A DNA stretch of 33,999 bases from a virus. Of this stretch, positions 1 through 33,999 are shown piece by piece. The stretch is taken from IMG/VR virus record IMGVR_UViG_3300043567_000117, positions 1 to 33,999 of that record; one strand, given 5' to 3'. Below the pieces are notes generated by a model. The model did not search any database, was not told the DNA's origin, and saw only the letters and a program-made list of their open reading frames with translations. Every line of letters starts with the position of its first letter. The stretch's first letter is position 1. Made by a program: the position numbers and the translations under genes.

Positions 1-323
1 TATTTAAATCAATAAAACTTCACGGTTTGAAAAGTATTAGAAGTAGAAAGCTTTCTACTATAGTTAGTAAAATGCTTCTATATGAAGTAACTGTGCTTTT
101 CCTTTTCCTTATGGACAAATATCTTTTGAATGAATTTGTTGTCTTATGGTTCGGGATTGAGTTTATGTTTACTAAAATGTGTGCTATAGTTCTTATATTT
201 ATAGAACTAGTTTCAGTTAAAGAAAACATAGAAGAAGCTTACAATATCGATATATGGAAGATGCTTAAGCGTTTATTGAGCAGAGCCAAAGAGATTAAGT
301 CTGATATCGATGACTTAAAATAA
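1..323 (+). CDS. Holin-like membrane protein, 5' end cut off by window edge
   Basis: Probable holin, the protein that opens the inner membrane at the end of infection. The reading frame is open from base 3 with no stop before it, so the true start lies outside the window; the TTG at 27 is probably not the start. The visible part has two hydrophobic stretches (around LFLFLMDKYLL and the segment FVVLWFGIEF to CAIVLIFIELV), then a charged amphipathic tail ending in KSDIDDLK. The pattern of a membrane helix followed by 'ELVSVKENIEEA' and a lysine-rich tail matches small phage holins that I know from Bacteroidota phages ('ELISIDEN'-type). It lies 10 bases before the first fibre gene, a usual place for lysis genes in late operons. 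No endolysin is visible; it may lie upstream. It could be another small membrane protein, since holins are recognised mainly by topology. Confidence 0.66.
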   Translation, partial: FKSIKLHGLKSIRSRKLSTIVSKMLLYEVTVLFLFLMDKYLLNEFVVLWFGIEFMFTKMCAIVLIFIELVSVKENIEEAYNIDIWKMLKRLLSRAKEIKSDIDDLK

Positions 324-333
324 ACTTGGAATA

Positions 334-3300
334 ATGTCACAGATAAGTTCATATCCGATATTATCAAATCCTACATTAAGTGATCTATTAATAGGTACTG
401 ATGTAGACAATTTGAATCTTACCAAAAACTTTTCGATAAGTTCTATAGGTGATCTTATTGGATTGGACTATGTGCCATATACAGGTGCTTTACAAAATGT
501 AAACTTAGGTTCATTTAATATTACATCTTCAGCATTTATTGTTGGAGGTGGAACATCTAGTCAATTTTTAAAAGCAAACGGTACCCTTGATTCTACAGTA
601 TATGTTCCTGCAACAAGGACTATTACAATTAACTCTGTAGGATATGACTTAAGTGCAAATAGATCTTGGGATCTAAACACAATTAATAGCTTAACCACAA
701 CAGGTACAAGCGGTGCTGCTACATATGTAGGTAAAGTTTTAAATATACCTATATATCAAGCACAAGGTAATTATATCACTCAACTTTCAGGAGAAGCAAC
801 TGCTGTTGGTCCGGGTAATGCTGTTGTTACACTTGATAATACTGCTGTAATCAGCAAGGTATTGACCGGTTTAAATGTAACAGGTGGTAACATCATTGCT
901 TCTGATACTATACTACAGGCATTTGGAAAAGTACAGAACCAAATTAATGGGCTTGTTGGTGGTGTTCAGTACCAAGGTACATGGAATGCTGCCACCAATA
1001 CACCTACTTTGCAGAGTTCTGTTGGTACAAAAGGACACTACTATGTAGTAAGTGTTCCCGGTAATACTAACCTAAATGGAATTACTGATTGGAAGTTAGG
1101 TGATTGGGCTATCTATGATGGAACAGCTTGGCAAAAGGTAGACAACACTGATTCAGTAATTAGTGTTAATGGTTATACCGGAGAAGTTATACTTACTTAC
1201 AGTGATGTAGGTGCTCCTCCATCTACAAGAACTCTTACAATCAATGGTGTTGGGTATGACCTAAGTGCAAACAGAGCTTGGACTGTAGGTGATGTACGTA
1301 CAGATAGTTCTTATGCTAACCCATCATGGATTACTTCATTAGCTTGGAGTAAAATTACTAGTACTCCTACTACTCTTGCAGGTTATGGGATTACTGATGG
1401 AGTTAATACTTCTAGGACGTTAACTATTAATGGAACTTCTTATGATCTTAGTGCCAATCGTACATGGTCAGTAGGTACAGTTACTAGCATTGCTACTAGT
1501 GGACCAATTACAGGTGGACCAATTACAGTATCCGGTACAATTGGTATTACTCAATCAGGTGCAACTTCAGATGGTTACCTAAGTAGTTCAGATTGGAATG
1601 CATTTAATAATAAGCAGGAGGTAATATCTGTATCTGCTCCATTAACATTTGTATCAGGTGTTGTTGGGATTACACAGGCAGGATCTTCTTCAAATGGATA
1701 TTTAAGTAGCACTGATTGGACTACATTTAATAATAAGCAAAATGCATTAGTAAATCCTGTAACAGGTACAGGTACACTATATACTCTTCCTATGTGGGGA
1801 GGTGCGACATCATTAGTAAATAGTCCATTATCTTATGGATCTGATTCATTTAATTTTCAGTACAATAGTACAACCGGAGCATCTGTAGTATTTTCTAACA
1901 TAGGACTTACTCCATACTCTTACACAGTAACTATGAATAACTTTGGATCTCCAAGATCAACAGTTCATAGTTATACTGATGGGATTGTATATCACAATAT
2001 TGCAGGAACTCAGTATCAAAGAATCTTTGCTAATGGTAATACTATTATTGGACAAGGGCTTACTGATACAGGATATAAGCTTTATGTTGAAGGAGAAGTA
2101 TTTATAAACTCAGTAACAAATGCAGCTACTGATCCAAACAAATATATGGTTTGGGATACAGGTTCGGTTAAATATGTTACTGCTAGTCAGATGATTACTA
2201 CTCTAGGTGCAGTACCGTATACAGGTGCTACTGCAAATGTTAACCTAGGTGAGTTTGGACTTACTACAGGATACTTAGGATTTGATCTTACTCCTACCAA
2301 TACACCTGTTACTCAGGGTACAATGTATTGGGATGATAGTGAGTTGACTGTAGCTCTAAACATGGGTACGGTTACACAACATATTGGTGAAGATGTATAT
2401 TACAATGTAAAGAATAGTTCAGGTGCAAATATACCAAAGGGTACCGCTGTTAGATTTGCAGGTACTGATGGAAATAGTGGACATATATTAATTGCTCCTT
2501 TCTTAGCTGATGGTACTTATCCATCTGCTTATTTTATGGGAGTAACTGCTGCCTCTATATCCAATGGTAGCTTTGGAAAGGTAGTTCAGTTTGGTAAGTT
2601 AGAAGGAGTAAATACAAATAGTTTTACTAGTGGAGCTATTTTATATGCATCTACAACTGTAGCAGGAGGATTTCAAACTACTGTTCCTGTAGCTCCTGAT
2701 AACATTGTTCAGGTAGCTGCTGTATTATCTTCTGCAAATAATGGGAAGATTATGGTTAGACCTATTTTAGGTTCTAACATAACACAAGATGAAGGGGTTG
2801 TTATTACATCTCCTGTATTGAATCAAGGATTATTTTATGATTCAGGTCTATGGGTAAATAAGACTATAGCATCTGCACTAGGATATACTCCTGCAAATCA
2901 AGCAACCACACTTACTATTAATGGAAGTGCTTATGATCTAAGTTCAAATAGATCATGGAGTGTAGGTACTGTTACTTCTGTAAACATGAGTGTCCCTACA
3001 GGATTTGCAATAGGAGGAAATCCGGTTACATCTAGTGGAACTCTTGCTTTATCTTTTGCATCAGGATACAGTTTGCCTACAGATGCTAGTCAATCTAATT
3101 GGGATGTTGCTTATAATAACAGAATTACATCGCTTAATACTACTCCATCAAGTGGTGCTGCTACTTTAATTGGAAATGTTCTTACTATTCCTGTATATCA
3201 AGAGCAGGGTAATTACATTACTTCTTTAACAGGTGAAGCCACTGCAAGTGGTCCCGGTGCAGCTTCTGTTACACTAACCAACTCAGCTGTTACCGGTAAG

Positions 3301-4176
3301 ATCCTTACAGGTCTATCTGTGGCAGGATCTTCTATATCGGCTACAGATAGTATACTTGCTGCATTTGGTAAGCTTCAGGGTCAAATAAATGACCTTATTG
3401 GAGGTCTTCAATATCAGGGTACTTGGAACGCATCTACAAACACTCCAACGATTACATCAGGAGTTGGTACAGATGGTCACTTCTATATTGTTAGTGTCGC
3501 AGGTAACACCACTATTGATGGCATTACTGATTGGCAGATTGGTGATTGGATTGTATTTCATGGTACTGCATGGCAGAAGGTTGATAACACTGAATCTGTT
3601 GTATCTGTAAATGGATTGACAGGAGCTGTGAATCTTACTACTTCAAATATTTCTGAGGGTACTAACTTATATTTTACAAACAGTAGAGCTAGACAGGCTA
3701 TAAGCTTGACCACTACAGGATCAAGTGGTGCATCTACATATGACAATGGTACAGGTGTATTGAATGTACCTCAGTATACATTAAGTGGATTGGGAGGAGT
3801 TCCTACTACAAGAACATTGACTATCAATGGTACTAGCTATGACTTGAGTGCTGATAGATCTTGGACAATTGTAGCAGGTATAACAGGGAGTGGTACTACA
3901 AACTATATTAGTAAATTTAGTGCTAGTGATACAATTGCAAACAGTTTATTATTTGACAATGGATCAGGAGTAGGCTTAGGAACAGCAAGTATTAATGCTT
4001 CAGCATTGTTTCAGATGGATAGTACTACAAAAGGATTCTTGCCTCCACGAATGACAGCTGCTCAGAGAGGATCTATTAGTTCTCCTGCTGAAGGATTGAT
4101 AGTTTATCAGACAGATTCGGTAATAGGTTTGTATATTTACAGCAACTCCACGTGGAGATCATTAACAATGGTATAA
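334..4176 (+). CDS. Large modular tail fibre protein, 1280 aa
   Basis: Virion fibre, probably involved in host binding. The protein is Thr/Ser/Gly/Asn-rich and strongly repetitive. The first ~40 residues (MSQISSYP... LIGTD... TKNFSI) form a short module shared with the 79-aa protein at 9635, probably an attachment end. Five copies of a TLTING-x-x-YDLS-A/S-x-R-x-W repeat start near residues 94, 298, 360, 858 and 1159. Two copies of a 173-residue module (residues 116-288 and 930-1102) include the phrase 'GTAWQKVDNT'. A 'GYLSS-x-DW-x-x-FNNKQ' pair lies in the middle, and 'VPYTGA-x-x-NVNLG' occurs twice. The end has 'TTKGFLPPRMTAAQR', a common C-terminal phrase of Bacteroidota phage fibres, and no S74 domain. 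The ATG is preceded by an A-rich stretch without Shine-Dalgarno. Role is by family resemblance; the receptor is unknown. Confidence 0.85.
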   Translation: MSQISSYPILSNPTLSDLLIGTDVDNLNLTKNFSISSIGDLIGLDYVPYTGALQNVNLGSFNITSSAFIVGGGTSSQFLKANGTLDSTVYVPATRTITINSVGYDLSANRSWDLNTINSLTTTGTSGAATYVGKVLNIPIYQAQGNYITQLSGEATAVGPGNAVVTLDNTAVISKVLTGLNVTGGNIIASDTILQAFGKVQNQINGLVGGVQYQGTWNAATNTPTLQSSVGTKGHYYVVSVPGNTNLNGITDWKLGDWAIYDGTAWQKVDNTDSVISVNGYTGEVILTYSDVGAPPSTRTLTINGVGYDLSANRAWTVGDVRTDSSYANPSWITSLAWSKITSTPTTLAGYGITDGVNTSRTLTINGTSYDLSANRTWSVGTVTSIATSGPITGGPITVSGTIGITQSGATSDGYLSSSDWNAFNNKQEVISVSAPLTFVSGVVGITQAGSSSNGYLSSTDWTTFNNKQNALVNPVTGTGTLYTLPMWGGATSLVNSPLSYGSDSFNFQYNSTTGASVVFSNIGLTPYSYTVTMNNFGSPRSTVHSYTDGIVYHNIAGTQYQRIFANGNTIIGQGLTDTGYKLYVEGEVFINSVTNAATDPNKYMVWDTGSVKYVTASQMITTLGAVPYTGATANVNLGEFGLTTGYLGFDLTPTNTPVTQGTMYWDDSELTVALNMGTVTQHIGEDVYYNVKNSSGANIPKGTAVRFAGTDGNSGHILIAPFLADGTYPSAYFMGVTAASISNGSFGKVVQFGKLEGVNTNSFTSGAILYASTTVAGGFQTTVPVAPDNIVQVAAVLSSANNGKIMVRPILGSNITQDEGVVITSPVLNQGLFYDSGLWVNKTIASALGYTPANQATTLTINGSAYDLSSNRSWSVGTVTSVNMSVPTGFAIGGNPVTSSGTLALSFASGYSLPTDASQSNWDVAYNNRITSLNTTPSSGAATLIGNVLTIPVYQEQGNYITSLTGEATASGPGAASVTLTNSAVTGKILTGLSVAGSSISATDSILAAFGKLQGQINDLIGGLQYQGTWNASTNTPTITSGVGTDGHFYIVSVAGNTTIDGITDWQIGDWIVFHGTAWQKVDNTESVVSVNGLTGAVNLTTSNISEGTNLYFTNSRARQAISLTTTGSSGASTYDNGTGVLNVPQYTLSGLGGVPTTRTLTINGTSYDLSADRSWTIVAGITGSGTTNYISKFSASDTIANSLLFDNGSGVGLGTASINASALFQMDSTTKGFLPPRMTAAQRGSISSPAEGLIVYQTDSVIGLYIYSNSTWRSLTMV
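613..669 (+). repeat. TLTING/YDLSANR repeat, copy 1
   Basis: Codes for TRTITINSVGYDLSANRSW, the first of five copies in the fibre gene. The other four are listed separately at 1225, 1411, 2905 and 3808. Confidence 0.75.
679..1197 (+). repeat. Copy 1 of a 519-nt in-gene duplication (fibre module)
   Basis: Codes for residues 116-288 of the 1280-aa fibre. It aligns without a gap, codon for codon, to 3121-3639 of the same gene. The phrases GNYIT, GEATA, YQGTWNA, GITDW and GTAWQKVDNT are kept in both, while the DNA has diverged at many third positions, so the duplication is old or was acquired as two related modules. Confidence 0.85.
1225..1281 (+). repeat. TLTING/YDLSANR repeat, copy 2
   Basis: Codes for TRTLTINGVGYDLSANRAW at residues 298-316 of the fibre. 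It follows copy 1 of the long duplication. Confidence 0.75.
1411..1467 (+). repeat. TLTING/YDLSANR repeat, copy 3
   Basis: Codes for SRTLTINGTSYDLSANRTW and continues into SVGTVTS, which is also seen after copy 4. Confidence 0.75.
2905..2958 (+). repeat. TLTING/YDLSANR repeat, copy 4
   Basis: Codes for TTLTINGSAYDLSSNRSW and is followed by SVGTVTS. It precedes copy 2 of the long duplication. Confidence 0.72.
3121..3639 (+). repeat. Copy 2 of a 519-nt in-gene duplication (fibre module)
   Basis: Codes for residues 930-1102 of the 1280-aa fibre and is the gapless partner of 679-1197. Both copies carry the 'aggTxxG-WN-TNTPT' to 'WQKVDNT' block that I know as a repeated unit of phage fibres. Each copy lies near a YDLSANR-type repeat, suggesting a composite unit. 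Confidence 0.85.
3808..3864 (+). repeat. TLTING/YDLSANR repeat, copy 5
   Basis: Codes for TRTLTINGTSYDLSADRSW, the last copy. It follows copy 2 of the long duplication, just as repeat copy 2 follows duplication copy 1, so the order of modules is repeated too. Confidence 0.73.
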
Positions 4177-4179
4177 GAT

Positions 4180-7100
4180 ATGTCGAATTTAGCAACTATA
4201 GTAAACAACATATTAGCTGACAGTGGGATTGATGACATCAGTGTTGTCATTGGATCAGGCACTTCAGGTTATATACCTGTGTTTACATCTACCGGTAGAA
4301 CTATTGGAAATAGTATTCTTAATCAAAGTGGAGGTAACTTATTAATTGGAGGCAACATTGCTCTTCACGCAGGTAACTTTAATTCATACGCTCCTACGCT
4401 AACAGGTGTAGGTGCTAGTGGTACGTGGAGTATTAGCATTACAGGTAATGCAGATACAGTTGATGGGTACCATATGAATCAAAATTTGTTGACTACTTCT
4501 ACTCCAACATTTGCAGGTTTGACCACCAATGGAAATATAACTGTAAACGGAATAGGAATATTTAATTCAACAAATGATCATCAGATTTCTTTAAGAAGTT
4601 CAGATGTATGGACAGGTATTGAATTCGATGATTCTCAAAGTGGGGTTGACTATATATGGTTCAATGGTACTTATCAAACTTTTGCTATTGGTGGAGGAGG
4701 AGCTAGTGTATCCGGAAAGAAACTTCACATTGATGGGGGTACAACTATTGGTGCTAATTATGATTCTACATCTGTTCCTAGTAATGGATTAGCTGTTGAA
4801 GGTACAATAAAAGGAGCTGCTTATTTTGATTCACAGGCAAATAGTGGGTTTAGACTTAGAAATTCTTCAGATTCTGCTAACGTAGGTGGATTTACTAGAA
4901 GAGGACTTTGGGAAGGTAATTCTAATTATGATCCTGCTATATGGGCAGAGACAGGTTATGGAATTTATTTATATACAAATGGTAGTGCAAGCCCAAGAAT
5001 AACTGTAGATACAAATGGTAACACTACTATTCATGGTGCTTTAGGTGTAGGTCAATCTCCTAACACAAGTTACAGAATTATTACAGCAGGAGATATATAT
5101 CTTAATGGTAATGCAAATGGATGGGCAGAGGGAACTTGGAAACAACGTAGAGGAGGAGGAACTTACTATGATGTAATTGATACAGGAAACTTCAACTCCT
5201 ATGCACCTACATTAACAGGAGGTGGAGCAAGTGGGACATGGCCAATTAGTATTGCAGGTAATGCATCAAATACGAGTAGCATAAGTAATGCTGTTGGTAG
5301 TTCTTACACTTGGACAGGAGAACAATATTTTAGATCAAATAGAAATACAACTTCTTCTAATCCTCCACTGCAAGCTTACTCAAATGATTCAGGTGGAGCA
5401 ATTATGTCATTCCATAGAGCAGGAGTTTATGCTGTAAACTTTGGGCTTGATTCTGATAACGTAATGCGGATTGGGGGTTGGTCTGCACCTAATAGTTTAT
5501 GGCAACTAGATATGTCAGGCAATAATTATATTGCAGCTTCATCAAGAGCTCCAATATTTTATGACTTAGATAACACAGCATATTATATTAATGGTGCAAA
5601 TACTTCTGATTTAAATGCTCTTAAATTAAATGGACTTTTCTTAGATAGAGAAGAAGGAGCTGCTAGAGGTATTAGTTGGTATTCAGCATCATTTACTGCA
5701 TGGTCACAGTATATGTCACCTGCAGGTGCAGGTGGTTCAGGTCCTACAGGAAATATAACTGCTCCAAGTGGTACTCTTGTTACATCTTGGGGACTAAGAA
5801 GTTTTATTGAAAATGTGAGTGGTTATGGTTGGACATTTGAAAGCGGAACAACTACCGGTCAACCAAGTATAGTAGCTGAAATTCGTTCTTCTGATGGATC
5901 CGCACAGTTTAATGGAAGTGTTAGATCCCCTATATTCTTTGATTCTAACAATACTAATTATTATTTAGATCCTGCATCTACATCTTCATTAAGAACAGTT
6001 GGTTCATGGAGATCTGATTCAGCTGCATGGGATGGTGAGTTTAATGGTAAGATTCAATATCATGCTAACAGTTGGTATTTTCAAGCAGCAGGAGATTGGT
6101 TATTTAGAAATTCAGGAGGAACTAATGTATTTTCTGTAGCACAGAGTGGTAGAGTTTTCTATTCTAACTATCTAGTATCTACTAATAGTGGAGGTCTAAT
6201 GGGTGATTACAATGTTGCAGGTACTACGACAAAAGTAATTTGGACTATTGGTGAATCTTGGCCATTAGCTAGTATGTACGGATTAGCTTATGAATATGGG
6301 AGTGGATATGGCCATCATTTGGCATTAAAAAATAATGGGACAACATATTCTAGAATTGGCTTTGCAGGAGATTCTTTTCTTGGTGGATCAAATTCAGCAG
6401 GAGGTGATTTTAGAGCTCCAATATTCTATGATTCAAATGACACAGGATACTATGTAGATCCAAACTCGACATCAAATGATGCTCTTAGGATTCGAGGAGG
6501 TGCTTTATTTGGGCCTAATCCTACATGGGGAGAATATCTTGCAGTTGGTACAAATGGTCGTTGGTCCGGTTCTTATGCATCTGTTGCTACCACAAATGGA
6601 AATTTGCACTTAGATGCTAAAGATGGAAGTAATATTTATTTAGCTTGGTATAATGGGTCTGATGTAATTGTTGGTGGAGGTATTCAATCTACTATTTATT
6701 ACGATAGAAATGATACAGGATTTTATGTTAATCCTAATAGTGCTTCAAGATTAAATATCATATACCCAAACACTAGTTATTTTGGAGTTGATGGTAATAA
6801 GGGATATGGTCAAGGGTTTGGAACATACTCATCGTCTCTACATAAGATAGCATACATGTCTTTTGATTGGGATTCTAATTACGATACTTATTCAAATCAT
6901 GGAATCGCTTCCACTAGTCGTTTTGGAGGTTTTTCAGATAGTATGAGTATTAACTCATATAATGATATTAATTTAAGAATTGATACTAATGACAATGATT
7001 CATCTTCGTATGTAAGATTTCACCATCACACTACAGGAGAAAATACATTTGCATACATAGGATACAACCATTGTATTAGTGAATTCCAAATGTTCCTTGC

Positions 7101-7698
7101 AGGCATGTATTGCACTAGCAGTTATTCAGGATATTGCTACAATGATGGATATTATAATGGTGGATATAGTTCATCTGCTTACATGAGAAGTTCTGATTTT
7201 TGTCAAATATTTAATACAGGATTCTGTGGATTATATGTAGTTAATTATGGACCATCAATGGATTTTGGTACATATAGTTTGATTCAGAGACCTTCTACAG
7301 GAGAATGCTTCTGTTATGATGGTGGAAGTGGAACTCTTTATATAGGTGGTAATATATGTCAAAACTATTATTCTGATTGTAAATACAAGGAAAACATTAC
7401 AGAGATTGATTCAGCTCTTGATAAGATTGAAGCAATGCGTGGGGTTGAGTTTGATTGGAATGAATTAGGTGAAGAAGAAGCATTTAGAAAAGGACATGAG
7501 GTTGGAGTGATCGCACAAGAAGTTCAGGCTGTATATCCTCAAGCTGTTAGAGAAGTTTATAAAGAAAGAGAAGACTATGTAGCAACTGCTCTTGTTGTTG
7601 ATTATGAAAAGTTCACACCTCTTCTTATTCAATCAATAAAAGAACTTAAGGTCAAAGTTGACAACATAAAATCTAGATTAGATGCAGGCGGTTTATAA
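4180..7698 (+). CDS. Tail fibre/spike with C-terminal S74 self-cleaving chaperone, 1172 aa
   Basis: Virion fibre or spike that trimerises with the help of an intramolecular chaperone, which then cuts itself off. The S74 domain covers residues 1065-1172. It begins SDCKYKENI, where Ser1065 and Lys1070 have the spacing of the family's Ser-Lys catalytic pair, and continues with the family phrases GVEFDWN, GVIAQEVQAVYPQAV, VDYEKFTPLLIQSIKEL and a closing coiled coil. Cleavage is expected just before Ser1065. Upstream are two 'NFNSYAPTLTG-x-GASGTW' units (near residues 66 and 337) and four 'PIFYD-x-x-(N/D)T-x-YY' units (near 457, 582, 745, 836). All nine cysteines lie near the end: eight in the ~110 residues before the cut, one at 1067. 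The gene starts 3 bases after the previous one and overlaps the next by 17. No enzymatic spike domain was recognised. Confidence 0.87.
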   Translation: MSNLATIVNNILADSGIDDISVVIGSGTSGYIPVFTSTGRTIGNSILNQSGGNLLIGGNIALHAGNFNSYAPTLTGVGASGTWSISITGNADTVDGYHMNQNLLTTSTPTFAGLTTNGNITVNGIGIFNSTNDHQISLRSSDVWTGIEFDDSQSGVDYIWFNGTYQTFAIGGGGASVSGKKLHIDGGTTIGANYDSTSVPSNGLAVEGTIKGAAYFDSQANSGFRLRNSSDSANVGGFTRRGLWEGNSNYDPAIWAETGYGIYLYTNGSASPRITVDTNGNTTIHGALGVGQSPNTSYRIITAGDIYLNGNANGWAEGTWKQRRGGGTYYDVIDTGNFNSYAPTLTGGGASGTWPISIAGNASNTSSISNAVGSSYTWTGEQYFRSNRNTTSSNPPLQAYSNDSGGAIMSFHRAGVYAVNFGLDSDNVMRIGGWSAPNSLWQLDMSGNNYIAASSRAPIFYDLDNTAYYINGANTSDLNALKLNGLFLDREEGAARGISWYSASFTAWSQYMSPAGAGGSGPTGNITAPSGTLVTSWGLRSFIENVSGYGWTFESGTTTGQPSIVAEIRSSDGSAQFNGSVRSPIFFDSNNTNYYLDPASTSSLRTVGSWRSDSAAWDGEFNGKIQYHANSWYFQAAGDWLFRNSGGTNVFSVAQSGRVFYSNYLVSTNSGGLMGDYNVAGTTTKVIWTIGESWPLASMYGLAYEYGSGYGHHLALKNNGTTYSRIGFAGDSFLGGSNSAGGDFRAPIFYDSNDTGYYVDPNSTSNDALRIRGGALFGPNPTWGEYLAVGTNGRWSGSYASVATTNGNLHLDAKDGSNIYLAWYNGSDVIVGGGIQSTIYYDRNDTGFYVNPNSASRLNIIYPNTSYFGVDGNKGYGQGFGTYSSSLHKIAYMSFDWDSNYDTYSNHGIASTSRFGGFSDSMSINSYNDINLRIDTNDNDSSSYVRFHHHTTGENTFAYIGYNHCISEFQMFLAGMYCTSSYSGYCYNDGYYNGGYSSSAYMRSSDFCQIFNTGFCGLYVVNYGPSMDFGTYSLIQRPSTGECFCYDGGSGTLYIGGNICQNYYSDCKYKENITEIDSALDKIEAMRGVEFDWNELGEEEAFRKGHEVGVIAQEVQAVYPQAVREVYKEREDYVATALVVDYEKFTPLLIQSIKELKVKVDNIKSRLDAGGL

Positions 7699-8011
7699 TT
7701 GGAAATTAGGAAGAATAGAAGCTAAGAAAAGCTTTAGAGATAAGTTTGGTAACGTAAGAGAAAACGTAATCAAATCAGTAGAACTAATTCTTGTAGGCGA
7801 GAAAGGTGATGATAGAAAAGAATATACTACTAATGTTTATTTTAACTTGATTGATCTATCTAATTTTAAAGATGCATCAACACTTTCAAAAGAGGAAGTA
7901 CTTCAATGGGCACTTGAAAAAATTGATCCTAAAGAGAAACAGTATATTGAAAGAATTGTTAAATTACAGCTCAATGAAGAAGAGTCAAAGACTCTAACAA
8001 TAGAACTATAA
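7682..8011 (+). CDS. Small phage protein, possibly DUF7936-like, 109 aa
   Basis: Function unknown. The protein begins with VYNWKLGRIEAKKS, contains 'NVRENVIKSVELILVGEKGD' and ends with helical, charged sequence around LSKEEVLQWALEKIDPKE. This pattern (Y-x-W near the start, a central N-V-I stretch, an EE-x-x-x-W helix) resembles the 118-aa protein at 9277, and both look like the small DUF7936-type proteins often found next to fibre genes in phages. A chaperone or tail-assembly role is a guess from position. The ATG lies inside the end of the S74 fibre gene, overlapping by 17 bases, so translation may be coupled. Confidence 0.6.
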   Translation: MQAVYNWKLGRIEAKKSFRDKFGNVRENVIKSVELILVGEKGDDRKEYTTNVYFNLIDLSNFKDASTLSKEEVLQWALEKIDPKEKQYIERIVKLQLNEEESKTLTIEL

Positions 8012-8020
8012 TTTAATAAA

Positions 8021-8899
8021 ATGAACATTCTGCTTGATATCAATGGAGGGCTTGGCAAGAACATAGCCTCAACAGCATTTTGTGCAAGGATAAAAAAGAA
8101 ATATCCTGAAAGTAAACTGATAGTATTTACATTTTGGAAAGATGCTTTTCTAAATAATCCTAATGTAGATGTATGTCTTGAAAAAGGAGAGGACAATGAC
8201 TTCTATGAAAAGTACGTTGAAGGACAAGAGATTTTATTTTTAGTAACTGATCCGTATTTAATGAATGCCCATATGAATAAAAAGGAGCATTTAATACAGA
8301 CATGGTTTTCAATGATTGGAGAGGAATACAATGATGAACTTCCTGAACTTTATTTTACCAAACAAGAGAAGCAATACTACAATCAGTTCTTTAAGTTTCC
8401 AAAAGATGTATTTATAATTCAGGCTAATGGTGGAGGGAAACCTCAGCAGGGAATGGATTCATATAATTGGGCTAGAGATATTCCACCTAATTTGGTCCAA
8501 AAAATTATTGATAAGTATAGTGAAGATTATTCTGTTGGAGTAATAAGACAAGGACATCAAATAAAGTATAACAATTGTCTAGATTTCAGAGACAAATGGA
8601 GAATGCTTGCAATAGGAATGAAGTCTTCAAATAAGAGACTATTTATAGATAGTTCTTTTCAGCATGTTGCAGCAGCATTAAATTTACCATCTACAGTTCT
8701 TTGGAGCGTAACTGATCCTAAAGTATTTGGGTACAAAATACATGACAACATATTAGCAAATCCTCATACTAAATATCAAAAACCTACAGATATTGCAAAT
8801 AAGTTTAGGTTTGTTGAACCTTTACAAAATATGCCATATGAAAGTTTTAACGAAGTTTTCAACTTTGATTCCATAATCAAATCTATTAATAGACAATGA
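8021..8899 (+). CDS. GT9-like (heptosyltransferase-like, GT-B) glycosyltransferase, 292 aa
   Basis: Likely transfers a sugar to an unknown acceptor. The N-terminus DINGGLGKNIASTAFCARIK followed by KKKYPESKLIVFT matches the opening of glycosyltransferase family 9 proteins, where a glycine-rich loop precedes a helix and a beta strand. The C-terminal half has FIDSSFQHVAAALNLPSTVL, equivalent to the 'DSG-x-x-H-x-A-A-x-x-x-x-P' nucleotide-sugar site of the family. Length is close to, slightly below, the usual 300-350 aa. The last bases form an ATGA overlap with a DUF6165 gene. Bacterial relatives act in lipopolysaccharide synthesis. In a phage late operon, next to fibres, it could modify a virion protein or the host surface; neither is shown here. 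Alternative: a GT-B fold enzyme of another family. Confidence 0.72.
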   Translation: MNILLDINGGLGKNIASTAFCARIKKKYPESKLIVFTFWKDAFLNNPNVDVCLEKGEDNDFYEKYVEGQEILFLVTDPYLMNAHMNKKEHLIQTWFSMIGEEYNDELPELYFTKQEKQYYNQFFKFPKDVFIIQANGGGKPQQGMDSYNWARDIPPNLVQKIIDKYSEDYSVGVIRQGHQIKYNNCLDFRDKWRMLAIGMKSSNKRLFIDSSFQHVAAALNLPSTVLWSVTDPKVFGYKIHDNILANPHTKYQKPTDIANKFRFVEPLQNMPYESFNEVFNFDSIIKSINRQ

Positions 8900-9264
8900 T
8901 AGTTGAAGTATCAGTTGGTGAATTGCTAGATAAGTGGACGATACTTAAGATTAAATCTGAGATGATTTCAGATTGTGGTAAACTTATGAATGTAAAAAAA
9001 GAAAGAGATTATCTTCATAAGCAAATCTTAACTATCGATGGGTTGATCAATGATGATCTGTGTGAGTATCTGCTAGATACTAATTATAGTCTTTGGGAAG
9101 TTGAAGATAGCTTGAGGAGTTTAGAGTCTAAGAAAAAGTTTGATGAATCATTTATATCTTTGGCTAGAAGTGTTTACAAGCTAAATGATTTAAGGGCAGA
9201 CATTAAAAGAAAAATTAATTTAAAATATAAGTCTAACTTTGTAGAAGAAAAATCATACATCTAA
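8896..9264 (+). CDS. DUF6165 family protein, 122 aa
   Basis: Function unknown; I recognise the DUF6165 pattern. Key phrases are VSVGELLDKWTILKIKSE at residues ~4-21, SLWEVEDSLR in the middle, FISLARSVYKLNDLRADIKRKIN, and the ending EEKSY. The protein looks fully alpha-helical and soluble. DUF6165 proteins commonly accompany glycosyltransferases in bacterial surface-sugar loci, and here the gene overlaps a GT9-like gene by the four bases ATGA. This makes a joint function (partner subunit or helper of the glycosyltransferase) plausible, but it is inference. The family's usual length is about 120-130 aa, so the gene appears complete. Confidence 0.78.
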   Translation: MIVEVSVGELLDKWTILKIKSEMISDCGKLMNVKKERDYLHKQILTIDGLINDDLCEYLLDTNYSLWEVEDSLRSLESKKKFDESFISLARSVYKLNDLRADIKRKINLKYKSNFVEEKSYI

Positions 9265-9276
9265 AAATAAAAAAAA

Positions 9277-9633
9277 ATGGTTTACACTTGGAAAGTAACA
9301 GGAATGAAGGGAATAGATTTGCCTAATGAGCCAAATACAATTATACAGACTTATTGGACGAAGACCGGAACTGATGATCAAGGTAATGAAGGAATATTTA
9401 CAGGAGCAACTCCTTTTAATCCTGCTGACATTGATCCTGCTAATTTTATTCCTTACGATCAACTAACAGAAGAGATTGTACTTGGATGGATTCAAGCTGT
9501 TGTTGTTGGATCTTATGCAGAACACGTTGATGCTCAGATTCAAAAACAGATTGATTCTAAAAAAGTTAAAGATGAGCCACTTCCTTGGGCACCTCCTACT
9601 CCTCCTCCTACACCTATTGTAACCGCAGAATAA
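9277..9633 (+). CDS. DUF7936-like phage protein, 118 aa
   Basis: Unknown function, but a recognisable phage family. It begins VYTWKVTGMKGIDLPNEPNT, contains 'FIPYDQLTEEIVLGWIQ' at residues ~63-80, and ends in a proline-rich tail (PLPWAPPTPPPTP). These phrases (Y-T-W-x-V near the start; I-P-Y-x-x-L-T-E-x-x-V-x-G-W-I) are typical of DUF7936 members, which sit near fibre genes in many phages. It starts after an A-rich run without Shine-Dalgarno and stops one base before the mini-fibre gene. A weak similarity to the 109-aa protein at 7682 suggests they are distant copies on either side of the glycosyltransferase pair. Possible roles are tail-assembly help or a minor virion protein. Confidence 0.68.
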   Translation: MVYTWKVTGMKGIDLPNEPNTIIQTYWTKTGTDDQGNEGIFTGATPFNPADIDPANFIPYDQLTEEIVLGWIQAVVVGSYAEHVDAQIQKQIDSKKVKDEPLPWAPPTPPPTPIVTAE

Positions 9634-9634
9634 T

Positions 9635-9874
9635 ATGTCAACTATCAACTCATACGCTACAGATACTAATGTATCTTATAACGATAAGCTTATTGGGACT
9701 GATGCTGAAGACAGCAACAAGACTAAGAACTTTACCATTGGAAGCATTTTATCTATGCCACTTCCAAATGTACCTGTATACCCTAACAATGCAGCAGCCA
9801 TTGCAGCAGGACTAACTGTTGGACGAGTTTATAGAATTACAGGAAGTACAGGACAACTAGCGGTTGTATTTTAA
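9635..9874 (+). CDS. Mini fibre-like protein sharing the N-terminus of the 1280-aa fibre, 79 aa
   Basis: Residues 1-38 align without gaps to the start of the 1280-aa fibre, with 20 of 38 identical (M-S-x-I-x-S-Y ... D-x-LIGTD ... N-x-TKNF-x-I-x-SI). The rest, VPVYPNNAAAIAAGLTVG and YRITGSTGQLAVVF, is a small unit I know from the C-termini of many phage fibre proteins. The gene is thus a fibre reduced to its attachment piece and tip unit. It may be a minor structural protein sharing a binding site with the long fibre, or a decayed remnant; its intact frame and regular spacing favour a real gene. It starts one base after the previous stop. Confidence 0.7.
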   Translation: MSTINSYATDTNVSYNDKLIGTDAEDSNKTKNFTIGSILSMPLPNVPVYPNNAAAIAAGLTVGRVYRITGSTGQLAVVF

Positions 9875-9901
9875 ATACATTCCGAAATAAAATTTAATCT
9901 A

Positions 9902-10129
9902 ATGGACATAAGAAAAATATCGGTAGGACCTGATTATAAAGGAAGCTCAATGCATTACATCGTAGGACAGAAAGTTCTTGGTGATACATATGAAATAGAG
10001 GCTATCCTTTTTAATGTTGACTTAGGATCAATACGTGTTTATATTAGAAACGAAAAGAATGAGACTGTAATGTGGAAAGAATTCAACCACAATATGCCTA
10101 TTTCAATTGAATATAATATAAACTACTAA
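9902..10129 (+). CDS. Small conserved phage protein, 75 aa
   Basis: Unknown function. The protein MDIRKISVGPDYKGSSMHYIV... is compact, with alternating charged and beta-like segments, and ends EFNHNMPISIEYNINY. I recall a similar protein ('DIRKISVG-x-DYK ... MHY-x-VGQ') next to GroES-like and terminase genes in environmental phages, so it seems conserved in position, but no role is known to me. It has no cysteine, signal peptide or membrane segment. Its stop codon overlaps the start of the GroES-like gene by one base (TAATG), suggesting translational coupling. The 27 bases before it hold no clear promoter. Confidence 0.65.
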   Translation: MDIRKISVGPDYKGSSMHYIVGQKVLGDTYEIEAILFNVDLGSIRVYIRNEKNETVMWKEFNHNMPISIEYNINY

Positions 10130-10692
10130 TGAAATCCCCATTCGATTTTATCGTTAGACCAATAAATGGTGAGCGATACAATAACACCAAGGAAAGCGGT
10201 GGTATTGAAATAATTGTCAATACATCAGAAGAAGACCATAGGTTCTCCAATAGATATGCTGAGGTTATTGAGGTTCCCTATGGATATGATGGCCCTATAC
10301 AATCAGGTGATATCTTATTGGTTCACCATAATGTATTCAAGTTCTATAATGACATTAGAGGAAGACGTAAAAGTAGTCGTGCATTTTTTAGAGACGATCA
10401 GTTCTTTATAGAGCCTGATCAGTTTTTCATGTACAAGCGTAATGGGGAGTGGCATACTTATAATCGATTCTGTTTTGTAAAGCCTATACCGGCAATTGAG
10501 AGTTACATCATGAAACCATTTACTCATGAGCCTCTTATGGGTGAGATGGTGTATCCAAATGAATACTTAATTTCACAGGGTATAAAGGCAGGAGATATTG
10601 TTTGTTTCAAGCCTGATAGTGAGTATGAGTTTGATATTGATGGAGAAAAACTTTATAGGATGTTTGACCATCAAATAACTATGGTTCTATGA
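10129..10692 (+). CDS. GroES-like co-chaperonin, 187 aa
   Basis: Probable co-chaperonin that would cap a GroEL ring, comparable in role to T4 gp31. Residues ~1-75 carry a GroES-like barrel: FDFIVRPINGERYNN at the start, a polar loop around 'SEEDHRFSNR', then 'EVIEVPYGYDGPIQSGDILLVHH', matching the GroES phrase 'G-x-V-x-x-V-x-x-x-x-x-x-x-P-x-x-x-GD-x-V-L'. The second half repeats the pattern in part (FCFVKPIPAIE, then 'GIKAGDIVCFKPDSEYEFDIDGEKLYRM'), so the protein may be a double barrel, nearly twice a GroES (~95 aa). The hydrophobic GroEL-binding loop is not obvious. No GroEL gene is present in the window, so it would use the host's. It overlaps its neighbours by 1 and 4 bases, in the packaging operon. 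Family assignment rests on pattern memory. Confidence 0.6.
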   Translation: MKSPFDFIVRPINGERYNNTKESGGIEIIVNTSEEDHRFSNRYAEVIEVPYGYDGPIQSGDILLVHHNVFKFYNDIRGRRKSSRAFFRDDQFFIEPDQFFMYKRNGEWHTYNRFCFVKPIPAIESYIMKPFTHEPLMGEMVYPNEYLISQGIKAGDIVCFKPDSEYEFDIDGEKLYRMFDHQITMVL

Positions 10693-10982
10693 GAGATCCT
10701 AAGGAAATAAAACTTAAGATAATTGAAGCAGGTCATCAGGCTGTAGAGCAGTTAATTAAGGTTGCTAAGGAGGCAATCATAAAGCACGAGGATGATGATG
10801 AGTTGTCTGCTGATAGATTAAAGAATGCTGCAGCTACAAAGAAGTTAGCCATCTTTGATGCGTTTGAGATTCTAAATAGAATAGAGTCTGAGCGTGAAGC
10901 TCTTGAGATGTTGGATAAAGGAGTGAACAGAACAGAAACCAAACAGGGATTTGCAGAGCGAAGGTCTATATCGAATCGTTAA
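10689..10982 (+). CDS. Putative small terminase subunit (TerS), 97 aa
   Basis: Short, all-helical, charged protein directly before TerL, with 32 bases of overlap, so the position fits a DNA-recognising small terminase subunit. Visible parts are an N-terminal helix (EIKLKIIEAGHQAVEQLIKVAKEA), an acidic turn (HEDDDELSADR) and a second helix (NAAATKKLAIFDAFEILNRIESE). No helix-turn-helix can be named with confidence, and small terminases vary greatly in sequence. The start is an ATGA overlap with the GroES-like gene, so the three genes 10129-13188 form a coupled set. An alternative is a head-completion or unrelated small protein. Confidence 0.48.
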   Translation: MRDPKEIKLKIIEAGHQAVEQLIKVAKEAIIKHEDDDELSADRLKNAAATKKLAIFDAFEILNRIESEREALEMLDKGVNRTETKQGFAERRSISNR

Positions 10983-13188
10983 GGACTATGTTCCTCAAAA
11001 CGCTATCAGTAAAAAGAATGGCGGTAGATCATGGTTATATGGCTATAATGAGCAATATGACATGGTCGTTATATCTAGGACCGGTGAGATAGGTGATATC
11101 ATAAATATCTCAGGACTTTATATTGCGTTACCTAAAGCACCTAAAGAAGTATATAAAAGATCAGATAAGACTTCAGAACAATATTGGGAAAGACATGACT
11201 TACCTAAAGAGCTGTTAAAGATACAGTCAATCTTTCATTGGAATGAGATGCCTTCTGAATTTAAAGATAGGTGGGTAGACTATATTGAGACAGAGTTTGA
11301 TAGACGTGAGGATGGGATGTGGTTCATGAATGATGGTGAGCCTACGTACATCACAGGATCTCACTACATGTACTTGCAGTGGTCTAGCATTGACGTAGGA
11401 TACGCAGACTACCGTGAAGCAAACAGAATATTCTTTATATTTTGGGAAGCATGTAGAGCTGATAGTAGATCCTTTGGTATGATATACCTAAAGATTAGAC
11501 GTTCAGGGTTCTCCTTCATGTCATCATCTGAGTGCGTGAACATAGCCACTCTTGCTCGTGACTCTCGTGTTGGCATCTTATCAAAGACAGGTGCTGATGC
11601 TAAGAAGATGTTTACTGATAAAGTGGTACCAATAAATAGTAGACTACCATTCTTCTTTAGACCTATCATGGATGGTATGGATAAGCCAAAGACTGAGCTT
11701 GCGTACCGGGTACCTGCATCAAAGATTACAAAGAAGAACATGGCAACATCTTCTGATAATGAAGTAATTGGTCTTGATACTACTATAGATTGGAAGAACA
11801 CTGAAGAAAACTCTTATGATGGTGAGAAGCTATTGTTCTTAGCACATGACGAATCTGCAAAGTGGGTAAAGCCAAATAACATTCTTAACAATTGGAGAGT
11901 AACCAAAACCTGTCTTAGAGTTGGTAGCAAGATCATTGGCAAGTGCATGATGGGATCTACCTCGAATGCTCTAAGCAAAGGTGGTGATAACTATAAGAAA
12001 CTATATGAAGACTCAAATGTACTTCAAAGAAATGCTAATGGTCAAACTAAGAGCGGTCTATACTCATTGTTTATTCCAATGGAATGGAACATGGAAGGAT
12101 TCATTGATAGGTATGGTATGCCTGTATTTAGAAAACCTTCTACTCCTATCATTGGTGTTGACAACCAAATGATAAAAAACGGTGCTATTGATTATTGGGA
12201 AGCTGAGGTTGACTCATTGAAGAATGATGCCGATGCACTCAATGAGTTCTATAGACAATTCCCTAGAACAGAAAGTCATGCTTTCCGTGATGAGAGCAAG
12301 TCATCTATATTTAACTTGACAAAGATCTATCAGCAAATAGACTATAATGATTCAAACATAGAAGGTCAACTAATAACACGTGGATCCTTTCATTGGAGAG
12401 ATGGTGAGAAGGATGGTAAAGTTATATGGACACCTGATCAACGTGGTAGGTTTTTGATAAGTTGGTTTCCCCCACCACATATGCAGAACAATGTATCTAC
12501 AAGGAATGGTGTGAAGTATCCGGGGAATGAACACCTAGGGTCATTCGGATGTGACCCTTATGATATATCAGCAGTTGTAGGTGGACGTGGATCTAATGGT
12601 TCGTTACATGGTATGACTAAGTACCACATGGATGATGCTCCTGTAAATCAATTCTTCTTAGAGTATATCGCTAGACCACAGACCGCAGAGATATTCTTTG
12701 AGGATGTATTGATGGCATGTGTATTTTATGGAATGCCAATGCTTGCAGAGAATAATAAAGCTCGTATATTATATCACTTTAAGAATAGAGGGTATAGAGC
12801 ATTCTCATTGAATAGACCGGATAGAGTATTGAATAAGCTTAGTAAGACAGAACGTGAGCTTGGAGGTATACCAAACTCTTCAGAAGAAGTTAAGCAGGCA
12901 CATGCATCAGCTATTGAAACTTATATTGAAAAGTTTGTTGGGATTGATTCTACAGGATCATATAGACCTACAGATGAAATAGGTAATATGCCATTCACTA
13001 GAACACTAGAAGATTGGGCTAAATTTGATATTAATGATAGAACTAAACACGATGCTTCAATTAGTTCAGGATTAGCTATAATGGCAAATCAAAAGCACGT
13101 ATATTTACCTGATAAAAAAGAGTCAAAAATTAGTGTTAGTTTTGCAAGGTACACTAATAGTGGAACAAGAAGTGAGCTTATTAGATGA
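10951..13188 (+). CDS. terL: Terminase large subunit (TerL), TTG start, 745 aa
   Basis: DNA-packaging motor ATPase and nuclease. The N-terminal ATPase has a Walker A region of unusual form, LKIRRSGFSFMSSS (Lys181, Gly186, Ser188), lacking the usual GKS lysine, like lambda gpA (KSARVGYSK). Walker B is LLFLAHDES (Asp300, Glu301) and the coupling motif is GSTSN (336-339 region). The C-terminal nuclease shows GCDPYDIS (Asp535), FFEDV (Glu584/Asp585 candidate) and KHDASISSGLA (Asp701), giving the acidic triad of RNase H-type terminases. The TTG start at 10951 keeps the conserved opening EGLYRIVKDYVPQ; the next in-frame ATG, in 'YDMVVISRTG', would remove it. It overlaps the gene before by 32 bases and portal by ATGA. 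Confidence 0.92.
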   Translation: MQSEGLYRIVKDYVPQNAISKKNGGRSWLYGYNEQYDMVVISRTGEIGDIINISGLYIALPKAPKEVYKRSDKTSEQYWERHDLPKELLKIQSIFHWNEMPSEFKDRWVDYIETEFDRREDGMWFMNDGEPTYITGSHYMYLQWSSIDVGYADYREANRIFFIFWEACRADSRSFGMIYLKIRRSGFSFMSSSECVNIATLARDSRVGILSKTGADAKKMFTDKVVPINSRLPFFFRPIMDGMDKPKTELAYRVPASKITKKNMATSSDNEVIGLDTTIDWKNTEENSYDGEKLLFLAHDESAKWVKPNNILNNWRVTKTCLRVGSKIIGKCMMGSTSNALSKGGDNYKKLYEDSNVLQRNANGQTKSGLYSLFIPMEWNMEGFIDRYGMPVFRKPSTPIIGVDNQMIKNGAIDYWEAEVDSLKNDADALNEFYRQFPRTESHAFRDESKSSIFNLTKIYQQIDYNDSNIEGQLITRGSFHWRDGEKDGKVIWTPDQRGRFLISWFPPPHMQNNVSTRNGVKYPGNEHLGSFGCDPYDISAVVGGRGSNGSLHGMTKYHMDDAPVNQFFLEYIARPQTAEIFFEDVLMACVFYGMPMLAENNKARILYHFKNRGYRAFSLNRPDRVLNKLSKTERELGGIPNSSEEVKQAHASAIETYIEKFVGIDSTGSYRPTDEIGNMPFTRTLEDWAKFDINDRTKHDASISSGLAIMANQKHVYLPDKKESKISVSFARYTNSGTRSELIR

Positions 13189-15620
13189 AAGATGTCGTAG
13201 TTAACATATCCGCAACAGGATTCCCAAGCCAATTTGTAACTGATGCAGAAAAAGCATCTGATGAATTTGGTCTACAGGTTGGTCAAGCAATTCAGTATGA
13301 ATGGTTTAGAAAGGACGGCAATCAATGTCGTTACTATAACCAATGGAGAGACTTTAATCGTCTTCGCCTTTATGCTCGTGGAGAACAATCTGTTCAGAAA
13401 TATAAGAATGAGTTAGCTATTGATGGTGACTTGTCTTATTTAAATCTTGATTGGACTCCTGTACCTATTCTCCCAAAGTTTGTAGACATTGTCGTTAATG
13501 GCATGAATGACAGACTATTTAAGGTTAAGGCATATGCACAAGATGCAATGTCTCAGGCTAAGAGAAGTAAATATCAGGACATGATTGAAGGGCAGATGGC
13601 TGCCAAAGATGTATTAACTATTATACAAAATGAAACAGGCATTAATCCATTTATCATGGAGCCTGATGAATTGCCAAACACTGATGAAGAACTATCTCTA
13701 TACATGCAGCTTAATTATAAGCCTGCAATTGAGATAGCTGAAGAAGAAGCAATCAATACAATTTTTGATGAGAACCATTACCAAGATACACGTAAGCGTA
13801 TTGACTATGACTTGACTGTAATTGGGATTGGTGTAGCAAAGCATGAGTTTTTACCCGGTGCAGGAGTACAGGTATCTTATGTAGATCCTGCAAACATAGT
13901 ATATAGCTATACTGAAGATCCTTATTTTCAAGATGTATTCTATTGGGGAGAAATAAAAACTCTTCCTATTACTGAGCTTTTAAAGATTGATCCTACTCTT
14001 ACTCGTGAGCAGATGCAAGAGATTTCTATGTATTCTCAGAGTTGGTATGACTATTATAATGTAGCTCAGTTTTATGAGAACAGTTTGTTCTATAGAGATA
14101 CATGTACTTTACTATACTTCAATTATAAGACTACAAAGAAGATAGTATATAAGAAGAAGATTCTTGAAGGAGGATCCTCAAGAATGATTGAGAAGGATGA
14201 TACATTTAATCCTCCTGTTGAAATGATGGAGGAAGGTCGATTCGAGAAAGTTGAAAAGACTATTGATGTATGGTATGATGGAGTAATGGTTATGGGCACT
14301 AACATCTTGCTTAAGTGGGAGATGGCAGAGAACATGGTTAGACCAAAGTCAGCATCGCAACACGCATTACCAAACTATGTAGCAGTAGCACCACGTATGT
14401 ATAAGGGTGTGATTGAGTCATTGGTTAGAAGGATGATTCCTTTTGCTGACTTGATTCAACTTACTCATTTGAAGCTACAGCAAGTTATTGCTAGAACTGT
14501 ACCTGATGGTGTATTCATTGATGCAGATGGATTGAATGAGGTTGACTTGGGAACAGGTGCAAATTATAATCCTGAGGATGCACTAAGACTATACTTCCAA
14601 ACAGGTAGTGTTATTGGTCGAAGCTATACTCAAGAAGGTGATTTTAATAATGCTAGAATTCCTATTCAACAGCTTACATCAAACTCAGGTGCATCTAAGA
14701 CACAGATGCTATTAGCAAACTACAACCATTATCTTGATATGATTCGATCTGTAACCGGATTGAATGAAGTTAGAGATGGGTCTACTCCTGATCCAAATGC
14801 ATTAGTTGGAGTTCAGAAGCTTGCTGCATTAAGTTCTAACACTGCTACAAGACATATATTAGAAGGAGGTCTATTTATATATAGATCTCTATCTGAAGCA
14901 CTAACATATCGTGTTGCTGATATTTTAGAATACGCAGACTTTAAAGATGATTTTGCCAATAAGATTGGTAAGTACAATGTATCTATACTTAATGAGATTA
15001 AGGATCTTTACATTTATGACTTTGGTATCTTTATTGAGATTTCTCCTGATGAAGAACAAAGAGCACAACTCGAAGCCAATATTCAAATTGCTCTTGCTAA
15101 AGGAGATATTAATCTTGAGGATGCAATTGACATTAGAGAGATTAAAAATCTTAAGCTTGCCAATCAATTATTGAAAGTCAAGAGAATTAAGAAGCAAGAT
15201 AGAGAAGAGAAGATGGCTATGCAAAAGCAGGCCATGATTGCTCAACAACAAATTGAAGCTCAACAAATGGCTTCAGAATCTGCAGTTCAACAGATACAAC
15301 TTGAGTCTCAATCTAAGATTCAAATGAAACAAGCAGAAGTAGCATTTGAAATTGAAAAATTAAAAGCCGAAGCTGAGTTAAAGAGAATGCTTATGGCTGA
15401 AGAATTTAGATATCAAATGCAGGTTGCCGGTGTTAAAGAAACTGCACTTGTTGATAGAGATATGATGAAAGAAAAATCTAAGGCTAAACGTATTAGTCAA
15501 CAAAATACGGAGCAGTCTAAATTGATTAATCAAAGAAAGAATAATCTGCCACCATTGAACTTTGAATCCAACGAAGATACTCTAGATGGATTTGATATGG
15601 CAGAGTTCGAACCGAGATAA
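13185..15620 (+). CDS. Portal protein, 811 aa
   Basis: Dodecameric portal at one head vertex, through which TerL pumps DNA. It follows TerL with an ATGA overlap and precedes scaffold and capsid genes. The N-terminal third carries 'YYNQWRDFNRLRLYARGEQS' and 'YLNLDWTPVPILPKFVDIVVNGMNDR', phrases I associate with the large (~750-850 aa) portals of environmental and crAss-like podoviruses. The middle contains a long stem and wing region ('RRMIPFADLIQLTHLKLQQ'). Residues about 665-765 form a long Gln/Glu/Lys/Ala-rich coiled coil (QREEK... 'EIEKLKAEAELKRM'), fitting a barrel-like extension as in P22 gp1. The final ~30 residues are acidic. No frameshift is seen. Confidence 0.88.
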   Translation: MKDVVVNISATGFPSQFVTDAEKASDEFGLQVGQAIQYEWFRKDGNQCRYYNQWRDFNRLRLYARGEQSVQKYKNELAIDGDLSYLNLDWTPVPILPKFVDIVVNGMNDRLFKVKAYAQDAMSQAKRSKYQDMIEGQMAAKDVLTIIQNETGINPFIMEPDELPNTDEELSLYMQLNYKPAIEIAEEEAINTIFDENHYQDTRKRIDYDLTVIGIGVAKHEFLPGAGVQVSYVDPANIVYSYTEDPYFQDVFYWGEIKTLPITELLKIDPTLTREQMQEISMYSQSWYDYYNVAQFYENSLFYRDTCTLLYFNYKTTKKIVYKKKILEGGSSRMIEKDDTFNPPVEMMEEGRFEKVEKTIDVWYDGVMVMGTNILLKWEMAENMVRPKSASQHALPNYVAVAPRMYKGVIESLVRRMIPFADLIQLTHLKLQQVIARTVPDGVFIDADGLNEVDLGTGANYNPEDALRLYFQTGSVIGRSYTQEGDFNNARIPIQQLTSNSGASKTQMLLANYNHYLDMIRSVTGLNEVRDGSTPDPNALVGVQKLAALSSNTATRHILEGGLFIYRSLSEALTYRVADILEYADFKDDFANKIGKYNVSILNEIKDLYIYDFGIFIEISPDEEQRAQLEANIQIALAKGDINLEDAIDIREIKNLKLANQLLKVKRIKKQDREEKMAMQKQAMIAQQQIEAQQMASESAVQQIQLESQSKIQMKQAEVAFEIEKLKAEAELKRMLMAEEFRYQMQVAGVKETALVDRDMMKEKSKAKRISQQNTEQSKLINQRKNNLPPLNFESNEDTLDGFDMAEFEPR

Positions 15621-15631
15621 AAAAAAATATA

Positions 15632-15639
15632 TAAATTTG
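15632..15639 (+). promoter_or_regulatory. Putative promoter -7 box (TAAATTTG) before the scaffold gene
   Basis: TAAATTTG fits TAnnTTTG, the -7 element of Bacteroidota promoters, and is followed by TAAATA. It lies in the 39-base gap between portal and scaffold, 20 bases before the ATG. No clear TTTG is found about 19-21 bases upstream, so the -33 element is absent or different. Confidence 0.45.
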
Positions 15640-15659
15640 TAAATATAAAATCTAATCAA

Positions 15660-16763
15660 ATGGAAATTAAAGTAAGATCACTAGATGGTATTGAGCCAAA
15701 GAGCATGCAAGAAGTAGAAAAAGAACTTCTTGAAAAACATGAAAAAGAAATTAATGGCGAAATAGAAAGTGGAGTTGTTATTGATACAACTAATATTGAT
15801 AATAATATTCAAGATACTCCTGCAGAAGAGCAGGAACTATCAGAGGAAAAAGTTCTTTCTTATATTGGTAAAAGGTATAATAAGCAGATCAATTCATTTG
15901 ATGAGTTGATGGATCAAAGAGAAAGTAATGAAGAATTACCTGAAGATGTTGCTGCTTATTTAAAGTATAAGAAAGATACAGGGCGTGGTTTTGATGACTT
16001 TCTAAATCTTAGAAAGGATTACGATGCTATGGACCCGGATAAACTTCTTAGAGAGTACCTTTTAGATACGCAAAAGAATCTTGATGATGAAGATATTGAT
16101 GTCTTAATGGAGGAATATACCTACGATGAGGATCTCGATGAAGAGTCAAAGATTAAGCGTACAAAGATTGCAAGAAAAAAGGCTATTGCGGAAGCGAAGA
16201 ATTACTTTAATTCTCAGAAGGAAAAATATAAACTACCACTTGAGTCAAGTGGATCAGGGTTATCCGAAAATGAGAAAGCTGAGTATGAGGCGTACCGACA
16301 ATATATAAAGGAAGCTAAGACTTCACAGGAGGAGAACGATCGAAAGAGTAAATGGTTTGAACAAAAAACGGACGATGTCTTTAGTAAAGACTTTAAGGGG
16401 TTTGAGTTTGACATTGACGAAAAGAAAGTTGTATTCACTCCTGCTTCTGCAGCTGAACTAAAAAAGATTCAATCAACACCAATGAACTTTATCAATAAGT
16501 TTTTGGATGATCAGGGTCTAATGAGTGATGCAGTAGGATACCATAAGTCATTAGCTATTGCAATGAACCCTGACAAATTTGCTAAGTTCTTTTATGAACA
16601 AGGTAAGTCTGATGCCACTGACAGTGAATTACGTAAGATTAAAAACATAAACATGTCTGAGCGTAGAGCACCTGAAGTTACTAACAAGGGAGGATTACAG
16701 GTAAAGTCGGTGACACCTGACTCAGGAAAGAGTTTAAAGATCCGAAGCATTAAAAAAATATAA
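15660..16763 (+). CDS. Capsid scaffolding protein, 367 aa
   Basis: Probable internal scaffold guiding capsid assembly. The evidence is position (portal, this gene, MCP) and composition: highly acidic and helical, with long Glu/Lys/Asp runs such as 'KNLDDEDIDVLMEEYTYDED' and a helical basic stretch 'KRTKIARKKAIAEAKNYF'. The C-terminus is basic (SLKIRSIKKI), as is common in scaffolds whose last helix binds the coat protein. A hydrophobic segment, 'STPMNFINKFLDDQGLMSDA', lies at residues ~275-295. No protease catalytic motif was seen. It starts after a TAnnTTTG box and ends 20 bases before MCP, so the two would be co-transcribed; their ratio would be set by translation. Confidence 0.72.
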   Translation: MEIKVRSLDGIEPKSMQEVEKELLEKHEKEINGEIESGVVIDTTNIDNNIQDTPAEEQELSEEKVLSYIGKRYNKQINSFDELMDQRESNEELPEDVAAYLKYKKDTGRGFDDFLNLRKDYDAMDPDKLLREYLLDTQKNLDDEDIDVLMEEYTYDEDLDEESKIKRTKIARKKAIAEAKNYFNSQKEKYKLPLESSGSGLSENEKAEYEAYRQYIKEAKTSQEENDRKSKWFEQKTDDVFSKDFKGFEFDIDEKKVVFTPASAAELKKIQSTPMNFINKFLDDQGLMSDAVGYHKSLAIAMNPDKFAKFFYEQGKSDATDSELRKIKNINMSERRAPEVTNKGGLQVKSVTPDSGKSLKIRSIKKI

Positions 16764-16783
16764 AAACTAACTAAAAAAAAACA

Positions 16784-18205
16784 ATGGCAATTTTGAACAA
16801 CCCCGGTTATCAGCTTCAGCCAAGTGCTGAGCAGGTACCATTATCAACTAACTACATTACCAACTTTAACTTCTTGAATCAGTATCTACCTGATACTTAT
16901 GAGAAAGAATTTGAGCGTTATGGTAATCGTACTGTAGCATCTTTCCTTCGTATGGTAGGTGCTGAAATGCCGTCCAACTCTGATATGATCAAGTGGGCCG
17001 AGCAAGGTCGTTTGCATACTAAGTATGTGAACTGCGATTCTTCTGCTGCTGCAGGAGCAGACACTGCTATTATCACTGTTAACGATGCTAACGTAAGTGG
17101 TATTGCTATTCGTGTTGGACAAACTGTATTCATTTCTGACAATGCTACAGGTCTTTCTAACAAGGGTATTGTAACTGCTGTTAACACTACTGCAGGTACA
17201 TTTGACGTAGCTTACTATGAAGGACCCGGACAGACTTTCTCAGGAACTGCTGTTCTTTCTGTATGGATCTATGGTTCTGAATTTAAGAAAGGTACTGCCG
17301 GAATGATCGGTTCTTTGGAAGCTGAAGATGAGATCTTCGACAACTCTCCAATCATCATCAAAGACAAGTATGCTGTAAGTGGTTCTGACATGGCTCAGAT
17401 TGGATGGGTAGAAGTAACTACCGAGAATGGTGCAACCGGATACCTTTGGTATTTGAAGTCTGAGCACGAGACTCGTCTACGTTTCGAAGACTATCTTGAG
17501 ACAGCAATGATTGAAGCAGTTCCTGCTGAATCAGGTTCAGGTGTAGCTACTCAAACTGCTAACTCTCAAGTTGGTAACAAAGGATCTGAAGGTGTATTCT
17601 ATGTTGTTAACAACAGAGGTAACGTATGGGGTGGTGGTATCCCAACTACTCTTTCTGACTTTGATAGCATCATCTCTCGTCTTGATAAGCAGGGATCTAT
17701 CGAAGAGAACGTAATCTTCGTTAACAGAGCATTCAGCTTTGATATCGATGATATGTTGGCAGCTCAGAACAGCTACGGTGCAGGTGGTACTTCTTATGGT
17801 CTATTTGACAATGATAAGGACATGGCCTTGAATCTTGGATTCACCGGATTCCGTAGAGGTTATGACTTCTACAAGTCTGATTGGAAATACTTGAACGATC
17901 CTACTATGCGTGGTGGATTGCCAACAGGTGCACAAGCAGCCGGTACTGTAACAGGTCTATTGGTTCCTGCAGGTTCTACTACTGTATATGATCAGATCCT
18001 TGGTAAGAACGCTAAGAGACCATTCTTGCACGTTCGTTACAGAGCTTCTGAGACTGAAGACAGACGTTACAAGACTTGGATCACAGGTTCTGCCGGTGGT
18101 GCACAGACTAGCGATCTCGATGCAATGGAGGTAAACTTCTTGTCTGAGCGTTGTGTATGTACCTTGGGTGCTAACAACTTCGTATTGTTCCGTTACGGAT
18201 CATAA
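16784..18205 (+). CDS. Major capsid protein, 473 aa
   Basis: Building block of the head, presumably HK97 fold. It sits after the scaffold, has a typical size, and is followed by a terminator. The N-terminus MAILNNPGYQLQPSAEQ leads into the 'YLPDTYEKEFERYGNRTVASFLRMVGAE' helix region, and the rest is beta-rich with few cysteines; the last lines carry 'FLSERCVCTLGANNFVLFRYGS'. No prohead protease site can be identified. Codon use differs from the neighbours: Arg is mostly CGT (14 CGT against 6 AGA by my count) and Phe/Asn often TTC/AAC, in contrast to AGA/TTT/AAT elsewhere, as expected for the most highly translated late gene. The start has an A-rich leader (AAAAAAAAACA) and no Shine-Dalgarno. 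Confidence 0.88.
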   Translation: MAILNNPGYQLQPSAEQVPLSTNYITNFNFLNQYLPDTYEKEFERYGNRTVASFLRMVGAEMPSNSDMIKWAEQGRLHTKYVNCDSSAAAGADTAIITVNDANVSGIAIRVGQTVFISDNATGLSNKGIVTAVNTTAGTFDVAYYEGPGQTFSGTAVLSVWIYGSEFKKGTAGMIGSLEAEDEIFDNSPIIIKDKYAVSGSDMAQIGWVEVTTENGATGYLWYLKSEHETRLRFEDYLETAMIEAVPAESGSGVATQTANSQVGNKGSEGVFYVVNNRGNVWGGGIPTTLSDFDSIISRLDKQGSIEENVIFVNRAFSFDIDDMLAAQNSYGAGGTSYGLFDNDKDMALNLGFTGFRRGYDFYKSDWKYLNDPTMRGGLPTGAQAAGTVTGLLVPAGSTTVYDQILGKNAKRPFLHVRYRASETEDRRYKTWITGSAGGAQTSDLDAMEVNFLSERCVCTLGANNFVLFRYGS

Positions 18206-18218
18206 TTTAAAAAAAAAT

Positions 18219-18243
18219 GGAGGGGCCTATTGGCTCCTCCTTT
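18219..18243 (+). terminator. Hairpin terminator after the major capsid gene
   Basis: Left arm GGAGGGGCC, loop TATT, right arm GGCTCCTCC: a 9-bp stem with one G-T pair. Only three T follow directly, then AACCTTT, so termination may be partial and let some transcripts reach the basic-protein gene. Confidence 0.68.
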
Positions 18244-18264
18244 AACCTTTAAACAAACAAGACA

Positions 18265-18720
18265 ATGGCAATTGGATTAGGTCCCGGTAAAGGGAAAAAG
18301 AAACAGGCTTCTAAGCCTTTGAAAGTGTACTCAAAAGATGGTCAAATGGTAGCCGCTCCCGGGTACAAGATTGGCGTTATTCCAAAAAAAGGTGAGGCCC
18401 CAACTAAAAAAATTAAGGGCCCCTTTGGCTCTGAGGCAACCGTTATGAATGGAATATATGGACCTGTTCCTGCAGGCCCCGGAGGCAAAGCTGCTGCAGC
18501 TCCTGCTAAAAAGAAGGGTCCTAGTGTAGCAAAAAAGGTAGTTAAAAAAGTAGGACAGGCTGTTACTGACGTTAAAAATGCTGTAGATTTAGCTAAACGT
18601 AGAAGATTCGCTACTTCTGCTTATAGAGGAGGAGGAGGATTAGGCATTGGTAGAGCTTTGAAAAGAGTAGGCGAAACTTGTGCTGCTTATGCAGGATATC
18701 CTGCTAGAAGACGTAGATAA
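18265..18720 (+). CDS. Very basic 151-aa protein (candidate DNA-binding head protein)
   Basis: No family recognised. By my count there are 24 Lys and 10 Arg against 3 Asp and 3 Glu, so the net charge is about +28. The N-terminal half is Gly/Pro/Lys-rich and probably unfolded. The middle has Ala/Lys repeats like a histone H1 tail (AAAAPAKKKG, VAKKVVKKVG). A possible amphipathic helix, 'AVTDVKNAVDLAKRRRF', follows, and the protein ends in RRRR. A DNA-condensing or portal/head-internal role is inferred from charge and position beside MCP. It lies between two hairpin terminators, in its own short transcription unit or reached by read-through. It may also be a cleaved core protein. The start ATG follows an A-rich leader. 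Confidence 0.66.
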   Translation: MAIGLGPGKGKKKQASKPLKVYSKDGQMVAAPGYKIGVIPKKGEAPTKKIKGPFGSEATVMNGIYGPVPAGPGGKAAAAPAKKKGPSVAKKVVKKVGQAVTDVKNAVDLAKRRRFATSAYRGGGGLGIGRALKRVGETCAAYAGYPARRRR

Positions 18721-18731
18721 AATAAGTTACT

Positions 18732-18760
18732 GAGGGGGTCGCTGTGGCTCCCTCTATTTT
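18732..18760 (+). terminator. Hairpin terminator after the basic-protein gene
   Basis: Left arm GAGGGGGTC, loop GCTGT, right arm GGCTCCCTC, giving 9 pairs with two G-T. It is followed by TATTTT, a weak T tract. The right arm resembles that of the terminator after MCP. Confidence 0.65.
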
Positions 18761-18785
18761 AAATGTTTAAATTAAATTATATCAA

Positions 18786-19535
18786 ATGAAAAACAAGTCA
18801 ATCCCAACCGACAAAATCTATAAGCTTAAAGGTAACTCTGCTCCTTTATCTTATACTATCCCATCACGTAATACCAAGAGATATCCATTGCTTTGGTTTG
18901 ATGAGGTCAACAATGTTAATCGTGTACTGAGATATGCCATCAATCAAAAGTCTCCTTTTGAGGATGAACAAGATGGTAATGCAATTGTAGAACCAATCGT
19001 ATTTGAGAATGGGTTCTTATCAGTACCAAAAAATAATCCTGTACTACAACAATTCCTACATTATCACCCTCTTAATGGGAGAACTTTTATTGAGGTTGAT
19101 TTTGAGAAAGATGCTGCTGAAGAAGTTGAGATTCTTAATGATGAAGTAGATGCATTAATTCAGGCTAGACAATTAAGTATTGAACAACTTGAAACTGCTA
19201 CAAGAGTTTTATTTGGTAAAGATCCATCTAGATCTACAACAGCAGAATTAAAGAGAGATGTTTTAATATATGCCAAGAGAGATCCGCATGGATTTTTGAA
19301 TATGCTAAATGATCCTATGTTGAAGTTACAGTCAGATGTGCATGTATTCTTTGAGAATAAACTATTGGCATTTAGAAATGGGCAGAAGGAAGTTTGGTTT
19401 AATACGTCTTCTAATAAGAAAAAGATGTTATCAGTACCTTACGGAGAAGATCCATATTTCTGTGTGGCTGAATATTTAAAAACAGATGAAGGCATTACTG
19501 CTTTAAAAATGTTAGAAAATAATTTAGATTTGTAA
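18786..19535 (+). CDS. Unknown head-region protein, 249 aa
   Basis: I recognise no named function. The N-terminal half ('LSYTIPSRNTKRYPLLWFDEVNNVNRVLRYAINQKSPF', then 'NPVLQQFLHYHPLNGRTFIEVDF') is beta-rich. Residues ~125-180 carry 'SIEQLETATRVLFGKDPSRS', with a helical unit that could be a small nucleic-acid- or protein-binding domain, and the C-terminal third is helical ('PYFCVAEYLKTDEGITALKMLENNLDL'). It lies between a terminator after the basic protein and a strong terminator, so it would be a monocistronic unit, but I see no convincing promoter in the 65-base gap before it. Its position after the capsid gene suggests a head-decoration or head-completion protein. This is inference. Confidence 0.62.
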   Translation: MKNKSIPTDKIYKLKGNSAPLSYTIPSRNTKRYPLLWFDEVNNVNRVLRYAINQKSPFEDEQDGNAIVEPIVFENGFLSVPKNNPVLQQFLHYHPLNGRTFIEVDFEKDAAEEVEILNDEVDALIQARQLSIEQLETATRVLFGKDPSRSTTAELKRDVLIYAKRDPHGFLNMLNDPMLKLQSDVHVFFENKLLAFRNGQKEVWFNTSSNKKKMLSVPYGEDPYFCVAEYLKTDEGITALKMLENNLDL

Positions 19536-19567
19536 TGTTATTTTTCATGGTTTAATAAATCAAAAAT

Positions 19568-19595
19568 GGGGGTGTAATAACACCCTCTTTTTTTT
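19568..19595 (+). terminator. Strong rho-independent terminator after the 249-aa gene
   Basis: Left arm GGGGGTGT, loop AATA, right arm ACACCCTC with one G-T pair, then a run of eight T (19588-19595). It is the best terminator in the window, and a putative promoter box follows it directly. Confidence 0.8.
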
Positions 19596-19598
19596 GTT

Positions 19599-19606
19599 TA
19601 TATTTG
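19599..19606 (+). promoter_or_regulatory. Putative promoter -7 box (TATATTTG) before the neck genes
   Basis: TATATTTG matches TAnnTTTG and is followed by TAAAAA. It lies just after a terminator and only 13 bases before the ATG at 19620, so the leader would be about 7 bases long if the usual distance to the start of transcription holds. No TTTG -33 box at the usual spacing. Confidence 0.5.
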
Positions 19607-19619
19607 TAAAAAGAGAACG

Positions 19620-20360
19620 ATGATAAACTCAGTAAGAAACACCGTATTGGCAATTCTGAACAAGAATAATTACGGATATATTTCTCCTTCTGACTTTAAC
19701 CTGTTTGCCAAGCAGGCTCAGTTAGAAATATTTGAGGAGTACTTTTCTGATTACAATAAGATTTTAAATCTAGAGAATAGCAGGGTATCGGGTACTGACT
19801 ATGCTGATCAAAAGAAAGCTTTAGAGGAAGCAATTGAAACATTCGCAACTACATCCACGCTTGCTCAGGTAGCAGTAGCATCAAATAGATTTTATCTTCC
19901 ATCTGTAACTACTACAGGATTTGATTATTTTATGATCAACAAGGTATTGTGCTATGATGCATCAGTATCTCCTAGAGTATATAAGGGTGAAGCGGAGAAG
20001 GTTACACATGGTAAAATTACTATGCTAGTAAATTCTAACCTAACTGCTCCTACTGAAAACTATCCTGCATATACTCAATCAGGAAGTATACTTACTGTTT
20101 ATCCTTCGACTATTAATTTAGCAAATGAGGTAGAGGCTGTATACTTTAGATATCCTCAGGATCCAAAGTGGACATACATTACTGTTGGTAATGGTAGTCC
20201 GGTATTTGATCAGTCTCAATCTGACTATCAAGATTTTGAATTACCAATAGAGGATGAGATCAAATTAGTGAGCAAGATACTTCAATATGCAGGAATGTCC
20301 ATACGTGAAATTGAAGCTGTTCAATTTGCGAATCTTGAAGAACAAAAACAATCTGTATAA
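19620..20360 (+). CDS. Neck/tail-hub protein of environmental podoviruses, 246 aa
   Basis: Probable head-tail connector ring component. The N-terminus 'MINSVRNTVLAILNKNNYG' followed by 'YISPSDFNLFAKQAQLEIFEEY' is one I recall as a conserved pattern of structural proteins next to the gp4-like connector. The middle is beta-rich ('KITMLVNSNLTAPTENYPAYTQ', 'LTVYPSTINLANEVEAVYFRYP') and the C-terminus is a helical tail ending 'EEQKQSV'. Two bases separate it from the following connector gene, in the order neck ring, connector, stabilisation protein. It is the first gene after the terminator-promoter pair. Exact position in the neck is unknown. Confidence 0.68.
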   Translation: MINSVRNTVLAILNKNNYGYISPSDFNLFAKQAQLEIFEEYFSDYNKILNLENSRVSGTDYADQKKALEEAIETFATTSTLAQVAVASNRFYLPSVTTTGFDYFMINKVLCYDASVSPRVYKGEAEKVTHGKITMLVNSNLTAPTENYPAYTQSGSILTVYPSTINLANEVEAVYFRYPQDPKWTYITVGNGSPVFDQSQSDYQDFELPIEDEIKLVSKILQYAGMSIREIEAVQFANLEEQKQSV

Positions 20361-20362
20361 TC

Positions 20363-21286
20363 ATGGCTTATATATCACAGTTACAGTATTATGAAAATGG
20401 AGGTCAGACTCCTAGAGATGCCAATTGGGGATCTTACCAATATGTAAGTCTATATGACATAGTCAATAATTTTTTGTTGATGTATTCAGGTAACCATTCT
20501 TTGGTTAACAATGAGGAGAGATATAAGGTATTGTTCCATGCTAAGAGAGCTATACAGGAACTGAACTACGATGCATTCAAAGAGTTAAAGGTTCTAGAAC
20601 TAACTGTAGATGATACGCTTAGATATGTTCTCCCTTCTGATTATGTCAATTGGGTTAGAGTAAACCTATACAAGGATGGATACCTAAGACCTTTAACTGA
20701 GAACATTCAAGTTCTTTCTGCTAAGGCATACTTGCAGGACCAAACCGGTAAGATTTTATTTGATGCTCAAGGAAATGTCTTGTCTCCTGAATACTCTGAG
20801 ATTGATCTGCAAAGACTAGAAGGTACTAAGAAAAGTATTTATTTGAATCCTCAAAGTAATTATAATGGGCAAGAAGGGTGGAACTATGATGGTCAGTGGT
20901 TTTTCGACTATAGTCTTGGAGAAAGATATGGTCTTAATACAGAGACAGCAAACTTTAATCCAACATTCAACATCGACAAAAAATCAGGGGTAATTGTTTT
21001 TAACTCAGATATGTATGGTCAATCCGTAATTCTTGAGTATATTTCTGATGGAATGGAGAATGGCAATGATGCTGCTGTTAGTGTAAATAAGCTTTTCGAA
21101 AAGTACATTTACGCTTATATTTCATATGAGATCTTAAACTCCAAGCTTGGGGTTCAAGAATATGTAGTAGCACGTGCACGTAAAGAGAAGCAGTCTCTTC
21201 TTAGAAATGCTAAAATTAGAATTAGTAACATTCATCCGGGAAGACTTTTGATGAATCTTCGTGGAATGGACAAGTGGTTGAAATAA
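20363..21286 (+). CDS. Tail tubular/head-tail connector protein (P22 gp4- or T7 gp11-like), 307 aa
   Basis: Likely ring below the portal linking head to tail. The phrases 'VLFHAKRAIQELNYDAFKELKVLEL', 'YVLPSDYVNWVRVNLYKDGYL', 'FNIDKKSGVIVFNSDMYGQS', 'VNKLFEKYIYAYISYEILNSKLG' and the end 'RISNIHPGRLLMNLRGMDKWLK' are typical of the tail tubular protein A-like family in environmental podoviruses. Domain order is an N-terminal helical bundle, a beta region, and a C-terminal helix with a conserved Arg/Leu-rich end. It is 307 aa long, which is usual. It begins two bases after the previous stop; the stabilisation gene follows within 2 bases, so the neck genes form one unit. Confidence 0.8.
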   Translation: MAYISQLQYYENGGQTPRDANWGSYQYVSLYDIVNNFLLMYSGNHSLVNNEERYKVLFHAKRAIQELNYDAFKELKVLELTVDDTLRYVLPSDYVNWVRVNLYKDGYLRPLTENIQVLSAKAYLQDQTGKILFDAQGNVLSPEYSEIDLQRLEGTKKSIYLNPQSNYNGQEGWNYDGQWFFDYSLGERYGLNTETANFNPTFNIDKKSGVIVFNSDMYGQSVILEYISDGMENGNDAAVSVNKLFEKYIYAYISYEILNSKLGVQEYVVARARKEKQSLLRNAKIRISNIHPGRLLMNLRGMDKWLK

Positions 21287-21287
21287 T

Positions 21288-24200
21288 ATGACTAATATTA
21301 CACGTAATTTTGTAGCAGGTAGAATGAATAAAGTCGTTGATGAACGGCTTATTCCTAATGGTGAATATATTAATGCTCTAAATATTCGCATGGGCTCTAC
21401 TGAGCAATCCGAAATTGGTGTAGTTGAAAATACTAAAGGTAACGAAAGGCTTACCACATTGAAGTACATTAATGGTACTGCATTAAGTTCTTCTGCTAAA
21501 TGTATTGGTGCTGTAGAGGATAGTGCGAATGAAGAGATCTATTGGTTTATTCATGACTCGAACTTTCCGGTAGGTGCTACAGGTAAGCTTGATATGATTG
21601 TATCATTCAATGTTCTTACAGGGATACTAACTTATCATTTGGTCAGCATCAATGATGGAGGTGGTGCTAATACAACTCTTAATTTTAATCCGAAGTATCT
21701 TATTACAGGAGTCAACATAGTTGACAACTTAATATTCTTTACAGACGATTATAATCCTCCACGTGTAATAAATAGAGAAAGAAACTATCCTACTCCTGTA
21801 TCTAATATTGATCAGTTTAGTGCTGAGTCAATCTTAGTTATTAAAAAGCCACCGGTAGAATCTCCCGGTGTTTTACCAATTATTACAGGTCAGCAAGAAA
21901 ATTTTCTAGAGGAAAGATTTATTTGTTTCGCATATAGATATAAGTATGAGGACAATGAATATTCTGCTACATCTCAGTGGTCTGCTCCTGCATTTCAGCC
22001 TAAACCTTTTGAGTTCAGTATTGATAGCTTCTTAAATGAGGGCATGGTCAATGTGAATAATACTGCGATTATAACTTATAATACAGGTGGACCATTAGTA
22101 AAGGGTGTTGATTTGCTATTTAAGGATACCACATCAAACGTCATCAAAGTAATTGAAAGTCTGAACAAGGCAGATCTAGGTCTTGCAGACAATACTAATT
22201 ACAATTATACATTTACCAACAGTAAGATATTTAAAGTACTACCTGACTCTGAATTGCTTAGGCTTTATGACAACGTGCCATTACAAGCAAAAGCACAGAC
22301 AATCATGGGTAATCGTTTGATGTATGGGAACTACGTTGAAGGATATGACATGGTTGATGAAGATGGAGCTCCTGTTATGCTTGAGTATTCTGCTAACCTA
22401 GTGTCTGAATTAATTGATTCATCTACTATACCTGATAGCACAGGAACCGGAACATACAGTTTTGGTGGGGCACAAACTATTGCGAATTCAGTTATCTTAC
22501 TAGAGCTTGATTCGGTTGATTTAGTTGAAGGAGCATCTATAACTATTGATTTGAGATTATCTCATTCACAGTTTTCAGGAGATACTCCATTCCCTACTGA
22601 ACAGACACAAGATGTAAACTTGGTATTCTCATTTGTGTTGCCAAGAGATTACAGTTCTGTTTATGCTATGGCTACTAGTGTGGAGTTTCAAGATATTGTA
22701 GGTGTAGGTGGTGTTGATGGAAATATTCAGCCAATTGCTACATCTTGTAATGGGACAACATTTACTGATCAATTCAATTGTGCATTGCCACTAAACTTGG
22801 ATGCACTAATAAAATATGAAAGTGGTATAAGTGCTGCAGGTCAAGGAGTTAACATCATAACTAATCCTGCTAGTAATCAATTGGGACTTCAGTTCCCTGT
22901 AATGAGATATGTAGATAATACTACAACTCCTACTGTAAGTGTTTACGAGTATTATGAAGTAGTATTTTCAGAAGCATTCTATCAAAAGATAAACTCTCCA
23001 AGAAGCTTGCATAGCAACAGAGGATATGAGATTGGTATTGTTTATATGGACGAATTTGGTAGATCATCTACTGCATTAGTTAGTCCTAACAATACGGTTA
23101 ATGTACCATGCTCTGCTTCTGATACAAAGAATACAATACAGGTTACTATACCAACTGCACAGAAAGCTCCATATTGGGCAAGCAGATATAAGTTTGTTAT
23201 CAAGCCTGATGAGGAGAACTACGAGACTATTTATACTAGCATATTCTTTTTAGATCCATTATCTAACTCAGCTTACTTTTTGCTTGAGGGAGAGAATGCT
23301 AGGAAGGTAGAGCAAGGAGATAGATTGATAGTAAAGGCTGATACTAGTGGTCCAACAAATACATGCGTATATGCAACAGTTCTTGAAAAGGCTTCTAAAG
23401 CATCAGGATTTATTGAGATACCAAGTGAACTAGACCCATCAGTAAATATTCCTGTGCCATCAGGAGTATATATGAAGATCAATCCAAACAGCTTTGCTGT
23501 TGTTCAAGATGAACTTGCTCTTATTGCTCCGGGTAATGTTAAGGTAGACGAAAAAAATGGAGGAGACTTTCCTATATTAAACTACCAAATGAACCGGTAT
23601 GATACTGCATCTTCAAGATGGGAAGATTATAATATACCTGCAGGAAGTAGAATAAAGTTAGACCTTAAGTTTGAACGTCTTGGATCAGGTGATGGAGACA
23701 ATGATTGTGAAAAGCGTGTATATACTCTAGATAAAACTTTAGTTGCATCAGCTACTTACAATAACATTAAAGATTGGTGGGATGGAGATCATGTTGAGAA
23801 AGTTCTAAATGAGGGCTTTGCTGATGTTGGTGGTAATGGTTGTGATATTGAGAATGAATATGATGACACATTAGCAACAAATAATACTGATGTTGAGCCT
23901 ACGGTATGCACAAATAAATATAGATTTTATAGATACCCTGATACAATAGGAAGTCCAAATAGAAATAAGCTTGTTCTTATTGTAAGTGGTACTAGAAGCT
24001 GTGGGAGAAATGATAGAAGAAAGTCTAGCGTTAGTGCAAACATTCAAGTATTCAGAACGGAGACTACTTTAATATTTGAGACTCAGCCTTCTGAAGCTTT
24101 ACCTGATGTATTCTTTGAGAATGAGTTGTCATTCCCAATTGTAAATGGATACCATGTTGGGAACTTACAAACTCAGACATCTACATTACCGGCTATTATT

Positions 24201-25703
24201 GACACTAATTTCTTTAACTGCTTTTGTTTTGGTAATGGTGCTGAGAGTTATAAGATTCGAGACTCTATTGATGATAGAACATTTAATCTTGGTACTAGAG
24301 TAACTACTATTTCTGAAGAAGGATTTAGACGTTTCGATAGATTTGCTGATATAACTTATAGTGGTAGGTTTAATCTTGAGTCCAATATAAATAAGCTCAA
24401 TGAGTTTAACCTAGGGCTACTGAACTATAAACCACTAGAGATTGCATTTGGTCCTATATACATCCTAGATGGAAGAGAGACTGACGTTCTTGTTTTGCAA
24501 GAAGATAAGATCTCTTATGTGTTGGCTTCAAAGAACTTGTTGTCTGACTCTACAGGTGGAGGAGTTGTTGCTTCTGTTCCTGAAGTATTAGGTACTCAAA
24601 TTGCTAGGACTGAAAAGTATGGTATTAGTTTCCATCCTGAGAGTTATGTTCAATGGGGATTCAATAGATTCTTTACTGATGTAAAACGTGGAGCTGTTAT
24701 TCAGCTTTTTGGAAACTCATCTTCAGGGGACCAATTAAATGTCATATCTGAAGCAGGTATGCGTACATGGTTTAGAGATGTATTCATTGATTCTTTTAAC
24801 ACTCAGAAGCTTGGATCATTTGACCCATACATGAATGAGTATGTTCTAAGTTCAAATGACATAGAATTACCACAGCCACAAGATTGTTTATCATGTGGGG
24901 TTATTCAGACATTCAATATACCTGCAGGAGAAACGGTTACTTACTGTGTAGATCTAGGAGTTATTATTGGAGAGAGTACAATATCTTATACTGTTGATGA
25001 ATCTTCTACTGCTGATTTCGAAGTAGATGTTGAATACAATGGAACAACTGTTAGCTCAGGTGTTACAGATGAGTCAGGTGAACTAGTTATTAATAAGACT
25101 CTAAATACTGTAAACGAAGTACAGGTAACTATTTCTGCTGTAAATGCATTGACTATCACAGTGAATGCTCAATGCCCAATAGCTGATGAGATAACCATAA
25201 TTAATGTATGTGTTACTAGTGCACCTGAAAGTGGCAAGTTTATTCACAATGAATACAGATATAATGTAGGTACATTTACATCTCCATTACAATCTAATCT
25301 TGTAACATTTGCAACAGGATCTTCAAGTCCAATTGTATCTCAGTTTAGTTCATTGACAGGAGCACCGGGAACCGGAGGGTTCCCACCTGCAGGAGCTACT
25401 ATGAGAATTGCTTCTAATAAAATAGGATTTGATACATTTGTATTTAACTTAGCTACTGATAAATTTAGATTCTTAAGAACCAATACACTATATACACCTA
25501 GTAATGTGCTATCATTGATAGCTGCATCAACTAACGTAACAGCATCAGGATCAGGAAATTATTATTCAGGAACATTTACTGTGCCTAGCTCAGGTCAATA
25601 TTTATATTTGATATGGGATTATAGAGACTCACAGCAAATAAGCTTGTGCTATTCAAATCTTAATGATCAGGATGCATGCTGCGGATGTAATCCACCAACT
25701 TAA
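21288..25703 (+). CDS. Tail stabilisation protein (P22 gp10-like), very large, with C-terminal extension, 1471 aa
   Basis: Structural protein of the short tail, likely the lower tail tube or 'muzzle'. The start 'TRNFVAGRMNKVVDERLIPNG' plus 'EYINALNIRMGSTEQSEIGVVEN' is the signature N-terminus of gp10-like stabilisation proteins in Bacteroidota and environmental podoviruses ('F-x-x-GxMNK-x-x-DERL-x-P-x-GEY'). The main body (residues ~1-1190) is beta-rich, with Ig-like and propeller-like stretches. The part after residue ~1198 begins at 'PQDCLSCGV' and forms an additional beta-sandwich-like tail ending in 'DQDACCGCNPPT'. P22 gp10 has only ~470 aa, so this version is about three times larger; the family in crAss-like phages is also large. 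A receptor-contact role for the extension is possible. No catalytic motif was seen. Confidence 0.83.
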   Translation: MTNITRNFVAGRMNKVVDERLIPNGEYINALNIRMGSTEQSEIGVVENTKGNERLTTLKYINGTALSSSAKCIGAVEDSANEEIYWFIHDSNFPVGATGKLDMIVSFNVLTGILTYHLVSINDGGGANTTLNFNPKYLITGVNIVDNLIFFTDDYNPPRVINRERNYPTPVSNIDQFSAESILVIKKPPVESPGVLPIITGQQENFLEERFICFAYRYKYEDNEYSATSQWSAPAFQPKPFEFSIDSFLNEGMVNVNNTAIITYNTGGPLVKGVDLLFKDTTSNVIKVIESLNKADLGLADNTNYNYTFTNSKIFKVLPDSELLRLYDNVPLQAKAQTIMGNRLMYGNYVEGYDMVDEDGAPVMLEYSANLVSELIDSSTIPDSTGTGTYSFGGAQTIANSVILLELDSVDLVEGASITIDLRLSHSQFSGDTPFPTEQTQDVNLVFSFVLPRDYSSVYAMATSVEFQDIVGVGGVDGNIQPIATSCNGTTFTDQFNCALPLNLDALIKYESGISAAGQGVNIITNPASNQLGLQFPVMRYVDNTTTPTVSVYEYYEVVFSEAFYQKINSPRSLHSNRGYEIGIVYMDEFGRSSTALVSPNNTVNVPCSASDTKNTIQVTIPTAQKAPYWASRYKFVIKPDEENYETIYTSIFFLDPLSNSAYFLLEGENARKVEQGDRLIVKADTSGPTNTCVYATVLEKASKASGFIEIPSELDPSVNIPVPSGVYMKINPNSFAVVQDELALIAPGNVKVDEKNGGDFPILNYQMNRYDTASSRWEDYNIPAGSRIKLDLKFERLGSGDGDNDCEKRVYTLDKTLVASATYNNIKDWWDGDHVEKVLNEGFADVGGNGCDIENEYDDTLATNNTDVEPTVCTNKYRFYRYPDTIGSPNRNKLVLIVSGTRSCGRNDRRKSSVSANIQVFRTETTLIFETQPSEALPDVFFENELSFPIVNGYHVGNLQTQTSTLPAIIDTNFFNCFCFGNGAESYKIRDSIDDRTFNLGTRVTTISEEGFRRFDRFADITYSGRFNLESNINKLNEFNLGLLNYKPLEIAFGPIYILDGRETDVLVLQEDKISYVLASKNLLSDSTGGGVVASVPEVLGTQIARTEKYGISFHPESYVQWGFNRFFTDVKRGAVIQLFGNSSSGDQLNVISEAGMRTWFRDVFIDSFNTQKLGSFDPYMNEYVLSSNDIELPQPQDCLSCGVIQTFNIPAGETVTYCVDLGVIIGESTISYTVDESSTADFEVDVEYNGTTVSSGVTDESGELVINKTLNTVNEVQVTISAVNALTITVNAQCPIADEITIINVCVTSAPESGKFIHNEYRYNVGTFTSPLQSNLVTFATGSSSPIVSQFSSLTGAPGTGGFPPAGATMRIASNKIGFDTFVFNLATDKFRFLRTNTLYTPSNVLSLIAASTNVTASGSGNYYSGTFTVPSSGQYLYLIWDYRDSQQISLCYSNLNDQDACCGCNPPT

Positions 25704-25704
25704 C

Positions 25705-27057
25705 ATGGCAACAACAGGAACATATTATTTAGACTCACCATCATTTAGCTCTGCTACGGTGGTATACTCAAATGCTACATTAACTGTTGTAGCACCTAAT
25801 GGATATTATTCTAATGGGACTATCGTTAGGTATCAGTCATCAGGCGTTTTAATGCCTCAGCAAAATTGTCCATCTTGTGCTACTCCATGTGGAGGTACAA
25901 TAAATGCTAGTGGAAATCAGGGCATTTATTATTTGGATACAGAACTAGGGGAGGATACAGGAGCTGTTGTTATTACATTCAATCCTTTAAGTATCCCTGA
26001 TGGTATTAAAGCTGTTTATAATAGTGTGACTTACAATGGAGTATCTTCTCCAATTTATGGTTGGTTGCAAGGTGTAGCAGGATTACCTACATATATAGGT
26101 CAGATAAGTGGAGACTGTGGGATAGTAGCTAACTCACCATATACTCTTAATGAGTTTGAGTATAATGGTACAACATTTGCATCATTAGGTACAACTACAA
26201 GTGTATCTATATCAGGAGCTCAAGTTCAATTAACAGGAAATCCTCCCGGTAATACTAAAATGGTAATACCAAAAACACAGGCAAGTCCTTCGGTATTGAA
26301 TCTTAGTTTTATTGGTCCATGTACAGGAACAGCATTTAATATTTCAGTTGCTTGTCCTGATGCATTACCATCATTTGCATCTAGTAATTTAAATGCAAAC
26401 AGCACATTAGCTTGTGCTGATGCTATTGATCAGACATATTACATTGCTTATGTTAATGGATCAACAGGAGTACTTGGATTATATGATTTAGTATTTAGTG
26501 ATCCAAATGGGCAGTTTAAACTATCGGCAGGATATTATAAGACCAATCTTGCAGGAACTAATGATTGGTATCAGGTAGATGCCAACGGTGTGATTATTGC
26601 ATTTGGTGCATGTCCTACTCCACCTGAAGAATCTTATAACTGCGTAAGTGGTAACTGCGTTGATCCCGGAGATGGTAGCGGAACATATGCTACACTAGCA
26701 GAATGCGAAGCTGATTGTGGTGCTATAAGTGTTCAGTCTGTAGGAGGATTCATGGAACCTTGTTCAGGAGGATCTATTGATGATTACATGGGAGCAGTAG
26801 TTGTGCTAGACGTTCCTGCTGATGTTGATAGTCAATTCGTTGTAGAGGTATACTACGTAGAGACAGGTAGTACTTGTGGGGGCACTCAATTTATGGAGAC
26901 CTTTACTGTAGACATACTTGAAGGTGATGACATATCAAACTTTAATGCTTGTACTCAAGGTATTAATTTCCCTACAGGAGCTGTTATTTGTGGAGCTTGC
27001 ATAGTAAGTTGTGATAATCCAAATATAACAATAGGTGGATTCCAATGTCCATCATAA
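25705..27057 (+). CDS. Cys-rich virion surface/fibre protein, 450 aa
   Basis: Probably a tail or fibre protein. The frame extends back to an ATG at 25663 inside the previous gene, but I chose ATG 25705, which lies one base after the previous stop and gives the expected start MATTGTYYLDSPSFSSATVV, a module known from Bacteroidota phages together with 'YYSNGTIVRYQ' and 'PQQNCPSC'. I count 19 cysteines in 450 residues. Residues ~311-340 form a unit with 'YNCVSGNCVDPGDGSGTY' and 'ATLAECEADCG' that recurs in phages of this phylum. The rest is beta-rich and Gly/Ser/Thr-rich. Even spacing of the Cys suggests disulfide pairs outside the cell. Adhesion to the host is an inference; no enzymatic motif was seen. 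Confidence 0.68.
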   Translation: MATTGTYYLDSPSFSSATVVYSNATLTVVAPNGYYSNGTIVRYQSSGVLMPQQNCPSCATPCGGTINASGNQGIYYLDTELGEDTGAVVITFNPLSIPDGIKAVYNSVTYNGVSSPIYGWLQGVAGLPTYIGQISGDCGIVANSPYTLNEFEYNGTTFASLGTTTSVSISGAQVQLTGNPPGNTKMVIPKTQASPSVLNLSFIGPCTGTAFNISVACPDALPSFASSNLNANSTLACADAIDQTYYIAYVNGSTGVLGLYDLVFSDPNGQFKLSAGYYKTNLAGTNDWYQVDANGVIIAFGACPTPPEESYNCVSGNCVDPGDGSGTYATLAECEADCGAISVQSVGGFMEPCSGGSIDDYMGAVVVLDVPADVDSQFVVEVYYVETGSTCGGTQFMETFTVDILEGDDISNFNACTQGINFPTGAVICGACIVSCDNPNITIGGFQCPS

Positions 27058-27063
27058 AATAAT

Positions 27064-27870
27064 ATGGCAAACTATACATTAACATATAGCGAAGGAGTAG
27101 AAGGGTGGCCATCCTTCTATTCCTTTTATCCTGACATGATGATCGGGATGAACAATTACTTCTATTCATTTAAGGGAGGTAACTTGTATCGTCATAATGT
27201 AAACGAGACTAGGAATAACTTCTATGGTCAGCAGTTTAATTCTACGATTCAGAGTGTGTTTAATGATGCTCCTCTTGATAATAAGATATTCAAGACCTTA
27301 AACTTAGAGGGTAATGAATCTTGGAAAGCAGAGGCTCAGACTGACATACAGACAAATGGATTAGTAGAAAAGCTTTGGTTCGAGAAGAAGGAGAACTCAT
27401 GGTTTGCATTCATTAGAAGCACAGGTGGTATCCCTGCTAATGCATCTCAGTATCCAACAAGATCTGTTAATGGTATTGGTAGGAGTTCAACTATATCAGG
27501 TACAGGTACTGCTGTTCAGATTAACTTCTCTATATCACCTACTCTTGTTTCAATAGGCAGCATTATTAGTGTTGGAGATTACCTATATTATTCTTTACCA
27601 CCTAATTACAGTACTCCATTATTATTAGGAAGAGTTACAAATATTCAAGTAGACTATCCAAATAACTTAAATAGGATTACAGTTAACTCAACAATATCAG
27701 GAGCCACTATTCCTACTATTCAGAATCCTTACATAATGTACATTAAGAATGCCACTGCAGAATCTAATGGTCTACTTGGGCACTATTGCGTATTTACTCT
27801 TGAGAATAATGATACATTTAAAGTTGAGTTATTTGCAGTAGAATCTGATGTAATGAAAAGTTATCCTTGA
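27064..27870 (+). CDS. Tail structural protein following the stabilisation protein, 268 aa
   Basis: Probable virion protein of the tail tip. The opening 'YTLTYSEGVEGWPSFYSFYP' and then 'DMMIGMNNYFYSFKGGNLYRHN' match a conserved pattern ('S-x-S-x-x-V-x-GW-x-SFYSY-x-P ... N-x-FF-x-FKGG-x-x-x-HN') I recall in podoviruses, located right after gp10-like genes. The middle 'FKTLNLEGNESWKAEAQT' is part of the same pattern. The C-terminal half is beta-rich ('ISVGDYLYYSLPP', 'TVNSTISGATIPT'). It lies six bases after the Cys-rich protein gene. It ends with TGA and is followed by a promoter-like box, closing the neck/tail unit. Function is not known in detail. Confidence 0.72.
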   Translation: MANYTLTYSEGVEGWPSFYSFYPDMMIGMNNYFYSFKGGNLYRHNVNETRNNFYGQQFNSTIQSVFNDAPLDNKIFKTLNLEGNESWKAEAQTDIQTNGLVEKLWFEKKENSWFAFIRSTGGIPANASQYPTRSVNGIGRSSTISGTGTAVQINFSISPTLVSIGSIISVGDYLYYSLPPNYSTPLLLGRVTNIQVDYPNNLNRITVNSTISGATIPTIQNPYIMYIKNATAESNGLLGHYCVFTLENNDTFKVELFAVESDVMKSYP

Positions 27871-27877
27871 TTTTGAA

Positions 27878-27885
27878 TATCTTTG
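27878..27885 (+). promoter_or_regulatory. Putative promoter -7 box (TATCTTTG) before the internal-protein genes
   Basis: TATCTTTG matches TAnnTTTG and is followed by TGTAAA. It sits in the 54-base gap before the gene at 27925, leaving a leader of about 30 bases that is A/T-rich and lacks Shine-Dalgarno. No TTTG at the -33 distance. It would separate transcription of the internal virion genes from the tail genes. Confidence 0.45.
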
Positions 27886-27924
27886 TGTAAACGAGTGAAC
27901 TTTAAGATATAAAATTATTATACT

Positions 27925-28731
27925 ATGCCAATTTTAGCAACAATCGCAGCAGCTACAGCACTAGCTTCAACTGCATTTACAACAGGCAAGTCTTTTTCTT
28001 TGGCTTCTAAGCAAAGAAAAATACAAAGAGAAGCTGAGTCTGATGCTGCAAAGGCTATGGCTGAAGCTCGTAAAAAACTAGAAGTAAACTTCTATGATAA
28101 TCTATCTATTCTAAAAGAACCATATGAGCGTGAGCGTGAGGCAATAATTTCTGCAGCAGGAGCAGCTACTACTGCTGCTCAAGAAGGTGATACACGTGGA
28201 GCGGCTGCTACAGCAGGAAGAATTCAGTTAGGTGTTCAGCAAGGTCAAAGAGAAATAGCAGGAGCTATGGGTCAGGAAATGCTTGCCCTTCAAAAGCTAT
28301 CTGCAGATGAAGCATCAAGATTACGTGACATGAAAGTTGGCATTGATCTTGGTGAAGTAGAAGGAGCTCAGTTGAAAGCACGTGATGCACAAGAATCAGC
28401 GGCTGCATATACTCAGCAAGGAATGCAAGGTATTCAAGACTTTGGTGAAAAAGCATACAAGATGGCTCCATTATTTGATAGTAAAAGTTTAAAGGGATTC
28501 CAATCTGAAATAGGTAATTTATCTTTTACACCTGAGGAGTTTACTAAATTTGGTAATGTCGCTGAACGTGGAGGATTAGGTCCTCAATTGGAAGGCCCAT
28601 TTACAAACTTAGACTTTCAGACTGTAGGTAAATTTGACAGAATTCAATTCGAAAATTTTTTAAAGGCATTAACTAGACAACAGAAAGATATGCTGTCTAG
28701 AAATTTACTAAATCCTTTCAACCCATATTAA
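27925..28731 (+). CDS. Ala-rich internal virion (ejection-type) protein, 268 aa
   Basis: Likely packaged inside the head or neck and ejected with DNA. The N-terminus 'MPILATIAAATALASTAFTTG' is hydrophobic and could insert in a membrane, followed by a charged coiled coil ('SKQRKIQREAESDAAKAMAEARKKLE') and long Ala/Gln/Glu helices ('AGAATTAAQEGDTRGAAATAG'). This composition resembles gp7/gp16-type ejection proteins of P22 and T7 gp14, and a family of the same kind in environmental podoviruses near the tail genes. The C-terminal third is less helical. It is the first of three consecutive genes of the same character (27925, 28738, 30567). No sequence motif proves ejection; membrane insertion is inferred. 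Confidence 0.6.
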   Translation: MPILATIAAATALASTAFTTGKSFSLASKQRKIQREAESDAAKAMAEARKKLEVNFYDNLSILKEPYEREREAIISAAGAATTAAQEGDTRGAAATAGRIQLGVQQGQREIAGAMGQEMLALQKLSADEASRLRDMKVGIDLGEVEGAQLKARDAQESAAAYTQQGMQGIQDFGEKAYKMAPLFDSKSLKGFQSEIGNLSFTPEEFTKFGNVAERGGLGPQLEGPFTNLDFQTVGKFDRIQFENFLKALTRQQKDMLSRNLLNPFNPY

Positions 28732-28737
28732 TAAATA

Positions 28738-30552
28738 ATGGCAGGTACATATTATAAATACGCAGAACGAGACGTTGATAGTCAGGTAAATTGGGCTCAG
28801 GTAGGAAAGGACCTGAGTGATATGCTTTTAAAAGAAACTGAGCTAAGAGAACAGAAGAAAGCTGAGATTGATAGGCAGTCTAGAGAACTAGGTCAAAGAT
28901 TAGAGAATCTTCCTACAGGAAATTCTGATGAGATAAATTCATGGACTACTAATTTTGCATCTGATATGCAGTCTTATAGATTGCTTACTGATAAACTTTT
29001 AAAATCAGGTAATCTAAAACTAAAAGATTATAATCTGATAAGACAGAATACTCTTGATGGTACAACAAACGTACTTAATTTATCCAAAGAATTCCAAGCA
29101 GAGTTTGACGAGAAAATGAAGAGACGTATGGAAGACGTTTCATCAGAAGCAGAAACTCAAATGATGGCATTCTTAGAAGGGTTCTCAAACTTAGCAAAAA
29201 CAAAACCTGTAATTAATGCTGCCACCGGTGCTGTGAGTTTAGCCAAAATGGAGAAGGGGCCTGATGGTGTATTAAGAATTAAAGAAGGTAATGACAGTAC
29301 TGTAACTTCTGCTCAAGCTCGTGAAAGATTAAAGCTAAGAATCGATAAGTATAAACTTAATGATGCCCTTGCTAGTGAAGTTAAATTAATGGGTAAAGTT
29401 GTAGAGGAAGTTCAGACTGCTGCCGGTACAATTTATTCACAGGGTATGATTACTAAACTTAGTGATCCCACTCAAAGGAAAGGATTAAAACAAGAAGGTC
29501 AAGAAGCAGTTAATAACTATCTAGATATAGAAAATAAAATTATAGAATCTAAAATTTCTAATCCATTTCACGTTTCTTCAATCTTATTTGATTGGTCAGG
29601 TGGAGTAGATCCAAATACAAACACTCCTTATCAGATAACATTTGATAAAGATCTTGCAGCTACTAGTTCGCATTATATCCTTTGGTCTGAACAGGATGGG
29701 GTTCTTCAACCTGATTTTGAATCAACAGATAATGGTGAACTTCAGTATAATAATGCCAAAGAATATTCTAAGTTAAAATTCAGAAGTATGCTTGAGCAAA
29801 GCAAAGAGCTTAAGCCTACATCTCAACTATCAGATCAAAGAAGAACTCCTAGTTCAACTGATTATGAAAGACAAGACTTACAGACAAAGGCTGATAACTT
29901 TGGTAAGAATGTGGCTTTCTTAGTAGCAGGTAATGAAGCCCAAAAAAGATTAGCAGTAGATTATTTCAGAGGTATTCAAGGTATAAAAGGATTTGAGGTA
30001 TTGGATAATGCTATTAATATTCTTAGAGGATCACAATCAATACCTTATGAATACAGAGGGTCAGCAATAGACTATGCTAGTTCTCTTATTTCTAATTTGA
30101 ATAGAGATGTAGGTCTACCTGAGAATATGATTATGAATGCTGTCCAAAGATTCTTACCTAATCAAAATATTTCAAGAATAAAGCTTGGAAGAATTGAGAA
30201 TCTAGCAGCAAGAGATTATAAACCTGAGGTAGCTAAATATAGTGTAGATAATGTAGTTATTTCAGAAGATAATCCTCAAGCTACAACAGCATATTTAAAT
30301 GATAAATTTGGTAAATTAGGATTCTCATTTAGTGGTGGAACAGATGGGGCAACTGATGACTACATAATAGCTGTCAGTCCTACAGGTGCAGTTTCTCCTA
30401 GATTACAAATTGATGACTTGTCTAATTTGAGTGTAATTATTAAATTTATACAGGATAACTTTGACCCTAATTTAGCAGGGCAAATGTTTGAACCTCAAAA
30501 TGAACAGCAGGGTAATACAGGACAACAGGGTGGCCAAGCCCCAAGAGGATAA
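28738..30552 (+). CDS. Internal virion (cargo-type) protein, 604 aa
   Basis: I recognise the N-terminus 'MAGTYYKYAERDVDSQVNWA' followed by 'DMLLKETELREQKKAEIDR' and 'LLKSGNLKLKDYNLIRQNTLDGT' as a family located between tail and internal-protein genes in environmental podoviruses. Residues ~20-250 are helical and likely coiled-coil, the middle contains a beta-rich part ('VSSILFDWSGGVDPNTNTPYQ'), and the last ~25 residues are Gln/Gly-rich and flexible ('NEQQGNTGQQGGQAPRG'). No catalytic motif is visible. It follows the 268-aa protein by 6 bases and precedes the large protein by 14 bases. Role as an internal or cargo protein is inferred from its neighbours and from related genes in phages lacking a tape measure. 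Confidence 0.58.
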   Translation: MAGTYYKYAERDVDSQVNWAQVGKDLSDMLLKETELREQKKAEIDRQSRELGQRLENLPTGNSDEINSWTTNFASDMQSYRLLTDKLLKSGNLKLKDYNLIRQNTLDGTTNVLNLSKEFQAEFDEKMKRRMEDVSSEAETQMMAFLEGFSNLAKTKPVINAATGAVSLAKMEKGPDGVLRIKEGNDSTVTSAQARERLKLRIDKYKLNDALASEVKLMGKVVEEVQTAAGTIYSQGMITKLSDPTQRKGLKQEGQEAVNNYLDIENKIIESKISNPFHVSSILFDWSGGVDPNTNTPYQITFDKDLAATSSHYILWSEQDGVLQPDFESTDNGELQYNNAKEYSKLKFRSMLEQSKELKPTSQLSDQRRTPSSTDYERQDLQTKADNFGKNVAFLVAGNEAQKRLAVDYFRGIQGIKGFEVLDNAINILRGSQSIPYEYRGSAIDYASSLISNLNRDVGLPENMIMNAVQRFLPNQNISRIKLGRIENLAARDYKPEVAKYSVDNVVISEDNPQATTAYLNDKFGKLGFSFSGGTDGATDDYIIAVSPTGAVSPRLQIDDLSNLSVIIKFIQDNFDPNLAGQMFEPQNEQQGNTGQQGGQAPRG

Positions 30553-30566
30553 AAAAATAAATACTT

Positions 30567-33500
30567 ATGGATGAGAAATACATACTAGACCTGTATAATA
30601 CTGTAGTAAAGAATGATCCATCTTTCAAGGTGGATGTATCCTTTGATTCATTCAGACAAAAAATGTCTGATCAGAATTATGCCAAGAGAATATATGGGTG
30701 GGTATCAGGTGTTGATCAAGAGTTTAAGAACAACAATCCTGAAGATCAGTTCATGAAACTATTATCAGCTGAAACTGCTTCTCCAATGAGTGGACTAGCA
30801 GGGACTCCTATTGATAGAGAGATAAAAAAAAAAGACAATACGGCATCATCTTTGGAAGATGGTTTATTGGCATACAGGAGATTTAATCCTACCACAGGAA
30901 AGATTGAAGGAGAGGGACCTGAGACTGAGTCTGTCCAAGTAGTAGAACAGGAAGGCCCTGCACAGCAGCCTAGAGATTTAAATACAGGTGAGTACATTTT
31001 AAACTCAATGAATGCTGTTAGTAGGGGATTCTATAAGAACTTAATTGGTAATCCTATTAAAGGACTTGGTACCTTATTGGAGAAAGGTAATCCTTCTAGA
31101 CTTTTTGGAGACTCAGGAAAGAGTCCTATCAGTGATTCTCTTATTGAATTCGGTACATGGTTTAATAATGCCATTGATGAAGTAGCTCAACAAGATGAAG
31201 CGTTCAAAGGAACATTAGTTGATCAGGGTGGACAGGCAATGGGTCAAGTACTGTCTACTATTCTTACTGCAGGGCTTGGTGGTATGGCATCAAAAACTTT
31301 AGGAGGAGCTTCAGCAATACCTACACTTCAAACAGCTGCAACAACAGGTGCAGCTGCAGAGGTAGCAAAGGATGTTGCAACAGGGGTTGTAAGTCTTCCG
31401 GGTATAAGCATGGCTCTAAGTGTAGGGCAATCCGAATTTGACAGAGCTAAACAAGCAGGTGCCACTGATGATCAGGCATTTGAAGCTTTCTATAAAAATG
31501 CAGTGACAGGATCAATCCTTGAAAGAGTTCCTGCTATGCAGTTCTTAAGGAGATTTAATAAGGCATCTAAAGGATCAGTTATAGATTATATAAAAACCAA
31601 GGGGGTTGCAGGTGTTACAGGTGGTTTAGAAGAAATGACTACTGAAATATTACAGCAATTGTACTCTAATAAAACTGCTCAGGAAATTTATAATATAAAT
31701 CAAGAGTTGTTTGAAGGGGTTGGTGAATCCGGTGGGATAGGTTTTGGTATTGGTTTTCTTCTTAATGCATTAGGTGCTAATGCTAGGATATTAAGACAGT
31801 CAGGTAAAAATACTGAAGCTAATACAATAGAACAACAGATATCTGAATTTGAGAATAGAGCTGAGAAGGGAGGTAAATCAAACTACAAGGTAAATGGATT
31901 TAGTATAACGGATCCAAAGATTATCAGTGACATGATTGATAAGCTTAGTGGAGTTGATCTAGCAAATTCAAATATTGAAATCATTAATGATCCTGAGCTT
32001 AATACCAAACTACAAAATAAGATAGTTGACGATTCACTTAAAGATCAAATAAGAAAAGCCAATCCTGATCTTAATAATGCAAGCGTTAATGCTATCGCAG
32101 GACTACAGAAAGAATTAAATAATTTAGAAGGTAATACAACTCAGGTTGCTAAGGATAGAGCAGCTGAGATTAGAACTAAGATAAAAGATATTCAGGCAAA
32201 TCAACTGACAGAAGAGCCAACAACATATAGAGTTGATGGTAAGGATGTGTCTGTAGATTATATTGATGAGCTGATAAAAACTAAAAGCAAGGAAGAACTT
32301 CTTGCTATGAATATTGAAATAAATAATGATCAAACAGGATTAGCAGAAAGACTACAGGCTGCAGGAGGAGCTAAAGCTGCTTCTCCTACAGTAGAGACTC
32401 CAATCTCTCTTACAGAGGAGTTGGCACAATCTATTGCTGAAAAACGAAAAGCAAGAATTACTGAGTTAGAAGATTTACTTGATTTAGATTTTGCAATAAC
32501 TCAAGAAACAGGGAAAGGAAACCTATCATTTGATGAGAGACGAGAAATAAAACAAGAGTTACAAAAATTAAACGCAGAACAAGATGCCTTTCAAGAGCAA
32601 GCAGCAGGTCAAGTACCTGTTCAGCCAACAGCCACAGTTGGCCAAGAAGTGGAGGGAGGAATATCCCAAGCAGAACCTCAAGTCACTCCCCAAGAAGGTC
32701 TCCAAGAAGAGATAGATAAGATTAATCAGGAAAGAGAAAAAGAGCTTAAGTCTTTTAGCGGCCCATTAACTCAACCTTATTTTATATTTGAAACAGATGG
32801 ACCAACAGTAGAAGAATACATTAATAAAAAGTATGACGATAAGATAAATGAGTTGACATCTAAGTCTTCAACTCAAGAAGTCAAACCTAGAATATTAACA
32901 GAGAGCTTAGGGAGTGGTGTCGTTAAATATTCAAGTGTTGATGAGAACGGAAATGAGATTGGATCTGCAACTGTATCTGTTGTCGATGACAAAGTTATTG
33001 TCGATGATATATTCGTACAAGAAGAATCAAAGAGAAAGGGAGTAGCTACAAGTATCTTTGATAAGATAACAGAAGACTACAAAGGAAAGTCTTTCGATTA
33101 TGTCGATGCCAATAATAGAGAATTTAGCAAGCCTTATCAGTTAGAGTTTGGTACTGTAGTATCAGATGAAGGATCTGCTTTTGTAGAATCTGTAAAAGAA
33201 AAAACAGAAAAGTTTAATGCAGATCAAAAAGGAGCAAGAGATGCTACAGAATTCAGCTTTGATAATCTATCAAGACAGCCACTAAAAGTATTAGAAGACA
33301 AGCTTGAAGAAATAAATAATAGTTTCCCTGCTGATCCTGATGTTGACAAAGCACAAACAGATGCACTTGCTGAACAAAGGAAAGCTGTTAAGGATGAGAT
33401 TGAAAAAGCGAAGGCACAAATAAATACTGCGATTGAATCAGCTAAATCAAATCTTGGTAACAGACTACAAGGAGATGACTTAGATAATGCTATAGATTTG

Positions 33501-33999
33501 ATCGATGAGCTTTCTGATAACAAGGCTGAGATAGATGAGGATGGTATGGTAACTGTTTACCATAGAACTACTCCTGATAAGAAAGCTGAGATTGAGAAGA
33601 CAGGCAATATGAAGGGCCTTGAGGATGGGGTATTCTTTTCAACTAAAGAGACAGGTCAAGCAGAAGGTTACGGTGATGCAATTGTAAAACTAAAGATACC
33701 TGTAGAACAATTAATTCTTGATGATACATTTGGAGATGAGGCCCATGTAAGAATACCTACAAAGAAAGCCGGTGAGGTAGTAAAAGTAAAAGACTACATA
33801 CAAGCTGAACAAAAAGGAAAGTTAGAAGAAGTAGGTCAAGGATTAAATGAGACTGATCTTCCCGGATATGATAAGATGATGAATGCAATTAATGATATCA
33901 TCTATCGAGCATCCAATAGAGCTGATTCAACTCCTGAAACAGTAATGGATGGGGTTATCAAATATCTTCAGACTAGATCTCAGGCTTATATAAATGCTA
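30567..33999 (+). CDS. Giant internal virion protein with GNAT-like and ART-like domains, 3' end cut off
   Basis: The frame is open from ATG 30567 to the window edge (1144 codons seen), so the protein is longer. N-terminal ~220 residues are mixed. Residues ~222-250 and ~391-405 are hydrophobic, Gly/Ala-rich ('QAMGQVLSTILTAGLGGMAS', 'GFGIGFLLNALGA') around 'AGATDDQAFEAFYKNAVTG', a phrase I know from large phage internal proteins. Helical linkers follow. Residues ~782-870 look like a GNAT acetyltransferase: 'SATVSVVDDKVIVDDIFV' then R/K-x-x-G-x-A at 815-827 (Arg823, Gly825). Residues ~994-1077 look like an ADP-ribosyltransferase: YHRTT (His999), GVFFST (1021-1026), AEGYG, GDEAH (Glu1058). Such multi-domain proteins are 'polyvalent proteins' that enter the cell with the DNA. 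Both domain calls are fold-pattern inference; activities unproven. Confidence 0.7.
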   Translation, partial: MDEKYILDLYNTVVKNDPSFKVDVSFDSFRQKMSDQNYAKRIYGWVSGVDQEFKNNNPEDQFMKLLSAETASPMSGLAGTPIDREIKKKDNTASSLEDGLLAYRRFNPTTGKIEGEGPETESVQVVEQEGPAQQPRDLNTGEYILNSMNAVSRGFYKNLIGNPIKGLGTLLEKGNPSRLFGDSGKSPISDSLIEFGTWFNNAIDEVAQQDEAFKGTLVDQGGQAMGQVLSTILTAGLGGMASKTLGGASAIPTLQTAATTGAAAEVAKDVATGVVSLPGISMALSVGQSEFDRAKQAGATDDQAFEAFYKNAVTGSILERVPAMQFLRRFNKASKGSVIDYIKTKGVAGVTGGLEEMTTEILQQLYSNKTAQEIYNINQELFEGVGESGGIGFGIGFLLNALGANARILRQSGKNTEANTIEQQISEFENRAEKGGKSNYKVNGFSITDPKIISDMIDKLSGVDLANSNIEIINDPELNTKLQNKIVDDSLKDQIRKANPDLNNASVNAIAGLQKELNNLEGNTTQVAKDRAAEIRTKIKDIQANQLTEEPTTYRVDGKDVSVDYIDELIKTKSKEELLAMNIEINNDQTGLAERLQAAGGAKAASPTVETPISLTEELAQSIAEKRKARITELEDLLDLDFAITQETGKGNLSFDERREIKQELQKLNAEQDAFQEQAAGQVPVQPTATVGQEVEGGISQAEPQVTPQEGLQEEIDKINQEREKELKSFSGPLTQPYFIFETDGPTVEEYINKKYDDKINELTSKSSTQEVKPRILTESLGSGVVKYSSVDENGNEIGSATVSVVDDKVIVDDIFVQEESKRKGVATSIFDKITEDYKGKSFDYVDANNREFSKPYQLEFGTVVSDEGSAFVESVKEKTEKFNADQKGARDATEFSFDNLSRQPLKVLEDKLEEINNSFPADPDVDKAQTDALAEQRKAVKDEIEKAKAQINTAIESAKSNLGNRLQGDDLDNAIDLIDELSDNKAEIDEDGMVTVYHRTTPDKKAEIEKTGNMKGLEDGVFFSTKETGQAEGYGDAIVKLKIPVEQLILDDTFGDEAHVRIPTKKAGEVVKVKDYIQAEQKGKLEEVGQGLNETDLPGYDKMMNAINDIIYRASNRADSTPETVMDGVIKYLQTRSQAYINA

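What the first reader, a model, noticed from the sequence alone, without database searches (positions are those of the whole stretch)
30567..33999. Putative ejected 'polyvalent' protein carrying acetyltransferase-like and ADP-ribosyltransferase-like domains
The sequence shows one continuous frame with a hydrophobic Gly/Ala-rich region, a GNAT-like motif (IFVQEESKRKGVA at residues 815-827) and an H-x-T ... G-x-FFST ... E-type ART pattern (His999, 1023-1026, Glu1058). Polyvalent proteins of phages and conjugative elements (described by Iyer, Aravind and co-workers) carry such domains and are thought to protect incoming DNA or modify host proteins. If virion-packaged, this protein could modify the host at the moment of DNA entry. 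The continuing C-terminus could hold further domains.
Basis: partly seen in the sequence, partly recalled or inferred. Interest (0 to 1): 0.66.

Follow-up and report, generated by a model that had tools for sequence, protein, structure and literature searches.

The report
Phage injected protein with two enzymes
The last gene of this bacterial virus's capsid-and-tail operon encodes a giant protein, probably shot into the host with the DNA, that carries a small acetyltransferase and a so far uncatalogued kind of ADP-ribosyltransferase domain, so the virus may chemically modify host molecules at the moment of infection.

Summary
Window 30567-33999 is one open frame (1144 codons, cut by the contig end). 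A 94% identical gene elsewhere is complete at 2389 aa and adds no further recognisable domain. The gene closes the late operon (terminase, portal, capsid, tail) of a podovirus related to Flavobacterium elemo and Cellulophaga phi38:1/phi40:1 phages; in phi40:1 the gene in that position was found in virions by MS/MS. The ART domain is not the usual polyvalent family (ART-PolyVal, H-Y-D). It belongs to a separate family absent at cut-off from Pfam and NCBIfam, with H999 and F-S-T invariant in 20 relatives; E1058 is kept in 17 of 20. Relatives sit in giant phage proteins beside known polyvalent domains, including ART-PolyVal itself. Most likely: an ejected, mosaic polyvalent protein modifying host macromolecules early in infection. 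Predicted folds, context and conservation are shown; packaging of this protein, catalysis and targets are inferred. New variant of a known kind.

The parts
30567..33999 (+). Open reading frame of the giant protein, 1144 codons, truncated by the contig end (complete relative: 2389 aa, L002)
30984..31871 (+). Gly/Ala-rich hydrophobic domain, residues ~140-435, conserved in giant proteins of related phages (L003, L004, L012); proposed delivery or membrane part
32883..33131 (+). Compact RimI-like GNAT domain, residues ~773-855
   Evidence: TIGR01575 rimI 5e-5, Acetyltransf_7 7.6e-4, phrog_3810 3e-4; AF2 model and fold searches
33009..33047 (+). GNAT acetyl-CoA loop IFVQEESKRKGVA, residues 815-827
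33444..33821 (+). ADP-ribosyltransferase-fold domain of an uncatalogued family, residues ~960-1085
33561..33563 (+). H999, invariant in 20 relatives, strand 1 of the ART fold
33633..33644 (+). FFST, residues 1023-1026; F1024, S1025 and T1026 invariant
33723..33725 (+). D1053, invariant in 20 relatives, in the strand before E1058
33738..33740 (+). E1058, at the start of a strand, Glu in 17 of 20 relatives and Asn in 3; candidate catalytic Glu
28738..30552 (+). Upstream late gene (604 aa), conserved neighbour of the giant gene in MW202828, L005, L012 and, weakly, L015-L017
27925..28731 (+). Late gene (268 aa) two upstream of the giant gene, conserved neighbour
21288..25703 (+). Large tail protein (1471 aa); 30-38% identical in three segments to phi40:1 gp097, which was found in virions by MS/MS
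10951..13188 (+). Terminase large subunit, marks the late operon and the phage group

Best explanation
The gene encodes a polyvalent cargo protein of a podovirus of Bacteroidota. It is made late with the virion proteins and packed in the particle. It is ejected into the host with or ahead of the DNA, probably with help from the conserved Gly/Ala-rich N-terminal domain. Inside, its compact RimI-like GNAT (residues ~773-855) would acetylate, and its ART-fold domain (~960-1085, H999, S1025/T1026, E1058) would ADP-ribosylate, host macromolecules, most likely proteins, to favour early infection. Shown: open frame, both folds in prediction, conservation, operon position, modular reuse of the ART domain among giant phage proteins. 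Inferred: packaging of this very protein, ejection, catalysis, substrates.
For: ART: AF2 model pLDDT 87, pTM 0.81; of 50 PDB entries listed by VIA-align most are ART-superfamily, Tpt1/KptA first at Z up to 8.3, rmsd 2.2 over 74 residues. In a separate profile alignment H999 falls on the KptA HGT histidine and FFST on its HLS serine, score above all 100 column shuffles. H999, F1024, S1025, T1026, D1053 invariant in 20 sequences, E1058 in 17; dN 0.15 against dS 1.46 to L012. GNAT: profile matches, model and fold searches. Polyvalent context: relatives carry ART-PolyVal at 100.8 bits, LPD22, LPD23 and HExxH zincin motifs. Delivery: last gene of the late operon; phi40:1 gp101 in the same position found by MS/MS; crAss001 carries cargo proteins in capsid and tail (PMC10172136).
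Against: No direct sequence similarity between this protein and phi40:1 gp101, so packaging is inferred from position. Foldseek against PDB gives the ART model only weak E-values (best 0.09). E1058 is Asn in 3 of 20 relatives, and the standalone DAC19 relative has lost the His. The GNAT model was made from one sequence (pLDDT 65) and the domain has no sequence relative outside the near-identical L002.
Confidence: 0.7

Rival explanations
1. The ART-fold domain works on nucleic acid, like Tpt1/KptA or RNA-targeting ART toxins: it ADP-ribosylates or removes a phosphate from RNA or DNA ends, for example to repair tRNA cut by host defences or to mask phage DNA, rather than modifying proteins.
For: Tpt1/KptA are the closest solved structures. 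Four of 20 members give weak Tpt1/KptA profile matches, best E 0.023. The first two active-site segments align in register.
Against: The N-terminal lobe of KptA is replaced by two helices, E1058 has no evident counterpart in KptA, and KptA's catalytic Arg residues are not apparent. Structural nearness does not fix the substrate.
Confidence: 0.15
2. The protein is chiefly an ejection or pore protein: the Gly/Ala-rich domain and long helical C-terminus help pass DNA through the envelope, and the GNAT and ART folds are idle passengers or decayed enzymes.
For: The Gly/Ala-rich domain is the part shared with L003 and L004, which lack this ART family. Some relatives have lost the His or Glu.
Against: Active-site residues are intact here and the ART domain is under strong purifying selection; it is swapped as a module among otherwise unrelated giant proteins.
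Confidence: 0.1
3. The protein is made late but not packaged; it acts inside the infected cell on assembly, lysis or superinfecting phages.
For: Late-gene position alone does not prove packaging; no mass spectrometry exists for this protein.
Against: phi40:1 gp097-gp101, the whole last stretch of the operon including the giant last gene, were detected in virions.
Confidence: 0.05

Closest known systems
Phage polyvalent proteins (Iyer et al. 2017, PMC5512222)
   Same: Giant late-gene product joining unrelated enzyme domains; a RimI-like GNAT next to an ART, an arrangement that paper reports; domain relatives co-occur with ART-PolyVal, LPD22, LPD23 and zincin motifs
   Different: The ART is not the H-Y-D family of that paper, and no catalogued LPD or zincin motif is found in this protein or its complete relative
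ART-PolyVal, PF18760 (Tox-ART-HYD2 clade)
   Same: ART fold, His in strand 1, found in polyvalent proteins
   Different: No Pfam match here; F-S-T in place of the strand-2 Tyr and Glu in place of Asp; both kinds occur side by side in L029
Tpt1/KptA RNA 2'-phosphotransferase
   Same: Closest solved fold, Z up to 8.3; HGT and HLS motifs align with YHRT and FFST
   Different: No N-terminal winged lobe, has E1058, lies in a giant phage protein
T4 Alt and other R-S-E ARTs
   Same: A phage-injected ART is the working model; Ser-Thr and Glu positions resemble R-S-E enzymes
   Different: His instead of Arg in strand 1; the R-S-E class is said not to occur in genuine polyvalent proteins
Crassvirus cargo proteins gp45-gp50 of phi-crAss001 and Cellulophaga phi40:1 gp101
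   [quoted passage not shown])
   Different: No detectable direct sequence similarity between the window protein and phi40:1 gp101; the crAss001 proteins were not compared; no DxDxD polymerase motif in the window or L002 protein

Membership tests
Phage polyvalent proteins | Two or more unrelated biochemical domains in one polypeptide | tested here: met
   GNAT and ART folds (predicted)
Phage polyvalent proteins | Encoded among late virion genes of a portal-terminase phage | tested here: met
Phage polyvalent proteins | Domains shared with other polyvalent architectures | tested here: met
   ART-family relatives with ART-PolyVal, LPD22, LPD23
Phage polyvalent proteins | Packaged and delivered into the host with the DNA | not testable with these tools
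   Only a positional counterpart, phi40:1 gp101, has MS/MS evidence
ART superfamily | ART fold | tested here: met
   Predicted model only
ART superfamily | Conserved three-part active site (strands 1, 2, 5) | tested here: met
   H999 and S1025-T1026 invariant, E1058 in 17 of 20
ART superfamily | NAD-dependent ADP-ribosyl transfer | not testable with these tools
   Needs a biochemical assay
ART-PolyVal (PF18760, H-Y-D) | Profile match over Pfam cut-off | tested here: not met
   No match for the window domain up to E 5; 1 of 20 members at E 0.076
ART-PolyVal (PF18760, H-Y-D) | His, Tyr, Asp in strands 1, 2 and 5 | tested here: not met
   His, Ser/Thr, Glu; an invariant D1053 lies five residues earlier
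Alt/VIP2 R-S-E ARTs | Arg in strand 1 | tested here: not met
   H999 invariant
Tpt1/KptA | Two-lobed enzyme with N-terminal winged-helix lobe | tested here: not met
   The model has only two helices before the ART core, and only the C-terminal lobe of Tpt1 aligns
GNAT superfamily | GNAT beta-sheet and alpha core | tested here: met
   Single-sequence model; top PDB matches are GNATs
GNAT superfamily | Acetyl-CoA loop [QR]xxGx[GA] | tested here: inconclusive
   K-R-K-G-V-A: Lys in the first place

The most novel reading that the evidence does not exclude
The domain founds a separate, widespread family of phage-delivered ARTs with an H-(S/T)-E active site, used by phages of many hosts in parallel with ART-PolyVal and aimed at a substrate not yet seen for phage ARTs, possibly RNA or DNA ends as the KptA likeness hints.
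Probability: 0.3. Interest if true: 0.68.

Novelty: new variant of a known kind. Interest (0 to 1): 0.5.

Why it matters
ARTs are the commonest protein-modifying domains reported in phage polyvalent proteins, yet they were described as one H-Y-D family (PMC5512222). A second family, unnamed in Pfam and NCBIfam, that is swapped among giant proteins of different phages widens the set of enzymes phages may inject and gives small, expressible domains with named residues to test. It also labels the giant last gene of elemo- and Cellulophaga-type podoviruses as a variable, effector-carrying locus.

Tried and rejected
Direct homology of the giant protein to phi40:1 gp101, elemo QMP84709 and MW202828 UOF82488: none found for the window protein. 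A common N-terminal packaging motif: an HMM from three N-termini found only its own seeds and near-identical copies, so dropped. Relatives of the GNAT segment in IMG/VR and phage records: none but L002. Solved-structure search by sequence: nothing significant. ART-PolyVal in 199 genomes of one phylum: nothing, and the control genomes did not ring either, so uninformative. Virion RNA polymerase: no DxDxD motif in the window or L002 protein. The C-terminal half of L002 has no match in phage records and no Pfam or PHROG domain. Elemo and MW202828 giant proteins do not contain this ART family by HMM. No RNA family, tRNA or notable promoter or terminator signal in or near the gene.

Full report
Observation. 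The frame from 30567 to the window end is open for 1144 codons. The window is a whole IMG/VR virus record of 33999 bases, so the gene is cut by the contig end. Contig IMGVR_UViG_3300044535_001837 (L002) holds a 94% identical, complete gene of 2389 aa followed by genes on the other strand. Between the two copies dS is 0.128 and dN 0.029; codons 801-1144, which hold most of the GNAT and the ART domain, differ by two synonymous changes only, while codons 301-400 have dS 1.27, a sign of recombination.

Setting. Terminase (45% to Flavobacterium elemo phages, 77% to MW202828), portal and several virion proteins place the phage among podoviruses of Bacteroidota. Portal matches include Cellulophaga phi38:1 at 34%. 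The giant gene is the last of the late operon. The same place holds a 3694-aa 'structural protein' in elemoA, a 3859-aa protein in MW202828 and gp101 (1691 aa) in phi40:1, whose record marks gp097 to gp101 as structural proteins by experimental MS/MS. The window's tail gene 21288-25703 is homologous to gp097. The giant proteins themselves hardly align: gp101 to elemo at E 2.7e-4, elemo to MW202828 at 3e-9, MW202828 to L015 at 3e-38, but none of gp101, elemo or MW202828 to the window protein. So packaging of the window protein is an inference from position. Crassvirus phi-crAss001 carries comparable cargo in capsid and tail (PMC10172136).

Mosaic build. BLAST and HMM comparisons show separate pieces shared with different giant proteins: the Gly/Ala-rich domain (residues ~140-435) with L003 and L004 at 54-58% and with L012; the ART domain with L012, L013, L014, L015-L017; a linker (residues 529-598) with L005. 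L012, from the same phage group by its upstream genes, has the ART domain first and a different GNAT after it.

ART domain. Starting from the window, then from alignment A1, relatives were found in 23 IMG/VR contigs and two MAG contigs. Most lie in frames of 600 to 3700 residues, some cut by the ends of the fetched stretches. In a 20-sequence alignment H999, T1001, F1024, S1025, T1026, P1045, D1053, F1055 and A1059 are invariant; E1058 is Glu in 17 and Asn in L035, L037 and L042. AlphaFold2 with that set (alignment A3) gives pLDDT 87, pTM 0.81. VIA-align over Foldseek's candidates lists Tpt1/KptA (Z 7.5-8.3, rmsd 2.2-2.8 over 73-78 residues) in the first 14 rows, then TreTu, Agrobacterium 6b, HopF, RhsP2, diphtheria toxin, PARPs and iota toxin. 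Z near 8 alone is modest by the tool's own note and Foldseek E-values are weak; the weight comes from most rows being one superfamily, while the GNAT model handled the same way returns GNATs. Independently, a profile alignment with KptA C-lobes (four usable sequences out of nine loci) puts H999 and FFST on KptA's HGT and HLS motifs, scoring above 100 column shuffles, though narrowly (21.93 against 21.36).

Which ART. Canonical polyvalent ARTs have His, Tyr, Asp; R-S-E enzymes such as T4 Alt were said not to occur in genuine polyvalent proteins (PMC5512222). This domain has His, Ser/Thr, Glu. No Pfam or NCBIfam family matches it at cut-off; phrog_6170, of unknown function, matches at E 1.4e-3. 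In L029 it stands before a full ART-PolyVal domain (100.8 bits) and after LPD23; L025, L030 and L035 carry LPD22 or LPD23. HExxH zincin motifs occur in several of these proteins and in the MW202828 and elemo giants but not in the window or L002 protein. Standalone relatives exist in Bacteroides phages DAC16-DAC23 and SJC03 and in mycobacteriophages, all annotated hypothetical; DAC19's lacks the His, Lumos's lacks the Glu.

GNAT domain. RimI (TIGR01575) matches at 5e-5, three Pfam GNAT models at about 1e-3, phrog_3810 at 3e-4, all curated models below their cut-offs. A single-sequence model (pLDDT 65, about 80 in the core) has four strands, the long helix after the acetyl-CoA loop and a further strand. 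Foldseek's best hit is 4crz at E 9.8e-4 (a small GNAT of the PanZ type, by recall), and VIA-align's rows are GNATs, including RimI. Iyer et al. describe RimI-like GNATs beside ARTs in polyvalent proteins, the arrangement seen here.

Mechanism. Most likely the protein is loaded into the virion, ejected at infection and acts early by acetylating and ADP-ribosylating host molecules. Predicted folds, conservation, selection, operon place and modular exchange are shown here by computation; packaging, ejection, catalysis and targets are inferred. The KptA likeness keeps an RNA or DNA substrate open.

Verdict. What is added: the ART belongs to a separate uncatalogued family, the gene is 2389 aa in a relative, and the giant-gene position has virion evidence in phi40:1. 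A new variant of a known kind, of moderate interest.

Noticed in passing
window 31467-31766 (codons 301-400): Within the giant gene this stretch has dS 1.27 to L002 while codons 801-1144 are almost identical, which points to recent recombination.
   Followed up: partly
L016 1393-12357 (and L015): A frame of at least 3655 aa carrying this ART family, then an ART-PolyVal-like segment, and three zincin-like HExxH or HExxGH motifs.
   Followed up: partly
L035, L037, L042: A subfamily of the ART domain with Asn for the Glu and Asp for the His two residues on (DNAD instead of DEAH); it may use another residue or be inactive.
   Followed up: no
L008 11953-12447; L059 741-1127: Standalone relatives: DAC19_91 next to a 2657-aa gene, without the His; Lumos gp072, with YHRA and LST but without the Glu.
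   Followed up: partly
L010 2983-14067: The elemo giant structural protein carries a DUF3293 domain (E 1e-12) of unknown function and a HExxH motif.
   Followed up: no
MW202828 741-12320 and 15202-15612: Annotated 'reticulocyte binding/rhoptry protein' and 'N-terminal acetyltransferase complex subunit'; by position and similarity these are phage late genes and the names look wrong.
   Followed up: partly
ART model mfe6af7bec26b against BFVD: Many T4-type RIIB proteins appear among weak matches of the ART model; whether RIIB holds an ART-like fold was not examined.
   Followed up: no
window 9634-10128: About 495 bases without a frame of 80 aa or more inside an otherwise dense operon; no Rfam match or tRNA.
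   Followed up: partly
window 8021-8899: By eye resembles a glycosyltransferase or heptosyltransferase-like protein; not tested.
   Followed up: no
window 10129-10692: Homologous (35%) to an elemo gene annotated chaperonin cpn10; elemo and MW202828 also carry GroEL/GroES genes elsewhere.
   Followed up: no
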